Assembly: GCA_028873815.1 (NCBI GenBank)
Contig: JAPPNN010000010.1
Coordinates: 1 to 64,000 of the forward strand
Source of the DNA: Gemmatimonadota bacterium
GTDB lineage: Bacteria > Gemmatimonadota > Gemmatimonadetes > Longimicrobiales > Gaopeijiaceae
DNA: 64,000 nt
Direction: 5' to 3'
Numbering within the stretch: the stretch's first letter is position 1; every line of letters begins with the position of its first letter. Both the position numbers and the translations under genes were made by a program. Below the pieces are notes generated by a model. The model searched no databases. It saw only the letters and a program-made list of their open reading frames with translations, and had not been told where the DNA came from. Of this stretch, positions 1-64,000 are shown one piece after another.

Positions 1-648
1 GATCTTTCGATCTAGCGAGAAGTCTGTCTGAAGGGTACAGGAGTAAGCTGGCTGACCGACCTTAGACGCGCCAAACACCCCCGTGGGTGCCGTGCCCCGG
101 ACCCGGCACACGCCGCCGCCGAAGCGGTGGCGGGGCACATCCAGGAGCGCTCCGGGGAACCCGTTCAGACGCACCTCGCGAGGCGCGGCTGGCGGTCGGA
201 CGAAGGCCAGCGGTGCCGGGCCGTCCATGCACTCCGGAAGCCGGAGCGGCGAACGATCTCGCCCGCGCCCATGTCGCTGGGCACGGGCACCGGTTCCGCC
301 CTGGGGTGGATCAACCTGACTACTTGCGACTCCTTCTTCGCCTCGATGCTTGGTCGTGCGGCCCCTCACCCTCCGGTGACCCGAAGGGCGGCATCCTACG
401 AGTCTTATCCGTCATGGGTTTCAATCCAGCCTCGGAGCCGAAGGCGGCGGAGGCCGATCCCGGCCCATGTCGAGAGCTTCCGGGGGCCGAACCGTCCGCA
501 CGGCTCGGATCGGGAGGTTCACCGCGAATGCCGTGGAAGACGGTGCGGAGGTGTCCATCGGGGATGTGCAGACCCGCGTGTTGAACGGGTGTTTCGGCGT
601 CTCCATGCTTGGACGCTGAAGGAACGCTCGCGGGGAAGTCAAACAGTC

Positions 649-687
649 GGAAACGTCCCATTGTGTCAGAACGTTTCAGGACGTTTC
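649..687. promoter_or_regulatory. Repeated AACGTTTC units with an inverted copy
   Basis: GAAACGTCC at 650-658 is matched by its reverse complement GGACGTTTC at 679-687, and a further direct copy AACGTTTC sits at 670-677. The arrangement resembles a multi-copy operator. It lies about 155 bp upstream of the antitoxin start at 843, so control of the antitoxin-hsd operon is possible. This is pattern only; no binding protein can be named. Confidence 0.3.
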
Positions 688-793
688 AGAAGGTGTAAGA
701 GCCATCGGACGCCGCCGCCAGCGGCTTGTCCGAACGCCCCCGCCGCGACTTCCACGCACCGCGTTTGGGGTTGCCATCCGGCTTGCGCGGGTC

Positions 794-806
794 GGCCAAA
801 CTGGCC
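794..806. promoter_or_regulatory. Palindrome GGCCA-AAC-TGGCC upstream of the antitoxin
   Basis: A perfect 13-bp inverted repeat with a 3-bp centre ends 36 bp before the antitoxin start codon at 843. Phd/YefM antitoxins usually repress their own operon by binding palindromes near the promoter, so an operator role is a fair guess. The binding itself is inference. Confidence 0.35.
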
Positions 807-842
807 AAGACTTACTGGTCGCCACCCGCCGGAGGAATCGAG

Positions 843-1052
843 ATGCGAACGCTGAGCGCCAAGGACGCGAAGTACGGCTTCGGAAGACTGATCGACCTCG
901 CCCGTGCCGCCCCCGTAACGGTCGCCAAGTACGGGCGGCCGGTCGTCGTGGTGCTTTCGGTGGAGGAGTACGAGCGGCTGAAAGCGCTCGACATGGGAAC
1001 CAAGCGTCCCGGCTCGGCGGCGCGGAGGCGAACCGGGGCGGGAGGCCGCTGA
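843..1052 (+). CDS. Type II antitoxin, Phd/YefM-like, orphan
   Basis: A 69-aa protein. The ATG at 843 is chosen because GGAGG lies 8-12 bases upstream; longer in-frame versions add an Arg/Pro-rich stretch without family likeness. The N-terminal part (about residues 1-42) follows the Phd/YefM fold pattern: a short opening strand, a helix with an ARxxFGxL-like segment (here AKDAKYGFGRL), then VAKYGRPVVVVLS and VEEYERL. The C-terminal 20 residues are basic and low complexity. No toxin gene follows. Instead hsdR starts 5 bp after its stop, so the two are almost certainly co-transcribed. In the family the N-terminal part binds DNA and the C-terminal part neutralises a toxin. Without a toxin the likely role here is control of the hsd operon, which is inference. 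Confidence 0.75.
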   Translation: MRTLSAKDAKYGFGRLIDLARAAPVTVAKYGRPVVVVLSVEEYERLKALDMGTKRPGSAARRRTGAGGR

Positions 1053-1057
1053 ACCGG

Positions 1058-3418
1058 ATGGACAAGCGGAGCCTTACGGAGCGCGACATCTGCACGAAGT
1101 TCATCACGCCCGCCCTGCGCGCGGCAGGCTGGGACGAGATCTCGCAGCTTCGCGAGGAAGTGACGTTCACCGCTGGCCGCATCGTCGTGCGCGGCAGGCT
1201 GGTGGCGCGCCGCAAGCGCAAGCGCGCCGACTACGTTCTGTACGTGAAGCCGAACATCCCGATTGCGGTGATCGAGGCGAAGGACAACACCCATTCCGTC
1301 GGTGGCGGCATGCAGCAGGCGCTGGACTACGCCGAGACGCTCCGCATCCCGTTCGCGTTCTCCTCGAACGGTGACGGGTTCGTGTTCCACGACCGCACGG
1401 GGGCAAGCACGCCTCCCGAGGTGAACCTGCCCCTCGACGCCTTCCCGTCGCCGGACGATCTGTGGGGGCGCTACCGGACATGGAAGGGGTTGACGCCCGA
1501 GGCCGAGGAGGTCGTTCTCCAGGACTACTTCGAGGACGGCGGAGGCAAGACGCCGCGCTACTATCAGGCCAACGCCGTCAACGCAGCCATCGAGGCCATT
1601 GCGAAGGGGCAGGACCGAATCCTGCTGGTCATGGCGACGGGCACGGGCAAGACGTTCACCGCGTTCCAGATCATCTGGCGGCTTTGGAAGGCGGGTCGGA
1701 AGAAGCGCATCCTGTTCCTCGCCGATCGCAACGTGCTCGTCGACCAGACGATAGCGAACGACTTCCGGCCGTTCGGCGGCGCGATGACCAAGCTGTCGCG
1801 CAGAATCGACCCGTCCTACGAGGTCTTCCTCGGACTATACCAGGCGATCACGGGTCCGGAGGAGCACCAAAAGGCCTACAAGAAGCTCTCGCCCGGCTTC
1901 TTCGACCTGATCGTGATCGACGAGTGCCACCGGGGCAGTGCCGCCGACGATTCGGCATGGCGGGAGATTCTGGAGTACTTCTCCTCTGCGACCCAAATCG
2001 GCCTCACCGCTACGCCGAAGGAGACCAAGTACGTTTCGAACATCGCCTATTTCGGCGAGCCCGTGTTCGCGTACTCCCTGAAACAGGGCATCAGCGACGG
2101 GTTCCTCGCGCCCTACAAGGTGGTCAAGGTTCACATCGACCGAGACATCGAAGGCTGGCGTCCCACAAGCGGTCAGCTTGCCCGCGACGGGGCGCCGGTA
2201 GACGACCGCATCTACACGGTCAGAGACTTCGACCGCACGTTGGTCATCGACGGACGCACGAAGGCCGCCGCAGAGAAGATCACGGCGTTCCTGCGGGAGA
2301 GTGGTGATCGCTTCCAGAAGGCGATCATCTTTTGCGTCGATCAGGAGCACGCCTCGCGGATGCGCCAAGCGCTGGTCAACGAAAACGCCGATCTCGTTCA
2401 GGGGAACTCGCGGTACGTCATGCGGATCACAGGCGAGGACGAGGCCGGAAAGAACGAACTCGGGAACTTCATCGATCCTGAATCGAAATACCCGGTTCTC
2501 GTCACTACCTCGCGCCTGCTGTCGACAGGTGTCGATGTCCAGACCTGCCGGTTGATCGTACTCGAACGCGAGGTCGGGTCGATGACCGAGTTCAAGCAAA
2601 TCGTCGGTCGAGGCACCCGCGTCCACGAGGACACGGAGAAGTACTACTTCACGCTCATCGACTTCCGCGGTGCCACGGGTCATTTCGCGGACCCGGAGTT
2701 CGACGGCGAGCCGGAGCAGATCTATGAGCCCGGCCCAGACGACCCGATTCTCCCGCCAGATCCGCCTCCGAACGGACCGGACGGACCCGAGGAGGACGAG
2801 GTCATCGTCGACGACTGGGACGATCCGCCCGATCCCCCGCCGACGGGGCCACTGAAGAAGATCTATGTCGATGGCATCGAGGCCAACGTCATCGCCGAGC
2901 GGGTGCAGTACCTTGACCGGAACGGCAAGCTCATCACGGAGTCGCTCCGCGATTTCACGCGGCGAGCACTGCGCAAGCGCTTCACCAGCCTCGACGACTT
3001 CCTGAACCGTTGGAACGGGGAGGAGCGGAAGCAGGCGATTCTCGACGAGATGGCGTCCGAGGGACTGCCGTTGGCGCAGATCCTCCGGGAGTTGGGCAAG
3101 GATCTCGACCCTTTCGATCTCATCTGCCACATCGCGTTCGGTGCCGAGCCGCTGACCCGCCGCGAACGGGCCGAGAGGGTCAAGAAACGGGACGTGTTCA
3201 CCAAGTACGCGGGTCAGGCACGCGCCGTGCTCGACGCGCTCCTCGACAAGTACGCTGATCAAGGCGTCCTCGACCTCGACGACGGCAAGGTGCTCACGAT
3301 CCCGCCGCTCGACAGCCTCGGGACGCCGCTCGAACTGGTCCGCGCCTTCGGCGGGAAGCCCGGCTTCGAGCTCGCCGTGCACGAACTTCAATCCGAACTC
3401 TACCGGGAGAGCGCCTGA
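1058..3418 (+). CDS. hsdR: Type I restriction enzyme, R (helicase-nuclease) subunit
   Basis: The 786-aa motor and nuclease subunit of a type I restriction-modification complex, which translocates DNA and cuts unmethylated targets. The N-terminal part has the PD-(D/E)xK nuclease signature, seen as ADYVLYV followed by AVIEAKD (about residues 67-85). Then come an SF2 helicase Walker A ATGTGKT (193-199), motif II DECH (288-291), motif III TATP, and the C-terminal helicase motifs STGVDVQ and QIVGRGTR. The last 150 residues fit the EcoEI-type R-subunit C-terminal domain, and the length suits the EcoAI/EcoEI (type IB) group. A Pro/Asp-rich linker sits near residues 560-600. It is followed 3 bp later by hsdM. 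All key residues look intact. Confidence 0.95.
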   Translation: MDKRSLTERDICTKFITPALRAAGWDEISQLREEVTFTAGRIVVRGRLVARRKRKRADYVLYVKPNIPIAVIEAKDNTHSVGGGMQQALDYAETLRIPFAFSSNGDGFVFHDRTGASTPPEVNLPLDAFPSPDDLWGRYRTWKGLTPEAEEVVLQDYFEDGGGKTPRYYQANAVNAAIEAIAKGQDRILLVMATGTGKTFTAFQIIWRLWKAGRKKRILFLADRNVLVDQTIANDFRPFGGAMTKLSRRIDPSYEVFLGLYQAITGPEEHQKAYKKLSPGFFDLIVIDECHRGSAADDSAWREILEYFSSATQIGLTATPKETKYVSNIAYFGEPVFAYSLKQGISDGFLAPYKVVKVHIDRDIEGWRPTSGQLARDGAPVDDRIYTVRDFDRTLVIDGRTKAAAEKITAFLRESGDRFQKAIIFCVDQEHASRMRQALVNENADLVQGNSRYVMRITGEDEAGKNELGNFIDPESKYPVLVTTSRLLSTGVDVQTCRLIVLEREVGSMTEFKQIVGRGTRVHEDTEKYYFTLIDFRGATGHFADPEFDGEPEQIYEPGPDDPILPPDPPPNGPDGPEEDEVIVDDWDDPPDPPPTGPLKKIYVDGIEANVIAERVQYLDRNGKLITESLRDFTRRALRKRFTSLDDFLNRWNGEERKQAILDEMASEGLPLAQILRELGKDLDPFDLICHIAFGAEPLTRRERAERVKKRDVFTKYAGQARAVLDALLDKYADQGVLDLDDGKVLTIPPLDSLGTPLELVRAFGGKPGFELAVHELQSELYRESA

Positions 3419-3421
3419 GAA

Positions 3422-4873
3422 ATGGCCGTCGGCACGCTCGTCAAGTCCATTCAGAACATCATGCGCCAAGACGTGGGCGTGGATGGCGACGCCCAGCGCA
3501 TCAGTCAGCTCTGCTGGATGTTCTTCCTCAAGATCATCGACGATCAGGACCAGGAACTCGAAACCTTCAGGGACGGCTACCGCTCGCCGGTCCCCGCGGC
3601 TCTGCGTTGGCGGAACTGGGCCGCCGATCCGGAAGGCATCACGGGCGATGATCTGCTCGACTTCGTCAACGGCGAGCTATTCCCCCAGCTGAAGGCACTC
3701 CCGGTGCGGGCCGCTCCCCGTGCCGGTGTCGTGCGCGACGTGTTCGAGGACGCCTACAACTACATGAAGTCCGGCCAGCTGCTGCGGCAGGTCGTCAACA
3801 AGATCAACGGGATCGACTTCAACAACCTGGCCGACCGGCGGCACTTCGGGGACATCTACGAGCAGATACTCAACGACCTCCAATCGGCCGGCAACGCGGG
3901 CGAGTACTACACGCCGCGCGCAGTGACCTCGTTCATGGCCAGGATGATCGACCCCAAGCCGGGCGAGACCCTTCTCGATCCGGCGTGCGGCACCGGAGGG
4001 TTCCTGACCTGCGCCATCCGCCACATGCTCGACCATCATGTGAAGCGCCCGGAGGACCGGGCGCGGATGCAGGCCTCCCTGCGCGCGGTCGAGAAGAAGC
4101 CGCTTCCCCACATGCTCGCGGTCACCAACATGCTGCTGCACGGCATCGAGGACCCGTCGTTCCTGAGGCACGACAACACGCTGGCACGGCCCTACATCTC
4201 GTGGGGCCGCGACGAGCGCGTGGACATCGTGCTGACCAATCCGCCCTTCGGCGGCAAGGAGGAGGACGGGATCGAGTCGAACTTTCCGCCGCACTTCCGG
4301 ACGCGCGAGACGGCGGACCTGTTCCTGGCCCTCATCATCCGGCTGCTCAAGCCCGGAGGCCGGGCCGCCGTCGTCCTTCCCGACGGCTCCTTGTTCGGCG
4401 AGGGCGTCAAGACCCGGCTGAAGCAGCACCTGATGGAGGAGTGCAACCTCCACACCATCGTGCGCCTGCCGAACTCCGTGTTTCGCCCCTACGCCTCGAT
4501 CGGGACGAACCTGCTGTTCTTCGAGAAGGGGGAATCGACAAGGGAAGTCTGGTTCTGGGAGCACCTCGTGCCGGAGGGCCAGAAGGCGTATTCCATGACC
4601 CGGCCGATACGGGTGGAGCATCTCGACGACTGCGTCGAGTGGTGGGGCGGAGTGGAGCGCGAGGGTCGCGAGGAGGGTGGCCGGGCCTGGAGGGTTAGCG
4701 CCGACGAGATCAAGGCGCGTGGCTACAACCTCGACATCAAGAATCCTAATACCGTGGACGAAGAGCTCGGCGATCCCGAGGCGCTTCTGGAGAGACTGAA
4801 CAGCGCCGAAGCCGAGGTGGTGGCGGTTCGAGACCAGTTGAAGGGCATCCTTGCCGAGGCGCTATTGCGATGA
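3422..4873 (+). CDS. hsdM: Type I restriction-modification methyltransferase subunit
   Basis: The 483-aa N6-adenine methyltransferase subunit, which pairs with HsdS to methylate host DNA and with HsdR to restrict. An N-terminal helical HsdM_N domain (about 1-140) is followed by the catalytic domain. The segment GEYYTPRAV precedes the AdoMet-binding motif I DPACGTGG (186-193), and the catalytic motif IV is NPPF (273-276). The C-terminal part ends in a helical region expected to contact HsdS. It starts 3 bp after hsdR, and its TGA overlaps the ATG of hsdS by 4 bp, giving the order R-M-S in one transcript. Length and motifs are complete, so the system looks active. Confidence 0.95.
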   Translation: MAVGTLVKSIQNIMRQDVGVDGDAQRISQLCWMFFLKIIDDQDQELETFRDGYRSPVPAALRWRNWAADPEGITGDDLLDFVNGELFPQLKALPVRAAPRAGVVRDVFEDAYNYMKSGQLLRQVVNKINGIDFNNLADRRHFGDIYEQILNDLQSAGNAGEYYTPRAVTSFMARMIDPKPGETLLDPACGTGGFLTCAIRHMLDHHVKRPEDRARMQASLRAVEKKPLPHMLAVTNMLLHGIEDPSFLRHDNTLARPYISWGRDERVDIVLTNPPFGGKEEDGIESNFPPHFRTRETADLFLALIIRLLKPGGRAAVVLPDGSLFGEGVKTRLKQHLMEECNLHTIVRLPNSVFRPYASIGTNLLFFEKGESTREVWFWEHLVPEGQKAYSMTRPIRVEHLDDCVEWWGGVEREGREEGGRAWRVSADEIKARGYNLDIKNPNTVDEELGDPEALLERLNSAEAEVVAVRDQLKGILAEALLR

Positions 4874-6639
4874 ACGCCGAGCGCCTCCTCGCCCTCTATG
4901 ACCGCGTGGCCGACGCGCCGGATGCCGTTGGCAGCCTACGCCGGTTCGTGCTGGACCTCGCCGTGCGGGGGAAACTGGTGGAGCAGGATCCGGCGGATGA
5001 ACCGGCGTCGGAACTGCTGCATCGGATCGCGGCCGAGCGGGAACGACTGGTAGAAGAGCGCGTGATCAGAAGGCCGAAACCTATCGAGGTACTGGACGAA
5101 CCCCCATTCGCTATACCGACTAGCTGGAAGTGGACGAGGCTCGGGGAACTGGCAGAGCTCGTGCGGGGAGTTTCATTTCCAGCGTCGGCGAAATCTAGCG
5201 AGCCTGCCGAAGGCTTGCTCCCTTGCTTACGCTCCGGCAACATCCAAAGTAGCACTGAATGGGATGATCTGATTTATGTGCCGGAGTCGGTGGTCAAGAA
5301 TGCGGACAAGCTCGTAAAGTCGGGTGACGTGCTGATCTCCATTGCCAACAGCTACGCCCTTGTCGGAAAGTGCTCTATTGTCTCTGTGGTGCCGTACCGG
5401 GCCACGTTCGGCGCATTTCTCGCAGCAATCAGATTTCGTTTTGTGTTGCCAGAATACGCGAAGTCATTCTTGAAATCGGGTTTCTCATCGTCAGCATTTC
5501 GAGTCGGCTCGTCGCAAACCACGAATATCGCCAATATCACATTCTCAACCATACGCGGACACCCGTTCCCACTCCCACCCCTCGCCGAGCAGCGCCGCAT
5601 CGTCGCCAAGGTCGATGAACTCATGGCGCTCTGCGACCGGCTGGGGCACGCGCGCGTCGCGCGCGAGGATACCCGCGACCGGCTGACTCAGGCCAGCCTG
5701 TCCCGCCTGTCGGCGCCTGACGCGGACGAAGCGACGTTTCGGGGTCAGGCTCGCTTCGCCGTCGAGGCCCTTCGCGCGCTGACAGCCCGTATCGATCAGG
5801 TCAAGCACCTGCGCCAGGCGATCCTCAGCCTCGCCGTGCGGGGTAAGCTGGTCGAGCAGGATCCGGCGGACGAACCGGCGTTGGAGTTGCTGAAGCGGAT
5901 TGCCGGGGTCAGGGCACAGCTAGGAGTCAAGCGGGGCGGGAAGCCGCCTAGTGCGAACGAAACCCCGTTTCGCCTTCCCGCGGGTTGGCACTGGAGCAGG
6001 CTTGATGCGCTTTGCACCAAGACCGGCTCGGGAAGCACTCCCCGAGGTGGGAAGAGCGTATACAAGAAGGCCGGGATTCCCTTTCTTCGCTCGCAGAATG
6101 TCTATGACGATGGACTCCGGCTCGCCGATGTAGCCTTCGTTGGAGCCGACGTTCACGCTCGAATGGCTGGGACTGCGGTAGCAGCGAGAGATCTGCTTCT
6201 GAATATCACAGGCGGTTCGATGGGTCGGTGCTGTCGCGTGCCGGACGGTTTTGCCGAGGCCAACGTCAGCCAGCACGTGGCAATAATCCGACCGGCGGTG
6301 CCCGAAATGGCTGACTACCTTCATAAGCTAGTGCTGTCGCCTTACTTCCAAGCGTTCATCTTCCACAAGCAGACGGGCGCAGGCCGCGGTGGCCTCCCGA
6401 AGAACAAAATGGATCGGATAGCCGTCGCTGTTCCTCCCCTCCCCGAACAGCACCGCATCGTCGGCAAGGTCGATGAACTCATGGCGCTCTGCGACCGGCT
6501 GGAGGAAGCTCGCGTCGTGCGCGAGGGTACCCGTGACCGATTGCTGGATTCTCTTCTCGATGAAGCGCTCCTAGCCGACGACGCCACGGCGGAGAGGCCA
6601 ACGCAGTTCAACTGGCTACCGGGGGGGCGTCATGACTGA
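4870..6639 (+). CDS. hsdS: Type I restriction-modification specificity subunit
   Basis: A 589-aa DNA-recognition subunit with the usual two half-sites. Each half begins with a conserved segment containing LAVRGKLVEQDP (near residues 31 and 322), continues with a variable target recognition domain (about 95-235 and 360-515), and ends with a conserved helix containing PEQ/AEQ-R-IV-KVDELMALCDRL (near 238 and 524). The two halves are near-duplicates in the conserved parts and unrelated in the recognition domains, as in the family. The first recognition domain (about 5100-5580) is noticeably richer in A+T than its surroundings, which suggests import by recombination. The last 8 bp overlap the next gene. 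The actual target sequence cannot be predicted. Confidence 0.95.
   Translation: MNAERLLALYDRVADAPDAVGSLRRFVLDLAVRGKLVEQDPADEPASELLHRIAAERERLVEERVIRRPKPIEVLDEPPFAIPTSWKWTRLGELAELVRGVSFPASAKSSEPAEGLLPCLRSGNIQSSTEWDDLIYVPESVVKNADKLVKSGDVLISIANSYALVGKCSIVSVVPYRATFGAFLAAIRFRFVLPEYAKSFLKSGFSSSAFRVGSSQTTNIANITFSTIRGHPFPLPPLAEQRRIVAKVDELMALCDRLGHARVAREDTRDRLTQASLSRLSAPDADEATFRGQARFAVEALRALTARIDQVKHLRQAILSLAVRGKLVEQDPADEPALELLKRIAGVRAQLGVKRGGKPPSANETPFRLPAGWHWSRLDALCTKTGSGSTPRGGKSVYKKAGIPFLRSQNVYDDGLRLADVAFVGADVHARMAGTAVAARDLLLNITGGSMGRCCRVPDGFAEANVSQHVAIIRPAVPEMADYLHKLVLSPYFQAFIFHKQTGAGRGGLPKNKMDRIAVAVPPLPEQHRIVGKVDELMALCDRLEEARVVREGTRDRLLDSLLDEALLADDATAERPTQFNWLPGGRHD
4957..5010 (+). repeat. hsdS direct repeat 1, left copy (right copy 5830-5883)
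   Basis: DNA coding for the conserved N-terminal segment of each HsdS half is nearly identical at 4957-5010 and 5830-5883, 873 bp apart. The longest exact block is GAGCAGGATCCGGCGGA. Such repeats allow exchange of one recognition domain by homologous recombination. Confidence 0.8.
5608..5644 (+). repeat. hsdS direct repeat 2, perfect 37 bp (second copy 6466-6502)
   Basis: A 37-bp stretch coding for KVDELMALCDRL in the conserved helix of the first half is repeated base for base at 6466-6502, 858 bp away. Perfect identity at the DNA level, including third codon positions, suggests recent gene conversion or duplication between the two halves. Confidence 0.85.
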
Positions 6640-7156
6640 GGTCCGCTCGGGACGCATTGGCCGGTGGCTCGATAGAGTTTACGCGGAGAATGATTTCGAG
6701 AGGAATCTCGCCACGAGCGTGGCCGGGTTCGTGGGCCTGCTGACGTATCTCCAATTGGAGGACGGCGTGACGGCGGTCTTCGCTGCCGTCATCGCCTTTC
6801 CTCTCGTCAAGATCGTCTCCGGTTCGATTCGGACTCGGTGGAATCGGTCGCAGGAACGCCGCCGCACCCGGGACGAAATGAAGGAACTCTTCGACAGCCT
6901 CGGGTCGGAAGAACGAATCGTGGTTCAGGCATTTGTACGGCACGGCGGTGTCGCCATCACTTGGCAAGAATGCAACCGATCCGAGCAGTTCTCGACGGCC
7001 GGTATCGAGTCGTTGAGCAACAGGGGCATGCTTCACCCGAGCATTACGCAAGACGGGATGACGGAGACCTTCGTCCTGGACACCGAGTTGTTCGACTATG
7101 CCCGGAGGGCACTACCCGATGGTCCCTCCTACAGAGGTGTGGCCAATGGCATTTGA
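6632..7156 (+). CDS. Two-helix membrane protein of unknown function, hsd-linked
   Basis: A 174-aa protein starting inside the end of hsdS (8-bp overlap), so translationally linked to the restriction operon. Residues 24-40 and 44-62 form two hydrophobic segments separated by a short acidic turn, followed by a highly charged basic stretch and a soluble C-terminal domain of about 100 residues. The layout of two N-terminal membrane helices plus a cytosolic tail recalls superinfection-exclusion (SieB-like) proteins, but I see no firm sequence match. Position suggests an accessory of the restriction system or an independent anti-phage effector. Function is unassigned. Confidence 0.7.
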   Translation: MTEVRSGRIGRWLDRVYAENDFERNLATSVAGFVGLLTYLQLEDGVTAVFAAVIAFPLVKIVSGSIRTRWNRSQERRRTRDEMKELFDSLGSEERIVVQAFVRHGGVAITWQECNRSEQFSTAGIESLSNRGMLHPSITQDGMTETFVLDTELFDYARRALPDGPSYRGVANGI

Positions 7157-7237
7157 CAAAGCTGTCAAGGAAGACGCACTCGTCGCCGCGGCCCGACGAT
7201 GCTGTATCTGCGTTGGTGGGGTTGCGAGGGTCGGCGC

Positions 7238-8386
7238 ATGATCCGCGTCCCCGTGCCGCCCGAGATGCTTCGCTGGGCCTGCGACCGTGCGGGCCAAGAC
7301 GTGGCCGATGTCGCGGAGCGCGTCCCGCAGTTGTGGGCTTGGGTCCGACGCGAGCGGCAACCGACGCTGAAGCAATTGGAAAGGCTGGCCAAGGTCACTC
7401 ATACGCCGCTCGGCTACCTGTTCCTCCCGGAGCCGCCCGACGAGCGCCTCCCTGTGCCTGACTACCGCACCGTTTCGGGCACCGCCGGAGCCAAGCCGAG
7501 TCCCGACCTGCTGGACACGCTGTACACGATGCAGCGCCGCCAGGCATGGCTTCGGGATTCCTTGGTCGAGCACGAGTCGGAGCCACTGCCCTTCGTCGGA
7601 AGCGCCCAGCTCGCCGACGAGCCGGACGCGGCGGGTCGCGAGATGCGCCGCACCCTCAACTTGGACGAAGGGTGGGCGGCCAGAGCCCGAACTTGGCAGG
7701 ACGCTGTGGGGGAATTGCGCCGTGAGATTGAGCATCTTGGTGTGATGGCCGTGATAAACGGCGTGGTGGGGAACAACACCCATCGCCGACTGAGGGTGGA
7801 GGAGTTCCGCGGCTTCGCGCTCACTGACCCCTACGCGCCGCTGATCTTCGTGAACGGCGCCGACGCCAAGTCGGCACAGATGTTCACCCTCGCCCACGAA
7901 CTGGCACACGTCTGGCTTGGAACGGAGGGGGTTTCCGGCTTCGATACGCTGCTCCCCGGCGGTACCGAGGTGGAGGACTGGTGCAACCGGGCGGCGGCTG
8001 AAATGCTCGTGCCCGCCCAGGAAGTCAGAGCACGTTGGATGGCAGTCAGACGGCTGCCGGATCCCTTCGATTCGCTCGGTCGCGCATTCAAGGTGAGTCC
8101 GGTGGTCGCCGCTCGCCGCGCTCTAGACCTGACGCTTATCGAACGCAGCACCTTCTTCGACTTCTACGAGGGTTATGTGAAGCGCGAACGCAGGAGCGGT
8201 ACCAGGGCGACCGGAGGCGATTTCTTCAACAACCAGAACACACGCGTCGGCGAACTGTTCGCGACCCACGTCTTACACGCGGCGATGGAGGGCCGAATCG
8301 GCTTCAAGGCGGCCTACGACCTGACCGGGCTGCGCGGCGGAACTTTCCAGAAGTACGCTAGACGGCTTGGGATGGACCTCCCATGA
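7238..8386 (+). CDS. XRE-HTH / ImmA-IrrE family metallopeptidase
   Basis: A 382-aa protein. The N-terminal 70 residues form an XRE-type helix-turn-helix with the pattern seen in this family, ending in the GYLFLPEPP segment. The C-terminal part is a zinc peptidase domain with the HELAH motif at 220-224 and a downstream acidic stretch VEDWCNRAAAEML that would supply the third ligand. Family members (COG2856) cleave or control repressors and are often paired with toxins. A longer version from the TTG/ATG region at 7199 exists, but the ATG at 7238 has a purine-rich GAGGGT upstream and begins right at the conserved domain. Its TGA overlaps the next ATG by 4 bp, marking a two-gene unit with the DUF4411 protein. 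Confidence 0.88.
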   Translation: MIRVPVPPEMLRWACDRAGQDVADVAERVPQLWAWVRRERQPTLKQLERLAKVTHTPLGYLFLPEPPDERLPVPDYRTVSGTAGAKPSPDLLDTLYTMQRRQAWLRDSLVEHESEPLPFVGSAQLADEPDAAGREMRRTLNLDEGWAARARTWQDAVGELRREIEHLGVMAVINGVVGNNTHRRLRVEEFRGFALTDPYAPLIFVNGADAKSAQMFTLAHELAHVWLGTEGVSGFDTLLPGGTEVEDWCNRAAAEMLVPAQEVRARWMAVRRLPDPFDSLGRAFKVSPVVAARRALDLTLIERSTFFDFYEGYVKRERRSGTRATGGDFFNNQNTRVGELFATHVLHAAMEGRIGFKAAYDLTGLRGGTFQKYARRLGMDLP

Positions 8387-8907
8387 GCGCACGCCGACCC
8401 TACCTCGTGGATTCGGACGTCTTCATCACGGCGAAGAACCTGTACTATCCGTTCGATATCTGTCCCGGCTTCTGGAAGAGCCTGCTTCATCACCACCGGG
8501 CGGGCCGGGTCTACAGCATAGACCGGGTACGTAGCGAACTCCTCGCAGGTCGCAGGACGGAAGATCTCGTGCGGTGGGTGAAGAGCGAAGTCCCGAGTGG
8601 CTTCTTCCTCCCAGTCGACACCGCCGAAGTGTCGGACGCCTACACGGACATCATGATGTGGGTCCAGCGCCAAGCGAGGTACTTCGACCACGCGAAGGCG
8701 AAGTTCGCGACGGGCGCGGACGGCTGGCTGGTGGCTTACGCGCGGGTCCACGGTGCGATCGTCGTGACCAACGAGCAGAGCGCGCCGCAGTCCAAGAAGG
8801 AGGTCAAGCTGCCCGATCTTTGCGATCAGTTCGGAGTTCCACGCGACACTACGTTTGCCATGCTGCGGTCGCTGGACGTTCAGTTCGCTTGGGTGGGAGG
8901 GCGTTGA
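8383..8907 (+). CDS. DUF4411 family PIN-like protein, probable toxin partner
   Basis: A 174-aa protein. The opening YLVDSDVFI with Asp10 and Asp12 matches the first acidic motif of PIN-type nuclease folds. Further acidic positions lie in the middle and in the segment DGWLVAYA, and the protein closes with VVTNE followed by KLPDLCDQFGV, as in DUF4411. This family is regularly encoded next to ImmA/IrrE-HTH proteins, and the pair behaves as a toxin-antitoxin-like module. Here the genes overlap by 4 bp. RNA cleavage as its activity is inferred from the PIN fold, not from any residue-level proof. Confidence 0.8.
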   Translation: MSARRPYLVDSDVFITAKNLYYPFDICPGFWKSLLHHHRAGRVYSIDRVRSELLAGRRTEDLVRWVKSEVPSGFFLPVDTAEVSDAYTDIMMWVQRQARYFDHAKAKFATGADGWLVAYARVHGAIVVTNEQSAPQSKKEVKLPDLCDQFGVPRDTTFAMLRSLDVQFAWVGGR

Positions 8908-8908
8908 G

Positions 8909-9223
8909 GTGACTCGCCGCGTGCTCCGGGAGTTGAGGGGTCCGTTGAGCGCGGTCCAAATCCGCGAGTGCGTTTCGATCAGACCTCTGGCCACCGCCGG
9001 CTTCTGTGCCTGCTGCCATGGAATGGTCGCAACATCGGAAGCACGACACCGGCTCGGCGGAATCCAACTAGAATTGGACAAGTTGGAGCATCGCAGGTTG
9101 TCTGAGTACTCGAAGGAAGACGTGACGGAATGCGCAACGGGTTTTCCTTGTTCTCGTCCCGCACATGAAAGTCCTTTCGCGACGAGTATCGACCGAGGAA
9201 GAGGAGTTGTCTTCGCCGAATGA
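8909..9223 (+). CDS. Small Cys-containing protein, first gene of the RT unit
   Basis: A 104-aa reading frame from GTG at 8909, preceded by GGGAGGG about 10 bases upstream and placed one base after the stop of the DUF4411 gene. It contains a CACCH cluster (about residues 33-37) and further cysteines, which could bind a metal. Codon choice is less G/C-biased at third positions than in the chromosomal genes, like the two genes after it. Its TGA overlaps the following ATG by 4 bp. I recognise no family. The overlaps on both sides are the main reason to treat it as real. Confidence 0.5.
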   Translation: MTRRVLRELRGPLSAVQIRECVSIRPLATAGFCACCHGMVATSEARHRLGGIQLELDKLEHRRLSEYSKEDVTECATGFPCSRPAHESPFATSIDRGRGVVFAE

Positions 9224-10272
9224 CGAATCGACAAGATACATCGCCACCGGATGTGGCATACTATTACCCCGCGCCTTACTGGCTCGATAGAGAGAGTGAT
9301 TGGGTAAAATCCCTACTCCTATTCTTCGACCGGGCCGCGATCCTTCTGCCCGGCTACATGTATGGTCGACACGTAATGGCAGACCCGACATTGGCGGGGC
9401 CTCTTGAGGAGCGCGGCCTGTTGCAAGTGCTGGAGCCCAATGATTGGGTGGATGAGGACATGGCCAACCAACTCGGTGAGATCATTGTTGAACTACTGAC
9501 AACCGGGGCATTTGACGACTTGTCGAGGGAAGTCCACTTTCATGAACTTTCCTACTCTCGATTAGGATACGGCGCTGACGTTGAGCTTGCCGACTTTCTT
9601 GTCGAAGAACTCCGAGCGAAAGATCTCGCACGCCTGAGTGAGGACGGTGTTTCTGTTCCCCTTCACCCGACGGTTCGCACCACAATTCTCACGCTTCTTG
9701 GTCAACTATCGCGGGCAGCAGGAAGCAAGCGTGGCTTTGTCGTGCATCCAACAACGCAAGATCATGGCGCCGTCGGGGACCTAATTGCTACCCTATCGCG
9801 AGAAGCGATGCCGTCATGCGCCAATGTGATTGCGCTGGATCTTGAACCCGTTGGCCTCAATCTATCGTCGATTCCGCTTGATGACGTACTCCAATTCCGA
9901 GTGGAACGCCGAGACGCACACCGAGCTTACCGGCGTGATTTGCAACGCTTCATGGCTGAGCTCGCCGCCATCAACGAGCCGGAGCAGCGGAAGGCGCTGT
10001 TGCTTGAAAGGCGTGAGGAAATCGCTGATGCGGCTCACGACATCCGTCGTGTGGCCGGGCGAGCTTTCGGGCAGAGTCTTTCTTCGTGGTCTCTCGGCCT
10101 GGCCGGGGCTGCTTGGGCGGTTACCACTGGTGACCCCCTTGGGGCGGCGCTGTCCGCCGCTGGCCTCGTACCGAAGATGTTCGGCGGCGCTGACGCTGTC
10201 ACAGCGTATTCGTATCTGTTCGCTGTCCAAGAAAAGATGGGGAAGAACTATCAGAACGAGACAATGAGATGA
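9220..10272 (+). CDS. Unrecognised 350-aa protein paired with the reverse transcriptase
   Basis: The protein opens with an aromatic-rich segment (VAYYYPAPYWL), followed by WVKSLLLFFDRAAILLP and a long alpha-helical body. Around residues 217-250 comes a conserved-looking block, IPLDDVLQFRVE then AYRRDLQRF, with charged helices after it. Near residues 293-335 there is a Gly/Ala-rich hydrophobic stretch (SLGLAGAAWAV and onward) that could be a membrane hairpin or pore-like segment. The overall look resembles DUF6236-type hypothetical proteins, but I cannot confirm that. It overlaps its neighbours by 4 bp on both sides, so it is co-translated with the RT. In anti-phage RT systems such partners are often effectors. 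That role is inference. Confidence 0.75.
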   Translation: MTNRQDTSPPDVAYYYPAPYWLDRESDWVKSLLLFFDRAAILLPGYMYGRHVMADPTLAGPLEERGLLQVLEPNDWVDEDMANQLGEIIVELLTTGAFDDLSREVHFHELSYSRLGYGADVELADFLVEELRAKDLARLSEDGVSVPLHPTVRTTILTLLGQLSRAAGSKRGFVVHPTTQDHGAVGDLIATLSREAMPSCANVIALDLEPVGLNLSSIPLDDVLQFRVERRDAHRAYRRDLQRFMAELAAINEPEQRKALLLERREEIADAAHDIRRVAGRAFGQSLSSWSLGLAGAAWAVTTGDPLGAALSAAGLVPKMFGGADAVTAYSYLFAVQEKMGKNYQNETMR

Positions 10273-11909
10273 TTCCGTTCCGCACTCCGTATCAACGAAT
10301 AGCCGAACGTCTCGACATTCGTGCTGCCATTCGTGCTGCCTCGGCCCGGAACGATCTTCTTCCCCCAAGACGGGAAGACAAGGCGGGGGGTGAACTCGGC
10401 AAGCGGTTCTCGGAATACCTGGTCCGGGAGTTGGAAACCGGTCGATATGATCCGACTCCTGCCCATATCATCGCTGTACCGAAGTCACAGATCGGAACCC
10501 GGCCGGCTGCTCTACTGCCTTTTCAGGATCGCGTCGTCTATGAGGCCATCGTCGATGTTCTCAGACTTCGGGTTGCTCGCTCTCTCCTTGGGGAGGATAT
10601 CGTGTTTTGGCCACGCGCCAACGGCGCTAGCGATAAGAACTGGTCGACGTTCGAGCGTGCCATCCTCGAACAGAACGGTCAGTATGTGGTGAGTTGTGAC
10701 ATCGCGGGATTCTATGAGTCTATCGATCACAGCCAGCTGGCCAGTGCAGTTGTAGGGGCTACAGGGTATCGCGATATTGCCGACGCATTGGTACACTTTC
10801 TGGACCGGACCATGAACGGGAATCGTGGTCTACCACAAGGCCTTGAGGCGTCAGACACCTTGGCCACCATATACTTGGCTCAGGTTGATAGGGCCATGAT
10901 TCGCAACGGCTTCAGGTATATACGCCATGGCGATGACGCCCGGATCTCGGTGGATTCCTATAGTCACGGGTGTAGGGCAGCTCGGGTCATGGAAGCGGAA
11001 CTCCGTAAATGCGGATTGTTGCTAAACGGTAGCAAGACTCGCGTCTTCAAACGGCGCACTTACGAGGAGTCATTGGTCGTATACGAGAAGGAGTGGGCCA
11101 AGGCCAAGAAGTCGTTCGTTGAGGAAGCCGCAGCGCAGTTGCGAGAGGATGACGAGGCGCTTGAGGAAGCATTGGCACGATTCGACCTGGAAGAACTGGG
11201 GTGGGCGTTGTTCTACCACGGTATCATCAGTGTCGAGGAAGTCATCGATAAGTTGAAGGCCAAGATGACTCTGGAAGACGGAGCAATAGCGGCTAGGCTG
11301 TTCAACAGTATCATGGAGAAGCGCCCCACGGAGAGGAATGGAAAAGTAAGTCGACTGGAGCGAGAGATGTTCCATTGGCAGCTTAAGAAGGTTCTGTACG
11401 CCCTGGCTGCGGCCGAATCGGATGTGGCGTTATCGTCTGTCGGAGAGTTGATCCGACGGTACCCAGACAAGACCGAGATACTCTGCGAGTACATGATGCG
11501 GCTAAGGGACAGGGACGAAGCGATAGTTAGTCAGATCGAAGGTGCGCTGGACGAGGATACTATGGAATGGGCGTTCGCATGGATGATGAGGGTGCTGAGT
11601 AAGAGGCCGGGATTTGTGACGAGTGGTATCGAGAGTCGCCTGGAAAGGGTGGCGGGCAACCCTGGAGATAGCTGGCTAGCCGCAGTGGAAGCTGCAAAGT
11701 GTCTCGCCGCGATCGGGAAATTGGGTAGGGAAACTCTATTGCTCCTGTGGAACACCTGCCCTCATGCGTTTCGTATTGACCTAGCCGTGGCCGCGGTTCG
11801 AATGGAGAAGGTAGCGGATTGGGGTACAGCGTTTGTGCAGTCTGCTCGAGGGGAACGTGTTCAAGAAGTCGTGATGGAACACGAGGCTCAGGGAGGGATC
11901 GTCGGATAG
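10269..11909 (+). CDS. Reverse transcriptase with helical-repeat C-terminus (Abi/UG-like)
   Basis: The RT palm motifs of this 546-aa protein are readable. Motif A is SCDIAGFYESIDH with Asp144, GLPQG lies at 187-191 followed by ASDTLATIYLAQVD, the catalytic loop reads HGDD (220-223) where YxDD is usual, and motif D/E-like LNGSKT lies at 252-257. Residues from about 270 to 546 are almost wholly alpha-helical with repeated Leu/Arg patterns, like the alpha-repeat domains of abortive-infection RTs (AbiA, AbiK, Abi-P2) and the 'unknown group' defence RTs. There is no maturase domain and no integrase, so a group II intron or retroelement is unlikely. It is the third gene of an overlapping unit (8909-11909) that is less G+C-rich than the rest, which suggests transfer. 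Confidence 0.88.
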   Translation: MIPFRTPYQRIAERLDIRAAIRAASARNDLLPPRREDKAGGELGKRFSEYLVRELETGRYDPTPAHIIAVPKSQIGTRPAALLPFQDRVVYEAIVDVLRLRVARSLLGEDIVFWPRANGASDKNWSTFERAILEQNGQYVVSCDIAGFYESIDHSQLASAVVGATGYRDIADALVHFLDRTMNGNRGLPQGLEASDTLATIYLAQVDRAMIRNGFRYIRHGDDARISVDSYSHGCRAARVMEAELRKCGLLLNGSKTRVFKRRTYEESLVVYEKEWAKAKKSFVEEAAAQLREDDEALEEALARFDLEELGWALFYHGIISVEEVIDKLKAKMTLEDGAIAARLFNSIMEKRPTERNGKVSRLEREMFHWQLKKVLYALAAAESDVALSSVGELIRRYPDKTEILCEYMMRLRDRDEAIVSQIEGALDEDTMEWAFAWMMRVLSKRPGFVTSGIESRLERVAGNPGDSWLAAVEAAKCLAAIGKLGRETLLLLWNTCPHAFRIDLAVAAVRMEKVADWGTAFVQSARGERVQEVVMEHEAQGGIVG

Positions 11910-12200
11910 GGGTGTACACAGGTTGGCGGATCTTCGGGAAGACTCAGTTAGGGCCTCCGCGACCATTCCCACGAAGGAGTGTCTGCCTTAGAGGACGATC
12001 CGGCGGCGCCTCGGCTCCGGGCCTCTAACGGTGGTCGGCGAAGCGGCGGGCCACAGGCGTAGGAGTCCCGCCATTCAAGTACGGATTTCCCGCTTTCGCG
12101 GCACGGTCCAGCAGGGTCCAGTACAACGGCAGGAAACGCAGATCGTGCAGTCCCGTTTGACTTTAGACGACTTCCCGCCGTGATTCAGGCCACCGCGACC
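11910..12200. other. Gap between defence island and clpB
   Basis: No gene or RNA is recognisable in these 290 bp. The right edge of the island should lie in or near this stretch, because the genes to the left are A+T-richer accessory genes and clpB to the right is core. I found no matching direct repeat or integrase to mark an attachment site. Confidence 0.4.
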
Positions 12201-12277
12201 CTGCCATTTTGGCAGGACAGTCTGCCAATTTGGCCGACCTGGGCCGGTCCGCCCGCCCGAACGCTGCCAAAATGGCA
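12201..12277. promoter_or_regulatory. Three phased TGCCA-N3-TGGCA palindromes upstream of clpB
   Basis: Inverted repeats occur at 12202-12214 (TGCCA-TTT-TGGCA, extended by one C/G pair), 12223-12235 (TGCCA-ATT-TGGCC, one mismatch) and 12265-12277 (TGCCA-AAA-TGGCA). Their centres are 12208, 12229 and 12271, so they are 21 and 42 bp apart, that is two and four helical turns. This puts them on the same face of the DNA. They end 36 bp before the clpB start. The pattern is neither CIRCE (HrcA) nor the HspR box. A dedicated heat-shock regulator binding here is inference. Confidence 0.65.
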
Positions 12278-12313
12278 ACGTTGCCGACCGATATGCAACA
12301 GGAGTTTGCTACA

Positions 12314-14917
12314 ATGCTGAACGCGGACCGCATGACGCTGAAGGCCGCCGAAGCCATATCCTCCGCGGCCCGCGAGGCCCGTCGCAGGGAGCATCCGCAG
12401 ATCGAGGGCGTCCACCTGCTGAAGTCGCTGCTCGAGCAGGAGGACGGCATCGTGGCGCCGGTGCTGCGTAAGATGGAGGTCTCGCCCGAAAAAGTTGCCG
12501 GGGACGTCGAAGCCGAGCTTGAGCGGCGTGCCCGCGTGAGCGGCGGGTCGGCTCCGGGACCGTCCCGCTACCTGCGCGGGGCACTGGACGCCGCGGAAGA
12601 GGCGGCCCGCAAGCTGGGCGATACGTACGTCTCCACCGAGCACCTGCTCGTGGGCCTTGCAGGGCGGAAGAGCGACGCGGGAAGGATCCTCAGGGACAAC
12701 GGCGTCACGGACAAGCGGCTCGACGCCGCGCTGGCGGCGATCCGCGGCTCCCACCGGGTCACCGATCAGAACCCGGAAGACAAGTTCCAGGCGCTGAAGC
12801 GCTTCTCCCACGACCTCACCGAACGCGCCCGCAGGGGCAGGCTCGATCCCGTGATCGGGCGCAACGACGAGATCCGCCGCGTGATGAAGGTGCTCGCCCG
12901 CCGCACCAAGAACAATCCTGTGCTCATCGGCGAGCCCGGGGTGGGGAAGACCGCAATCGCGGAGGGCCTGGCACAGCGGATCGTGGCCGGGGATGTGCCG
13001 GCCTCTCTGAACGGCAAGAAGCTGGTGTCGCTGGACATCTCCGCCATGCTCGCGGGGGCGAAGTACCGCGGCGACTTCGAGGAGCGGATGAAGGCGGTGC
13101 TCAAGGAGGTGACCGAGGCCGACGGCCGCTACGTGCTGTTCATCGACGAGATTCACACGATCGTCGGGGCGGGGGCCGCGGAGGGTGCGGTGGACGCGGG
13201 GAACATGCTCAAGCCTGCCCTCGCGCGTGGAGACCTGCGCGTAGTGGGCGCCACGACCCTCGGCGAGTACCGCAAGCACGTGGAGAAGGACCCCGCGCTG
13301 GAGCGCCGCTTCCAGCCCGTGCACGTGGCTCCGCCGTCGGTCGCGGACACGATCGCGATCCTCCGCGGCCTGAAGGAGCGCTACGAGGTGCACCACGGGG
13401 TGCGCATCACTGACGATGCGCTGATCACGGCCGCCAGATTGTCTGACCGGTACGTGGGAGGGCGCTTTCTCCCCGACAAGGCCATCGACCTGATGGACGA
13501 GGCGGGGAGCCGGCTGCGCATCGAGATCGACTCCCTCCCTCAGGAGATCGACGAAGTGGAGCGGCGCATTATTCAGCTGGAAATTGAACGGAAGGCGATG
13601 GACAGGGAAGACGACGCGGGCGCGCGGGAGCGGCTGGGCGGCATCGAGGCCGAGCTGTCCGAGCTCCGCGAATCCAGCCAGACGATGAAGGCCGCGTGGC
13701 AGGCCGAGAAGATCCAGATCGCGCGGATTCAGGAACTCAAGGAGCGGGTGGACCGTTTGCGCACGGAGGCCGAGCAGGCGACCCGCCGGGGCGAACTGGA
13801 GCGGGCGGCCGAGATCCAGTACGCCGAGATTCCGCGGGCCCGGGACGACATCGGGAAGGCCGAGGAGCGGCTCGCCGGCCTCCAGGCACAGGGCAAGTTC
13901 CTCAAGGAGGAGGTGACTCCGGACGACATCGCCGAGGTTGTGGCCGAGTGGACGGGGATTCCCGTGACCCGGCTGCTGGCCTCCGAGCGCAGGAGGCTGG
14001 CCCGGCTGGAGGAGCTCCTGGCGAAGCGGGTCGTCGGCCAGGACCGGGCGCTGGGGGCCGTGTCGCGTGCCGTTCGGCGGGCCCGGGCGGGCGTCCAGGA
14101 TCCCGACCGGCCGATCGGATCGTTCCTCTTCCTGGGGCCGACCGGGGTGGGCAAGACCGAAACCGCGCGCGCGCTTGCCGAGTTCCTCTTCGACGACGAG
14201 CGCGCGATGGTGCGGCTCGACATGTCGGAATACATGGAGTCACACTCGGTGTCGCGCCTGGTGGGCGCGCCGCCGGGGTATGTCGGGTACGACGAGGGAG
14301 GACAGCTGACCGAAGCCGTGCGCCGCCGCCCGCACGCGGTGGTGCTGTTCGACGAGGTCGAGAAGGCGCATCCCAAGGTCTTCAACGCCTTCCTGCAGAT
14401 TCTCGATGATGGCCGCCTCACCGACGGCCAGGGACGCACGGTGGATTTCCGCAACACAGTCATCATCATGACCTCCAACATCGCGGGCGCCTCGATCCTG
14501 GCGCGTGCGGATCGCGGGGAATGGAGCGAGGTGGAGGAAATGGTGAGGGGGCGACTCGGGGAGCACTTCCGTCCCGAATTTCTTAATCGAATAGATGATG
14601 TTGTTGTATTCAAACCACTGTCGAGAAGTGACTTGACATATATCGTCGAGATCCAGCTTGACCGCGTGGCCGCGTTGGCCGCGGAGCAGGACGTGACGCT
14701 GACGATGGGAAACGGGGCGAAGGAGGTCATTGCCGGCGAAGGGTACGATCCCGCATTCGGTGCGCGGCCACTCAAGCGGGCCATTCAGCGGCTCGTGCAG
14801 GATCCGCTGGCGATGGCGATTCTGGAGGGCGAGGTGGTGCCGGGCAGTGCCGTACGGCTGGAGCGCGGTGCGGACGGCGGCCTCCTGTTCGCTGCCGCGG
14901 AAGAGGTGCCGGCATGA
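12314..14917 (+). CDS. clpB: ATP-dependent protein disaggregase ClpB
   Basis: An 867-aa hexameric Hsp100 chaperone that, with DnaK, pulls proteins out of aggregates. It has an N-domain with two Clp repeats (about 1-145), a first AAA+ module with Walker A GEPGVGKT at 206-213 (the same numbers as E. coli ClpB), the long coiled-coil middle domain (about 400-530) that distinguishes ClpB from ClpA/C, and a second AAA+ module with GPTGVGKT at 608-615. The ATG at 12314 is chosen: AGGAG lies about 10 bases upstream and the length then equals the family norm. A TTG start at 12209 would add 35 residues encoded by the palindromes. The next gene overlaps by 4 bp. Confidence 0.95.
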
Positions 14918-15453
14918 GTGCGTGGGTCCGCGGACGCCGGCCGCCGGGCGGGACGGTCGTGCATGCCATGCTGCTTCCCCGGCTCCTGGTGGCGGCGGTG
15001 GCGGGGTGCGGAGGCACGGCGGGACAGATCGGACCGGCGCCCGCTGCGGAGCCGGCGCGGGCGGTGGAGATGTTCCTGGAGGCTGCCGGGCGCAGGGATC
15101 ACGCGGCGATGGCCGGCCTCTTCGGAACCGTGGACGGGCCGATCGGCGATCGCGGCGGCACCCTCGGTTGCGCCTTCCGCAAGGCCGGCTCCTGGATCCG
15201 GCTGGGAGAGCGATGCCTCGAAGCGCGGGAGGTCGAGCTGCGCATGGATGTGATCGCCGCGATTCTGAGGCACGATTCCTACCGCGTGCGGTCCGAGGAG
15301 GCCGTAGCCGGGCGGGGACGGGCCGCGATTCGCGTAGGCGTGGATCTCGAGCGGGGAGGGCGGGGACCGGTCGAGGTTCCCTTCGTGGTGATCCGGACGA
15401 CGGACGGGGGATGGCTGGTCGAGGAGGTGGAGTTGGCCCGCGTGGTGGGGTGA
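14914..15453 (+). CDS. Small lipoprotein of unknown function
   Basis: A 179-aa protein starting in the clpB stop (4-bp overlap). After a basic N-terminus comes a hydrophobic run MLLPRLLVAAVAGC that ends in a lipobox-like VAGC, so export and lipid attachment are likely; an inner start at 14968 would give a more usual signal length. The remaining domain of about 130 residues has a helix PARAVEMFLEAAGRRD followed by mixed strands, the look of an NTF2-like or nuclear-transport-factor fold. No named family was recognised. Co-translation with clpB hints at envelope stress, but this is inference only. Confidence 0.65.
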   Translation: MSAWVRGRRPPGGTVVHAMLLPRLLVAAVAGCGGTAGQIGPAPAAEPARAVEMFLEAAGRRDHAAMAGLFGTVDGPIGDRGGTLGCAFRKAGSWIRLGERCLEAREVELRMDVIAAILRHDSYRVRSEEAVAGRGRAAIRVGVDLERGGRGPVEVPFVVIRTTDGGWLVEEVELARVVG

Positions 15454-15492
15454 GGCCGGGGGTGAGGCCGGGGCTCGTGGGTGGCTCGGCGC

Positions 15493-15897
15493 CTAACCGC
15501 GCTCGACGAGCTCCACCAGCAGCCCGCCCGTCGACCTGGGATGCAGGAACGCGATGCGATGTCCTCCGGCACCTGTCATCGGCCGTGCGGAGGTGAACTC
15601 GTACCCCTCGCTCGCCAGGGCGGTCATGGCCGCGCCGACGTCCGCGACCCGGTAGGCGACATGGTGCAGACCGGGGCCCCGCCGTTCGATGAAGCGCGCG
15701 ACCCCGTTGTTCCCATCCAGCGGCCGAATCAGCTCCACGCGTCCCACGAAACACACCTCGACTCCCTGCGCCGGCACGCGCTCGGGCGCGCTGGCGCGCG
15801 CGCCCGTCAGTCGCTCCAGCAGGGGAAGGGTATCCGCGAACGAGCGGACGGCGACCGCGACGTGGTCGAGCGGAAGGTCGGTGACAGCGCTGGCCAT
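15493..15897 (-). CDS. mce: Methylmalonyl-CoA epimerase (VOC family)
   Basis: A 134-aa glyoxalase/VOC-fold enzyme that interconverts the R and S forms of methylmalonyl-CoA, linking propionyl-CoA metabolism to succinyl-CoA. The metal-binding pattern of the family is visible: LDHVAVAV near the start, then GLHHVAYRV, and VELVE at the C-terminus after the HPRSTGG segment typical of this epimerase. The ATG at 15897 is preferred over longer versions because it begins just before LDHVAVAV. It is divergent from the SUMF1-domain gene, with an 87-bp shared control region. Mutase genes are not in the window. Confidence 0.85.
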   Translation of the reverse strand: MASAVTDLPLDHVAVAVRSFADTLPLLERLTGARASAPERVPAQGVEVCFVGRVELIRPLDGNNGVARFIERRGPGLHHVAYRVADVGAAMTALASEGYEFTSARPMTGAGGHRIAFLHPRSTGGLLVELVERG

Positions 15898-15984
15898 GCG
15901 GACATCATGCCTGCGCTCCGCCGGACGGGGCAAGCGCGGCCGCGGCACATGGGCTTCCCGGCCGTGTCTCGACATATTTCCGGT

Positions 15985-16830
15985 ATGATCGTTCGTGTTG
16001 TCTGCCTGGCGGCGCTGGCCATGGCGTCACCCCGGCACGTGCTCGCACAGGATGCGGCCGACGCGCCCCCGGAGTTGCCGGACGACGGCGCGGTCTTCCG
16101 GGACTGCGACGTGTGCCCCGCGATGATGAGGGTGCCGGCCGGGGCCTTCCTTATGGGGTCTCCGGAGTCGGAACCCGGCCGCTACCAGGACGAAGGGCCC
16201 CAGAGGGTCGTGCTGGTCGCGGGGTTTGCGGCCGGGGTCCACGAGGTCACGTTCACCGAGTGGGAGGCGTGCCTGGAGGCCGGTGGGTGCCTGGAGCACC
16301 TTCCCGGCGACGAAGGTTGGGGACGCGCAGACCGTCCCGTGATCAACGTGAACTGGACCGACGCCCAGGCGTACGTGCAGTGGCTGTCGGAGGTGACTGG
16401 CCACCGGTACCGGCTGCTCAGCGAGGCGGAGTGGGAGTACGCCGCGCGCGCGGGAGCCTCCACGGCGCGCCCCTGGGGCGCAACGGTGACGGACGCCTGC
16501 CTGTTCGCGAACGGTGACTACACAGCGCTGCCGTGCGGGGACGGGCATGAGAACACGGCGCCGGCGGGATCCTTCAAGCCGAACGCGTTCGGTCTGTACG
16601 ACCTGCTGGGCAACGTCTGGGAGTGGACCCAGGACTGCTGGAACGAGGGGTACGCGGGGGCGCCGGGGGACGGCAGGGCGTGGGAATCCGGCGACTGCTC
16701 CGCCCGGGTGCTGCGCGGGGGTTCCTGGTACCATGGCGTCAAGGATCTGCGTGCGGCCTACCGGCTGCGCAGTCCGTTCCTCGACCGGAGCCTGATCGTG
16801 GGCTTTCGGGTCGCCCGCTCCCTGAACTGA
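15985..16830 (+). CDS. Secreted SUMF1/FGE-like domain protein
   Basis: A 281-aa protein with a signal peptide (MIVRVVCLAALAMASPRHVLAQ, cut after AQ). The body is a formylglycine-generating-enzyme-like domain: RVPAGAFLMGS, EVTFTEWEAC, PVINVNWTDAQAY, RLLSEAEWEYAARAG, the NVWEWTQD block, RGGSW and a closing GFRVARSL. The catalytic cysteine of true FGE, found in the GFRC-type ending, is replaced by Val here. It is therefore more likely a binding or structural SUMF1 protein than a sulfatase activator. Extra cysteines in the exported domain may form disulfides. The start at 15985 gives the signal peptide; a longer frame upstream is antisense to mce. Confidence 0.85.
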   Translation: MIVRVVCLAALAMASPRHVLAQDAADAPPELPDDGAVFRDCDVCPAMMRVPAGAFLMGSPESEPGRYQDEGPQRVVLVAGFAAGVHEVTFTEWEACLEAGGCLEHLPGDEGWGRADRPVINVNWTDAQAYVQWLSEVTGHRYRLLSEAEWEYAARAGASTARPWGATVTDACLFANGDYTALPCGDGHENTAPAGSFKPNAFGLYDLLGNVWEWTQDCWNEGYAGAPGDGRAWESGDCSARVLRGGSWYHGVKDLRAAYRLRSPFLDRSLIVGFRVARSLN

Positions 16831-16942
16831 AACGGTTAGAGTTAAGGCAGAGAAAACAACAGTGCGGCCGGTCCCCCAAGGGGCAATGATCGCCACCCGG
16901 GGTTCGGCGGCCACGGAAAACGTCTCACGGAGGGATCCGACA

Positions 16943-17275
16943 GTGGCAGACAACGCCAACCTCGTCACCATCACCGACGACAACTTTGCGGACGAGATCG
17001 AAGCGCACGAAGGACTCGCGATGGTCGACTTCTGGGCCGAATGGTGCGGGCCCTGCAGGATTATCGCGCCGTTCGTCGGGGAACTGGCCGACGAGTACGC
17101 CGGCCGGGTCCGCGTCGGCAAGCTGGACGTAGACACGAACATGTCCACCTCGATGCGTTTCGGAGTGCGATCGATACCGAGCATCCTCTTCTTCCGCGAC
17201 GGCCAGCACGTCGACACCATCGTCGGAGCCGTGCCCAAGGCCCAGCTGGAGCAGAAGATCACCGAGCACCTGTAG
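16943..17275 (+). CDS. trxA: Thioredoxin
   Basis: A 110-aa cytoplasmic dithiol reductant with the active site WCGPC at residues 34-38, preceded by VDFWAEW, and the cis-proline segment RSIPSILFF. The start is GTG at 16943, with ACGGAGGG about 8 bases upstream; this sets the length to the family norm, while an upstream ATG would add 27 unrelated residues. It lies 30 bp before the rsmI-DUF4159 frame in the same direction. Confidence 0.95.
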   Translation: MADNANLVTITDDNFADEIEAHEGLAMVDFWAEWCGPCRIIAPFVGELADEYAGRVRVGKLDVDTNMSTSMRFGVRSIPSILFFRDGQHVDTIVGAVPKAQLEQKITEHL

Positions 17276-17305
17276 CAGCCCACGGACTGCCAGGGTTCGC
17301 GGAGG

Positions 17306-18865
17306 GTGTCGGACGGCGCGCAGGCCGCCGGGGGGCGCGAACCGCGCGGCCGTGCGGGCGCGGCGCCGGGACGGTTCTTCGTCGTGGCGACCCCCATCGG
17401 CAACCTCGCCGACCTGACGGGGCGGGCGCGTGAGGCGCTGGCCGCGGCCGATCACATTCTGGCCGAGGATACGCGGCGGGCACGGACGCTGCTGGCCCAC
17501 ATCGGGGTAACCACGCATCCGGTGTCCCTCCATGCCTACAACGAGGCCAGGCGCATCAAGCGGGTGGCGGGCTGGCTGGCGCGCGGCGACGATGTCGCGC
17601 TGATCTCGGATGCAGGAACGCCGCTGCTCTCCGACCCCGGGGAGCGGCTGCTCGGCGCCGTCGTCGAGGGCGGACACCCGGTGGTGCCCGTGCCTGGGCC
17701 CTCGGCGGTGCTCGCGGCACTGGTGGCTTCGGGACTACCTTGTGTCCCGTTCACATTCGTGGGATTCCTGCCGCGCAAGGCGGGGAAGCGGGCTCGCGCC
17801 CTGGAGCGGATCATTGGCGCCGAAGACACGACCGTGCTGTTCGAATCCCCCGCGCGACTCGTTCGGCTTCTCGAGGACCTGGCCGGGCCTGGGGACGGCC
17901 TCCGGCGCCGCATCGCCGTGTGCCGGGAGATGACCAAGGTGCACGAGGAGGTATTCCGGGGCACCCCGGGCGAGGCCGTCCGGCACTACCGCGAGCACCC
18001 GCCGCGCGGAGAGGTGACCGTCGTGGTCGAGGGACGACCTGCAGACCATGCGCTGGACCCGGCCGAGGTCGATGCCCTGGCCGTGGCCGCCCTGGCGGAC
18101 GGGCTGGCCCCGAGCGCCGCCGCGCGGAGAGTCGCCGCGCGTGGCCGTATCCCGCGGGGTGCGGCCTACGAAGCCGTGATGCGTGCGAGAAAGGCGGCCA
18201 GCGCGGTGGCGGTGGCGCTGGCCGTGCAGGTGGGCAGCGCGTTCGCGCAGGGCGTGGGACCCGTCACGATCGGGCGGCTTCAGTACGACGGCGGGGGGGA
18301 CTGGTACGCGAATCCGTCGTCGTTGCCCAATCTGCTGGCCGCGGTGCGTGAGCGGACGGGGATCGCCACGGCTCAGCGTGAGGTGGCCGTTCGCCCGGCC
18401 GATCCTTCGCTGCGCGACTTCCCCTTCCTCTACATGACCGGCCACGGGAACGTCCGCTTTTCGGACGACGAGCGCCTCGCCCTGCGCCGGTATCTCCTCG
18501 CCGGGGGCTTCCTCCATGCGGACGACAACTACGGCATGGACGAATCCTTCCGTCGCGAGATGGCGCGGATCTTCCCGGAGAAGGAGCTGATCGAACTGCC
18601 CCCGGAGCACCCGGTCTTTCATTCCCTCTACGAGTTCCCCGACGGATTGCCCAAGATTCATGAGCACGACGGCGCACCACCCCAGGCCTTCGGCATCTTT
18701 CACCAGGGCAGACTCATCGTCATATACACCTACGAGACCGATCTGGGGGACGGCTGGGAGGACTCGGACGTTCATGAGGATCCGCCGGAGGTCAGGGAGA
18801 ACGCCCTGCGCATGGGAGTGAACATCTTCGTCTTCGCGATGGCCCAGGGGGTCCGGACTTCATGA
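17306..18865 (+). CDS. rsmI: RsmI 16S rRNA 2'-O-methyltransferase running into DUF4159
   Basis: One uninterrupted 519-codon frame. Residues 23-291 are RsmI, which methylates the ribose of C1402 in 16S rRNA: FFVVATPIGNL, LAEDTRRARTLL, DAGTPLLSDPG, VPGPSAVLAAL, FVGFLPRK and the closing helical part PRGAAYEAVMRARK. No stop follows. The frame continues through what looks like a signal peptide and a DUF4159 domain (residues 292-519). RsmI proteins are normally about 280-290 aa, so the usual stop codon is missing. Either the two are a true fusion, or rsmI is read through while DUF4159 is also started independently at 18179. The GTG at 17306 has GGAG too close for ideal spacing, so the start is uncertain by a few codons. 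Confidence 0.85.
   Translation: MSDGAQAAGGREPRGRAGAAPGRFFVVATPIGNLADLTGRAREALAAADHILAEDTRRARTLLAHIGVTTHPVSLHAYNEARRIKRVAGWLARGDDVALISDAGTPLLSDPGERLLGAVVEGGHPVVPVPGPSAVLAALVASGLPCVPFTFVGFLPRKAGKRARALERIIGAEDTTVLFESPARLVRLLEDLAGPGDGLRRRIAVCREMTKVHEEVFRGTPGEAVRHYREHPPRGEVTVVVEGRPADHALDPAEVDALAVAALADGLAPSAAARRVAARGRIPRGAAYEAVMRARKAASAVAVALAVQVGSAFAQGVGPVTIGRLQYDGGGDWYANPSSLPNLLAAVRERTGIATAQREVAVRPADPSLRDFPFLYMTGHGNVRFSDDERLALRRYLLAGGFLHADDNYGMDESFRREMARIFPEKELIELPPEHPVFHSLYEFPDGLPKIHEHDGAPPQAFGIFHQGRLIVIYTYETDLGDGWEDSDVHEDPPEVRENALRMGVNIFVFAMAQGVRTS
18179..18865 (+). CDS. Exported DUF4159 protein, likely internal in-frame start
   Basis: The 228-residue part beginning at ATG 18179 looks like a complete exported protein: MRARKAASAVAVALAVQVG is a good signal peptide ending in AFAQ, followed by DUF4159 (IGRLQYDGGGDWYANP, FLYMTGHGNVRFS, GGFLHADDNYGMD, HPVFHSLY). 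DUF4159 proteins are usually free-standing and secreted, often beside DUF4175-like and von Willebrand/MoxR clusters. A signal peptide makes sense only if translation begins here, so this internal start is probably used even though the frame is continuous with rsmI. Its stop overlaps the next start by 4 bp. Confidence 0.65.
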   Translation: MRARKAASAVAVALAVQVGSAFAQGVGPVTIGRLQYDGGGDWYANPSSLPNLLAAVRERTGIATAQREVAVRPADPSLRDFPFLYMTGHGNVRFSDDERLALRRYLLAGGFLHADDNYGMDESFRREMARIFPEKELIELPPEHPVFHSLYEFPDGLPKIHEHDGAPPQAFGIFHQGRLIVIYTYETDLGDGWEDSDVHEDPPEVRENALRMGVNIFVFAMAQGVRTS

Positions 18866-21800
18866 CCGCCAGGGAACGGAGCGCGATGCGCGCGGCGGGC
18901 ATGAGGATCGGGACGGCCGTGGAAGGCGTCCGCGCATACCTGTCCCGGTCCCTGGGGCTCATGGTGGTGGGTTGGTGCGCCGCCCTGGCGCTGGCGGTGC
19001 TGATCCTGGCGTCGGCCCTGGCCGGGGAAGGAGGCTGGAGCGCCGGCAGCCCGGTCCCGCTGGTGCTCACCCTGCTGGTTTTGGCCGTGATTCCGGCAGG
19101 CATCTGGCGCTGGCGCCGGCTCGGTGGCCACTGGTGCGCCGAGCACCGGATCACGCGCTCGATGGACCGGATCGCCGGGCTGGAGGAGGGCGCGGTCCTG
19201 GGTGGACTGGAGCTGTCCCGCAGGGCGCCGCCCGGCACGTCGCCCGGCCTGCGCGCACTGGCCCTGCGAAGGGTCGGCCGGAAGCTCTCCGGAGACCCGG
19301 AGACGCTCTCGGGCGGCCTCGGGGAGCAGGTGAAGACACGCGTGCGGCGGGGCACGATCGCGTTTGCGGTCGCGTTGCCGGCGGCGCTGCTCGTCATGGG
19401 CGCGGCTCCGGCTCGCACCTTCAGCGCCTGGGACGGTCTTCTGAACCCCCTCGCGGTGCTGGCGGCCCCGGTGCTTCCACCGGTCGACCTCGAACCCGGC
19501 ACGGTCGATGTTGCCCGTGGCGCGGTCGTCGTGGTCACGGCACACGCGCCGCTGCGCGACAGCGTCACCCTGCGCTGGGACGTGACGGGGCAGGTCACGC
19601 GGTCCCGCGTGATCAGGCTCGCCGAGGGGACCGGCACCGCCTCCCTTCCTGCCGTCAACGCCGAGGTCCGCTACTGGATCGAAGCCCCGGACGGCGTGCG
19701 CACCGCCGTGCATGTCCTCACCCCCGTCGACCCCCTCTTCGTGAGCAGCTTTTCGCTCGAAGTCACCTATCCGCCCCACACCGCCCTGCCGCCCGGCGAG
19801 TACCGAAACGAAATGCCGCCGCTCTCCGTGCCTGCGGGCACGCACCTGCGGATGCGCGGCGAAGGCAGCCGGCCCGTCGGCTCGGGGACGCTCATGGACG
19901 ACCAGCAGCGCCCGGTGGTCACGCTCGACGTCAGTGGCACCCGCTTCGAAGCCGGCTGGTTCCCGCAACGCTCGGGCACCTACGCCTGGCACTTCACGGA
20001 TGCGGCGGGCGGGGAAGCGGCGTCGGCTCCCGAGCCGCTGGTGCTGGAGGTGATCCCCGACCGGCCCCCCGAGGTCGCGATCGTCTTCCCCGGACACGAC
20101 ACGATCATGCCGGTGAACCTGCGCCAGCCGCTCGTCGTGCACACCCGGGACGACCATGGCATCGAGCGGCTGGAGATCGTTGTGCAGCGAGTCAGCTCCT
20201 TCGGCGAAGCGGACCAGCCCGTGGTGCACGCGGTCGAGCTCGGTGGTTCGGCGGGTGCCGTCGTGCGTCCGGTGCTGGACGTCTCGGGCTGGACGCTGTC
20301 GCCCGGCGACACGATCCGGTACCGTGCGCGGGTGATCGACAATCATCCGTCGCGTCAGGCGGGCGAGAGCGCCGAATACCGCCTCTGGATGGGGGGTATT
20401 GCGGAGTTGGAGCGCGCCGCGCAGGAGGAACTGGAAAGGACGGCCGAAGGCGTGGAGGAGCTGGCCGAGGAGGCGCGGCTGGCCGAGGAGGAAGCCCGCG
20501 AACTCCAGCAGCGAAACGAGCGCGAATCCGAAGCGTCCAGGAGCCGCAGGGAGGGCCAGTCCGATTTCTCGGAGCGCGAAGAGATTGCCCAGGCGCTTGA
20601 ACGCCAGGACGAAATGATGCAGGCGGTCGACTCGCTGCAGCGCGAGCTGGCGGAGTTGCGCGAAGCCCTGAAGGATGCCGGTCTGGCCGACCCGGAACTG
20701 GATGAGGGGCTCGAGGACCTGGAGGAGCTGCTGGAGGGCGTGACGCCCGACGATCGGGAGGAGTTCGACGAACTGCGCGATCAGCTTGCCGAAATGGATC
20801 CGGACGAATTGCAGGCGGCCCTGGAGGAGATGGCGCTCAACCAGGAGCGGTTGCGCGAGAGGCTCGAGGAGTCGTTGCGCCAGTTCCGGGAGGAAGCCAT
20901 CCAGCAGGACTTCCGCGCCACCACGCGCGAGGCCCAGGAACTGGCCGAGGAGCAGCAGATCCTGGCGGACGCGATGATGGAGGGCGGCGATGAGGCGCTG
21001 CGGGCCGGTCAGCAGGAGGTGCTGGAAGCGGAGGCGGAGGAGCTTCAGCGTCAGCTCGAGGAACTGCAACAGCGTCTGCAGGAGGCGGGCGAACAGGGTG
21101 CGGGTGCCGGCGTGCAGGAGGCCCGGCACCAGTTGAGCCAGGCCAGGGAGCAGATGCGGCAGGCGGCGCAGATGGCAAGCCAGGGACAGCAGCAGCAAGC
21201 CGGCCAGCAGGCCGGCCAGGCGGCGGGTGACCTGTCCGAGGTCTCCCAGCAGTTGAATCAGGCGCAGATGCAGATGCAGCAGGAGCTGATGAACGCCATC
21301 CGCGCGGCACTGGGGCAGACGGCTGCCGACGCCCTGGCGCTGGCACGGACCCAGTCCGAACTGCGTGGCCGGATGCAGGGCGCGAATACCGCCGAGCTTG
21401 CCGCGCTTCGGGCCGATGAGGCGGCGATCGCCCAGGGGATCCGCAACCTTGCGGAGAACTACGCCGAAGGGACGGAGATGGCCGCCCCGGGCGCGCGCGA
21501 TCTCCTGGCCGCGGTGGGTCAGGCGATGGAGCACCTTGACGGCACCATCGGAGCCATGGAGAACCCGCGTGCCCGCGGTCCTTCGCCGGCCGTGGAGGCC
21601 GAGTCCGTCGTGCGCAGCCTCAACGAGGTCGCCCGCCTTGCGATGACATCGGGCCAGCAGCAGGGACAGGCGCAGGCCTCGGCGTCGGGCTCGGAGCAAA
21701 TGATGCAGCAGATGCAGCAGCTCGCGCAGCAACAGGGCGAGATCATCGAGGACGCATCCGCGCTGACGCCGATGCGCCTCGGCCAGGAAACCATGGCCGA

Positions 21801-22218
21801 GCAGGTGGAGGAGATGGCGGGCAGACAGGAGGAAGTTGCCGAAGAGCTCGACGAGATGTCCGACGAGGGCGCCGATCAGGGTGACCCGCTCGGTGATCTG
21901 TCCGCCTTCGCCGAAGAGGCCAGACGGCTTGCCGAGGCGCTGGCCCAGGGCCGCCTGGACCCCGAAGTGCTGCGCCGCCAGGAGCGCCTGTTCCACCGCC
22001 TGCTCGACGCCGGCCGGACGCTCGAGCGGGACGAGGAGTCGGAGGAGCGCGAGTCCGAGGAGCCGGGGGCGTTCGAACGGGCGGGCGTGAGCGCCCTGAG
22101 CGCGGACGACATGGATGTCCTGCGCTTCGAACTGCCCGGCGCGGCGGCGCTGCGGGCGCTTCCACCCGCCCAGCGTGCGCTGGTGATCCGCTACTTCGAG
22201 AGGATCAACCGCCGATGA
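18862..22218 (+). CDS. Large membrane-anchored coiled-coil protein, DUF4175-like
   Basis: An 1118-aa protein. The N-terminus has three hydrophobic segments (about 33-56, 69-86 and 169-184). Residues from about 200 to 500 are strand-rich, Ig-like periplasmic sequence with YPPHTALPPGEY and similar motifs. Residues 510-1060 are a very long Glu/Gln/Arg-rich coiled coil, with a Gln/Met-rich centre. DUF4175 proteins share this layout and often stand near DUF4159 genes. The cytoplasmic or periplasmic side of the coil cannot be fixed from sequence alone. It overlaps both neighbours by 4 bp. Function is unknown; a scaffold in the cell envelope is a guess. Confidence 0.8.
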   Translation: MTARERSAMRAAGMRIGTAVEGVRAYLSRSLGLMVVGWCAALALAVLILASALAGEGGWSAGSPVPLVLTLLVLAVIPAGIWRWRRLGGHWCAEHRITRSMDRIAGLEEGAVLGGLELSRRAPPGTSPGLRALALRRVGRKLSGDPETLSGGLGEQVKTRVRRGTIAFAVALPAALLVMGAAPARTFSAWDGLLNPLAVLAAPVLPPVDLEPGTVDVARGAVVVVTAHAPLRDSVTLRWDVTGQVTRSRVIRLAEGTGTASLPAVNAEVRYWIEAPDGVRTAVHVLTPVDPLFVSSFSLEVTYPPHTALPPGEYRNEMPPLSVPAGTHLRMRGEGSRPVGSGTLMDDQQRPVVTLDVSGTRFEAGWFPQRSGTYAWHFTDAAGGEAASAPEPLVLEVIPDRPPEVAIVFPGHDTIMPVNLRQPLVVHTRDDHGIERLEIVVQRVSSFGEADQPVVHAVELGGSAGAVVRPVLDVSGWTLSPGDTIRYRARVIDNHPSRQAGESAEYRLWMGGIAELERAAQEELERTAEGVEELAEEARLAEEEARELQQRNERESEASRSRREGQSDFSEREEIAQALERQDEMMQAVDSLQRELAELREALKDAGLADPELDEGLEDLEELLEGVTPDDREEFDELRDQLAEMDPDELQAALEEMALNQERLRERLEESLRQFREEAIQQDFRATTREAQELAEEQQILADAMMEGGDEALRAGQQEVLEAEAEELQRQLEELQQRLQEAGEQGAGAGVQEARHQLSQAREQMRQAAQMASQGQQQQAGQQAGQAAGDLSEVSQQLNQAQMQMQQELMNAIRAALGQTAADALALARTQSELRGRMQGANTAELAALRADEAAIAQGIRNLAENYAEGTEMAAPGARDLLAAVGQAMEHLDGTIGAMENPRARGPSPAVEAESVVRSLNEVARLAMTSGQQQGQAQASASGSEQMMQQMQQLAQQQGEIIEDASALTPMRLGQETMAEQVEEMAGRQEEVAEELDEMSDEGADQGDPLGDLSAFAEEARRLAEALAQGRLDPEVLRRQERLFHRLLDAGRTLERDEESEERESEEPGAFERAGVSALSADDMDVLRFELPGAAALRALPPAQRALVIRYFERINRR

Positions 22219-23987
22219 AGCGCCTGGCCGTGATCCTGTGCCTCGCCGCCGGATCGGTGCCGGCCGCGGCGGACGTTCTGGCGGCTCAGGCGCGGTACGA
22301 TCCGCGTGTCGAGAACCGCATGCTGCGGCGCGCGACCACGCAAGAGGCGCGGGGAGAACTGACCGCGGCCGAGGCGACGCTTCGAGAGCTGCTGCGCCTT
22401 CACCCCGCGTCGTCGGCGGGAGTGTTCGCGCTGGAGCGGATCCTGCGAAACGGAGACCGGCTCGAAGAGGTGCTGCCGGTCGTCGACGACTTCCTCATGG
22501 CCGAGCCCGGTACGGCCACGGTGTGGGCACTCAAGTTGAGCATCCTCGCCGAGACGAGGGCCGAGCGGGCCTTGGACGAGACCGTGCGGAAGTGGATCGG
22601 CGCCGTTCCGGGATCACCGGATCCGTACCAGGAGGGCGCGCTCGCGTACCTGGATCTGCATGGGGCCGGCAGGGCCGCAGCGTTGATCGAGGAGGGACTG
22701 GACGTGCTCGGTGACCTTCCGGTCCTGCTCCTCGAACTGGGTGACGTGCACGTTGCCGCCGGCCGCGTCGACGATGCGGCCGGGGCCTGGGCGCGGGCGC
22801 TCGGCCGGGATCGTGCAAGGAACGGAGATGTGTTCCGGCGCGTGGCCGACCTGGACGCGGGGCGTGACGAGGCGGTCGCCGTGATCGTGGCGGCCGTCAG
22901 AGCCGGGCCCGCCACGGTGGCGCGGCTCGAGGCCGGGGCCGAACTGGCGCTGAGGGAGGGTCGGGAGGACGCAGCGCGTGAATTCACGGCCGCCGCGCGC
23001 GAGCGGCTCGATGGACGCGAGGCGCGCGGTTTCCTGAACAGGTTCGCACGCAAGGCGGAGGACCTCGACCGGCCCGCCAGCGCGCTCTGGGCCTATCGTC
23101 TGCTCCACGCCATGGCCGAGGACGCTGCGGACGCCCGGGCGACCGACGAACGCATGGCCACGGCCGCTCTGGCCGCCGGGGACACCGCGGCTGCCATCGA
23201 GGCGCAGCGCAGGATCACGCGGTCACTGGGGGCCGGGACCTCCGCGCGGCGCACCGCCTGGACGGAGCAACTGGGGATGGAGATCGCCGCGAACAGGACC
23301 GAGGCGGCCGTGGAGGGCCTTGCCGCCTTCCGCAAGGAATTCCCCGACGCGACCGAGTTGGACGCGCTGTCGGCGACGCTCGCTTCACGGCTGCTCGGCA
23401 GCGGAATGCGGGCCGAGGCGCTCGAGGTCCTCGAGGGCATCGACGGACCTGGAGCATCCCTGGAGCGGGCCTTCCTGCTCCTGGAAGGCGGCGCGGTGCC
23501 CGAGGGCATCGTGGCGCTACAGGCATCCATCCCCGACCTGGAACCGGTCCGCGCGACCGAGGTACTGGAGCTGTCGCTCGCCCTGAGCGAACTTACGCCG
23601 GTCGGAGCCGCGCTTGCCGCGCAGGTGGCGATCTCGGGTCATCGGGGACGGCCCGCGGAAGGGCTGGAGGCCGTCGCGGCGGGGATCGATGCGGTGCCGC
23701 CCTCGGACCGCCCCGCGATCCTCGCGATGGCGGCGCACGCGGCCGAACGGTTCGCGAGGGGCGACCTCGCCATGGGCTTCCGCCGCCGCCTCGTGGCGGA
23801 GCACTCCGAAGCCCGGGAGTTTCCGGACGCGGCCGTGCGCCTGGCGCGCGCGATCGCCGAGGATCCCGGGGGCCGCGACGAGGCGGTACGCATTCTGGAG
23901 GCCCTGATCGTGAGCCGCCCGGACAGCCCCGTCGTCCCCGGGGCACGTCGGGAACTGCGCCGCATACAGAACGGAGGATCGCCATGA
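22215..23987 (+). CDS. Exported TPR-like repeat protein
   Basis: A 590-aa protein with a signal peptide (MKRLAVILCLAAGSVPAAADVLAAQ). The rest is almost entirely helical, Ala/Arg/Glu-rich, with degenerate 34-residue tetratricopeptide-like units such as AEATLRELLRLHP and VDDAAGAWARALGRD. Such solenoids hold protein complexes together. It lies between the coiled-coil protein and a secreted enzyme-like protein with 4-bp overlaps, so it is likely part of the same envelope assembly. No catalytic motif is seen. Confidence 0.75.
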   Translation: MKRLAVILCLAAGSVPAAADVLAAQARYDPRVENRMLRRATTQEARGELTAAEATLRELLRLHPASSAGVFALERILRNGDRLEEVLPVVDDFLMAEPGTATVWALKLSILAETRAERALDETVRKWIGAVPGSPDPYQEGALAYLDLHGAGRAAALIEEGLDVLGDLPVLLLELGDVHVAAGRVDDAAGAWARALGRDRARNGDVFRRVADLDAGRDEAVAVIVAAVRAGPATVARLEAGAELALREGREDAAREFTAAARERLDGREARGFLNRFARKAEDLDRPASALWAYRLLHAMAEDAADARATDERMATAALAAGDTAAAIEAQRRITRSLGAGTSARRTAWTEQLGMEIAANRTEAAVEGLAAFRKEFPDATELDALSATLASRLLGSGMRAEALEVLEGIDGPGASLERAFLLLEGGAVPEGIVALQASIPDLEPVRATEVLELSLALSELTPVGAALAAQVAISGHRGRPAEGLEAVAAGIDAVPPSDRPAILAMAAHAAERFARGDLAMGFRRRLVAEHSEAREFPDAAVRLARAIAEDPGGRDEAVRILEALIVSRPDSPVVPGARRELRRIQNGGSP

Positions 23988-25315
23988 TCGTGCGAACCTG
24001 GCTGGTTGGGGTTGCCCGCGCCGTGCGCCGGACGGAACCCGGGGTGCCCGTCCCGCGGCGCCTTGCCCTGTGCATCGCCGTCATGGCGACGATGGCCGCC
24101 GTCGCGCCCGCCGCGCTCTCGGCCCAGATGCTTCTGGTCCCCATGGACCGGGGACAGGCCGACCATCTCAAGGCCTACGGCCTCGCGTACTCGGTGCTGG
24201 AGCGCGACGGCCGGGCCGAGTGGCTCCTCAACTTCCAGGGCGGCTCCTTCCTGCTGCCCGACACCGAAGCGGTCCGGCGCCGCGCCGCGCTCATGGGCGT
24301 CACCATCCAGTCGGTCGGCGTCGCCGAGGAGGCGCGGATCCGCGGGATCGTAGCCAACTCGAACATGGAGTCGGTCGTCCTCGAGAAGGCGACCAGCATC
24401 GCCATCTACACGCCGCCGAACAGCGCCCCGTGGGACGACGCGGTGACCATGGCCCTCGACTACGCCGAGATCCCCTACGACAAGGTCTGGGACTACGAAG
24501 TCATTCAGGATGGCCTGGAGGACTATGAGTGGCTTCACCTCCACCACGAGGACTTCACGGGGCAGTACTCGAAGTTCTATATCACGTACGCGGGGGCTCC
24601 GTGGCTCGAGGACGAGGTCATGCGCAACGAGGAGGCCGCGAGCACGCTCGGCTTCGCCAACGTCCCGGCGCTGAAGAAGGCCGTCAGCCGCGCCATTCGC
24701 GACTATGTCGACGGCGGCGGATTCCTCTTTGCCATGTGCTCCGCCCCGGAGACGTTGGAGCTGGCCCTGGCCGCGACTTCCGTGGACATCGCGGCGGCCT
24801 ATTCGGACGGGACGCCGCCCGATCCCAACGCCAGCGCGAACGTCGATTGGGGGCGGGCCATGGCCTTCCACGACGCCCTCATCCAGGTGGCCCCGTCGGT
24901 CAATGCCTTCTCCGACATCGACGGACACCAGGTCAACACCCCATGGAAGAAGGAACTCGGCGCCTTCACCCTGTTCGACTTCTCCGCCAAGTTCGACCCG
25001 GTGCCGGCAATGCTGACCCAGAGTCACGAGTCGGTGCTCCGCGACTTCTACGGTCTGACCACATCGTTTGCCATTGATCGCCTGAAGCCGGGTGTTGTGC
25101 AGCTGGCCGTCGAGGGGGTCTGGGCCAAGTACATCCATGGCAATCTGGGTGAGGGGACCTGGACCTACTACGGCGGTCACGATCCGGAAGACCCGGAGCA
25201 CCAGATCGGCGATCCTCCCACCGATCTCGCGCTCCACCCGAACTCGCCGGGATACCGGCTGATCCTCAACAACGTCCTGTTTCCCGCCGCGAAGAAGAAG
25301 AAGCTCAAGACGTGA
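23984..25315 (+). CDS. Secreted protein of the 'asparagine synthetase B-like' annotation group
   Basis: A 443-aa protein with a signal segment ending ALSAQ (about residues 33-48), then LLVPMDRGQADHLKAYGLAY. Close relatives in databases often carry the name asparagine synthetase B, but no PP-loop ATPase motif or N-terminal nucleophile Cys for glutaminase is visible, so I would not transfer that activity. The fold looks like a class I glutamine-amidotransferase-like or ThuA-like alpha/beta domain: the segment DYVDGGGFLFAMCSAPETLEL resembles a nucleophile elbow with Cys. A Lys-rich tail closes the protein. It overlaps the following helicase gene by 4 bp. Confidence 0.7.
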   Translation: MIVRTWLVGVARAVRRTEPGVPVPRRLALCIAVMATMAAVAPAALSAQMLLVPMDRGQADHLKAYGLAYSVLERDGRAEWLLNFQGGSFLLPDTEAVRRRAALMGVTIQSVGVAEEARIRGIVANSNMESVVLEKATSIAIYTPPNSAPWDDAVTMALDYAEIPYDKVWDYEVIQDGLEDYEWLHLHHEDFTGQYSKFYITYAGAPWLEDEVMRNEEAASTLGFANVPALKKAVSRAIRDYVDGGGFLFAMCSAPETLELALAATSVDIAAAYSDGTPPDPNASANVDWGRAMAFHDALIQVAPSVNAFSDIDGHQVNTPWKKELGAFTLFDFSAKFDPVPAMLTQSHESVLRDFYGLTTSFAIDRLKPGVVQLAVEGVWAKYIHGNLGEGTWTYYGGHDPEDPEHQIGDPPTDLALHPNSPGYRLILNNVLFPAAKKKKLKT

Positions 25316-27870
25316 CCTCCCTCCCCCTTCGGCTTTCGCCGGAGGCCGCCCGGGTGATCCGCGACGAGGTGGCCAGGGCCGGAGGGCGGGAGGTGACCTT
25401 CCTTGCCGAGGTGACGCGCGAGCGAGTGGTTGCCAACCCCCGTTGCGTTGCCCGCGGCAATCGTTCGGCGGTGCTGGCGGTCGCCCGCCATGCGCCGGAG
25501 GGCGGTGTGATGATCCACAATCATCCGTCCGGCGTGCTGGAGCCGTCCGACGCCGACCTCGCGGTGGCCGCGCGGATCCATGAGGACGGGTTGGGCACGG
25601 CGATCGTCACCAACGATGCCGACCGCATCTACGTGGTCGTGGAGCCGCCTGAGCCCAGGCGCATCGTGCCTCTGGAGGTGGACGAACTCGCGCAGCTGCT
25701 GGCTCCGGCGGGTCCCCTGTCGGCGCTTCCCGGCTACGAGGACCGGGGCGCCCAGCGCGACATGCTGCGCTTCGTGGCCAGGCGCTTCAACGAGGGGGGA
25801 ACCGCACTGGTCGAAGCGGGAACGGGTACGGGAAAGTCGCTCGCGTACCTGGTTCCGGCCGTGCGCTGGGCGACGCGCAACGGTGAGCGGACGATCGTGT
25901 CCACCAACACGATCAACCTGCAGGAGCAGTTGGTCGGCAAGGACCTCGACATCGTCGGCGGGGTGCTGGGCGAGCAGGTCAGGTGGGCGCTGGTGAAGGG
26001 CAGGGGCAACTACATCTCGATCCGGCGCGCCCACCTCGCAGCCGAGTCCGCGCCCAGCCTCTTTCCGGACGACCGCTCCGCCGAACTTGAGGCGCTTCTG
26101 GAATGGGTCGACCAGACGCGCGACGGGTCCCGCAGCGACCTGCCCTTCTCTCCCAGCCCCGACCTGTGGGACGAGGTGAAGAGCGAAACGGACGCCTGCC
26201 TGCGCGCCAAGTGCCCGCATTTCCAGCAGTGCCACTATCAGCGGGCCCGCCGGGCGGGAGCGAGCGCGGACCTCGTCGTCGTCAACCACGCGCTCTTCTT
26301 CTCGGACCTGGCGGTGCGCATCGCCACCGACAACTTCCGCGACGCGGCCGTGCTCCCGTCGTACCGGCGAGTGATCTTCGACGAGGCGCATCACCTGGAG
26401 GATGCGGCGACCGCGCGTCTCGGCGTCGAAGCCACGCGGACGGGCATGTACCGGGCCCTGTCCCGCCTGGAGCGGCGGGGCAAGGGGGTCCTCGCCTCGA
26501 TCCTCGCGGCCCTGGCGGCGGCGCCCGCCTCGATTCCCGCGCGGCACCTGGGCACGCGCATCCGCGAGCGCACGAGTCCACGTGTGCGCGCTGCGCGCTC
26601 CGCCTTCAACGCCTTCTTCCGCGTCATCGAGCCATGGGCCGAGGCGCGCGCCGACAGGGCGAGCTTCCGCCTCGGGAGACCCGGCGAGGCCGGCGAGGCC
26701 GCGGGACCCGAGCCGGCGGCGGATCCCGAGATCGGCGAGGCGCTCGACCGGACCCTGATCGCACTGGGCGACCTCGACCGCGAACTCGATGCGCTGATCG
26801 GCCATCTCGGCGGACACGAGGAGCTCCGGGACGCGCTGGAAGGGCGCGTTCTCGACCTGGGCGGCTCGCGGACCCGCATTGGCAAAATCGACCGCGCCCT
26901 GCGGCTGTGCCTACTGCCGGGCACCGACAGCGGCAACATGGTGCGCTGGCTCGAAGTGCGGCGCTCCGGGATCCGGAACGTGCGCAACATCTGCTTTGCG
27001 GCGGCACCGGTCGAACTCGGGCCGGTTCTTGCCGAGCACGTGTTCGACAGGGCCGAGACCGCGGTGCTCACGTCCGCGACGATGGCGGCGGCCGGCGATT
27101 TCGGCTACCTGAAGCAGCGCCTGGGCCTGGCCGGCCACGCGACGCAGGCCCTCTCGGACGCCCACCCCGTGGATACCGAGGTGGCCGAGAAGGTGCTTGC
27201 GTCCCCCTTCGACCATGCCGCACAGAGCCTGCTCGCCATTCCCACGGATCTCCCCGGACGCACGGGCCGGGATGGCGCGGCGGCCCATCACGAGGCCACG
27301 GCGCACGTCGTGCGCGATGTCGCGATGATCACCGGCGGAGGGCTCTTCGTGCTGTTCACTTCGTACGCCGCTTTGAACGCGGTGGCGGGACACCTGCGCG
27401 CAGGCGGCGCCGAGGGACGCTGGCCGCTCCTGGTGCAGGGTGAGAGGGACCGCACCGCGATGCTCGGGAAGTTCGCCCGGTCGGGCGAGGCCATTCTTCT
27501 CGGCACCGCGTCCTTCTGGGAGGGCGTGGACGTGCCAGGATGGCCGCTGAGGGCCCTGGTGATTCACAAGCTGCCCTTCCGCGTCCCCACCGAGCCCATG
27601 ACCGAGGCCCGGATCGAAGCCATGGAGGAGCGCGGCGAGAACTCGTTCTGGAACCTCATGGTCCCCGATGCGGCGATGCGGTTGAAGCAGGGAGTCGGGC
27701 GGCTGATTCGGACGCGCACCGACCGCGGCGCCGCATTGATACTCGACGATCGCTTGCTCACCAGGCGGTATGGGCGGCTGCTGCTCGAAGCCCTTCCGCC
27801 GATGCCGCTCGTCAAGGGGCCCTGGGACGAAGTGAAGCAGCGCGTAGCGGACTTCTACGCTCCCCGGTAG
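25312..27870 (+). CDS. JAB/RadC-like domain fused to DinG-family helicase
   Basis: An 852-aa protein. Residues 1-120 form a JAB/MPN-type domain with Glu33 and the metal motif H69-N-H71-P-x7-S79-x2-D82, as in RadC. Residues 140-852 are a DinG/XPD-family SF2 helicase: Walker A EAGTGTGKS, DEAH in the segment VIFDEAHHLED, and motif VI QGVGRLIRT. Of the four Fe-S cysteines usual in DinG, three are present (codons at 26197, 26212 and 26230), but the first, normally after KGRxNY, is replaced (KGRGNYIS, about 25996-26019). The iron-sulfur cluster may be altered or lost. Start GTG at 25312 overlaps the previous stop. Likely role: unwinding of damaged or structured DNA; the JAB partner activity is unknown. 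Confidence 0.85.
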   Translation: MTSLPLRLSPEAARVIRDEVARAGGREVTFLAEVTRERVVANPRCVARGNRSAVLAVARHAPEGGVMIHNHPSGVLEPSDADLAVAARIHEDGLGTAIVTNDADRIYVVVEPPEPRRIVPLEVDELAQLLAPAGPLSALPGYEDRGAQRDMLRFVARRFNEGGTALVEAGTGTGKSLAYLVPAVRWATRNGERTIVSTNTINLQEQLVGKDLDIVGGVLGEQVRWALVKGRGNYISIRRAHLAAESAPSLFPDDRSAELEALLEWVDQTRDGSRSDLPFSPSPDLWDEVKSETDACLRAKCPHFQQCHYQRARRAGASADLVVVNHALFFSDLAVRIATDNFRDAAVLPSYRRVIFDEAHHLEDAATARLGVEATRTGMYRALSRLERRGKGVLASILAALAAAPASIPARHLGTRIRERTSPRVRAARSAFNAFFRVIEPWAEARADRASFRLGRPGEAGEAAGPEPAADPEIGEALDRTLIALGDLDRELDALIGHLGGHEELRDALEGRVLDLGGSRTRIGKIDRALRLCLLPGTDSGNMVRWLEVRRSGIRNVRNICFAAAPVELGPVLAEHVFDRAETAVLTSATMAAAGDFGYLKQRLGLAGHATQALSDAHPVDTEVAEKVLASPFDHAAQSLLAIPTDLPGRTGRDGAAAHHEATAHVVRDVAMITGGGLFVLFTSYAALNAVAGHLRAGGAEGRWPLLVQGERDRTAMLGKFARSGEAILLGTASFWEGVDVPGWPLRALVIHKLPFRVPTEPMTEARIEAMEERGENSFWNLMVPDAAMRLKQGVGRLIRTRTDRGAALILDDRLLTRRYGRLLLEALPPMPLVKGPWDEVKQRVADFYAPR

Positions 27871-27951
27871 ATTCAGGTGTGGCGGGGCGGTGCCGCGCGG
27901 CGTTCGCGCGCCCCGAAGTGACCGGATTCCCCAACCCTGGTGCATTTGCAA

Positions 27952-28149
27952 ATGAAGAAGGTTCTTGGATTCCTTGCCGGACTGTTCCTCCTGACCCTCG
28001 CCGCCGGTGCGGCCCGCACCGCGTCGATAGGGTGGGGAGGCGGTGACTCCGATGTCGGTTTCTGGTGGACGGTGATCGCCAGCTTCCTGACGATCGCGGC
28101 ACTCGGCGCGCTCGTGGGAACGGCCATCCACTCCCGCCGAGCCGACTAG
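27952..28149 (+). CDS. Small two-helix membrane protein
   Basis: A 65-aa protein with two hydrophobic segments (about 4-20 and 38-55) joined by a Gly-rich loop, and a short basic end. It lies 6 bp before the FAH-family gene. No family was recognised. A GTG start 12 bases upstream is equally open. Confidence 0.55.
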   Translation: MKKVLGFLAGLFLLTLAAGAARTASIGWGGGDSDVGFWWTVIASFLTIAALGALVGTAIHSRRAD

Positions 28150-28155
28150 CGGCCC

Positions 28156-28824
28156 GTGGCCGTGAGGTCGACCGTGAAGCCCGGCAAGATCGTGTGCGTG
28201 GGGCGCAACTACGCGGACCACGCCGCCGAACTGGGGAGCACCGTGCCGACCGAACCCCTCATCTTCCTCAAACCGCCATCGGCCGTGATCGCCGACGGTG
28301 ACCCGGTCCACGTGCCGCCGGATGTCGGCAGGGTGGACTACGAGGGCGAGATCGGGCTGGTTGTGGGCCGTCGATGCCGGCGGGTTTCAGAGGCATCGGC
28401 CTGGGACTGCGTCAGCGGCGTGGTCGCGGTGAACGATGTGACCGCCAGAGCCCTGCAGAAGAGTGACAGCCAGTGGACCCGCGCCAAGGGGCTCGACACG
28501 TTCTGTCCGCTGGGCAACGTGGTCGGGACCGGATCCGTCGACCGCGAGAACATTGCGGTCACCACGCGGGTAAACGGAGAGGTCCGCCAGCATGGGACAA
28601 CCGCCGATATGGTGTTTTCCATCCCACGATTGGTGAGCTACATCTCGCACGTCATGACCTTGGAGGCCGGGGATCTGATCGCGACCGGCACGCCGGAAGG
28701 GGTCGGACCGCTCTCGCCGGGCGATGTCGTCGAGGTCGCGCTGTCGTGCGGCACCGCGGTGCGCAATCCCGTCGTCGGGGGGGCATCGCTGGCGCCCGAA
28801 ACCGTCCACGAGGGACCGGACTAG
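28156..28824 (+). CDS. Fumarylacetoacetate hydrolase-family enzyme
   Basis: A 222-aa metal-dependent C-C bond hydrolase or decarboxylase of the FAH fold. Visible marks are IVCVGRNYADHAAELG at the start, LKPPSAV, the metal-binding YEGEIGLVVG, VAVNDVTARALQ, KGLDTFCPLG and the closing GDLIATGTPEGVGPL. The length fits the short FAHD1/acylpyruvase-like group rather than full fumarylacetoacetases. Substrate cannot be told from sequence. The start is GTG at 28156, right after the small membrane protein. Confidence 0.88.
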   Translation: MAVRSTVKPGKIVCVGRNYADHAAELGSTVPTEPLIFLKPPSAVIADGDPVHVPPDVGRVDYEGEIGLVVGRRCRRVSEASAWDCVSGVVAVNDVTARALQKSDSQWTRAKGLDTFCPLGNVVGTGSVDRENIAVTTRVNGEVRQHGTTADMVFSIPRLVSYISHVMTLEAGDLIATGTPEGVGPLSPGDVVEVALSCGTAVRNPVVGGASLAPETVHEGPD

Positions 28825-28828
28825 GCAA

Positions 28829-29674
28829 ATGACCAGAAAGGCCGGAGACCAGCGTGTCCTGCCGTCGCGCGCCGCGGTGCGACGCCAGGCCGGACGCCGT
28901 CCGCTCCTGGCCGGTCTGCTGCTCTCCGCCCTCGCCCACGTCGTCGTGATCGTTCTCTATCCGTTCTTTTCGGCCGTCCAACCCGAGTTCGGTGTGTTTC
29001 CGCTGCTTCCCGACCCGCCGCAGGCACCCGGAATGCGCGTGCTGGACATTGTGGAACTCACCGGACCGGAGGTTGGAGACCCGCTCGACCCGACCGAGAT
29101 CGAGGATCCCTCCGAGCCGGAGATCACGCCGGAAGCGCCGAGCTTCGAAGACCAGACCATCCAGATGCCCGAACGCTACCGCAGCGCGGCCGAGCGGCTG
29201 CGTCGGGGCGGGGGGGACCCACGGCTGTGGGCACCGCTGGATCCTGCGCTCGTGGAGCCGACTCCGCAGCAGCTGCTCGCGCTTCGCATCCTCGCCGCGG
29301 TCGAGTCGTCGAACGACTCGGCTGCCGCGGAAGCCCAACGGCTGGCCGAGGCCATGGACTGGACCTACACCGACGCCGACGGAAAGCGGTGGGGCGTCTC
29401 CCCGGGCCGGGTTCACCTCGGTGATGTCGAGATACCCCTGGGGAACTTCGGTTTTGGACCGCCCCCGGACTACAACGGCGACCAGGCCGAGTGGGCGTTT
29501 CGCATGGCCGACATCGAGCGGGCGTTCGGCAGCCTCGCGGCGCGGCAGAGCTGGCGGGAGCGTTTGGAGAGCATGCAGCGCCGGCGCGAGGAGCAGCGGG
29601 CCCGGCAGGAAGAGGAGAGGGCGAAGGCGGCAGCCAGACCCGACACGACGTCCGGTGGCACGAGGCGCCGATAG
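28829..29674 (+). CDS. Membrane-anchored protein of unknown function (TonB-like layout)
   Basis: A 281-aa protein. A basic N-terminus is followed by one hydrophobic segment (about 25-45, LLAGLLLSALAHVVVIVLYPF), then a Pro/Asp/Glu-rich stretch, a soluble middle domain, and a charged Arg/Glu/Gln coiled end. One N-terminal anchor with an acidic, proline-rich periplasmic stalk resembles TonB-type or cell-division proteins, but the C-terminal TonB domain is not seen. The ATG at 28829 follows the FAH gene by 4 bases. valS starts directly after its stop. Confidence 0.7.
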   Translation: MTRKAGDQRVLPSRAAVRRQAGRRPLLAGLLLSALAHVVVIVLYPFFSAVQPEFGVFPLLPDPPQAPGMRVLDIVELTGPEVGDPLDPTEIEDPSEPEITPEAPSFEDQTIQMPERYRSAAERLRRGGGDPRLWAPLDPALVEPTPQQLLALRILAAVESSNDSAAAEAQRLAEAMDWTYTDADGKRWGVSPGRVHLGDVEIPLGNFGFGPPPDYNGDQAEWAFRMADIERAFGSLAARQSWRERLESMQRRREEQRARQEEERAKAAARPDTTSGGTRRR

Positions 29675-29675
29675 G

Positions 29676-32423
29676 TTGAAGCCCCCCGTGCTTGCCAAGA
29701 CGTTCGATCCCCGGGCGGTCGAAGCCCGGATCCTGCGCATGTGGGAGGAGGGCGGCTATTTCGGCGCGTCCGCGAGCGCCGTTGAAGAGGGTGGCGATCC
29801 CTACGTGATCGTGATCCCGCCGCCCAACGTCACCGCGGTTCTTCACATGGGCCATGGGCTCAACAACACGATCCAGGACGTGCTCATCCGCTGGCGCCGC
29901 ATGCAGGGTCGCGCAACGCTGTGGGTTCCGGGCACCGACCACGCCGGCATCGCGACCCAGAACGTGGTCGAACGGCGCCTGGGCGCCGAGGGCAAGACCC
30001 GGCACGACCTGGGCCGCGAAGCGTTCGTGCGAAAGGTGTGGGAGCACGTCGACCTGACCGGGGACCGCATTCTCGGTCAGCTGAAGGCGATCGGGTGCAG
30101 CTGTGACTGGACCCGGGCCCGCTTCACGCTGGACGAGGGCCTGTCGCGCGCGGTGAGGGAGATCTTCGTAAAGCTCTACGAGGACGATCTCATCTACCGC
30201 GGCGAGTACATCATCAACTGGTGCCCGCGGTGCCTGACGGCGCTTTCGAACGAGGAGGCCGAGGGCTCGGAGGCGCGGGGATCGCTCTGGCACCTGCGGT
30301 ACCCGCTGGCCGCGGGACACGAGGATGCTGCCGCCGAGGCGCGGGCGCGGAGTGCGGACGCGATTGGGCGCCTGCCCGACGGGCGGTGGTACCTGACCGT
30401 CTCCACCACCCGGCCCGAAACGATGCTCGGCGATACCGGAGTGGCCGTCAGCCCCGGCGATCCTCGCTACGGCTCGCTCGTGGGCGCGGCCGTAGAGCTC
30501 CCGCTGACCGGCCGCACCATCCCCATCGTGGCCGACGCGCACGTCGCCGCGGATTTCGGGACGGGCATGGTCAAGGTCACGCCCGCCCACGATCCCAACG
30601 ACTTCCTGGTCGCCGAGCGGACCGGCCTCGCCGTGCTCAACGTCATGACCGAGCGTGCGGCCATGAACGAGAACGCGCCCCGGGCCTTCCACGGCCTCGA
30701 CCGCTTCGACGCGCGCAAGGCGGTGGTCACGGCGCTGGACGAACAAGGGCTCCTGGCCGGACGCGACGGCCACGACCACGCCGTTCCCCGCTGCTACCGC
30801 TGTGACACCGTGGTCGAGCCCCGGCTCAGCGAGCAGTGGTTCGTGCGGATGAAGCCGCTCGCCGAGCCCGCGCTGGAGGCGTCCCGCAACGGCACCGTCA
30901 CCTTCTCCCCGGGGCGCTGGACGCGGGTGTACGAGCAGTGGATGGAGAACATCCGCGACTGGTGCATCTCGCGGCAGCTGTGGTGGGGCCATCGAATTCC
31001 GGTCTGGTACTGCGACGACTGCGGGGCGGTGATCTGCGCGCGCGAGGATCTCGACGCGTGCGGAGAGTGCGGTGGCACTTCGCTGGAGCAGGACCCCGAC
31101 GTGCTCGACACCTGGTTTTCGTCCTGGCTGTGGCCGTTCTCGGTCTTCGGATGGCCCGAGGACACGCGCGACCTGAGGGCGTTCTACCCCGGCCACACCC
31201 TCTCCACCGCCCCCGAGATTCTCTTCTTCTGGGTCGCGCGCATGATCATGTCGGGATATCACGCCATGGGGGACGCCCCGTTCCGGCGGGTCTACCTGCA
31301 CGGCACGGTGCGCGACATTCAGGGCCGCAAGATGTCGAAGTCCCTCGGCAACGGGGTCGATCCGCTCGAGGTCGTGCAGCTGTACGGAGCCGACGCGTTG
31401 CGTTTCACGGTGCTCGCGAGCGCGGGCGTCGGAGCCGATATCCGCCTCGACCACGAGAACCTCGAGTCGGCCTTCGCACCCGGGCGCAACTTCGTCAACA
31501 AGCTGTGGAACGTGGGCCGTTTCGCCCTCATGAGCCTGGGCGACGACCCGATCCCGTCCCTCGCCGACGTGCACGACGATCTGGCGCTGGAGGACCGCTG
31601 GATCCTGTCGCGGCGGCAGGAAGCCGTGCGGCGCATGGACGAGGAGCTGGAGGCGTTCCGCATGCAGGGCGCCGCGGAGACGATGCGCGACTTCCTTCGC
31701 GGCGAGTTCGCCGACTGGTATCTCGAGGCCGTCAAGCATCGGCTGCCTGCTGGCGGTGAGGGCCGCGATGCCGCGCGCGCGGTGCTGGCCCATGTCCTGG
31801 ACGGGATCTGCCGCCTGCTGCATCCCCTGGTCCCGTTCGTTACCGAGGAGTTGTTTGGCCTGCTTCCCGGATCCGGGGGGGCGGGGGGGGCGCTGATCGT
31901 CGCACGCTGGCCCCGCGTCGCTCCGCAGTACGTCGACGACCGGGCCGAACGCGACTTCGACTGGCTGCGCGAGTTCATCGTTCGGGTGCGCGCCATGCGT
32001 AAGGAGTACCGAGTCGGCGAGGGCCATGAAGTTGCCGTGCACGTGGTGGGCGGAGAGCACGCGCATCTGCTGGAGAGGCGCGCGGAGCTTCTTCGCCGGC
32101 TGGCCCGGATCGGAAGCGTGGCGCGTTCGGTGCCGCCGGAGGGAACGGTGTGCGCCGGCGCGGTGCTGCGCGACGGCACCGAGCTGTTTCTGCCTCTCGC
32201 CGGGGTGATCGATCTCGAACGCGAGAGAGCGCGCGCGCGGAGGGAAGTGGAACGCCTGGCGGGGCAGCTCAGGGGCATCGAGGGCAAGCTGGCCAACCCG
32301 AATTTCGTCGGGCGCGCACCGGAAGCCGTGGTCGAGCGCGAGCGCCAGAAGCTGGAGTCATGTCAACTGCAGTTTACCAAATGGAAAGCAAAGTTTACAT
32401 CGTTGGGTGGCGAACGGCCGTGA
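29676..32423 (+). CDS. valS: Valyl-tRNA synthetase
   Basis: A class Ia synthetase of about 915 aa that charges tRNA-Val. The HIGH-type motif is HMGHG (57-61), the catalytic KMSKS is at 552-556, and the editing domain lies between them (TRPETMLGDTGV, HDPNDF). A zinc-type WCPRC segment and the C-terminal coiled-coil arm with LANPNFVGRAPEAV are present. Two starts are possible: TTG 29676, with GAGG 10 bases upstream, or GTG 29688. The first is given because of the binding site. Its stop overlaps the following GTG by 4 bp. Much longer frames upstream are other-frame reading of the preceding gene. Confidence 0.93.
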   Translation: MKPPVLAKTFDPRAVEARILRMWEEGGYFGASASAVEEGGDPYVIVIPPPNVTAVLHMGHGLNNTIQDVLIRWRRMQGRATLWVPGTDHAGIATQNVVERRLGAEGKTRHDLGREAFVRKVWEHVDLTGDRILGQLKAIGCSCDWTRARFTLDEGLSRAVREIFVKLYEDDLIYRGEYIINWCPRCLTALSNEEAEGSEARGSLWHLRYPLAAGHEDAAAEARARSADAIGRLPDGRWYLTVSTTRPETMLGDTGVAVSPGDPRYGSLVGAAVELPLTGRTIPIVADAHVAADFGTGMVKVTPAHDPNDFLVAERTGLAVLNVMTERAAMNENAPRAFHGLDRFDARKAVVTALDEQGLLAGRDGHDHAVPRCYRCDTVVEPRLSEQWFVRMKPLAEPALEASRNGTVTFSPGRWTRVYEQWMENIRDWCISRQLWWGHRIPVWYCDDCGAVICAREDLDACGECGGTSLEQDPDVLDTWFSSWLWPFSVFGWPEDTRDLRAFYPGHTLSTAPEILFFWVARMIMSGYHAMGDAPFRRVYLHGTVRDIQGRKMSKSLGNGVDPLEVVQLYGADALRFTVLASAGVGADIRLDHENLESAFAPGRNFVNKLWNVGRFALMSLGDDPIPSLADVHDDLALEDRWILSRRQEAVRRMDEELEAFRMQGAAETMRDFLRGEFADWYLEAVKHRLPAGGEGRDAARAVLAHVLDGICRLLHPLVPFVTEELFGLLPGSGGAGGALIVARWPRVAPQYVDDRAERDFDWLREFIVRVRAMRKEYRVGEGHEVAVHVVGGEHAHLLERRAELLRRLARIGSVARSVPPEGTVCAGAVLRDGTELFLPLAGVIDLERERARARREVERLAGQLRGIEGKLANPNFVGRAPEAVVERERQKLESCQLQFTKWKAKFTSLGGERP

Positions 32424-34252
32424 ATCGGGGGGGACTGCTGGTGCTCTTCGCCGCGACTGCCTGCGCGCGGCCGGAGGCTCCGCCGGGGGGTCCGGAGGAC
32501 CTCTTTCCGCCGTATGTGATCGAGACGACCCCGGATACCTTTGCGGTCGTCGAACCCGGCATCAACGAGGTCCACTTCCGTTTCAGCGAACGCATCAGCG
32601 AACGGCCCGCGACTGGCAACCTGAACGACGCCGTGGTCGTGTCCCCGTCGACGGGCCTGGTGCGGGTGCGCCACCGCCGCGACGGGATCACCGTCGAAAT
32701 GCAGGAGGGGTTCGAGGCCGGGAGGCTGTACCGGGTGACGGTGCTCCCGGTGATCAACGACATGTTCCAGAATCGGTTGCGCGACCCCTTCGACCTGGTC
32801 GTCTCGACGGGTGACGAGTTCGTACCCAACGTCCTGGCGGGCATGGTGGAGGATCGCGTGACGGGCGAGGCGGTTGCCGACGTGCGCGTCGAGGCGCGCT
32901 TCCAGGTCGACGCCGACACGATCACCCACTGGAACCTCACCGATCAGGATGGGGTCTTCTCGCTCCGCTACGTCCCGGACGGTGCATTCGCCGTGCGGGC
33001 GTGGCTCGACCGCAACCGCGACCGCGAAGTCGGCGAATCCGAGCCGCAGACACGGTTTGTGCCCGGGCAGCTGGACCCGACTCCGGACACGAGCTTCACG
33101 GTGCTGTCTCTGATCGAGCCCGACACCACCCCGGCACGGCTTGCGAGCGTAACGGTGGAGGACTCGGTGACGCTTCGTTTCGAGTTCGACGACTACCTGG
33201 ATCCGGAGATTCCGGGAGCGCTGATCGCTGCGCGTCTGGTGGTAGCAGAGATCAGCGACACCACGGACGTGGAAGCCGCGGCGGACTCGCTCGGCGCGAC
33301 CGAGCCGGCGGACACGACCCCGCCGGTCCAGGCGGCCGACACGGTCCACGTGGCCGAGGCGATCCCGCCGGACGATCCGGCCCCGACAGGCGACACGGTC
33401 CAGGTGGGCGACACGGTCCCACCGGACGACACGGTTCCGCTGGGTGACCCGCCAGGGGACGTCGAGGCTGGTGACTCGGCGGCTATGGCCGAAGTCGTCG
33501 ACACCCTGCCGCTGCCCGAGCCGGGCGACACGGTGCGGGTCCGGATCCTCACGGAGCGTGAATACGAGGCGTTGCTGGCCGAGCGGGCGGACTCCGCGGC
33601 CCGGGCGGCTGCGGCTGCGGCGGCAGAGGCAGGAGCGGCGGACGCCGCGGTGGGCGATGTGGATGCCGGGGCAGAGGCGGAACCGTCCGATGACGCCGAA
33701 CCCGAGCCCGGGCGCGTGACGCTCTCCGGGTTGCCGCTGCCGGACCAGACCCTGGTGGGCGTGCTCTTCGAGCCACTCCGCGCCGGGATCCCATACGAGG
33801 CGTCGATATCGCGGGTCATGAACATCGCCGGGACGGGACGGGGGCAAGGGACCACCATAGTTGTTCTCGAACTGCCTCCCGAGGAGCCGGAGGAGGAGGT
33901 GGACACGACGGACATGGCGGATCCGGCTGCGGCCGTCGACACGGGCGCCGTGATGCCCGACACGGGTCAGGTAGCGGATACCGTCCCATCGGCGGACAGC
34001 CTGCAGCTGCCCGACACGGTGGTTGTTCCCGACACGGTGGTAGTTCCCGACACCGTGGCAGATCCTGACACCGTGCCGGTCCCCGACACAGTGACCGTCC
34101 CCGACACCGTGCCGGTCCGTGGCTGGACCCGTGCTGCCGATCGTGCCGGCCTGCCCGCCCGCCACCCGGTGCTCCGCCCGCGCGGCCGTCTGGCGCTCCG
34201 CCCGCGCCGGCGTCCCATGCTTCGTCGGCGTCGGCGTACGGAGCGGCCGTGA
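32420..34252 (+). CDS. Ig-like domain lipoprotein with PDTV repeats
   Basis: About 610 aa from GTG 32420, which overlaps the valS stop. A short hydrophobic N-terminus leads to a lipobox-like ATAC and the segment CARPEAPPGGPEDLFPP, the usual opening of SbsA-type Ig-like lipoproteins. A second domain contains a VxxRVTGEAVADVRVEA-type carboxypeptidase-regulatory pattern and a D-N-R-D segment. The middle and end are Asp/Pro/Thr/Val-rich, with short repeats (GDTVQV, PDTVVV). The last 45 codons turn abruptly Arg-rich, which suggests the original frame was lost near 34120. Starts at 32360 or 32381 would lengthen the signal region. Likely surface-exposed. Confidence 0.75.
   Translation: MNRGGLLVLFAATACARPEAPPGGPEDLFPPYVIETTPDTFAVVEPGINEVHFRFSERISERPATGNLNDAVVVSPSTGLVRVRHRRDGITVEMQEGFEAGRLYRVTVLPVINDMFQNRLRDPFDLVVSTGDEFVPNVLAGMVEDRVTGEAVADVRVEARFQVDADTITHWNLTDQDGVFSLRYVPDGAFAVRAWLDRNRDREVGESEPQTRFVPGQLDPTPDTSFTVLSLIEPDTTPARLASVTVEDSVTLRFEFDDYLDPEIPGALIAARLVVAEISDTTDVEAAADSLGATEPADTTPPVQAADTVHVAEAIPPDDPAPTGDTVQVGDTVPPDDTVPLGDPPGDVEAGDSAAMAEVVDTLPLPEPGDTVRVRILTEREYEALLAERADSAARAAAAAAAEAGAADAAVGDVDAGAEAEPSDDAEPEPGRVTLSGLPLPDQTLVGVLFEPLRAGIPYEASISRVMNIAGTGRGQGTTIVVLELPPEEPEEEVDTTDMADPAAAVDTGAVMPDTGQVADTVPSADSLQLPDTVVVPDTVVVPDTVADPDTVPVPDTVTVPDTVPVRGWTRAADRAGLPARHPVLRPRGRLALRPRRRPMLRRRRRTERP
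34010..34117 (+). repeat. Six 18-bp tandem units coding PDTVxV
   Basis: Units begin at 34010, 34028, 34046, 34064, 34082 and 34100. Each starts CCCGACAC (one copy CCTGACAC) and codes a six-residue PDTVxx step in the lipoprotein tail. Unit length is a multiple of three, so slippage by whole units keeps the frame. The repeat ends 3 codons before the Arg-rich tail. Confidence 0.85.
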
Positions 34253-35661
34253 CCGCCGGGGGCGATCCCCGCCGCGCGATCCCGGGCGTCGACCGGCTCC
34301 TGGCGCAGCCGTGGTGCGAGCTCCTGATTGCGTCCCGGGGCCGTGTGTGGATCACCGCCCGGGTGCGCGCGGTACTGGAGGAAGTGCGCTCCGGCACGCT
34401 CCCCGTGCCCGACTCCGTGGACGACTACGAGGAGCTGGTGCAGATGGAGGTGGCACGCGCCGAGACGTTGTCGCTGCGCAGCGTGATCAACGGCACCGGC
34501 GTCATTCTGCACACCAACCTGGGCCGCGCCCCCCTCGCCCTCGAGGCACGCGACGCGATGAGCAAGGCGGTCGGGTACGGCAACGTCGAGTTCGACCTCG
34601 AGATCGGCGAGAGGGGATCGCGGTACACCCACTGCGCCGGTCTCGTGACCGAGCTGCTGGGCGCCGAGGACGCGCTGGTCGTCAACAACGGGGCCGGGGC
34701 GGTCGCGGTGGCACTGACGGCCTATGCGGCGGGCAAGGGCGTCGCGGTGTCGCACGGCGAACTCGTGGAGATCGGAGGCGGTTTCCGCATCCCGGAGGTG
34801 GTGGAGGCGGCCGGAGCGCGCCTCGTGACCGTGGGGACCACGAACCGCACACGCCTCGACGACTACGCCCGCGCGGTGGCGGCCGGTGGGGTGGGCGCGA
34901 TCCTCAAGGTCCATCGCTCGAACTTCTCCATGTCGGGCTTCACGGAGGAGGCTGCGCTCACCGAGTTGGTTCGCCTGGGCACCGAGGCCGGGATTCCCGT
35001 GATTCACGACCTGGGGTCCGGGTTGCTGGTCGATAGCGAGCGACTGGGGCTGCCCCGCGAACCCACGCCGGCCGAGAGCGTGGCGGCGGGTCTGGACCTG
35101 GTCGCCTTCTCGGGAGACAAGCTGCTGGGCGGGCCACAGGCGGGGATCCTGGCGGGCAAGGCGGAGGGCGTGGCCCGCGCCAGGGCGCACCCGCTGTGCC
35201 GCGCGCTTCGCTGTGACAAGGTCACGCTGGCCGGGCTGGAGGCCACCCTCACGCTGTACCGCGATCCGGATCGGGCGATCGAGCGGGTGCCGGTGCTGCG
35301 AATGATCACCGCACGCGTGCAGGACCTGGAGCGGCGCGCGCTCAAGGTGGTGGGCGTGGTCGCCGGTTCGCGCGCGGAGCGGGGGGCCGCGCCCCTGCAC
35401 CTCGAGGTCGTGCGGGGACAGTCGCTGGTGGGCGGGGGAACCTTCCCGGACGCGCGTCTGCCGACCGCGGTCCTGCGCATCGAGGCCGGGGCCGCGGCCG
35501 AGCGGTGGATGGCGGCGCTCCGCGCGCACGCCCCCCCGATTGTGGCGCGCAGCCGGCACGGCCGGATCCTGATCGACTTCCGCACCCTCGGGGGCGGCGG
35601 CGACTTCATTGTGATGGCTGCGCTGTCGGAGCTGGACGCGGATGGCCACGGCGACGAATGA
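34249..35661 (+). CDS. selA: L-seryl-tRNA(Sec) selenium transferase
   Basis: A 470-aa PLP enzyme that turns seryl-tRNA(Sec) into selenocysteinyl-tRNA(Sec) using selenophosphate. The N-terminal tRNA-binding part is followed by NGTGVILHTNLGRAPL, the PLP-contact segment VVNNGAGAVA, VHRSNFSMSGF and the Schiff-base lysine in FSGDKLLGGPQAG (Lys291, close to Lys295 of E. coli). The length is normal. The GTG start at 34249 overlaps the end of the lipoprotein frame. selB, selC and selD are not in the window. Its TGA overlaps the next ATG by 4 bp. Confidence 0.93.
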   Translation: MTAGGDPRRAIPGVDRLLAQPWCELLIASRGRVWITARVRAVLEEVRSGTLPVPDSVDDYEELVQMEVARAETLSLRSVINGTGVILHTNLGRAPLALEARDAMSKAVGYGNVEFDLEIGERGSRYTHCAGLVTELLGAEDALVVNNGAGAVAVALTAYAAGKGVAVSHGELVEIGGGFRIPEVVEAAGARLVTVGTTNRTRLDDYARAVAAGGVGAILKVHRSNFSMSGFTEEAALTELVRLGTEAGIPVIHDLGSGLLVDSERLGLPREPTPAESVAAGLDLVAFSGDKLLGGPQAGILAGKAEGVARARAHPLCRALRCDKVTLAGLEATLTLYRDPDRAIERVPVLRMITARVQDLERRALKVVGVVAGSRAERGAAPLHLEVVRGQSLVGGGTFPDARLPTAVLRIEAGAAAERWMAALRAHAPPIVARSRHGRILIDFRTLGGGGDFIVMAALSELDADGHGDE

Positions 35662-36278
35662 CGCCCCCCGATCCCGGAGGCGGCGGACCCAGGGGCGGAC
35701 GGCGGGCCGTGTTCGCGGACCGCGACGGCACCATCATCGAGGACCACCAGTATGTAGCCGACCCCGGCGACGTGACGCTCCTCCCGGGGGCGGTCGACGC
35801 GCTTCACCGCCTGCGGGCCCTGGGGCTTGCCCTCGTGACGGTCACCAACCAGTCGGGAATCGGGCGCGGCTACTACACCCTGGACGACTATCATCGCGTG
35901 GCGGCCGAGGTGGACCGGCAGCTCCTCGCCGCAGGCATCGTCATGGACGGAACCTACTTCTGTCCCGACGCGCCCGGCGGGGATCCCAAAACGACGTGCC
36001 GCAAGCCGAGCACGATCATGCACGAGCGCGCCGCCGCCGATCTCGGGCTTGAGACGACAGGCTCCTATTTCGTGGGGGACAAGCGAAGCGACGTGCTCCC
36101 CGCGAGGGCGCTGGGCGGCACCGGGATTCTCGTGCGCACGGGGCACGGGGCGGTGGAGCAGGCATCGCTGGGCCCGGAGTTCCGCGTCGCCGACGACCTG
36201 CTGTCGGCGGCCGGACTCGTGGAGCGTCTGGAAGTGGAAACCGGCGGCGGGCACACGGGTTTTCACAGCGGTCGTTGA
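35658..36278 (+). CDS. HAD phosphatase, heptose-bisphosphate phosphatase (GmhB)-like
   Basis: A 206-aa HAD-IIIA phosphatase. DRDGTI (nucleophile Asp21, acid Asp23), VTNQSGIGRG and the GDKRSDV segment fit GmhB/HisB-N. GmhB removes the 7-phosphate of D-glycero-D-manno-heptose 1,7-bisphosphate in LPS core synthesis. GmhB normally carries a CxH...CxC zinc loop. Here the corresponding loop FCPDAPGGDPKTTCRKP keeps only two cysteines, so zinc binding is doubtful and the substrate could differ (for example a HisB-type phosphatase). It starts in the selA stop. Confidence 0.82.
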   Translation: MTPPDPGGGGPRGGRRAVFADRDGTIIEDHQYVADPGDVTLLPGAVDALHRLRALGLALVTVTNQSGIGRGYYTLDDYHRVAAEVDRQLLAAGIVMDGTYFCPDAPGGDPKTTCRKPSTIMHERAAADLGLETTGSYFVGDKRSDVLPARALGGTGILVRTGHGAVEQASLGPEFRVADDLLSAAGLVERLEVETGGGHTGFHSGR

Positions 36279-36304
36279 CCCCCTCTTGCACCATTGGGTA
36301 GCTT
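36275..36304 (+). promoter_or_regulatory. Possible sigma70-type promoter before the Fe-S carrier gene
   Basis: TTGACC at 36275-36280 and TAGCTT at 36299-36304 are separated by 18 bp and lie about 65 bp before the next start codon. The -35 matches five of six consensus bases; the -10 match is weaker. Confidence 0.4.
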
Positions 36305-36368
36305 CTTGGGACCGGCGTCACGCGGTGGCTCGCGCGCGACCCGAGCCGGTTATGGCGCAAAGAACAGG

Positions 36369-36716
36369 ATGGAGTATCAGATAGCGATGGACCTTACCCT
36401 TACGCCCAACGCGGTCAAGATGGTGCGGGGGTTCCTGGAAGAGCACGGTGAAACCGACGAGGCCGGACTCCGCGTCGCGGTTCTCCCTGGTGGCTGTTCG
36501 GGGTTTCAGTACGGCGTCGACATCGACGACGCCCCCGAGGGAGATGACGAGATCCTCATGCGCGACGGCATCCGGGTCTTTGTGGACCCATTCAGCGCCC
36601 AGTACCTGGAGGGGATCGAGATCGACTACATCACGTCGTTGATGGGTTCCGGATTCACGTTCAAGAACCCGCAGGCCACGGGTGGGTGTGGCTGCGGCAG
36701 TTCGTTCACGGTGTAG
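36369..36716 (+). CDS. A-type iron-sulfur carrier (HesB/IscA/ErpA family)
   Basis: About 115 aa. The three conserved cysteines are present: GGCSGFQY in the middle and GGCGCGSSF at the end. The family receives Fe-S clusters from the ISC or SUF scaffold and hands them to target proteins. Two starts are possible, ATG 36369 or ATG 36387; the second gives the more usual opening MDLTLTPNAV. Which of IscA, SufA or ErpA it represents cannot be told without the neighbouring scaffold genes. Fe-S users in this window include IspG and probably the DinG-type helicase. Confidence 0.9.
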   Translation: MEYQIAMDLTLTPNAVKMVRGFLEEHGETDEAGLRVAVLPGGCSGFQYGVDIDDAPEGDDEILMRDGIRVFVDPFSAQYLEGIEIDYITSLMGSGFTFKNPQATGGCGCGSSFTV

Positions 36717-36733
36717 TCCGCAGGCCCGATTCC

Positions 36734-37384
36734 GTGGAAGTCCTGACCTTCGCCGGCGGGCCCTTCATGCAGAACACGCTGCTGGTGGTCTGCGAAGACG
36801 GCCGCACCGGCCTCCTGGTCGACCCGGGGGCGATGACCGCCGAGGCGCTCACCGAGGCGCGCGCCCGCGACCTCCGGGTCGCGGCCATCCTGCTGACCCA
36901 CGCGCACTTCGATCACATCGAGGGCGTCCGCCTGGCCAAAGAGGAGACGGGCGCGCCCATTCACCTCCACCCCCTCGACCGCATCATCTACGACAACATC
37001 GCGCAGTACGGGTCGTTCTTCGGGGTGGAGTGCGAACCGCAGCCGCCCCCCGATGTCGACCTCGTGCCCGGCACGAACCTCACGTTTGGCGGCTCCGAGT
37101 TCGAGGTCGTCTTCACGCCGGGACACGCGCCCGGCCACGTGATGTTCGTATCGACGTCCGAGCCCGTGGCGATCGCCGGCGACGTCATCTTCGCCGGGTC
37201 GATCGGCCGCACGGACCTCCCGCTGGCCGACTTCGACACGCTCATGAATTCGATACACACGCGGGTGCTGACCCTGCCCGACGAGACGCGCCTGCACACG
37301 GGGCACGGGCCCGACACCACGGTCGGCCGGGAGCGCGCGACGAATCCCTTCCTCGTTCCCGTCTACGGAGGCGATTTCGCATGA
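36734..37384 (+). CDS. Metallo-beta-lactamase-fold hydrolase, glyoxalase II-like
   Basis: A 216-aa protein with the zinc motif THAHFDHIEG, then PGHAPGHVMF, GDVIFAGSIGRTDLP and HTGHGPDTTVGRERATNPF. This is the bacterial YcbL/GloB-like pattern of hydroxyacylglutathione-type hydrolases. The real substrate is open. The GTG at 36734 is chosen because the earlier ATG lies inside the Fe-S carrier gene. No clear ribosome binding site is seen. Confidence 0.88.
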   Translation: MEVLTFAGGPFMQNTLLVVCEDGRTGLLVDPGAMTAEALTEARARDLRVAAILLTHAHFDHIEGVRLAKEETGAPIHLHPLDRIIYDNIAQYGSFFGVECEPQPPPDVDLVPGTNLTFGGSEFEVVFTPGHAPGHVMFVSTSEPVAIAGDVIFAGSIGRTDLPLADFDTLMNSIHTRVLTLPDETRLHTGHGPDTTVGRERATNPFLVPVYGGDFA

Positions 37385-37421
37385 GCGGCACCCGCACGCG
37401 CACCGGCTGCACCAGGTTCGC

Positions 37422-38174
37422 GTGAGCGTTCCCTTCGCGGTTCTCGCCTCGGGGTCCGGGACCAACATGCAGGCACTGCTGGATCACGAGGCGTGGGGCG
37501 CGGCCTACCGGATCGAACTCCTCATCGTGGACCGCCCGTGCGAGGCGGAGCAGCGGGCGCGGAAGTGCGGCAGGGCGGTGTACCGGGTCGATTTCGGTGC
37601 GCCGACTCCGAAGGGCGACCGGGTCGGTTCCCGCAGGCAGGACGGTACCGAAACCGGCGATGCGGGTGCCGCTGACTCGCCCGGAGCGAGAGTCCTCGCC
37701 CTCCTCCAAAAACACCATGCCCGGGCGATTCTCCTCGCCGGCTTTCTGAAGCTTCTCCCGGCAAGCGTCTGCCGCGCTTTCGAGGGGCGGATCCTGAACA
37801 TCCATCCCGCGCTGCTGCCGTCATTCGGCGGCAAGGGGATGTACGGCGGGCGGGTTCACGAAGCGGTCCTGCGGTCGGGCGCGAGTCTGTCGGGTCCCAC
37901 CATCCACTTTGTCAACGAGCGCTACGACGAAGGCCGGATCCTCGCGCAGTGGCCGGTGCCCGTGGTACCCGGGGACACGGCCGCGAGTCTCGGGGCGCGG
38001 GTTCTGGAGGTCGAACACGTCCTGTATCCGGCGGCCGCCGACGCGCTTGCGAAAGGGCTGGATGCCGGGCGGGTTCCACGTTTCTCCTGGCCGGGCGATG
38101 GGTTCGGGACATCCGGAGCCGGGCTGAGAGAGTCGATCGGGAAAGCCTTTGGAGGTGCCGGTGGCCAGGCGTAG
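37422..38174 (+). CDS. purN: Phosphoribosylglycinamide formyltransferase
   Basis: A 250-aa enzyme of purine synthesis that moves a formyl group from 10-formyl-tetrahydrofolate to GAR. The opening is LASGSGTNMQALL; the catalytic Asn-His-Asp set is seen in NIHPALLP and in RYDEGRI. Typical PurN has about 190-215 residues. The excess is a Gly/Asp/Arg-rich insertion near residues 58-85 and a longer C-terminus. The start is GTG at 37422. Its last 14 bp overlap purH, so the two purine genes are co-translated. Confidence 0.9.
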   Translation: MSVPFAVLASGSGTNMQALLDHEAWGAAYRIELLIVDRPCEAEQRARKCGRAVYRVDFGAPTPKGDRVGSRRQDGTETGDAGAADSPGARVLALLQKHHARAILLAGFLKLLPASVCRAFEGRILNIHPALLPSFGGKGMYGGRVHEAVLRSGASLSGPTIHFVNERYDEGRILAQWPVPVVPGDTAASLGARVLEVEHVLYPAAADALAKGLDAGRVPRFSWPGDGFGTSGAGLRESIGKAFGGAGGQA

Positions 38175-39879
38175 AGCGTTGCTGAGCGTGTCGGACAAGG
38201 CAGGGATCGTTGCGTTTGCGAAGGCGCTTGCGGAGCAGGGGTGGGAGGTGCTTTCCACCGGGGGCACCGCGCGGTCGCTTCGCGAAGCGGGCCTGGACGT
38301 GACCGACGTCTCGGCGGTGACGGGCCACCCGGAAATGATGGACGGGCGGGTCAAGACGCTGCATCCGGCGATCCACGCGGGGCTGCTCGCGCGGCGGTCG
38401 CAGGCCGGCGACATGGCGGCGCTCGGAGAGCAGGGATACCGCCCCATCGATCTGGTCGCGGTCAACCTGTACCCGTTCCGGGAGACGATTGCGGCGGCCG
38501 GCGTGACCCTGGCGGACGCGATGGAGAACGTCGATATCGGTGGCCCCACGCTGATCCGCGCCGCCGCAAAGAACCACGGCGACGTCTGGGTCGTGGTGGA
38601 TCCCGCCGACTATGATGCCGTGCTGGAAGCGATTGCTGCAGCGGAACACGGCGATTCCACGGCGTCGGCTCCGGCTCCGTCCGCGCAGGCTTCCGCGCTG
38701 CGTCGGAGGCTCGCGGCCAAGGTCTTCCGGCACATTTCGGCCTACGACGATGCGATCGCGGGGTATCTGGAGGGACTGGAGAGCGGCCGTGCGGACACGG
38801 GACCGGACGAACCGATGGCGGGGCGGGTAACGCTGGAACTGGAGAGGCGGGAGGTGCTCCGCTACGGCGAGAACCCGGGGCAGGGGGCCGCCTTCTATTC
38901 GGCGGCGACTGGCGATTACGGTATCGCAAAACTTGAACAAATGCACGGCAAGGCGCTGTCCTACAACAATATACTAGATCTGGACGGCGCCCTACTGAGC
39001 TTGGCCCCCTTCGCGTTCTCACCCGATCCCGCCGTGTGCATCGTCAAGCACACGACGCCGTGCGGGCTGGCGGTGAGCTCGACGCTGGCCGAAGCGTTTG
39101 CGCGGGCGCGGCGCACGGATCCCGTGTCGGCCTTCGGCTCGGTGATTGCGGTCAACCGGCACCTCGACCGTGACACGGCCGCGGAAATCGGCTCCATGTT
39201 CGTGGAATGCGTGGTGGCGCCCGGGTTCACGTCCGGCGCGCTCGAGGTGCTTACGGCCAGGAAGAACATCCGCCTGCTGGCTTTGCCCGGTGGGCTGGCG
39301 GCCCGATCGGAGGGGCGGAGCGACGCGGGCGGTGGCGGTGCCGAAGCGCAGGAGACCGCGAAATCACGGTTCCTGGCGCGGGCGGCGGGCCACGACGGCG
39401 CCCTCTCGTTTCGCTCCGTGTACGGCGGCGTCCTCTTCCAGTCGCTGCCCGATCCGCCGTTCCACGGCCGGGACGACCCGGGCTGGAAGGTCGTGACGGC
39501 GCGCCGTCCCAGGGCGGTCGAGCGCGCGGACCTCTCGTTCGCCTGGTCGGCGGTGGCAGGCGTGAAGTCGAATGCGATCCTACTGGCGAAGAACGGCGCG
39601 ACGGTCGGGATCGGCGCGGGACAGACCAGCCGCGTCGATTCGTCCAGACTGGCCGTGCGCAAGGCCCGCGAGGCGGGGCTCGAGGCGGAACTCGACGGTT
39701 GCGTCCTCGCCTCCGACGCGTTCTTCCCGTTCCGCGACGGCGTCGATGCGGCGGCCGACGCGGGCGCCAGGGCGATCGTCCAGCCGGGCGGATCGATCCG
39801 CGACGACGAGGTGGTTGCCGCCGCGGACGAGCACGGCATCGCCATGGTGTTCACCGGGCGGAGGCTGTTCCGGCACTAG
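38161..39879 (+). CDS. purH: Bifunctional AICAR formyltransferase / IMP cyclohydrolase
   Basis: The 572-aa enzyme for the last two steps to IMP. The N-terminal MGS-like IMP cyclohydrolase domain shows ALLSVSDKAGI, STGGTA, TGHPEMMDGRVKTLHP and NLYPF. The C-terminal AICAR transformylase domain shows YGENPGQGAAFYS, the catalytic Lys-His in VKHTTPCG, and the ending SNAILLAKNG...GQTSRVDS...ASDAFFPF. It is longer than E. coli PurH (529 aa) because of a Gly/Ala-rich loop near residues 375-410. The GTG at 38161 is chosen, with GGAGG 5 bases upstream. Confidence 0.94.
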   Translation: MARRRALLSVSDKAGIVAFAKALAEQGWEVLSTGGTARSLREAGLDVTDVSAVTGHPEMMDGRVKTLHPAIHAGLLARRSQAGDMAALGEQGYRPIDLVAVNLYPFRETIAAAGVTLADAMENVDIGGPTLIRAAAKNHGDVWVVVDPADYDAVLEAIAAAEHGDSTASAPAPSAQASALRRRLAAKVFRHISAYDDAIAGYLEGLESGRADTGPDEPMAGRVTLELERREVLRYGENPGQGAAFYSAATGDYGIAKLEQMHGKALSYNNILDLDGALLSLAPFAFSPDPAVCIVKHTTPCGLAVSSTLAEAFARARRTDPVSAFGSVIAVNRHLDRDTAAEIGSMFVECVVAPGFTSGALEVLTARKNIRLLALPGGLAARSEGRSDAGGGGAEAQETAKSRFLARAAGHDGALSFRSVYGGVLFQSLPDPPFHGRDDPGWKVVTARRPRAVERADLSFAWSAVAGVKSNAILLAKNGATVGIGAGQTSRVDSSRLAVRKAREAGLEAELDGCVLASDAFFPFRDGVDAAADAGARAIVQPGGSIRDDEVVAAADEHGIAMVFTGRRLFRH

Positions 39880-39949
39880 CGGGACGGGCGCGCGTCACCA
39901 GGCTCGGCGCTTGAATGCCGCACGGTCGGAACCCATCTTTCGCGGGCCC

Positions 39950-40033
39950 GGAGGGGTGGCAGAGCGGTTCAATGCACCGGTCTTGAAAACCGGCGTCCGC
40001 AAGGACACGTGGGTTCGAATCCCACCCCCTCCG
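39950..40033 (+). tRNA. tRNA-Ser (anticodon UGA)
   Basis: The acceptor strands are GGAGGGG (39950-39956) and CCCCTCC (40026-40032) with discriminator G. The anticodon stem CCGGT/ACCGG encloses loop CTTGAAA, giving anticodon TGA. A long variable arm (GTCCGCAAGGAC region) marks a class II tRNA, and the T-arm is GTGGG-TTCGAAT-CCCAC. CCA is not encoded. It reads UCN serine codons, mainly UCA. Confidence 0.95.
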
Positions 40034-40082
40034 TTATGAGGAGCGGCGAAGCTATCCGGAGGCCAATCCCACCCCCTCCGTT
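40018..40082 (+). repeat. 18-bp duplication of the tRNA-Ser 3' end (40018-40035 and 40065-40082)
   Basis: AATCCCACCCCCTCCGTT occurs as the tRNA 3' end and again 47 bp downstream. Integrases that use tRNA genes leave exactly such duplications of the 3' end at element borders. Only 29 bp separate the copies, so either the element between them has been lost, or the second copy is one border of the accessory segment that follows (40110-42650). No integrase is present. Confidence 0.7.
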
Positions 40083-40109
40083 CCAGGTCGAAAGGGAGTC
40101 CGCATTCGC

Positions 40110-41312
40110 ATGATCCGGCGCATTCAGGCCCTCAACTACCGCTGCTTTCGACATCTGGATATCGCCCTGGACCGGTTCCACCTGTTGATCGGCCCGAACG
40201 GGGGCGGGAAGCGCACGCTCATCGATACCGTGCAGTTCCTGGGAGACCTGGTCCGCGAAGGTCCCCAGGCGGCTGTCGAAGCACGCGCCGCGGACTTTCG
40301 TGATTTGGTCTGGGGTCGGCCCGAACGCGGCCTGCGGTTCGAAATCGCGGTGGAGTTCGAGATACCGAGGCACAGCATCCCTCTGCTGCCGGCGACCAGG
40401 GACTTCGGGACCTACCGATACGAGGTCGCGGTCGGGTGCGACGGCGACGAAGTCCGCATCGAGGCGGAGCGGGGTCTGCTCATGCCAGCCCCGGGTCCGG
40501 CGCCCGCCCAGGAAACGCTCTTCCCGTATCCGCTGGAGCCGCCGTCCACCATCCTGTCGAGCGCGCGCCCCGGGGCCAGCACCACGCTCAGCAAGGCCAG
40601 CGGCAACGACTGGTTTTATGCCGAGACCACCGGCGGCAAGGGCTGGACCAAGATCGGCATCAACTTCGGCCCCCGCCGTTCCACCCTGGGCAGCCTGCCC
40701 GAGTCCGTCGACACGATGCCGGTGACGACCGGGTTCAAGAACTTTCTCGAGCGCCGGGTCCGGCGGCTGAACCTGGACGGGGACGCGCTCGGCGGGCACT
40801 GTGCCGCCGATGCTCCCGCAGACGTGCCCGCTGCCGACGGCTCGAATCTCCCCGCGCTGGTGCGGCGGATGAGGCACGACCACCGCGAGCGCTTCGTGGA
40901 GTGGCTGAAGGAGGTCCGGACCTCGGTTGGCGGACTGGTGGACATCCGCGTGTCCGAGCGGGAGCCCGATCGCGCGGAGTACCTCGTCCTGGTTTACGAC
41001 GACGGACGCGAATCGCCCGCCTGGCTCGAGTCCGAGGGAACCCTCAAGCTCCTGGCTCTCACTCTGCTCCCCGCGTTGCCGCCGCTGGGGGGCCTCTACT
41101 GGGTCGTCGAACCCGAGCGGAGCCTGCACCCCTCCGCTCTGGGCGCCGTGCTGGGCGCGCTATCCGCGGTTCCAGGCGCCCAGGTGCTGGCATCGACCCA
41201 TTCGCGCGCCCTTATCGATCAGGTCCAACCGCAACACGTGCTCTGTCTGGACAGGAACCCGGCCGGGGAGGCGCGCGTGGTGCGGGGAAGCGAGCCTCCG
41301 CCGACCGGATAG
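40110..41312 (+). CDS. AAA-type ATPase-like protein with eroded nucleotide motifs
   Basis: A 400-aa protein of the AAA_21/OLD-like SMC-type family: RRIQALNYRCFRHLDI opening, a Walker A region GPNGGGKRT (28-36), a late Walker B-like segment YWVVEPERSLHP, and STHSRALID. Two key positions are changed: the Ser/Thr after the P-loop lysine is Arg35, and the Walker B Asp before Glu is Val333. ATP binding or hydrolysis is therefore doubtful. The gene starts 28 bp after the tRNA-Ser repeat and stands alone, without the TOPRIM or nuclease partner that many relatives have. Likely an accessory or defence-derived gene. Confidence 0.78.
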   Translation: MIRRIQALNYRCFRHLDIALDRFHLLIGPNGGGKRTLIDTVQFLGDLVREGPQAAVEARAADFRDLVWGRPERGLRFEIAVEFEIPRHSIPLLPATRDFGTYRYEVAVGCDGDEVRIEAERGLLMPAPGPAPAQETLFPYPLEPPSTILSSARPGASTTLSKASGNDWFYAETTGGKGWTKIGINFGPRRSTLGSLPESVDTMPVTTGFKNFLERRVRRLNLDGDALGGHCAADAPADVPAADGSNLPALVRRMRHDHRERFVEWLKEVRTSVGGLVDIRVSEREPDRAEYLVLVYDDGRESPAWLESEGTLKLLALTLLPALPPLGGLYWVVEPERSLHPSALGAVLGALSAVPGAQVLASTHSRALIDQVQPQHVLCLDRNPAGEARVVRGSEPPPTG

Positions 41313-41359
41313 CGCGCGGCCGCCGGGGATGCGGCGTAGTCGACGCCGGAAGGAAGCTG

Positions 41360-41373
41360 GCGAGGCGCCTCGC
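41360..41373. terminator. Perfect 14-bp palindrome between convergent genes
   Basis: GCGAGGCGCCTCGC lies between two genes that end toward each other, just before the stop of the minus-strand gene. It has no T-run, so a role as terminator is only suggested by position. Confidence 0.25.
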
Positions 41374-41375
41374 GG

Positions 41376-42605
41376 CTACCCGCGCAGCGCGGCCGTGGGC
41401 ATGTACCTTGCGCTCCGTCCGCGTCCCTCGGGGCGCAGGAAGCCCAGCTCCACCAGCTGCGCGATCTCCTTTCCGGCATCCCGCACGCTGATTTCGAACA
41501 ATCTCCGGTAGTCGATGCTCCGCAGCCACGGATCCTTGCGAAAGTGCTCCCGCAGCGCGGGCAGCCGGTCCTCGAGAAACCAGCGCGCCTCGTCAAGCTC
41601 CGCGGTGAGGTAGCACCGGGTGACCTCGTCGTCGGTGTCGAAGTCGCGGCACACGATGTCCCCTTCCACCAGCTCCTGGACGCGCTTCTTCGCTTCGTCC
41701 TCGTGAACAGAGTTCAACCGCTGGTAGTCGACGTGACTGAATCCATCGGGACGGGCGATGAGAATTCGCTTCTGGTCGCCGGAGATGGGAAGGCGCCTCA
41801 CCAGGTAGCTCCACCCGGGTCCCGCGGTCTCGAATGTCGGTTCCTGGAACAGTGTGACCGAAAAGAGTGCGCTCCCTTCCGCAAACTCGGGACGCCGCAG
41901 GAAGCTGGCCGCCATGCTCGAGCGCATTCGGCCGAACCCGCGCCCCTCCGCTCGCATGTAGCCGGCATCGGCGAGCACGCGCGTCATGAGGGGGTTGCGG
42001 GCGGCGGCCCGGGGCTTGCCCTCCCGGAGCGTCTCCAACGTCACGGGCTCCGGAAGCTCGCCGGGGCTCACCACCTCCATGCGGTCGTCGAAGAACCAGA
42101 TCTCCGCGCCCCGGTCCTGCACCTCGTAGTCGCGGTGGGCGATCGCGTTCACCACCGCTTCCTGCCAGGCCTCGTCCGGGTATTCCGGCAGATCGCGGTA
42201 GAAGATGTCGCGCAGGGCATCGGAGCGGCGGATCTGCGCCCGCGTGATTCGGCTGATCTCGTCGACTGCCCTCGCCAGGGGCGCGTCGGCCCGGCCGGCC
42301 CGGTTCACGTTGCCCGCCCGTCCCGGCAATCGCCGGGTGCCCGTGACACGAAAGACCGCAATCCCCGCCTGCGGATGCCAGCGGTCCGCCGGCTCCCGCG
42401 CGAAGAGCAGCAGTGCGGCGTTCGTGACCCGCCAGCCTTCGCCGGACGACGTGATCAGACCATACCGTTCGAGCTCGGCGACGACGGACTCGGCGTTGCC
42501 GCCCGTTGTTCCGCCCAGAAACGACGCCGCCAGTTCGATGTCGAGGTCGTCGACGGTCGCCTCCGGCCTGATCCGCCCCTCGTAGCCTTGTTTGCGGTCG
42601 TGCAT
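41376..42605 (-). CDS. Truncated AlbA_2/HATPase-type regulator
   Basis: A 409-aa protein matching the C-terminal two thirds of the AlbA_2 (Schlafen-like) plus HATPase_c_4 family: EAVVNAIAHRDY, then the segment DRMEVVSPGELPEPVTLETL, ARNPLMTRVLADAGYMRAEGRGFGRM, and winged-helix-like C-terminal domains. Family members normally begin with an AlbA_2 nucleic-acid-binding domain of about 130 residues. That domain is absent here, and no upstream coding trace of it is seen before the S9 peptidase gene. The start has no clear ribosome binding site, but a palindrome lies 29 bp upstream. It could be a shortened working regulator or a decaying remnant. Confidence 0.75.
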   Translation of the reverse strand: MHDRKQGYEGRIRPEATVDDLDIELAASFLGGTTGGNAESVVAELERYGLITSSGEGWRVTNAALLLFAREPADRWHPQAGIAVFRVTGTRRLPGRAGNVNRAGRADAPLARAVDEISRITRAQIRRSDALRDIFYRDLPEYPDEAWQEAVVNAIAHRDYEVQDRGAEIWFFDDRMEVVSPGELPEPVTLETLREGKPRAAARNPLMTRVLADAGYMRAEGRGFGRMRSSMAASFLRRPEFAEGSALFSVTLFQEPTFETAGPGWSYLVRRLPISGDQKRILIARPDGFSHVDYQRLNSVHEDEAKKRVQELVEGDIVCRDFDTDDEVTRCYLTAELDEARWFLEDRLPALREHFRKDPWLRSIDYRRLFEISVRDAGKEIAQLVELGFLRPEGRGRSARYMPTAALRG

Positions 42606-42633
42606 TTGCGCAGGGTATCAGGGCCGCATCATC

Positions 42634-42648
42634 AAACGATCATCGTTT
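42634..42648 (-). promoter_or_regulatory. Operator-like palindrome AAACGAT-C-ATCGTTT
   Basis: A perfect 7+1+7 inverted repeat placed 29 bp upstream of the minus-strand start at 42605. On the minus strand TTGATA (42655-42650) precedes it like a -35 element, so the palindrome would sit in a promoter spacer, a usual place for a repressor site. The -10 match is poor. Confidence 0.45.
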
Positions 42649-42691
42649 TATCAATGTGGGTGCGCTCGCGGTGGGTCTGCGCGCCACCTGG

Positions 42692-45550
42692 TCAGCTGAT
42701 CCGCCGTCTCTTCGTGGCCAATCCGTCCTTCTGCTCCAGGTACGGGAGTCCCTTGGTGATCCAGTCCGGTGCCGGCTCGCCCTTCAGGTAGTGGGCGAAC
42801 CACTGCATGATCCGGTCGCGGTAGTCCTTCTGGTTGGCCTCGTTGCGCAGCCCGTGGTTTTCGCCCTCGTATACGAGCAGCACCATGTCCTTGCCGGTCC
42901 GCCGGGCCGCGTTGTAGAACTCGACGCCCTGGTTGAATTCGACGGCGCCGTCCTCGGTGCCGAACATCATCAGCAGCGGCGTGTTCAGGTTCTCGATGTG
43001 ATGGATGGGCGAGTTGGCGTGGTACGAATCCCAGTCCTCCCACCACGGCACCTGCATGCGCCCCTGGCTGATTTCGAAGATGCGCGCGTCGGTGCCGCCG
43101 CTGTTCCAGTAGAACGACAGGTACATGCTCATGAGGTTGGTCAGCGGCGCGCCCGCCACGGCGCTGGCGAACAGGTCGTCCTGGGTCACGAAGAACGTCG
43201 TCTGGTAGCCTCCCCAGGAGTGCCCGATCAGCCCGACGCGTTCGGGATCGATCATCCCGGTCTCAACCGCGGCCGCCACCGCCGGGCGCAGCGTCTCCAC
43301 GTTCGACTGACCCGGCCTGCGATCCCGGTACACGATGTCGGGCATCAGGACGAAGTACCCCTCCTGGCTCCAGGCCTGGACGTTGTAGTAGTTGGTGGCG
43401 TCCGGGATCACGTATCTGTGGAGGCCCTGTGACAGGAGTTCGTAGTGGTACACGATCATCGGGTACTGCGTCCCCGCTTCGTAGCCGGCGGGGTAGATGA
43501 GCGCTCCCTGCAGCGGACGGCCCCACTCGTTCTCGTAGTCGATCAGCTCCGAGCGGCCCCAGGCGTAGTCGTCGTGGAAGGGGTTGGTCCGGGTGACCTG
43601 CCGCGCGTCGTCGAGGTCCGCTCCGGCCACGAAGTAATCCGGTGAATCGTCGAAGCGTTCCCCCCGGAAGGCGTAGACATCGGCGTCGTCGGCCTTCAGC
43701 AGGCCGCCGAAGAACCCGCCGTAGGCCGCATCCTCCCAGACGAGGCTTTGGGGGACGTCGCCGGGGCGTGCGCGCGAGAATCCGGCCTTCTTCGTCCACT
43801 CGCCGTAGGTCGAGTAGTAGAACGGCTCGTCCGGGTCGTAGGCGTCCGCCTCGGGGTCGATGCGAAGCAGGCGATGGCGGACTTGCTCCTCCGCGCCCTG
43901 CGTCAGGCGCCGGCCACCCGAGCCGTCGGCGCGCACCTCCCAGACGTCCCAGCGGTCGTTGATCAGCACGGCCTGGTCGTCCTCCGTCCAGCCCGCGACC
44001 CCGAAGGGCGGCATCTGCTCGCGGGTGGGCGTCAGGTCCAGATTGACGAACACGCCGTCGAGTCCCTCGGTGAGGTTGTGCGCCTGTCCGTTCTCCAGGT
44101 CGTAGCTCCAGTAGTCGTCGTCCTCGAACCACAGGACATAGCGGCCGCCGGGGCTGCCGCCGAGGGTGATGGTCACCCGCTCGCGGACGAGTCTCCGCTG
44201 CGCGGTCGCGGCATCGACGGCGTAGAGGTCGTGGAACTGTTGCCGGAACATGGCGTCCACGTCGTACGGGGTCTCGTCGCGCGCGACCACGTGGCGTCCG
44301 CCCGCGACGATCTGGGCCTGGTCCGCGTGGTCGCCGCCGAGCTGAAGGAAGCGGTCGCCGTCCAGGCGCCATGCCCCGATGTGGTTCACCCGCCTGAGCT
44401 GCTGTTCCCGCACGCGTTGTTGCGGAACGGGATCCACGTCGCGTGAATGCCAGATCTCGACGCCTGGGGGGTCTTCCTCCTCGGCCGAGTCCGCGGCATC
44501 GTCTTCCGTGCCGTCTCCGTCACCTTCGCCCTCTTCTCCCTCCTCTTCCTCGCTGTCCTCGCCGGCGCTTTCCTCCTCCGCGTCCTCGACCGGCCTGCGG
44601 TCCTGAAGGCCGAGGAACACGGTCGCTCCGTCCTCCGACCAGGACGGGGCTCGGTGCTCGACCAGACGGGTTCCCTCCGGCAGCTGCGGCCCGTCACGCG
44701 GATCCAGCACGAACGCCCGGCCTTCGCCTTCGTCCAGGGAGCGCCACGCGAGTGCCACGTGGGCCGTGTCCTCGTGGGCGTCGTCGGTGTAGGTCTTGAG
44801 GACCGCCAGATCCATGGATTCCTCGCGCCACGACAGACGCCGGTAAGTGGCATCGCCGGTGTCCAGCGACCGAAGGCGGCCGGACTCGGGGTCGTAGAGC
44901 TTCACGCCGTTGCCGATGCGGTCGTCGGCGTCCACGGTCATCGCCAGCAGGTGGCCCTCGTCGCTCCACGCGAGCTGGGACACGTTGCCGAAGCTGAGGG
45001 TCGCGCCCGTGGACAGGTCGCGCACGACCACGTCGACGCCGTCGCTTTCCTTGCCCTCGGGCTTGTAGCGGCTGAACGCCAGGTAGCGCCCGTCATCGGA
45101 GAGCGAGAAGGACTCCACCTCCTCGATGCTCTCCGTCTCGCCGGTGTCCAGGTTGAGCAGGCCCAGCGCGTTGCGCACCGGCTTCTGCTGTGTCTCCAGA
45201 TCTTCGCGCTCGTCGGGCGAGACGCCGATCGCATAGGCCAGCCAGCGGCTGTCCCGGGTGAACGCGGGGCGGGTGGCGAACGGGACTGCCACGACCGAGT
45301 CGGAGTCGGTGGCGTGGACCCGCAACTCGTTCTCGTCGTCGACGCGTCCGATGGCCACCGCCATCCAGCTGCCGTCGGGCGACAGCGTCGCGGTTCCCAG
45401 CGACTCCCACCGTCCGTAGTCGTTCGTGGTGAGCGTAGGCTTCTCCTGCGCTGTTGCGCCGGTCGCGAAGACCGCGGCCAGCAGCAGGGTCCCGGAGATC
45501 GGGAGGGAGGGCCGGGTGGACGCGCGGGGAGGTGCGAACGGATTCTTCAT
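42692..45550 (-). CDS. Secreted S9 family prolyl oligopeptidase-type peptidase
   Basis: A 952-aa protein with a signal peptide ending in TGATAQ. The N-terminal part is a WD40/beta-propeller-like region with repeated SPDGSWMAVAI-type strands; an acidic Glu/Asp-rich insertion lies near residues 325-370. The C-terminal alpha/beta-hydrolase has the nucleophile Ser778 in GHSWGG, an acid in FGTEDGAVEF and the catalytic His in GENHGL. Peptides are the expected substrate, in the periplasm. It is divergent from ispG with a 95-bp gap. The long acidic insertion is unusual for the family. Confidence 0.9.
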   Translation of the reverse strand: MKNPFAPPRASTRPSLPISGTLLLAAVFATGATAQEKPTLTTNDYGRWESLGTATLSPDGSWMAVAIGRVDDENELRVHATDSDSVVAVPFATRPAFTRDSRWLAYAIGVSPDEREDLETQQKPVRNALGLLNLDTGETESIEEVESFSLSDDGRYLAFSRYKPEGKESDGVDVVVRDLSTGATLSFGNVSQLAWSDEGHLLAMTVDADDRIGNGVKLYDPESGRLRSLDTGDATYRRLSWREESMDLAVLKTYTDDAHEDTAHVALAWRSLDEGEGRAFVLDPRDGPQLPEGTRLVEHRAPSWSEDGATVFLGLQDRRPVEDAEEESAGEDSEEEEGEEGEGDGDGTEDDAADSAEEEDPPGVEIWHSRDVDPVPQQRVREQQLRRVNHIGAWRLDGDRFLQLGGDHADQAQIVAGGRHVVARDETPYDVDAMFRQQFHDLYAVDAATAQRRLVRERVTITLGGSPGGRYVLWFEDDDYWSYDLENGQAHNLTEGLDGVFVNLDLTPTREQMPPFGVAGWTEDDQAVLINDRWDVWEVRADGSGGRRLTQGAEEQVRHRLLRIDPEADAYDPDEPFYYSTYGEWTKKAGFSRARPGDVPQSLVWEDAAYGGFFGGLLKADDADVYAFRGERFDDSPDYFVAGADLDDARQVTRTNPFHDDYAWGRSELIDYENEWGRPLQGALIYPAGYEAGTQYPMIVYHYELLSQGLHRYVIPDATNYYNVQAWSQEGYFVLMPDIVYRDRRPGQSNVETLRPAVAAAVETGMIDPERVGLIGHSWGGYQTTFFVTQDDLFASAVAGAPLTNLMSMYLSFYWNSGGTDARIFEISQGRMQVPWWEDWDSYHANSPIHHIENLNTPLLMMFGTEDGAVEFNQGVEFYNAARRTGKDMVLLVYEGENHGLRNEANQKDYRDRIMQWFAHYLKGEPAPDWITKGLPYLEQKDGLATKRRRIS

Positions 45551-45645
45551 GGGATCTTCGTCCTGGCGTTTGATTCCGGTAGGTTTCAGACACCGCGTCG
45601 CTGTGGCAGGCGACAGATGTCGGTCCGAACGTAAGCGAGGAGACC

Positions 45646-46965
45646 TTGCCCAGAAAGACCAGACAGGTAGACATCGGCGGGGTCAAGGTGGGTGGCGGCG
45701 GTCCGGTCGTAGTGCAGTCGATGACGAATACGGACACTGCCGATCCGGCGGCGACCGCCTTGCAGGTCAAGGCGCTGGCGGATGCCGGGAGCGAAGTGGT
45801 GCGGGTGACGGTGAACAACAAGCACGCCGCGGCCGCCGTGCCGGAGCTGTTTGAGCGGCTGGCCGACCTGGGTTGCACCGTGCCGATCGTGGGGGACTTC
45901 CACTATAACGGACACATTCTGCTGCGCGACTTCCCGCGCGCGGCCGCGCTCTTGTCCAAGTACCGGATCAACCCGGGCAACGTGGGGACGAGCCGCCGCG
46001 ACGAGAACTTCCAGTCCATCGTCCGCATCGCGGTGGAGAACGGGAAGGCGATCCGCATCGGCGTCAACTGGGGGTCGCTCGACCAGCGTCTGCTCACGCA
46101 GATGATGGACGAGAACGGGCGGCGCGAGAACCCGAAGGACGCGGGCGACGTATTGCGGGATTGCATCGTCGAGAGCGCGACCCGATCGGCCGACCTGGCG
46201 GGAGAGACGGGGCTGGGCGCGGACCGGATCGTGCTGAGCGCGAAGGTGTCGGGTGTGCGCGATCTGATCCTCGTGTACCGCCAGCTGGCGCCGCTCACGG
46301 AGTACCCGCTGCACCTGGGCCTCACCGAGGCGGGGATGGGCTCCAAGGGCATCGTGGCGACCGCCGCCGCGCTCTCGCCGCTCCTGCTCGACGGCATCGG
46401 CGACACGATTCGAGTGTCCCTTACGCCGCGGCCCGGAGGCGACCGCACCGAGGAGGTGCGGGTGGCGCAGCAGATCCTGCAGTCGCTCGAGATCCGCAGC
46501 TTCGAGCCGCAGGTGACCGCGTGCCCGGGTTGCGGCCGCACGACCAGCACCTTCTTCCAGGAGATGACCGAGGACATCCAGGGCCATATCCGGGAGCGGA
46601 TGCCCGAGTGGCGCCGGATCTACCCCGGTGTCGAGGACCTCAAGGTCGCGGTGATGGGGTGCGTGGTGAACGGTCCCGGCGAGTCCAAGCACGCCGACCT
46701 GGGGATCTCGCTGCCGGGCACCTTCGAGGAGCCCAAGGCGCCGGTGTATGTCGATGGTGCCCACTACCGCACGTTGAAGGGCGACGGGATCGTGGAGGAG
46801 TTCAAGGAGATCCTGGGCGACTACGTGGCCCGCAGGTACTCGGCCGCCGTGTCGGCCGGGGGCGCGGCCCGACCGTTCGTGACGCGGGGCCGCGGCCGAA
46901 CGCGATTGCACGCGCGGCCAAGCGGGATTGCACGGTTGGCGCGGTTCCCGCGTCAGGAACGATAG
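45646..46965 (+). CDS. ispG: 4-hydroxy-3-methylbut-2-enyl-diphosphate synthase
   Basis: The 439-aa iron-sulfur enzyme of the MEP isoprenoid pathway. The opening shows [11 protein letters not shown], then [15 protein letters not shown] and RINPGNVG; the [4Fe-4S] cysteines are Cys293 and Cys296 (CPGCGR) and Cys339 (GCVVNGPGE). It is longer than E. coli IspG (372 aa) because of extra residues between the cysteine pairs and a low-complexity basic tail of about 40 residues. The start is TTG at 45646, with GAGGAG upstream. It needs Fe-S delivery, in line with the A-type carrier at 36369. Confidence 0.93.
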
Positions 46966-47012
46966 AATCCCCGCAGTGTGTAATACATGGGGTGTTGTGG
47001 CCGCGACCGGGT

Positions 47013-47046
47013 GTGAGGACAACGTGACCCGCGGCAACCTCCTCAC
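47013..47046 (+). other. Hairpin in the leader before the efflux operon
   Basis: GTGAGGA (47013-47019) pairs with TCCTCAC (47040-47046) across a 20-base loop, within the 164-bp gap between ispG and the efflux genes. There is no T-run. It could be a leader structure; nothing else stands out in this gap. Confidence 0.25.
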
Positions 47047-47129
47047 GACAGGATGGTGTCAGAGTGGTAGGGTACACGAGAGTATCCACCGTCTCCGACC
47101 CCGCGTCTTCCATAAGAGAGATGTGAGCG

Positions 47130-48308
47130 ATGGCACAATCACGATCCACCCTTGGCGTACTCACGGTCCTGATCATCCTGGCGCTGCTGGCCGGCGGAGT
47201 CTGGTGGCGCCTCCGCCCCGAGCCGGAGGAGGAGACTGAAACAGCCGAACTGTCGGAGGAAGCGGGCGAGGTGGTGCAGTCGGTGCAGGAGCAGTTTAGC
47301 ACCGAGCTTCCCCAGCCCGTCACCGGCGTGGCGGCCGTGCGGGACACGCTGTGGATTTCCGTGACCGCGAAGGGGCGGGCCGAGGCGATCCGCGAGGCGA
47401 AGCTCACGGCCCGGGCTTCGGGAATCGTGGCGTCGGTGCCGGTTCGCGAGAACCGCGCCGTGAGGTCGGGTCAGCTGATGGTCCAGATCGATACCACCGA
47501 GTACGCGCTCGAGGTGGCGGCGCAGTTCGCGGCCCTGCAGAAGGCCCGCGTGGACTATCAGACCCGGGTCATCGGCGACGACCAGCTGGACGATCCGGAG
47601 GTCAGGGCCCGAAGGGACCAGCTCGCTCGCGCGGTCACGGGGCTGGACGAGGCGGAGGTCGCGCATCGCAAGGCGGTTCTCGAACTGGAGAAGGCCGCGG
47701 TGCGCGCGCCCTTCGGTGGCCGCGTCGCGGACCTGAAGGTTGTGCCGGGGCAGTTCGTCCGCGAAGGGGACGAGCTTCTCACGATCGTCGACCTGGACCC
47801 GATCAAGGTGGCCGTGCAGGTCCTGGGCACGGAGGTCGTGTACCTGGACGAGGGGCGTGTGGCGACGCTGGACTTCACGGCCTTCCCGGACCGGCCGTTC
47901 CAGGGCCGGATCGAGACCATCAACCCGGTGATCGACCCGGAGACGAACACGGCCCGCGTGACCGTCCACATCGCGAACGCGGACGGGCGAATCAAGCCGG
48001 GGATGTACGCCGAGGCGGATCTCGAGGCTCAGCAGTTCCCGGACCGCATTCTGGTGCCGCGCACGGCGATTCTGGAGACTGCCGACCGCCGCACGCATCT
48101 CTTCGTGCTGGAGGACGGGAGGGCCAAGTGGCGATACGTGACGCCGGGGCTGGAGAACGAACAACTGGTCGAACTCATCGACGGGGACGAGGACTGGGTC
48201 GCCCCCGGCGAAATCGTGCTGGTGGACGGACACTACTACCTGCCGCACGACGCCGCGGTCGAACTTGTGGCTGACCCGGAGGAAGCGGGGGGGAGGCCGA
48301 CCCGATGA
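47130..48308 (+). CDS. RND efflux periplasmic adaptor (MFP/HlyD family)
   Basis: A 392-aa membrane-fusion protein with an N-terminal membrane anchor (about 7-28). The lipoyl/barrel-sandwich halves show LTARASGIVASVPVRENRAVRSGQLMVQID and VRAPFGGRVADLKVVPGQFVREGD, separated by a short helical hairpin; a beta-barrel and a membrane-proximal domain follow (VTVHIANADGRIKPGMYAEA). It joins the inner membrane pump to the outer membrane channel. It is the first gene of a four-gene operon; its TGA overlaps the next ATG by 4 bp. Confidence 0.92.
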   Translation: MAQSRSTLGVLTVLIILALLAGGVWWRLRPEPEEETETAELSEEAGEVVQSVQEQFSTELPQPVTGVAAVRDTLWISVTAKGRAEAIREAKLTARASGIVASVPVRENRAVRSGQLMVQIDTTEYALEVAAQFAALQKARVDYQTRVIGDDQLDDPEVRARRDQLARAVTGLDEAEVAHRKAVLELEKAAVRAPFGGRVADLKVVPGQFVREGDELLTIVDLDPIKVAVQVLGTEVVYLDEGRVATLDFTAFPDRPFQGRIETINPVIDPETNTARVTVHIANADGRIKPGMYAEADLEAQQFPDRILVPRTAILETADRRTHLFVLEDGRAKWRYVTPGLENEQLVELIDGDEDWVAPGEIVLVDGHYYLPHDAAVELVADPEEAGGRPTR

Positions 48309-49738
48309 GGGGGCGTGGGGGTTACCCGACACGGGACCGGGTCGGACGCGGGATGTTGGTTGTTGTTGCTGCCGGGATCGCTCTTGCGGGCGGACAGCGG
48401 GTTGGGGCGCAGGAGATGGCGGGGGACGGAGAGGTAACCGTCCTGACGCTGCAGGACGCGCTTCGCCGCGCGGCCGAGCACAACCCTCGGTACCGGCAGG
48501 AGGTCAACCGGATGGACCTGGCCGAGCCGCAGCGGCGGGAGGCGCTGGGGAGGTTCCTGCCGGATCTCTCGGTTTCCTACGTAACCGGCCACAGCTTTTC
48601 GCGCCAGACCTCGGCCTTCGACATTTTCGGCAACCCCCTTCCCAATCCGGAAGTGCGAACCGTTACCAGGTCGAGTTCGAGCCAGAGCGCCTCGATGGGG
48701 ATCCAGTTGTTCGACGGAGGAAGCCGCTTCCACCAGTTGGGGCAGACCCGGGCGCAGGCGCGCGTCGACCGGCTGTCGGCAAGCCGGGAATTGAACACGA
48801 TCTTGGCGGAGGTGCAGCGGCAGTACCTGGTCGCCCAGCGCCAACAGGCCGCTCTGGAGGTGGAGATGGAACTCCTGGCCGCCCGGGAGCGCGATGTCGA
48901 GTTGTCGACCAGTCTCTTCGAGTTGGCGTCGATCGGACGATCCGACCTGCTGGCGACCGAACTGGATCTGGAAGCCCAACGTCTGTCTGTCAACACGGCG
49001 CGAGCGAACTTCCAGAAGGGCTTGCTTGCCCTCCGGCTTGCTATCGGCGACCCTGCCCTTGAGAGCTTCGATGTCGAGCAACGGCAGCCTGAACCGTTCG
49101 ATCCGGCGAGCCTGGATGTGAATGGGCTGGTCACTCTCGCCCTGCAGGAAAGTCCAAGGGTCGGGGCGGCCAACGCGGCCTTGGCGGTCAGCAGAGCGGC
49201 GCTGAACAGCCAGAGGGCCGAGCGCTGGCCGTCGCTGTCGCTCAGCGCCGACATCGGCGGGAGCGCAGTCGGGAACGAACGGACGGCGATGTTCGACTTC
49301 ATCCCGGACGGCGGTAGCGGTGGCCTGGGGCTCAGCGTGTCCATCCCCGTCTTCAGCCGCTTTACAACGTCGCGCGCGATTGCCGCGGCCGATGTCGACC
49401 TGAGGAATGCGGGCGAGACCCTGCGCCAGACCGAGCTTGAACTCGAGGAGCAGATCCGCGCCCGTTACGTGGACCTGGAGGCCGCCTGGGCGAGTCTTCG
49501 CGAACGCACCAGGCGGCTGGAGATCGCCACCGAGCGGCTGGGCATCGTCCAGGAGGAGTACCGGCTCGCGACCAAGTCCATCGAGGACCTGAGATCGGCG
49601 ATCCGCGAAGAGGCCTCGGCGCTGCGGGACGCCCTCGATCAGCGCTTCGAGTTCGCGGGTGCGCTGCTGGGGCTCTACGAAGCCGCCGGCATCGTCGGCC
49701 AGGAAGCCGGGATCGATACCTCGCTGGATCGGAACTGA
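48305..49738 (+). CDS. TolC-family outer membrane factor
   Basis: A 477-aa protein with a signal segment (about 15-38, ending in VGAQ) and the duplicated coiled-coil/beta layout of outer membrane efflux proteins: LTLQDALRRAAEHNPRYRQ opens the first repeat and LVTLALQESPRVGAANAAL the second. It forms the trimeric exit duct of the pump encoded by the neighbours. It is placed between adaptor and permeases, 3 bp before the first permease gene. Confidence 0.92.
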   Translation: MRGRGGYPTRDRVGRGMLVVVAAGIALAGGQRVGAQEMAGDGEVTVLTLQDALRRAAEHNPRYRQEVNRMDLAEPQRREALGRFLPDLSVSYVTGHSFSRQTSAFDIFGNPLPNPEVRTVTRSSSSQSASMGIQLFDGGSRFHQLGQTRAQARVDRLSASRELNTILAEVQRQYLVAQRQQAALEVEMELLAARERDVELSTSLFELASIGRSDLLATELDLEAQRLSVNTARANFQKGLLALRLAIGDPALESFDVEQRQPEPFDPASLDVNGLVTLALQESPRVGAANAALAVSRAALNSQRAERWPSLSLSADIGGSAVGNERTAMFDFIPDGGSGGLGLSVSIPVFSRFTTSRAIAAADVDLRNAGETLRQTELELEEQIRARYVDLEAAWASLRERTRRLEIATERLGIVQEEYRLATKSIEDLRSAIREEASALRDALDQRFEFAGALLGLYEAAGIVGQEAGIDTSLDRN

Positions 49739-49741
49739 CCG

Positions 49742-52700
49742 ATGTCGGTGCCGAGAACCTCTACACGGCGTCCCGTCGCCGTGGCGATGCTGGTCATGGC
49801 CGTCGTTCTTCTGGGCGGCATATCGTTTACGCGGCTGCCGATCGACCTGCTGCCCGATGTGAGCTTCCCGCGCCTGGTCGTCTACACCGGGTATCCCAAC
49901 GTGGCGCCCGCCGAGGTCGAACGCCTCGTGACGGAGCGTGTCGAGCAGCAAGCGGCCGCGGTGCCCGGGGTCGAGAAGGTCACCTCGCTCTCCCAGGAGG
50001 GTGTCAGCCTGGTCACGCTGCGCTTCGCGTGGGGCACCGATATGGACTTCGCGGCGCTCAACGTGCGCGAACGCCTCGACAACATCCGCGACCAGTTTCC
50101 CGAGACCGCCGACCGGCCCACCATTCTGCGCGTCGACCCCCAGGCCGAGCCGATCCTCACGATTTCGCTCACCGGCGGCGGCGACCTGCTCGAGAACAAG
50201 GAGGTGGCCGAGGACGTCTTCCGGCGGCGGCTCGAGCAGCTCGAAGGCGTCGCCCAGGCATCGGTGACTGGCGGGCTCGACCGCGAGATCCAGATCGATG
50301 TGGATCCCGCGCGGCTCGAAGCGAACGGCATCACGCTCGCCGAGGTGTCGCGGGCCCTGGACCAGGCCAACTATTCGGCTCGCGGCGGCACGATCCTGCG
50401 GGGGCGGTATCGGTATCCGCTACGTACCCTGGGCGAATTTCAGACGGTCGAGGAGATCGCGGACGTTGTCGTGGGGAGGCAGCAGCTGGGTGGTCAGCCG
50501 GAGTCGGGGGAGCAGGGGGAAGAGGAGACCGCCTTTCGCCTCGTTCGTCTCGGTGACATCGCCACGGTGGTGGACGGCTTTGCGGAACGCGAGGAGATCG
50601 CGCGCTACAACGGGTCGGAGTCGGTCGGACTCCTGGTCTTCAAGGAGGCGGGCGCCAATACGGTGGCGGTGTCCGAGGACGTCCAGGAGACGCTGGACCT
50701 GCTGAAGGAGCAATACCCCGACTTCACGGCCGAGATCGCGCACAACCAGGCGACCTTCATCGACGAGTCGATCAGCAACGTGGTGCAGGCGCTGATCCTC
50801 GGGGGCCTGCTCGCGTTCATTGTGCTGTTCTTCTTCCTTCGCGACCCGCGCTATCCCGTGGCCATCGCGCTGGCTATTCCCATCTCGGTGATCGGGACCT
50901 TCGCGCTGATGGACGCGTTCGGGGTCTCGCTCAACATCATGAGCCTGGGGGGTCTGGCGCTCGGGGTAGGGATGCTGGTCGACAACTCGATCATCGTCCT
51001 GGAGAACATCTTCAGGCACCGGCAACTTGGGGCCAGCGCCCTCGAGGCCGCGGCGCGCGGAGCCGAGGAGGTCCAGGGAGCGATCACGGCTTCCACCCTG
51101 ACCACGATCTCGGTCTTCGGTCCGATCATATACGTGCAGGGTGTGGCGGGGGAGTTGTTCGGAGCCCTCTCACTGGCGGTCGCGTTCTCGCTGCTCGCGA
51201 GCCTCGCCGTCGCGCTCACACTGCTGCCCTCGATGGCCGCCCACTTCAAGGGCGGGGGACAGGCGGCCGAAAGGCCCTCCGAACCTTCGGCACCCGCGCG
51301 TCCGCGCCCATCGACCCTGCTCGGCAGGATCGGCTGGTTATTGATCGGCTTGCTGCGTCTCCCGATTCGGGCTATTGCCGGCGTCGCGTCCCTGATCCCT
51401 CAGCTCGTGAGGTTCTGGCTGGAGTTGGGAAGCCGGGTGCTGTCGACCGTCTTCGGACCGTTCTTCCGGGTGTTCGACCGGCTTTTCCGGGTCTTCGCGG
51501 CTTGGTATCACGGGGTTCTCGCGCGTTCGCTGGACCGCCGTGGGACGGTGCTCGCGGTTGCCGGGGGCGCGCTTGGCGGTTGCCTCCTGCTTGCGGTGGG
51601 GCTGGACCGGGATCTTCTCCCCAACGTCGATCAGGGTGCCTTCGACGTGCGCGTCGAGCTGGCCGAGGGGACGCAGCTGCAGGCGACCGCCGAATCGGTC
51701 GAGTCGCTGGAGGAGCGCATGATCGGGGACTCCGAGGTGGCTGCGGTATTCAGCCACATCGGACGCGACGTGCAGGCCAGGGGGGACGAGGGTCAGGCCT
51801 CGGGACTCCACACCGCGACGATACAGGTGAGGCTCGACGACGCCGCGCTCACGGAGGAGGTGGTCGCGAGGGCGCAGGACGTGGCGGGCGCGTTCCCGCC
51901 GGGGGCGCTGTCCTTCGAGACCGGCCAGGCCACCGCGCTGGGCCATATCCTGGGGGGTGGCGAGGCCGACATCGCCGTGCGCGTGCGCGGAGAGAACCTC
52001 GTCGACGCCTACCGTTTCGCGCAGGACGTGCGCCAGGGTCTCTCGGGACTGTCCGAGGTCCGTAACGTGCGGATCGGCTCCGAGCGCGGGCAGCCCCAAT
52101 TCCAGGTGTCGATCGATGCCGAAGCCGCCGCCAACTATAACATCGACCCGCGGGTGGTGGCGGAGACAATCGAATCGGCGATGCGCGGTGATCGGGCCAC
52201 GGAGTTCGTGGACTTCGACCGCAAGATCGCGGTCATGGTGCGGCTACCCGACTTTCTGCGTCACGATGCGTCGACGCTCGACATGCTCCGGGTCGAGGGC
52301 GTCCCGCTACGCGAGCTGGTAACCATTCGCGAGACGGTGGGGCCAGCGGAGATCCGCCGCGAAGACCAGGGCAGGGTGGTGACGGTGTACGCCGACGTTG
52401 CGTCCGGCGGGCTGGGGGACGCGATCGTGGCCATCGAGGGCACCCTCGCCCGCATGCAGCCGCCACGCGATATCCGGGTGGACGTGGGCGGCGAGAACGA
52501 GGAGATGCGCCGTTCGTTCCGCGACCTCGCATTCGCGTTCGGGCTGGCCCTCCTTCTGGTCTACATGATCCTGGCCGCGCAGTTCGAGTCCTTCGTCCAT
52601 CCGTTTACGATCCTGATGGCCGTGCCTCTCGCGCTCGTGGGCGCTATCCTTGCACTTGTGCTCACGGGTGAGGGCCTCAACACGATGAGCCTGATCGGAA

Positions 52701-53080
52701 TTGTGATCCTCGTTGGAATTGTGGTGAACGACGCGATCGTCAAGGTGGACTTCATCAACCAGGGAATCGCGCGCGGCCGGAGCCTTCGGGACGCGATCCT
52801 GGAGGCGGGCGAGGTGCGGCTGCGACCCATCGTGATGACGACGGTGACCACGGTTCTGGGCCTCCTGCCCATGGCGCTGGGGATCGGCCGCGGCGCCGAT
52901 CTCAGGGCTCCGATGGCGATTTCGGTCATCGGCGGCCTCCTGGTCGCCACCGCGCTCACGCTGATCGTCGTACCCGTGGTCTACTCCGTGATCGAGGACG
53001 TGCGGCGCGGTTGGCGAAGCCGGAGGGGCATGCGTTCGCCCGGGGAAGGCCTCGTAGCGCAGAGGGCGGGGACGCCATGA
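49742..53080 (+). CDS. RND family efflux permease 1
   Basis: A 1112-aa inner-membrane proton-driven exporter with 12 helices and two large periplasmic loops. The opening is RRPVAVAMLVMAVVLLG then LPIDLLPDVSFPRL. The TM4 relay segment is GMLVDNSIIVLENI, where AcrB has Asp-Asp; Asp-Asn is the common variant in many non-AcrB RND pumps. A long inter-lobe linker near residues 500-590 carries extra hydrophobic sequence, making it longer than AcrB (1049 aa). Its stop overlaps the start of the second permease by 4 bp. Substrate unknown. Confidence 0.93.
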   Translation: MSVPRTSTRRPVAVAMLVMAVVLLGGISFTRLPIDLLPDVSFPRLVVYTGYPNVAPAEVERLVTERVEQQAAAVPGVEKVTSLSQEGVSLVTLRFAWGTDMDFAALNVRERLDNIRDQFPETADRPTILRVDPQAEPILTISLTGGGDLLENKEVAEDVFRRRLEQLEGVAQASVTGGLDREIQIDVDPARLEANGITLAEVSRALDQANYSARGGTILRGRYRYPLRTLGEFQTVEEIADVVVGRQQLGGQPESGEQGEEETAFRLVRLGDIATVVDGFAEREEIARYNGSESVGLLVFKEAGANTVAVSEDVQETLDLLKEQYPDFTAEIAHNQATFIDESISNVVQALILGGLLAFIVLFFFLRDPRYPVAIALAIPISVIGTFALMDAFGVSLNIMSLGGLALGVGMLVDNSIIVLENIFRHRQLGASALEAAARGAEEVQGAITASTLTTISVFGPIIYVQGVAGELFGALSLAVAFSLLASLAVALTLLPSMAAHFKGGGQAAERPSEPSAPARPRPSTLLGRIGWLLIGLLRLPIRAIAGVASLIPQLVRFWLELGSRVLSTVFGPFFRVFDRLFRVFAAWYHGVLARSLDRRGTVLAVAGGALGGCLLLAVGLDRDLLPNVDQGAFDVRVELAEGTQLQATAESVESLEERMIGDSEVAAVFSHIGRDVQARGDEGQASGLHTATIQVRLDDAALTEEVVARAQDVAGAFPPGALSFETGQATALGHILGGGEADIAVRVRGENLVDAYRFAQDVRQGLSGLSEVRNVRIGSERGQPQFQVSIDAEAAANYNIDPRVVAETIESAMRGDRATEFVDFDRKIAVMVRLPDFLRHDASTLDMLRVEGVPLRELVTIRETVGPAEIRREDQGRVVTVYADVASGGLGDAIVAIEGTLARMQPPRDIRVDVGGENEEMRRSFRDLAFAFGLALLLVYMILAAQFESFVHPFTILMAVPLALVGAILALVLTGEGLNTMSLIGIVILVGIVVNDAIVKVDFINQGIARGRSLRDAILEAGEVRLRPIVMTTVTTVLGLLPMALGIGRGADLRAPMAISVIGGLLVATALTLIVVPVVYSVIEDVRRGWRSRRGMRSPGEGLVAQRAGTP

Positions 53081-56000
53081 TCAAGCTAAGCATGCGCCGG
53101 CCGGTGGCGGTCGCGATGGCGTACGTCGCGGTGGCGCTCCTCGGCGTGCGGGCGTGGCAGGACATTCCGATCGAACTGATGCCCGACACCCAGCTGCCCC
53201 GGCTGACGGTCCAGGGGACCTGGCGGGGCGCCTCTCCGGAAACGGTGGAGGCGTTCCTCACCTCGCCCCTGGAAGCGGCGATCCAGCTGGTGGAAGGCGT
53301 CGAAAAGGTCGTTTCCGAGTCCTCGGAAGGGAGCGCCACAGTCTATATCGACTTCTCTCGCGACATCGACATGGATTTCGCGCGTCTCGATCTCTCCGAG
53401 CGGCTTGCGACGCTGGAAGAGAACGAACTCCCCCCCGGAGTCGACCGGGTGACCGTCTCTCCCTATATCCCGGACGAGTTCAGGGAGACCCAGGGGCGCC
53501 CGCTGCTGCTCTACACCTTCACGGGTACGCGGACGCTGGAATCGCTTCGGCAACACCTCGACGATGTCGTGATTCCCGAGTTGAGCCGCGTCGAGGGGGT
53601 CGCGCTGGTCACCGCACGCGGGGGCCGCGAGCGGCTGATCGAAATCGAGCTGGACCGCGAGCTGATGGCGGCCATGGGCGTCACCACGTTCGACGTGGAC
53701 CAGAGGCTGGCCAATCTCGATCTGGTGCGCGAAGCGGGCGCGGTCCGGTCCGGTGACCGGCAGTGGACGGTAACGATCCGGAACCGGCCCGTGTCCGCCC
53801 AGGACATCCGCACCGCGATCGTGAAATCCGACGGTGGGCGTGTCATCCGGGTCTCGGACATCGCCGTCGTGCGCGACACCTACGAGGACATCCGGAGCCA
53901 CTACCGGGTCAACTCGCGGCCGGCCGTGCAAATGCGGGTCACGAAGGAGATCGGCGCCAATTCCGTGCGGGTCGCGGACAGGGTGAAGGAGCGTCTGGCG
54001 GCCGTCGAACTTCGGAACCCGCCCAACACCGGCTTCATCCTGGACTGGGACGAGAGCAGACAGATCCGGCGGCAGATGTCCGACCTGCGCAGCCGGGCGC
54101 TCATTTCGGTCATCGTGATCTTCGGGGTGCTCTTCCTGTTCCTGGGGTCGTTGCGCTCCGCGGTCGTGGTGTTCGCCACGATTGCGTTTTCCATCCTCAT
54201 TTCGCTCAACCTGATCTACTTCGCGGGATTCTCACTGAACGTCCTGACGCTCATGGGGCTCGCGATGGCGTTCGGCCTCATCGTCGACAACTCCATCGTT
54301 GTGCTGGAGAACATCTACCGGCGATGGCAATCCGGACGATCGCGGGACAGCGCCATCCAGGAAGGAGCAACGCATGTGGTGCTTCCCATCCTGGCCGCGA
54401 CCGCAACCACCCTGATCGTCTTCGCTCCCTTCGTCTATCTGCAGGACGAGTTGCGGATCTACTACCTGCCGCTGGCCATCGTGGTCGTGTTGAGCCTCCT
54501 GGCGTCGCTGCTGGTGGCGTTCAGCTTCATCCCGGGGCTCGTCGGGAGGATCCTGCCACCACGAGAAAAGGCCACCACATCCATCACTGGCCGCTCGGCG
54601 GCGCGCCCGCCGCTCTATCTGCGCTTCTACCGGGGGCTCGTGGGGTTTACGCTGCGACGGCCTTGGGTGGTCGTCGCCGTGTGCCTGGCGATGCTCGGCG
54701 GCTCCGGGTACCTGTTCGACCAGTACGTCAACAAGGGCAGGGTCTGGGGGGGCGGCTGGGGCCAGTCGACCTACATCGACATCCAGATCCGCCTCCCGCG
54801 CGGGTCCGACATCGAGCGCACCGACCAGTTGACCCGGTACTTCGAGGAACGTCTGCGCCAGATGCCGGAAGTCGAACGTTTCGTGACGAATGTGTCCCCC
54901 GAGTCGAGCCGGACCAGGGTCACCTTCCCCGAGGCACTCGAGCTTACCGACGTGCCGGTGCGCATCAAGGAGCAGCTCTTCGCCTTCTCGCTGGGGTTCT
55001 CCCGCGCCGAGGTGCGTGTGTACGGCTACGGTCCCTCCTTCTACGGCGGCGGAGGATCGCCGCCCAACTACACGATCCAGGTCCTCGGGTACAACTACGA
55101 GAAGGTTCGCGACATCGCCGAGGACCTCGGAGGCCGGCTGGAGCGGTTCCCGCGCATTCGCGATGTGAACACGAACGCATCCTTCGGTTTCTTCACGCGC
55201 GACCGGGCATCCGAATTCGCCGTGGACATCCGCCGCGACGTCGTGGCCCGCCATGACCTTTCGGTCGAGTTCCTGGTCGGGCAGATCTCGGATGCCGTGC
55301 GCGGCCAATTGAGCCAGGATCTGCTGAAGATCGGGGGCGACGAAGTCCGCTACGACGTGAAGCTGGAGGGGAACCGGGAGGTCGATCTGGTCGAACTGCA
55401 GCAGACGCTCGTCCTGACTCCGACAGGCAATCCGGTCCGGTTGGGAGAGCTCGTGACCGTCCGCCCCCGCGAGGTGTTGGCCACCATCCGCCGTGAAGAC
55501 CAGCAGTACGAGCGCTCTGTAGCATACGAGTTCCGGGGGCCCTACAAGCTCGGCGACCTCTATCACAACAGCGTGATCGACATGACCGAAGTGCCGCCCG
55601 GGTACACGGTCAAGAAGGCCGACCGGTGGCGCTGGTCGCTGGACGAGCAGTCACAGATGGCGCTGCTGCTCATCGTGTCCATCCTCCTCATCTACATGGT
55701 GACGGCCGCGCTCTTCGAGTCGCTGCTGCTGCCGCTGTGCGTCCTCCTTACGGTGCCCATGGCCCTGGTCGGGGTCTTTCTCCTCTTCTTCTACCTGGAC
55801 GCGCACTTCACGCGCGAGGCGTACATCGGCGTCATCATGATGGGAGGAATCGTGGTGAACAACGCGATTCTCCTTGTCGACCACATAAACCGCGTGCGGC
55901 GGGAGACGCCGCTTGCCCTGGACGCGGCCATCCTCAAGGGCACGCTTGAGCGCGTCAGACCGATCCTCATGACCACCACGACGACCATACTGGGGCTGGC

Positions 56001-56229
56001 GCCGCTGGTCATCTTCAGCGAGACGGCGAATTCGAATATCTGGAACGCTCTGACCTACGCCCTGATCGGCGGACTGGCGTCGTCGACCTTCCTGGTCCTG
56101 ACCGCCACGCCGGCGCTCTACCTGCTCTTCGAGCGCCCGAAGGCGCGCCGTGCGGCGGCCCGGGCGGCGCATTCGGCTGCGGCGGCGGGAGTCGCACCGG
56201 CTTCGGCCCCTGGAGCGGGCGCCAGCTGA
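53077..56229 (+). CDS. RND family efflux permease 2
   Basis: A 1050-aa second permease, clearly different from the first. The opening is RRPVAVAMAYVAVALLG then IPIELMPDTQLPRL. TM4 has GLIVDNSIVVLENI, and the C-terminal half has TM segments around DEQSQMALLLIVSILLIYMV. One adaptor and one TolC serve two unlike permeases, as in MdtABC-type heteromeric pumps, so a mixed trimer is possible. The ATG at 53077 in the previous stop is chosen. gltX follows 7 bp later. Confidence 0.93.
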   Translation: MIKLSMRRPVAVAMAYVAVALLGVRAWQDIPIELMPDTQLPRLTVQGTWRGASPETVEAFLTSPLEAAIQLVEGVEKVVSESSEGSATVYIDFSRDIDMDFARLDLSERLATLEENELPPGVDRVTVSPYIPDEFRETQGRPLLLYTFTGTRTLESLRQHLDDVVIPELSRVEGVALVTARGGRERLIEIELDRELMAAMGVTTFDVDQRLANLDLVREAGAVRSGDRQWTVTIRNRPVSAQDIRTAIVKSDGGRVIRVSDIAVVRDTYEDIRSHYRVNSRPAVQMRVTKEIGANSVRVADRVKERLAAVELRNPPNTGFILDWDESRQIRRQMSDLRSRALISVIVIFGVLFLFLGSLRSAVVVFATIAFSILISLNLIYFAGFSLNVLTLMGLAMAFGLIVDNSIVVLENIYRRWQSGRSRDSAIQEGATHVVLPILAATATTLIVFAPFVYLQDELRIYYLPLAIVVVLSLLASLLVAFSFIPGLVGRILPPREKATTSITGRSAARPPLYLRFYRGLVGFTLRRPWVVVAVCLAMLGGSGYLFDQYVNKGRVWGGGWGQSTYIDIQIRLPRGSDIERTDQLTRYFEERLRQMPEVERFVTNVSPESSRTRVTFPEALELTDVPVRIKEQLFAFSLGFSRAEVRVYGYGPSFYGGGGSPPNYTIQVLGYNYEKVRDIAEDLGGRLERFPRIRDVNTNASFGFFTRDRASEFAVDIRRDVVARHDLSVEFLVGQISDAVRGQLSQDLLKIGGDEVRYDVKLEGNREVDLVELQQTLVLTPTGNPVRLGELVTVRPREVLATIRREDQQYERSVAYEFRGPYKLGDLYHNSVIDMTEVPPGYTVKKADRWRWSLDEQSQMALLLIVSILLIYMVTAALFESLLLPLCVLLTVPMALVGVFLLFFYLDAHFTREAYIGVIMMGGIVVNNAILLVDHINRVRRETPLALDAAILKGTLERVRPILMTTTTTILGLAPLVIFSETANSNIWNALTYALIGGLASSTFLVLTATPALYLLFERPKARRAAARAAHSAAAAGVAPASAPGAGAS

Positions 56230-56236
56230 CCTCGAT

Positions 56237-57688
56237 ATGAGACTTCGCTTCGCCCCGTCACCCACGGGGTACCTTCATGTGGGAGGAGCGCGCACGGCGC
56301 TCTTTAACTGGCTGCTGGCGCGCGGGAACGGGGGCGCCTTTCTGCTGCGAATAGAGGACACCGACCGCAACCGAAGCCGGCCCGAGCACGTCGAGGCCAT
56401 CCTCGGCGGTCTCCGCTGGCTCGGCATCGACTGGGACGAAGAGCCCGTCTTCCAGGCCGACGGACTCGAGCGGCATCGGGCCGACGCGCTTCTCCTCCTG
56501 GAGCGGGGGAGCGCCTATCGGGACTTCACGCCGCAGGAGGAGTTCGAACGCGCACGGGACGCGGCCGTCGCAGCCGGGAGCGGAGCTGTGACCCGGCTCT
56601 CGCGGGAGCTCGCCGCGCGGGTGCCGGCGGCCGAGGCGGAGAGACGGGCCGCGGCCGGCGAGCCCTTCGCGGTACGGTTCCGGGTGCCCGACGGAAGCAC
56701 CACCTGGCGGGACATGGTGCACGGCGAAAAGCGCTTCGCCAACAGCGAGATCGAAGACTTCGTCATCCTCAGGGGGGACGGCACGCCCACGTACAACCAC
56801 GCGGTCGTATCGGACGACGCCCACATGACGGTTAGCCACGTGATCCGCGGCGACGATCACATCTCCAACACGCCCAAGCAGATCCTGCTGTACGAAGCGC
56901 TGGGGCACGAAGTCCCCGCTTTCGGGCACCTCCCCATGATCCTCGGTCCGGATGGCAAACGGCTGTCCAAGCGGCACGGCGCCCAGGCGGTGAACAGCTA
57001 CGAGGAGGAAGGCGTGCTGCCCGAGGCGATGGTCAACTTCCTCGCACTGCTGGGCTGGTCGCCCGGAACCGACGAGGAGCTGATGTCCCGGAACGAATTG
57101 GTCGTGCGGTTCACCATGGACCGGGTCCTGAAGAAGGGGTCGGTATTCGATCCCGCCAAGCTCTACTGGATGAATGGTAAGTACATGGGGCGCCTGGGCA
57201 CACGGGAACTCGCGGTACGGCTGCGGCGGACCCTGGCTTCGCGGCCCTCCCCGGCTGAAGCGTACGAACTTTCCGACGACGCGTTCCGGCGGATGACGGA
57301 GGCGCTGGCTCCCAGGAGCCGCTCATTTTCCGAAATGGCCACGCTGGCGGCCCCGTATGTTGGCCCGGTCACGAGCTACGACGCCAAGGCGGCGCGCAAG
57401 AGCTGGTACAGGAATCCGGGGGGTGTGGCGGAGGTCCTGAAGAGGGTGCGGGCGGAACTTGCCGTGGCGGAGTGGGAATCGGAGACACTCGAACAGTCGC
57501 TTCGCGGTCTTGCGGGGGACCTCGGCATGGGTGCCGGCAAGGTCTTCCAGCCGCTGCGCCTTGCACTGACTGGACTTCCGGCCTCGCCGGGTATCTTCGA
57601 CGTCCTTCTGATCCTGGGCCGTGAACGGTCCGTGAGGCGAATTGAGCGCGCGATCCACGCGATCGCGTCACACGCCGGGCCCGCCTGA
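56237..57688 (+). CDS. gltX: Glutamyl-tRNA synthetase
   Basis: A 483-aa class Ib synthetase that charges tRNA-Glu. FAPSPTGYLHVGGARTALFN carries the HIGH-type motif, RIEDTD follows, and KRLSKRHGA is the KMSKS-type motif. The C-terminal anticodon-binding cage is all-helical, as in bacterial GluRS. Residues 90-150 (SAYRDFTPQEEFERARD onward) have the usual editing-free insertion; no zinc cysteines are present. Whether it also charges tRNA-Gln cannot be told here. The ATG at 56237 is chosen because it sits directly before the first motif. Confidence 0.94.
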   Translation: MRLRFAPSPTGYLHVGGARTALFNWLLARGNGGAFLLRIEDTDRNRSRPEHVEAILGGLRWLGIDWDEEPVFQADGLERHRADALLLLERGSAYRDFTPQEEFERARDAAVAAGSGAVTRLSRELAARVPAAEAERRAAAGEPFAVRFRVPDGSTTWRDMVHGEKRFANSEIEDFVILRGDGTPTYNHAVVSDDAHMTVSHVIRGDDHISNTPKQILLYEALGHEVPAFGHLPMILGPDGKRLSKRHGAQAVNSYEEEGVLPEAMVNFLALLGWSPGTDEELMSRNELVVRFTMDRVLKKGSVFDPAKLYWMNGKYMGRLGTRELAVRLRRTLASRPSPAEAYELSDDAFRRMTEALAPRSRSFSEMATLAAPYVGPVTSYDAKAARKSWYRNPGGVAEVLKRVRAELAVAEWESETLEQSLRGLAGDLGMGAGKVFQPLRLALTGLPASPGIFDVLLILGRERSVRRIERAIHAIASHAGPA

Positions 57689-57726
57689 CCGGGTCCAGCC
57701 CGGGTCCACTTTCAGCGGCCTGCGGG

Positions 57727-57755
57727 TTGCGAATCGGGCGGAGTGCGCCTAACAT
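57727..57755 (+). promoter_or_regulatory. Promoter of the lexA-like gene
   Basis: TTGCGA (57727-57732) and TAACAT (57750-57755) are spaced by exactly 17 bp. A transcript would begin near 57762, which rules out the GTG at 57743 as a start for the lexA-like gene and favours ATG 57797 or 57821. No SOS-box-like palindrome is evident around it. Confidence 0.6.
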
Positions 57756-57796
57756 TGCGACCTTCCCGATCAGCCATTCCCCCCACCCGGAAGCGC

Positions 57797-58504
57797 ATGC
57801 GAACCGGACAGAAATCCGCCATGTCGTCAGGTCAGATATCCGGTGCCGCAGCCGCAACGGCGCTGAGCGAAATCGAACGGGGCATCCTCGACTTCATCGT
57901 CTTTTTCCTTCGGAGCAACACCTACCAGCCGTCGATCCGGGAAATCGGAAGGCAGTTCGGGATCAAGAGCACCAAGACGGTGTCCGAGCATCTCCAGGCC
58001 TTGGCGGACAAGGGATACATCGAGCGGGATCCTTCCCGTTCGAGGGGTGTGCGGATCCTGGGAATCGACCTCAACGCCGAATCCGTTTCGCTCCCTTGCT
58101 TCGAGGATCTGCGCGATGCGGTGCCCGGCAGACTCACCCGCAAAGCGGAAGGCTACATCACGCTTGACCGCCAGTTGGCCGGGGGAAAGGGGGCCTTCAT
58201 GGTGCGCGCCCCCCGGGATGTGCTTCCCAATGGGTCGGTCGCCGACGGGGACCTGCTCGTTGTCGCTCCCGTGGTGGCGGAGGAGTTGAGCGACGGCGAA
58301 GTGATCGTGGCGCGCGTGAGCGGAATCCCGGATTATTTCCGCGTCCAGCGAAGCAGGTCACAGGTGCTCCTTCACCCGCTGGGGCGGGACGGGGTACCCT
58401 CCCGCATGGACGAGCCGGCTTCGCTGGTGCTGGTCGGCCGGGTCACGGGGCTCTATCGCCGGGTCGATCCCGGTTCGTTCGCAAAGCCCTCCGTCGCGCA
58501 CTGA
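57797..58504 (+). CDS. LexA-like repressor lacking the self-cleavage residues
   Basis: About 235 aa. The N-terminal winged helix is LexA-type: ERGILDFIVFFLRSNTYQPS, IREIGRQFGIKSTKTVSEHLQALADKGYIER and RSRGVRI. The C-terminal domain follows the S24 peptidase fold (AEGYITLD, SVADGDLLVV, DGEVIVARV), but the catalytic Ser segment (GxSM in LexA) reads RAPRDV (codons 58205-58222), the catalytic Lys region (VTVKR) reads DYFRVQ, and the Ala-Gly cleavage site is not seen. It should bind DNA as a dimer but not be inactivated by RecA-triggered self-cleavage. Regulation by another signal, or constitutive repression, is inferred. Confidence 0.82.
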   Translation: MRTGQKSAMSSGQISGAAAATALSEIERGILDFIVFFLRSNTYQPSIREIGRQFGIKSTKTVSEHLQALADKGYIERDPSRSRGVRILGIDLNAESVSLPCFEDLRDAVPGRLTRKAEGYITLDRQLAGGKGAFMVRAPRDVLPNGSVADGDLLVVAPVVAEELSDGEVIVARVSGIPDYFRVQRSRSQVLLHPLGRDGVPSRMDEPASLVLVGRVTGLYRRVDPGSFAKPSVAH

Positions 58505-58551
58505 GCAGCGTCCCCGACATCCCACCCGGCCCCGATCCCGACCGTGCCTGG

Positions 58552-58983
58552 ATGGCACGGGCACTGGAGCTGGCACGCGCGGCGGCGCTTCGCGGAGAGG
58601 TGCCGGTCGGCGCTGTGGTCATCCGCGGTGGCAAGGTCATCGCGGAGGCTCACAACCGCACCGCCCAGGACAGCGATCCCACGGCCCACGCGGAGGCGCT
58701 GGCCATTCGGCGCGCCGCTCGTCGTCTCGCTGACTGGCGCCTGGAGAGGTGCACCCTGTACACCACCCTGGAGCCCTGCGCCCATTGCGCCGGGGCGGTG
58801 GTTCTCGCTCGGGTATCGCGTGTGGTCTTCGGTGCTGCGGACCCGAAGGCCGGCATGGCCGGGAGCCTGGAAAACCTCGTACAGGATCCGCGGCTCAACC
58901 ATCGTGTCGAGCTCCTCGGGGGTGTGCTCGCCGAGGAGTCCGGCGATCTGTTGCGCGGCTTCTTTCGGGCACGTCGAGGTTAG
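58552..58983 (+). CDS. tadA: tRNA-specific adenosine deaminase
   Basis: A 143-aa zinc enzyme that turns adenosine-34 of tRNA-Arg(ACG) into inosine. The active site is HAE (His46, Glu48) and PCAHC (Pro75-Cys79), with Gly-Ala-Val-Val before it and the closing RLNHRVELLGGVLAEE. The length is normal for bacterial TadA. It starts 47 bp after the lexA-like gene and probably shares its promoter. Confidence 0.93.
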   Translation: MARALELARAAALRGEVPVGAVVIRGGKVIAEAHNRTAQDSDPTAHAEALAIRRAARRLADWRLERCTLYTTLEPCAHCAGAVVLARVSRVVFGAADPKAGMAGSLENLVQDPRLNHRVELLGGVLAEESGDLLRGFFRARRG

Positions 58984-58995
58984 CTAAAGTTAAAC

Positions 58996-59012
58996 CCTGA
59001 CGTTACGTCAGG
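58996..59012. terminator. Palindrome CCTGACG-TTA-CGTCAGG at convergent gene ends
   Basis: A perfect 7-bp stem with a 3-base loop between tadA and the antiporter gene, which end toward each other; it covers the antiporter stop codon. No T-run follows on the plus strand, so termination, if any, is likely weak or two-way. Confidence 0.4.
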
Positions 59013-60987
59013 CTGCGTCCTCGGCGGTCGCTGGGCCGTCAATCTCCGGTACGGGCGTGCCGAACACGCGCAGGAAGACGGCCAGAACGGCCACGCCGGC
59101 CGCCAGCGCGATCCACGTGGGCAGCCCGAGGGCGGTTCCCACGCTGCCCAGTGCCAGACCGATCACGCCGACGAGCACGGCATATGGCAACTGGGTGCGC
59201 ACATGGTCGACGTGGTCGCACGCGGCCGCGGTCGAGGACAGCACGGTGGTATCGGAGATGGGTGAGCAGTGGTCGCCCCAGATCGCACCCGCCAGCACCG
59301 AACTCGTGGTGCCGAGCAGGATGCCGTAGACGGAGCCGTCGGCGAAGCCCGTGCCACCCGCGAGCGATACCGTCAGGGGGATCACCAGGGGGATCAGGAT
59401 TGCCATGGTGGTCCACGATGTCCCGGTCGCGAAGGCCATCGCGCCGGCGGTCACGAACACGACCGCCGGGAGAAGGAACAGCGGCAGGTTGCCGCCCAGC
59501 AGCTGCGACAGGTAGCCCGCCGTGCCGACATCCTGTGTCACCGCACCGAGCGACCATGCCAGGGTCAGAATCACCATGGCGATCATCATGGCCTTGACGC
59601 CGCCCAGCCACGCGCCAACGCACTCGTGCACGGTCAGGATGCGTTGTCCCAGCGACAGCGCGGCCGCGACCAGACATCCCGCGAGCGACCCCCAGAGGAG
59701 GGGATTGAAGGGGTCGGCCGCGCCGAAGGTGTCACGCAGATGGTAGAAGACCCCGGCCAGGCCTCCGCTGGCCGAGCCCTCGCCCAGCGCAGCGCGTCCC
59801 GAGGCGTACAGTCCGCCGAGTACGACAAGCACGACGGTCAGCACCGGAAGGCCCGCATTCCACCACCGCTTCGGCGCCCCTTCCTTGGCGTTCACGAAGC
59901 TCGCGGAGGTGTCGGTGGCCAGCATCGCCCCCTCACGGTGGACCCCGCCGCCCGCCGCCGCCCGCTGTTCGGCCCTGGCCATCGGACCGAAGTCCCGGTT
60001 CATGTACGACGTCATGAACACGAGGGCCATCGCGAGTATGGGATAGAAGAGGTAGGGGATCGTCTGGATGAAGACCGTGTACGGACTCAGGCCTGCGAGG
60101 AAGGCCGCGTCGGCGCCCGTCGTGGTGCCGGCCGCGGCGGTGAGGCCACCGCCGATCAGCGAGATCTCGTACCCGACCCAGGTCGAGACGGGCACCAGGG
60201 CGGCGATGGGAGCGGCGGTCGAATCCACGAGGTAGGCCAGCTTCTCGCGCGAGACCTTGAGCCGGTCCGTAACGGGGCGCATCGTGTTGCCGACGACGAG
60301 CGTGTTGGCGTAGTCGTCGAAGAAGATCGCCAGCCCGGCGGCGGCCGTGGCCAGCTTGCCCCGGCGCCGGTTTCTGGCCAGGGGGGCGACGGCGCGGACC
60401 ACGCCCAGCGTGCCGCCGTTCTTGCTGATCATCCCGACCATCCCGCCCAGCAGCAGACTGAAGACCACGATCTGCGTGTGGCCGCCGTCGGTGTCGCCGA
60501 GGGCCGGGACGATATACTGATCGACGAGCCGCCACGTCGCCTGGATCGGGTTGTAACCGGCCACCGCCAGCGCGCCGAGCCAGATGCCGGCCAGGAGCGC
60601 CGTGATCACCTCCTTGAAGATCAGGGCGAGCGCGATGGCGACAAGCGGCGGAAGAATCGAGAACCACGCGGGAGCGAAGGGACTGGTGACCGTGTGCACC
60701 GTGCCGCCCACCCGCACTTCCAGCGGAAGCTCGGCCCGCGAGCGCACGACGACGTCACGGAATTCGCGGACCTGACGTGCACCGACCGTTCCCGAAGCGA
60801 TCAGCGTTCCCTCGGCGCTGCGGACCTCGACCAGCGAGGACACCTCGTCCGCTCCATGCACCGTGAGCGTGAACGGCACCGAGCCGAGGACGACCCTGGG
60901 GCCCTCGACGGCTTCCTGTCCGCTCGCGCCGACGGGAATCGCGGTGAGAGTGCCCATGAGGAGAAGGTGGGTGGTTCGAAGGAACAT
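59008..60987 (-). CDS. NhaC-family Na+/H+ antiporter with exported N-terminal domain
   Basis: A 659-aa protein. A signal-like N-terminus (MFLRTTHLLLMGTLTAIPVGASG) is followed by about 85 strand-rich residues, then at least ten hydrophobic helices. NhaC/ArsB-type marks include FFDDYANTLVVGNTMRP, STAAPIAALVPVSTWVGYE, and in the second half FATGTSWTTMAILIPL, GAIWGDHCSPISDTTVLSS and the Asp-rich cation sites they carry. The periplasmic first domain is an addition to the usual NhaC layout. GGAG lies 5 bases before the ATG at 60987, which sets the start. It is divergent from pyrR. Confidence 0.9.
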   Translation of the reverse strand: MFLRTTHLLLMGTLTAIPVGASGQEAVEGPRVVLGSVPFTLTVHGADEVSSLVEVRSAEGTLIASGTVGARQVREFRDVVVRSRAELPLEVRVGGTVHTVTSPFAPAWFSILPPLVAIALALIFKEVITALLAGIWLGALAVAGYNPIQATWRLVDQYIVPALGDTDGGHTQIVVFSLLLGGMVGMISKNGGTLGVVRAVAPLARNRRRGKLATAAAGLAIFFDDYANTLVVGNTMRPVTDRLKVSREKLAYLVDSTAAPIAALVPVSTWVGYEISLIGGGLTAAAGTTTGADAAFLAGLSPYTVFIQTIPYLFYPILAMALVFMTSYMNRDFGPMARAEQRAAAGGGVHREGAMLATDTSASFVNAKEGAPKRWWNAGLPVLTVVLVVLGGLYASGRAALGEGSASGGLAGVFYHLRDTFGAADPFNPLLWGSLAGCLVAAALSLGQRILTVHECVGAWLGGVKAMMIAMVILTLAWSLGAVTQDVGTAGYLSQLLGGNLPLFLLPAVVFVTAGAMAFATGTSWTTMAILIPLVIPLTVSLAGGTGFADGSVYGILLGTTSSVLAGAIWGDHCSPISDTTVLSSTAAACDHVDHVRTQLPYAVLVGVIGLALGSVGTALGLPTWIALAAGVAVLAVFLRVFGTPVPEIDGPATAEDAA

Positions 60988-61152
60988 GAGGGCTCCGCGT
61001 GGGCGTTGGGGACGTGAAGGACCGGGAACGGCCGGACCGGGAACCCCATCATGATGTTGGCCGACGGCTTCCTGTGCAATTACCTTTGGGCCGCCCGGAA
61101 TGCTGTCCGCCGCGCTGACCCGCGGCCCATCGAAGGAGTGCGAACCCGAAAG

Positions 61153-61707
61153 GTGACTCCCACCGACCCCACGGTGCTCATGGACGGCGCGGATGTCCGG
61201 CGTGCTGTCGACCGCATGGCTCACGAGGTTCTGGAGAAGCTGGGAGGCAACCGTCGTTTCGTGCTGATCGGAATCCAGCGGCGGGGGGTCGACCTTGCCG
61301 GCATGATCTCGACCGCCATCGCAGCCGCCGAGGGAATCGAAGTCGCCACCGGCACTCTGGACATCACCTTCTATCGTGACGACCTGATGGCTGTCGGGCC
61401 GCGCCCGGTGGTGGGTGAAACGAAGCTCCCGACCGGTGGTCTGGACGACATGGCGGTCGTCCTGGTGGACGATGTCCTGTACACTGGCCGCACGGCGCGC
61501 GCCGCCCTTAACGAGCTCATGGACTGGGGACGCCCCGCGCGCATCCTCCTCTGCGTTCTCGTGGACCGCGGCGACCGCGAATTGCCGATACAGCCGGACA
61601 TCGTGGGCCGTGCGTTCCAGGTGCTGGCGAATCAGCGGGTGGATGTCCACGTTCCGGATATCGACGGGGAGCTGGCGGTGGTGCTCAGTGCCGTGGAGCG
61701 CGGATGA
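61153..61707 (+). CDS. pyrR: PyrR bifunctional pyrimidine regulator / uracil phosphoribosyltransferase
   Basis: A 184-aa PRTase-fold protein. Visible are [22 protein letters not shown] and the PRPP loop [18 protein letters not shown]. In the family PyrR senses UMP/UTP and attenuates pyr mRNA, with minor UPRT activity. It is the first gene of a pyrR-pyrB-pyrC operon with 4-bp overlaps, which fits this role. The GTG at 61153 gives the family length; a GTG 15 bases earlier is possible. A PyrR-binding RNA hairpin in the leader was not identified. Confidence 0.88.
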
Positions 61708-62675
61708 CCGGATCGGCGGCGGCTCTGGGCAAGGACCTGATCGGGCTGGAGCCTTTGTCGCCAGATCAGATTCGAGTCATTCTCGACACCGCCGAACCCT
61801 TCAAGGAGATCACCGAGCGGCGTATCAAGAAGCTCCCGGTGCTGCGTGGGAAGACCATCGTCAACCTCTTCTTCGAGCCGTCCACCCGCACCCGCATCTC
61901 CTTCGAATTCGCGGAAAAGCGGCTGTCAGCCGACACGGTGAACATCGGTGCCGCCGGATCCTCGGTTTCGAAGGGGGAGACGCTGGTGGACACGGCGCGC
62001 AACCTGGAGGCGATGAGCATCGACATGGTGGTGATCCGCCACTGGTCGGCCGGCGCCGCGTCCTTCCTCGCGGCGCGCATTCCCTCGAACGTGATCAATG
62101 CGGGCGACGGCGCCCACGAGCATCCCACCCAGGGACTGCTGGACATTCTCACGCTGCGCGACCACTTCGGAAGTCTCGAAGGACTGCGGGTGTGCATCGT
62201 CGGGGACGTGCTGCACTCGCGCGTTGCGCGGTCCAACATCTACGGGCTGGTCAAATTGGGTGCCCGGGTCGGCGTGTGCGGGCCACGTACTCTCCTGCCG
62301 GCGCGCATCGAACAGCTCGGCGTGCGGGTCTTCGCCAGGGTCGACGACGCAATTCGGTGGGCGGACGCACTGAACGTGCTGCGGTTGCAGCTGGAGCGGA
62401 TGCAGGACGGCTTCGTGCCGTCGCTCAGGGAGTACAACCGGGTGTTCGGGATCACGCGCCCACGCCTCGAGCGTGCGCCGAAGGAACTGCTGATCATGCA
62501 CCCCGGACCGATGAATCGGGGCGTCGAGATCGATTCGGATGTGGCGGACGGGCCTCACTCGGTGATTCTGCAGCAGGTGACCAACGGAGTGGCCGTGCGC
62601 ATGGCGGTCCTCTACCTGCTGGCGGGCGGCGCACCGCATTTGGCCGAGGCCGCACGGGACTGGACGGGCGCATGA
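61704..62675 (+). CDS. pyrB: Aspartate carbamoyltransferase catalytic chain
   Basis: A 323-aa enzyme that joins carbamoyl phosphate and aspartate. The carbamoyl-phosphate site STRTR (60-64) in [13 protein letters not shown] is intact, as are [16 protein letters not shown] and [13 protein letters not shown]. No pyrI regulatory chain is nearby. It overlaps pyrR and pyrC by 4 bp each. In several bacteria PyrB assembles with a PyrC-like partner, which is relevant because the PyrC encoded next to it looks inactive. Confidence 0.95.
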
Positions 62676-63997
62676 GCCGCGTTCTCATCCGCGGGGGACG
62701 TGTTATCGATCCTGCAGCCGGCCTCGACGCGGGCGAGTCGGACGTACTCGTCGTGGACGGCAGGATCGACGCGGTCGGCCCCGGCCTCGACGCGGGAGAC
62801 GCCGATGTGGTTGATGCCCGCGGGCTGATTGTCGCGCCCGGGTTCGTGGATCCCCATGCGCACCTCTGCGAGCCGGGATGGGAGCACCGCGAGACGATCC
62901 GCACGGGGGCGCTGGCGGCGGCAGCCGGTGGGTATACTACCGTCTGCGCGATGCCCGATACGGATCCGGTCGTCGACGACCCCGCGTCGGTGGGCTTCAT
63001 CGTTGCCGAAGGGCGACGCGCGCGCGGGGCCAGGGTCTACCCGGTCGCGGCACTGTCTGCCGGCTGCGAAGGGGAGCGCCTCACCGAGTTCGGCGAGATC
63101 GTGGACGCCGGCGCCGTGGCGGTATGTGACGCGGGCAAGGCGGTAGAGTCGTCCAGCCTGATGCGGCTTGCCCTCGAATACGCCCGGTCGTTCGGCGTGC
63201 CGGTGTTGTCCCAGGGGGAGGACCGGGATCTTGCGCGCACCGGCGTGATGCACGAAGGGGTCATGTCGACCCGGCTGGGGTTGCGCGGCAAGCCTGCCGT
63301 CGCGGAAGAGATCGGCGTGGCGCGGGACCTCGCTCTTGCCCGTACGACTGGCGGAAGGCTTCATCTGCAACGGATTTCAACGGGTGTGGCCGCCGAACTG
63401 ATCCGCGCTGCCAGGGCCGCTGGTGTGCAGGTTACCGCCGAAGCCACGCCGCACCACCTGTTGTTGTCCGACGATCTGCTGGAAGGCTACGGCACGGAAT
63501 ACAAAGTCGATCCGCCGCTGCGCACAGTGGGCGACGTGGAGTTGCTGGGCGCGGCGCTGGCCGACGGGATCATCGACTGTATCGCAACGGACCACGCACC
63601 GCGTCACTACGACGAAAAGGAGCAGGCCTTCGACGATGCGCCGCACGGTGTCGTGGGACTGGAAACCGCCTTCGCGGTTCTGCACACCCGCCTTGTGCGG
63701 AAGAACCTGCTTCCGCTGCACGATCTGCTGCACCGCATGTCGACGGGTCCCGCGCGCGCCCTCGGACTGCCGGGAGGCAGCCTGGAACCCGGTCAGCCGG
63801 CCGACGTCGTGCTCATCGACACCGAGTTGGACTGGACCGTCGTGGCCGAGAACTTTGTCTCGAAGGGGCGGAACACGCCGTTCGAGGGTGCCGGGATGAC
63901 CGGAAGGGTCGTCAGAACGCTGGTGGGCGGGACGACCGTCTGGAGTCTGGGTCGGGCTACTCGTGCCCCTGGACCAGGCGCGCCAGCTGCGACTTGA
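62672..63997 (+). CDS. pyrC: Dihydroorotase-like protein with degenerate active site
   Basis: A 441-aa protein of the type I dihydroorotase family, with good overall match: [54 protein letters not shown] and [10 protein letters not shown]. Several functional residues are changed. The substrate-binding Arg of HxHLREPG is Cys (62867-62869), the Asn of MPNT is Asp, the metal-ligand His of the HCED motif is Gln (63212-63214), and the His of the HIST/HVST motif is Arg (63371-63373). First-metal HxH and the late His/Asp remain. It resembles the inactive PyrC' that stiffens PyrB in Pseudomonas. An active enzyme elsewhere is likely. The ATG at 62672 lies in the pyrB stop. Confidence 0.88.
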
Positions 63998-64000
63998 TCC

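What the first reader, a model, noticed from the sequence alone, without database searches (positions are those of the whole stretch)
8909..11909. Candidate undescribed anti-phage unit: small Cys ORF + unknown 350-aa protein + reverse transcriptase
Three genes overlap by 4 bp each, sit inside a defence island, are visibly richer in A+T than core genes, and end with an RT that has all palm motifs plus a helical C-terminus like abortive-infection and 'unknown group' RTs. I cannot match the 350-aa partner to the nitrilase, membrane-spanning or paired-RT partners of described DRT systems.
Basis: partly seen in the sequence, partly recalled or inferred. Interest (0 to 1): 0.8.

Follow-up and report, generated by a model that had tools for sequence, protein, structure and literature searches.

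The report
UG22 reverse transcriptase plus swappable partner
A bacterium from a little-studied phylum carries, in a cluster of anti-virus genes, a two-gene cassette: a reverse transcriptase of an already catalogued defence group, and an unstudied neighbour gene that also occurs on its own elsewhere.

Summary
Window 10269-11909 encodes a complete reverse transcriptase (RT) with an intact active site. It is not an unplaced RT: it matches PADLOC group RT_UG22 over its whole length (341 bits; next group 169). The 350-aa gene (9220-10272) overlaps it by 4 bp and has no family above cut-off; it looks like a distant relative of Pfam DUF6236. The "small Cys ORF" (8909-9223) is not kept in related loci and has an unusual codon-position profile; I drop it.

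The unit is a two-gene cassette (about 9176-11918). One other intact copy was found, in a Chloroflexota MAG (90.5% over 2745 bp); homology stops 44 bp before gene 1 and 9 bp after gene 2, so no flanking ncRNA is conserved. The partner is not an obligate RT partner: it stands without an RT in three further places in the genus (dN/dS among Chloroflexota copies 0.15-0.22) and on a Rhodococcus plasmid. Two Rhodococcus UG22 RTs lack it and are followed by a gene with a HEPN-type motif.

Best reading: a DRT-type defence cassette of known group UG22 with an exchangeable accessory gene. New variant of a known kind; function untested.

The parts
9176..11918 (+). Two-gene cassette: the block shared with the only other intact copy found (L002)
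   Evidence: blastn 90.5% over 2745 bp, ends at 9176 and 11918
9220..10272 (+). 350-aa partner, probably a distant relative of DUF6236; also occurs without an RT
10269..11909 (+). 546-aa reverse transcriptase, PADLOC RT_UG22, intact palm motifs, helical C-terminal half
8909..9223 (+).
8383..8907 (+). DUF4411 protein (PIN-like by recall); neighbour, not part of the cassette
   Evidence: PF14367 4.3e-45
7199..8386 (+). ImmA/IrrE-type (M78) protein; neighbour, overlaps DUF4411 by 4 bp
   Evidence: PF06114 2.6e-12
1058..6639 (+). Type I restriction-modification genes HsdR, HsdM, HsdS; defence neighbourhood

Best explanation
This is a DRT-type anti-phage cassette of the known RT group UG22, moved as a two-gene module into a type I RM / ImmA-DUF4411 defence locus. 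The RT is an active polymerase (inferred from its intact active site). Infection probably triggers it to make DNA that stops the host cell, as in the studied DRT and Abi systems (inferred). Because conservation ends 44 bp before gene 1 and 9 bp after gene 2, it probably does not use a conserved flanking ncRNA template as Class 2 DRTs do; priming by protein, or a template taken from the cell, is more likely (inferred). The 350-aa DUF6236-like protein is an accessory or second effector that is kept without the RT elsewhere. In Rhodococcus the gene next to the RT is a different one, with a HEPN-type motif. The neighbour of UG22 RTs is thus exchangeable (seen in two lineages), and the RT does not serve as an obligate antitoxin of the 350-aa protein (inferred from selected solo copies).
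For: RT_UG22 341 bits over residues 10-537 versus 169 for the next group; L002 RT 338 versus 167. Profile-profile: of five sets of two RTs, the window pair fits the Rhodococcus UG22 pair best (E 5.8e-22 over 395 columns), then UG21 (6.4e-19, 211 columns), UG9, UG19 and DRT4; the lead over UG21 is modest in E-value. The Rhodococcus RTs are UG22 at 470 and 455 bits and overlap by 4 bp a downstream gene with a conserved RNAVAHG (in L039 this uses a GTG start that I chose, 180 bp before the annotated one). Cassette borders and dN/dS 0.15-0.19. Solo partners with dN/dS 0.15-0.22. Mosaic history: window versus G000:C61, ImmA dS 0.25, DUF4411 0.28, partner 0.51; window versus L002, partner 0.25, RT 0.30. 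No Rfam match in 8380-12300 at E up to 1. The L038-L039 block with the two genes starts 15 bp before the RT and ends with the second gene.
Against: No function was tested. Only two intact Chloroflexota copies and two Rhodococcus RTs are at hand. The RT is only 26-29% identical to the Rhodococcus UG22 RTs, and a small tree does not join them with support, so it may be a separate subgroup. An ncRNA inside the genes, or one lost from L002, is not excluded. In Rhodococcus a further conserved block (86%) begins 4 bp after the second gene in L038 but some 350 bp after it in L039; it carries annotated genes on the other strand, and an RNA in it is not excluded. The HEPN label rests on a motif alone: no HEPN match in Pfam, NCBIfam or PDB sequences. 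Both structure models are poor (mean pLDDT 36 and 48).
Confidence: 0.55

Rival explanations
1. Obligate two-component DRT: the 350-aa protein is the dedicated effector or regulator of this RT subgroup, and the solo copies are remnants that lost their RT.
For: Both intact RT copies have the partner directly upstream. A possible RT-start relic lies behind the solo copy in G000:C61 (score 41; 8 of 2000 background stretches reach it; 44 against a best of 39 in 300 shuffles). In G174 an RT fragment and in G058 a solo partner lie behind the same cox-type operon (91% flank identity over 3847 bp).
Against: Solo copies keep open frames at dN/dS 0.15-0.22, not as decaying remnants. No RT relic is significant in L035, L036 or L037 (1158, 1531 and 633 of 2000). 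Two of two UG22 RTs in Rhodococcus lack it.
Confidence: 0.2
2. Two independent defence genes that merely sit side by side in a hot spot.
For: The partner occurs without the RT in 4 places and the RT (a fragment) without the partner in 1. The partner lies behind ImmA-DUF4411, before an AAA_5 (McrB-like by my reading) gene, or behind a molybdopterin dehydrogenase operon. The 4-bp overlap is not kept in L002.
Against: The pair is shared by the window and L002 in different flanks, with similar dS of 0.25 and 0.30.
Confidence: 0.2
3. A retroelement (group II intron or retron) or a domesticated RT without a defence role.
For: The palm domain is a general RT domain (RVT_1 8e-16) with a below-cut-off match to group II intron RTs (92.7 bits against 300).
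Against: Full-length fit to a UG group; no intron RNA in Rfam scans. It is also below the NCBIfam cut-offs of the four DRT and two retron models it touches, so no tested DRT family claims it.
Confidence: 0.05

Closest known systems
RT_UG22 (PADLOC-DB PDLC03760, labelled DRT)
   Same: Full-length profile match, palm motifs
   Different: 26-29% identity to the two Rhodococcus UG22 RTs; other neighbour gene, on the other side of the RT
Rhodococcus plasmid UG22 loci (NZ_CP023721.1, NZ_CP092100.1)
   Same: UG22 RT overlapping one further gene by 4 bp
   Different: Second gene is downstream, 210-220 aa, with an RNAVAH motif; no 350-aa gene found in 10.7 kb
UG21 RTs (for example L006, beside a Shedu SduA gene)
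   Same: Next closest RT group (169 bits)
   Different: L006 fits UG21 with 420 bits and UG22 with 156
Class 2 DRTs (DRT2, DRT3a, DRT9, DRT10; introductions of PMC12632851 and PMC13174585 read)
   Same: RT-based defence
   Different: Those use cis-encoded ncRNA templates; none is conserved in the flanks here (one comparison)
DUF6236 (PF19749)
   Same: Top Pfam hit of 5 of 5 partner homologues scanned at a lax limit, same profile region (about 150-286 of 324)
   Different: All below the curated cut-off (best 22.9 against 26.2 bits)

Membership tests
RT_UG22 (UG/Abi, DRT) | Best full-length profile match among the UG groups in PADLOC-DB | tested here: met
   341 bits, residues 10-537, profile 4-474 of 476; next 169. 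PADLOC's own cut-off is not shown by the tool
RT_UG22 (UG/Abi, DRT) | Intact RT active site | tested here: met
   D144, D222, D223 invariant in the alignment with L002, L038 and L039
RT_UG22 (UG/Abi, DRT) | Groups with other UG22 RTs in a tree | tested here: inconclusive
   Nearest rows by path after L002 are L038 and L039, but no supported clade; long branches
RT_UG22 (UG/Abi, DRT) | Anti-phage activity | not testable with these tools
   needs phage assays
Class 2 DRT | Conserved cis-encoded ncRNA beside the RT | tested here: inconclusive
   Conservation ends 44 bp upstream and 9 bp downstream of the gene pair and Rfam finds nothing, which speaks against it; but only one second copy, and RNAs inside the genes were not tested
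Class 1 UG/Abi | C-terminal alpha-helical HEAT-like (alphaRep) domain | tested here: inconclusive
   Helices over 291-540 at pLDDT 46-82, RT domain itself under 50; the 50 fold matches shown of 807 are generic solenoids and designed repeats, none at E 0.001 or better
DUF6236 | Score above the Pfam gathering cut-off (26.2 bits) | tested here: not met
   Window 12.7; L037 22.9, L002 16.2, L004 13.7, L036 13.5
HEPN (Rhodococcus second gene) | Rx4-6H motif | tested here: met
   RNAVAH conserved in 2 of 2; the motif definition is recalled
HEPN (Rhodococcus second gene) | Profile or fold match to a HEPN family | tested here: not met
   No HEPN hit in Pfam, NCBIfam or PDB sequences; fold not predicted

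The most novel reading that the evidence does not exclude
UG22 RTs are a polymerase module wired to exchangeable toxins: a HEPN-type putative RNase downstream in Actinomycetota, a DUF6236-like protein upstream in Chloroflexota. The DUF6236-like protein is itself a new stand-alone defence effector that can act with or without RT-made DNA, and the RT needs no flanking ncRNA.
Probability: 0.25. Interest if true: 0.62.

Novelty: new variant of a known kind. Interest (0 to 1): 0.42.

Why it matters
A search of the held papers for UG22 together with reverse transcriptase gave only two unrelated transcriptome papers, and one for DUF6236 gave none; the primary UG/Abi paper is not held, so this is no proof of absence. 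The locus suggests a minimal two-gene unit without a conserved flanking ncRNA, shows that the gene beside UG22 RTs differs between phyla, and points to a DUF6236-like protein that recurs next to different defence genes. Each of these can be tested directly in a laboratory strain.

Tried and rejected
Small Cys ORF as a component: rejected. Viral relatives: five scans of viral contigs. Three with the partner found none; one with the RT found none; one with the RT alignment found 5 contigs that match at 24-29% over at most about 220 residues, which I did not classify. Phages: no partner match at E up to 1; RT matches in 15 records, none covering 80% of the query; the 12 listed cover at most 41%. 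Plasmids: the window RT touches 4562 records, none over 80% of the query, 20 listed, of which I opened 5; its C-terminal half alone finds none. The Rhodococcus RT as query finds 10 records, 2 over 80%, both the known Rhodococcus ones. Structure of both proteins: models too poor to name a fold. DUF6236 in 249 phylum genomes: one weak partial match, none over the cut-off, so no family alignment could be built for a profile-profile test. RNA families: no match at the cassette. RT relics behind the solo copies in L035, L036 and L037: not significant. A membrane reading of the partner: 19-residue hydropathy reaches only 1.2 (window) and 1.45 (Rhodococcus), so not claimed.

Counts and dropped rows: 69 of 395 phylum genomes match the UG22 profile at E 0.001, many of them over part of the RT domain only. 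Of the 30 loci returned there, besides the window (L005) and the G174 fragment (L032, best fit UG22), I classified 12 with PADLOC (L006, L007, L009, L028; L008, L010, L011, L013, L022, L026, L030, L034): 0 of 12 fit UG22 best. The other 16, and the matches without a locus, were not classified. One search took 35 RTs and kept 33 (L012, with a stop, and L028 fell to the script's ORF and motif filter; the fragment L032 was not put in). One search left out 8 more that I took for group II-like without classifying them.

Papers: the primary UG/Abi paper (Mestre et al. 2022) and the 2021 FEMS review are not held; what I say of UG groups beyond PADLOC labels and held text is recalled. PMC13174585: passages and introduction. 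PMC12632851: abstract and introduction. PMC8934634 and PMC12483538: passages. All others: search listings.

Full report
What is there. The window lies in a 4.3-Mb genome in 87 contigs, 86% complete (G000, contig 53); the nearest named relative of the locus is a Chloroflexota MAG. On the + strand follow HsdR, HsdM and HsdS (1058-6639), a 174-aa protein (6632-7156), an ImmA/IrrE-type protein (7199-8386), DUF4411 (8383-8907), the 350-aa ORF (9220-10272) and the RT (10269-11909); a clpB-like gene comes next.

The RT. It matches PADLOC RT_UG22 end to end with 341 bits; the next groups are UG21 (169), UG19 (133) and UG20 (129). The palm motifs are complete. Rhodococcus plasmids carry two RTs that fit UG22 even better (470 and 455 bits). 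Of five RT pairs, profile-profile comparison ranks that one first for the window RT, but identity is only 26-29%, and a 25-row tree does not resolve the join. I call it a divergent UG22 RT.

The cassette. L002, from a Chloroflexota MAG, has both genes intact; 2745 bp align at 90.5% from window 9176 to 11918 and no further. There a short AAA-type ORF ends at 2198 and the homology starts at 2205; behind the cassette lies an ORF that I read as an IS110-type transposase fragment (both readings are mine, from the sequence). Selection is purifying on both genes (dN/dS 0.19 and 0.15). An ncRNA conserved beside the genes should have aligned; none did, and Rfam finds nothing. In Rhodococcus the block with the two genes starts 15 bp before the RT and ends with the second gene; another conserved block, at a different distance in the two plasmids, lies downstream.

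The small Cys ORF. The region between DUF4411 and the partner differs in L002, L004 and L036; about its first 70 bp have a homologue in L004, with indels. tblastn finds no ORF homologue (best E 0.42). GC by codon position is 0.61/0.54/0.61, unusual for this window's genes. I treat it as a chance ORF.

The partner. All five homologues scanned at a lax limit hit DUF6236 weakly (0.07; 5.8e-5, 0.0061, 0.042 and 0.035); L035 was scanned only at 0.001 and showed nothing. All hits are below cut-off. In 395 phylum genomes the partner occurs in 3; in the 23 held genomes of the genus, 4 copies in the same 3; in 121 genomes of the family, the same 3 plus one weak partial match. One copy of the four has the RT. 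The others: G000:C61 behind an HsdS piece, ImmA and DUF4411; G240 before an AAA_5 gene, at the start of a contig, so that its upstream side is unseen; G058 behind a molybdopterin dehydrogenase operon. A 45% identical homologue on a Rhodococcus koreensis plasmid has no RT in 21 kb. dN/dS among the five Chloroflexota copies is 0.15-0.22.

The RT elsewhere. In 121 family genomes it occurs in 2: intact here, and as an N-terminal fragment (residues 3-115) in G174, behind a nucleotidyltransferase gene and a 130-aa ORF. That fragment and G058's solo partner lie behind the same operon (91% over 3847 bp), which marks a shared hot spot.

History. Against G000:C61, ImmA and DUF4411 differ by dS 0.25 and 0.28 but the partner by 0.51; against L002 the partner differs by 0.25 and the RT by 0.30. 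Partner and RT thus probably arrived here together, next to an ImmA-DUF4411 pair with a different history.

Rhodococcus comparison. In both UG22 loci the RT is followed, with a 4-bp overlap, by a 210-220-aa gene whose conserved RNAVAHG fits the HEPN motif; in L039 the overlap rests on a start codon upstream of the annotated one. No library confirms HEPN.

Mechanism. Seen: gene content, borders, selection, different neighbours of UG22 RTs in two lineages. Inferred: polymerase activity, anti-phage role, no flanking ncRNA, no antitoxin role of the RT. According to the introductions I read (PMC13174585, PMC12632851), Class 1 UG RTs make untemplated DNA, Class 2 use cis ncRNAs, and Class 3 is less well characterised. 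I could not assign UG22 to a class from held text; its profile neighbours are UG21, UG19, UG20, UG32, UG9, UG23, DRT8 and UG33.

Verdict. A catalogued RT group with a partner that no library searched here names. Novelty lies in the partner and in its exchange, not in the RT.

Noticed in passing
12202-12214 and 12265-12277: Paired 13-bp palindrome TGCCA-(A/T)3-TGGCA just upstream of the clpB-like gene. In the own genome the pair pattern occurs at one other place, in front of dnaK. In the family 22 of 117 genomes have such pairs, reversed control 0. Of 20 loci looked at, 14 have by eye a clpB-, dnaK-, hsp20- or lon-type start behind the pair; one of each was confirmed with Pfam; the other 6 are unclear. 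Spacing mostly 39-43 bp start to start, some 63. Looks like the operator of a heat-shock regulon; the 13-mer gave one unrelated paper.
   Followed up: partly
12136-12153: 18-bp word GCGCAGATCGTGCAGTCC (one mismatch here) occurs 24 times with at most one mismatch in the own genome, reversed control 0: a dispersed repeat of unknown kind.
   Followed up: partly
L053 and L054 (G058, G174): The same place behind a cox-type molybdopterin dehydrogenase operon holds a solo partner gene in one genome and a nucleotidyltransferase gene plus an RT fragment in the other: a defence hot spot.
   Followed up: partly
L006 (G255:C2): A UG21 RT (420 bits) lies beside a Shedu SduA gene (342 bits).
   Followed up: no
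6632-7156: 174-aa protein between HsdS and ImmA with a weak match to SieB superinfection exclusion protein (E 0.011, below cut-off).
   Followed up: no
L002 1758-2198: Short ORF with an AAA-type Walker-like stretch (my reading) that ends just before the cassette in the MAG copy, as if cut by its arrival.
   Followed up: no

Follow-up and report, generated by a model that had tools for sequence, protein, structure and literature searches.

A conserved second LexA-family protein of Gemmatimonadetes with repeated loss of the self-cleavage residues that probably acts beside the canonical SOS LexA

In the genome of a Gemmatimonadota bacterium, a gene at positions 57797..58504 of the forward strand of the window, i.e., of the whole stretch of 64,000 nucleotides analyzed here, encodes a LexA-family protein of 235 aa, predicted to be non-cleavable and referred to as P. 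Profile matches, alignments and comparison with relatives suggest that P is probably a functional, RecA-independent regulator of the LexA family, which probably has its own operator and exists beside a canonical SOS LexA. What is new here is a clade-wide second LexA in which cleavage was lost repeatedly. In the literature searched, neither a study of a Gemmatimonadota LexA nor a description of a Gemmatimonadetes SOS box was found, nor a second LexA at the level of a phylum that lost cleavage repeatedly while the SOS LexA stayed intact.

The start codon of P is the ATG at 57797, which had been chosen previously from the sequence alone and proved correct, as this column is kept when 22 relatives, from the same genus or close to it, are aligned. 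P has the architecture of the LexA family, a winged-helix DNA-binding domain (DBD) followed by an S24 domain. The DBD (57860..58048, + strand) was assigned by LexA_DNA_bind (PF01726), which P matches with 71.8 bits (cut-off 23.7). Peptidase_S24 (PF00717) is matched with 23.5 bits, barely above the cut-off of 23.3, and the LexA equivalog TIGR00498 with 112.5 bits, a margin of 1.5 bits over the cut-off of 110.95. As TIGR00498 accepts P, automatic annotation would label it the SOS repressor. An AlphaFold model built from 18 orthologues (pLDDT 73) retains the LexA/S24 fold, with LexA structures as best PDB matches (E 6e-15) and a TM of about 0.7 for the C-domain. P resembles E. coli LexA in domain order, winged helix, S24 fold and C-terminal strand region. 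Another S24-domain regulator of the same genome (L012:1480-2259, − strand), which has GDSM and an in-register Lys, is phage-repressor-like and not a LexA.

The absence of the Ser-Lys dyad and of the Ala-Gly bond, claimed in the sequence-only reading, was confirmed by alignment to E. coli LexA, which is gap-free around the three sites. A84-G85 of E. coli correspond to Asp107-Ala108 in P (58115..58120), the catalytic S119 to Val142 (58220..58222) and the catalytic K156 to Phe181 (58337..58339, all + strand). At the scissile bond, LPLVGRVAAG of LexA is aligned with LPCFEDLRDA of P without gaps, and the stretches around the other sites are RVSGMSMKDIGIMDGD in LexA vs. RAPRDVLPNGSVADGD in P and ARIDDEVTVKRL vs. 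ARVSGIPDYFRV. A Ser and a Lys in register, on whose absence that reading had staked its claim, were not found elsewhere in P in this alignment. Two near relatives of P (96% and 89% identity) carry identical residues at these sites and the dyad is retained in none of 40 distinct homologues from the window's family, so that a one-off error does not explain the substitutions. Across the P family, the former Ser position is occupied by V, R, Q, A, E, D, or H and the former Lys position by F, Y, H, R, G, L, or others. P therefore lacks two hallmarks of a self-cleaving SOS LexA, the Ala-Gly bond (Asp-Ala instead) and the Ser-Lys dyad (Val and Phe). Its predicted inability to cleave itself is well supported by sequence, and with self-cleavage lost, control of P would most likely proceed by means other than damage-triggered self-cutting.

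Orthologues of P are present in the families f1, f2, f3, f9, and most of f7 (Gemmatimonadaceae-like) and form a single clade in the tree (SH-aLRT 100). In the families of the class Gemmatimonadetes that carry P, the locus gltX-P-tadA is conserved; in the window, it comprises the glutamyl-tRNA synthetase gene gltX (56237..57688, start approximate) upstream and a tadA-like tRNA adenosine deaminase gene (58552..58983) downstream, both on the + strand and assigned by Pfam and synteny. Among 116 P loci, many of them short, gltX was seen in 91 and tadA in 78. The Ala-Gly bond, Ser and Lys are all intact in 18 of 95 P sequences, namely in all five sampled from f3, in two unplaced metagenome-assembled genomes (MAGs), and in part of f7 together with two Gemmatimonadaceae MAGs. 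A topology with all cleavage-less P in one clade was rejected (p-AU 8e-90). Parsimony requires at least six changes and a loss-only count gives eight losses (four in single sequences), numbers that are soft since the f7 part comes from a quick tree in which some branches are weak, and a few losses affect only one residue. In the tree, P groups neither within the canonical LexA of the phylum, f11 included, nor within the small sample of foreign LexAs. P was also considered as a within-class duplicate of the canonical LexA, which this position rejects; as judged from the tree, P arose by an old duplication or was acquired, and is not a recent copy.

Two matches to the LexA DBD were found in 19 of 23 same-genus genomes and three in one. 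Where examined, the genomes with two matches contain one canonical LexA and one orthologue of P. The Ala-Gly bond, Ser and Lys are kept in all 61 distinct canonical LexAs sampled, which include a few from outside the class Gemmatimonadetes. A third LexA of one same-genus genome (L066, G047 C70) is intact (VAAG, Ser, Lys) and very diverged.

The recA promoters of many families share the direct repeat TTCG(G/T/C)-N6-TTCGG. The SOS box TTCGG-N6-TTCGG, a direct repeat with a period of 11, is located upstream of 52 of the 61 canonical lexA genes, often twice, vs. one in shuffled sequences. Examples from the recA, lexA, and imuB loci are L248:1954, L250:1718 and 3926, and L180:7508 and 7533, all on the − strand. 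Most genomes of the class contain about 10–27 exact sites, compared to 0–5 for the reversed control, with 12 in a single genome. No excess of TTCGG-N6-TTCGG was found in the more distant family f11 of the phylum; there, a similar direct repeat TTTCGC..TTTCGC precedes lexA. The Gram-positive box CGAAC-N4-GTTCG was tried as well and is not enriched upstream of either canonical or P genes in the class. Upstream of P, the SOS box occurs in two of 95 sequences, the same number as in shuffled ones, so that P also lacks the autoregulation through the SOS box of a self-cleaving LexA. With boxes at canonical lexA, recA, and imuB and no excess at P, the SOS response of the class is most likely run by the canonical LexA, and the P gene is most likely not SOS-controlled.

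As its DBD and C-domain are homologous to those of LexA and both proteins occur in one cell, P could act as a damage-insensitive SOS brake, which competes for or shares the LexA boxes or forms mixed dimers with LexA. This is rather unlikely, because canonical LexA and P are only about 27% identical, the recA box in genomes of the genus g51, which yielded no P, is unchanged in form compared to relatives with P, and the recognition helices differ. The helix of P, KSTKTVSEHLQ (57965..57997, + strand), is nearly invariant among P proteins and corresponds to SLATVHEHLtN in canonical LexA. With its own recognition helix, P probably binds an operator other than the SOS box. This helix, the distinct conserved clade and the co-occurring intact LexA also support the earlier suggestion insofar as P would be a second LexA-family protein with a separate role.

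The promoter of P (57727..57755, + strand) consists of the −35-like block TTGCGA (57727–57732), a 17-bp spacer and the −10-like block TAACAT (57750–57755), both blocks being conserved in 22 relatives; it contains no SOS box. A self-operator was not detectable before the P genes, and a search for enriched palindromes and dyads before P, before gltX and downstream of P gave no operator. The signals for P agree with the gltX coding sequence (ATCTTCGA) and with −35-like elements (CTTGACAC, GTTGACCG), the one for gltX with tRNA sequence. A motif search in 1.46 Mb of the P-bearing 2-Mb genome G014 revealed no operator or target of P, a search that misses small regulons, as even the SOS box is too rare there for detection. 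Its strongest matches were a dispersed repeat and a CRP-like GTGA-N6-TCAC. The dispersed repeat (L270, L282, L286, L318, L328, L346) contains CTCAG-N8-CTCAG and GTGGC-N5-GCCAC, lies between short ORFs and is reminiscent of integron attC sites.

Within f1, the DBD is equally conserved in P and in canonical LexA (identity 0.79 each), whereas the C-domain identity is 0.41 for P vs. 0.74 for canonical LexA. In close pairs, dN/dS is mostly 0–0.1 (maximum 0.15) for the DBD of P and mostly 0.05–0.25 for its C-domain. The DBD has thus remained under strong purifying selection, while the C-domain diverged. The helix-turn-helix reads QPSIREIG..F.IKSTKTVSEHLQ nearly throughout P, compared to YAPSFEEI..F...SLATVHEHL in canonical LexA. 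Taken together, identity, dN/dS, and this conservation indicate that P is selected as a protein and probably reads a conserved operator; by the same measures, its C-domain is freed of the catalytic constraint, though not of every constraint. The degenerate, fast-diverging C-domain and the repeated loss of catalysis might also be expected of a functionless, decaying remnant, which is improbable given these dN/dS values, the open reading frame kept in every member sampled, and the conserved promoter and synteny. P is not a pseudogene.

The assembly that contains the window, a MAG with a completeness of 86%, has only one LexA DBD. The second, intact LexA that the sequence-only reading had suggested looking for was found in nearly all same-genus genomes, but not in the own MAG. 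P as the sole LexA of the species, with an SOS response controlled without RecA-induced cleavage, would agree with this single DBD. It is very improbable, since TTCGG-N6-TTCGG is retained before recA and before imuB of the own genome, intact LexA is present in nearly all genomes of the genus, and the missing genes point to the incomplete assembly. Of the lexA neighborhood of the relative G035, the rqcH side is present with 85% identity, while truA, trpD, lexA, and the trp genes behind it were not found in the own assembly. As these genes are missing as one block and the gene order is broken there, an assembly gap is the likely reason for the missing canonical lexA, which, judging from the relatives, presumably exists in the species. 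The idea that the SOS response is wired differently here is consequently unsupported. Equally improbable is a self-inactivation of the P C-domain by other chemistry, or its cleavage by a different protease in response to stress: the domain is under purifying selection and 38 of 40 sequences of f1 share Cys101, close to the former cleavage loop, but no substitute nucleophile is conserved at the active site and the former Ser and Lys positions are variable.

Like P, LexA of Synechocystis sp. PCC 6803 is a homologue without the scissile bond and the catalytic Ser; it has Gly-Gly for Ala-Gly and Asp for the Ser, regulates non-SOS genes, and its activity is thought to be set by modification (PMC3091678, PMC7567884). 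It belongs to another phylum and is described as the LexA of its genome, whereas P is an additional family member that accompanies a cleavable SOS LexA. LexA2 of Leptospira interrogans is, like P, a second LexA whose DBD has diverged, and has its own operator; unlike P, it is cleavable, with Ser, Lys, and a Cys-Gly bond still in place, becomes depleted upon UV exposure and binds the promoter of its own gene (PMC3789691). The S24 SOS regulators of Bacteroidetes are not LexA homologues and retain Ala-Gly and Ser-Lys; S24-family membership, paralogy, and diverged motifs are common to them and P, and duplication followed by motif divergence is the model described there (PMC8565304). From E. coli LexA, P differs in the missing scissile bond and Ser-Lys dyad, in its own recognition helix and in lying outside SOS control.

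In the proposed role, the canonical cleavable LexA would run the SOS response through TTCGG-N6-TTCGG and P would coexist with it, expressed from its own, constitutive-looking promoter. DNA binding and repression by P are predicted from the DBD alone, and we infer dimerization and RecA independence. The S24 domain of the P proteins in the window's family would probably serve dimerization only, possibly also the binding of a ligand or partner. Most likely, P would be a dimeric, RecA-independent repressor set by its level, a ligand, modification, or a partner; the conserved Cys101 is a lead, no more, for its control. Extended to the clade, a second LexA regulon in Gemmatimonadota, in which the proteolytic switch was replaced repeatedly and independently by non-proteolytic control with the operator unchanged, can be proposed only tentatively and is rather doubtful; such control may be exerted by a ligand or partner, by modification, or by redox chemistry of the conserved Cys.

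P is a warning that the TIGR00498 equivalog passes proteins incapable of the SOS switch, and the SOS box of the class Gemmatimonadetes was obtained as a by-product. In the P family, nature provides a series that begins with intact repressors, presumably switched by damage, and leads to several that became non-cleavable independently. As the DNA-binding helix hardly varies within this series, the retirement of a proteolytic switch without loss of the regulon becomes testable.
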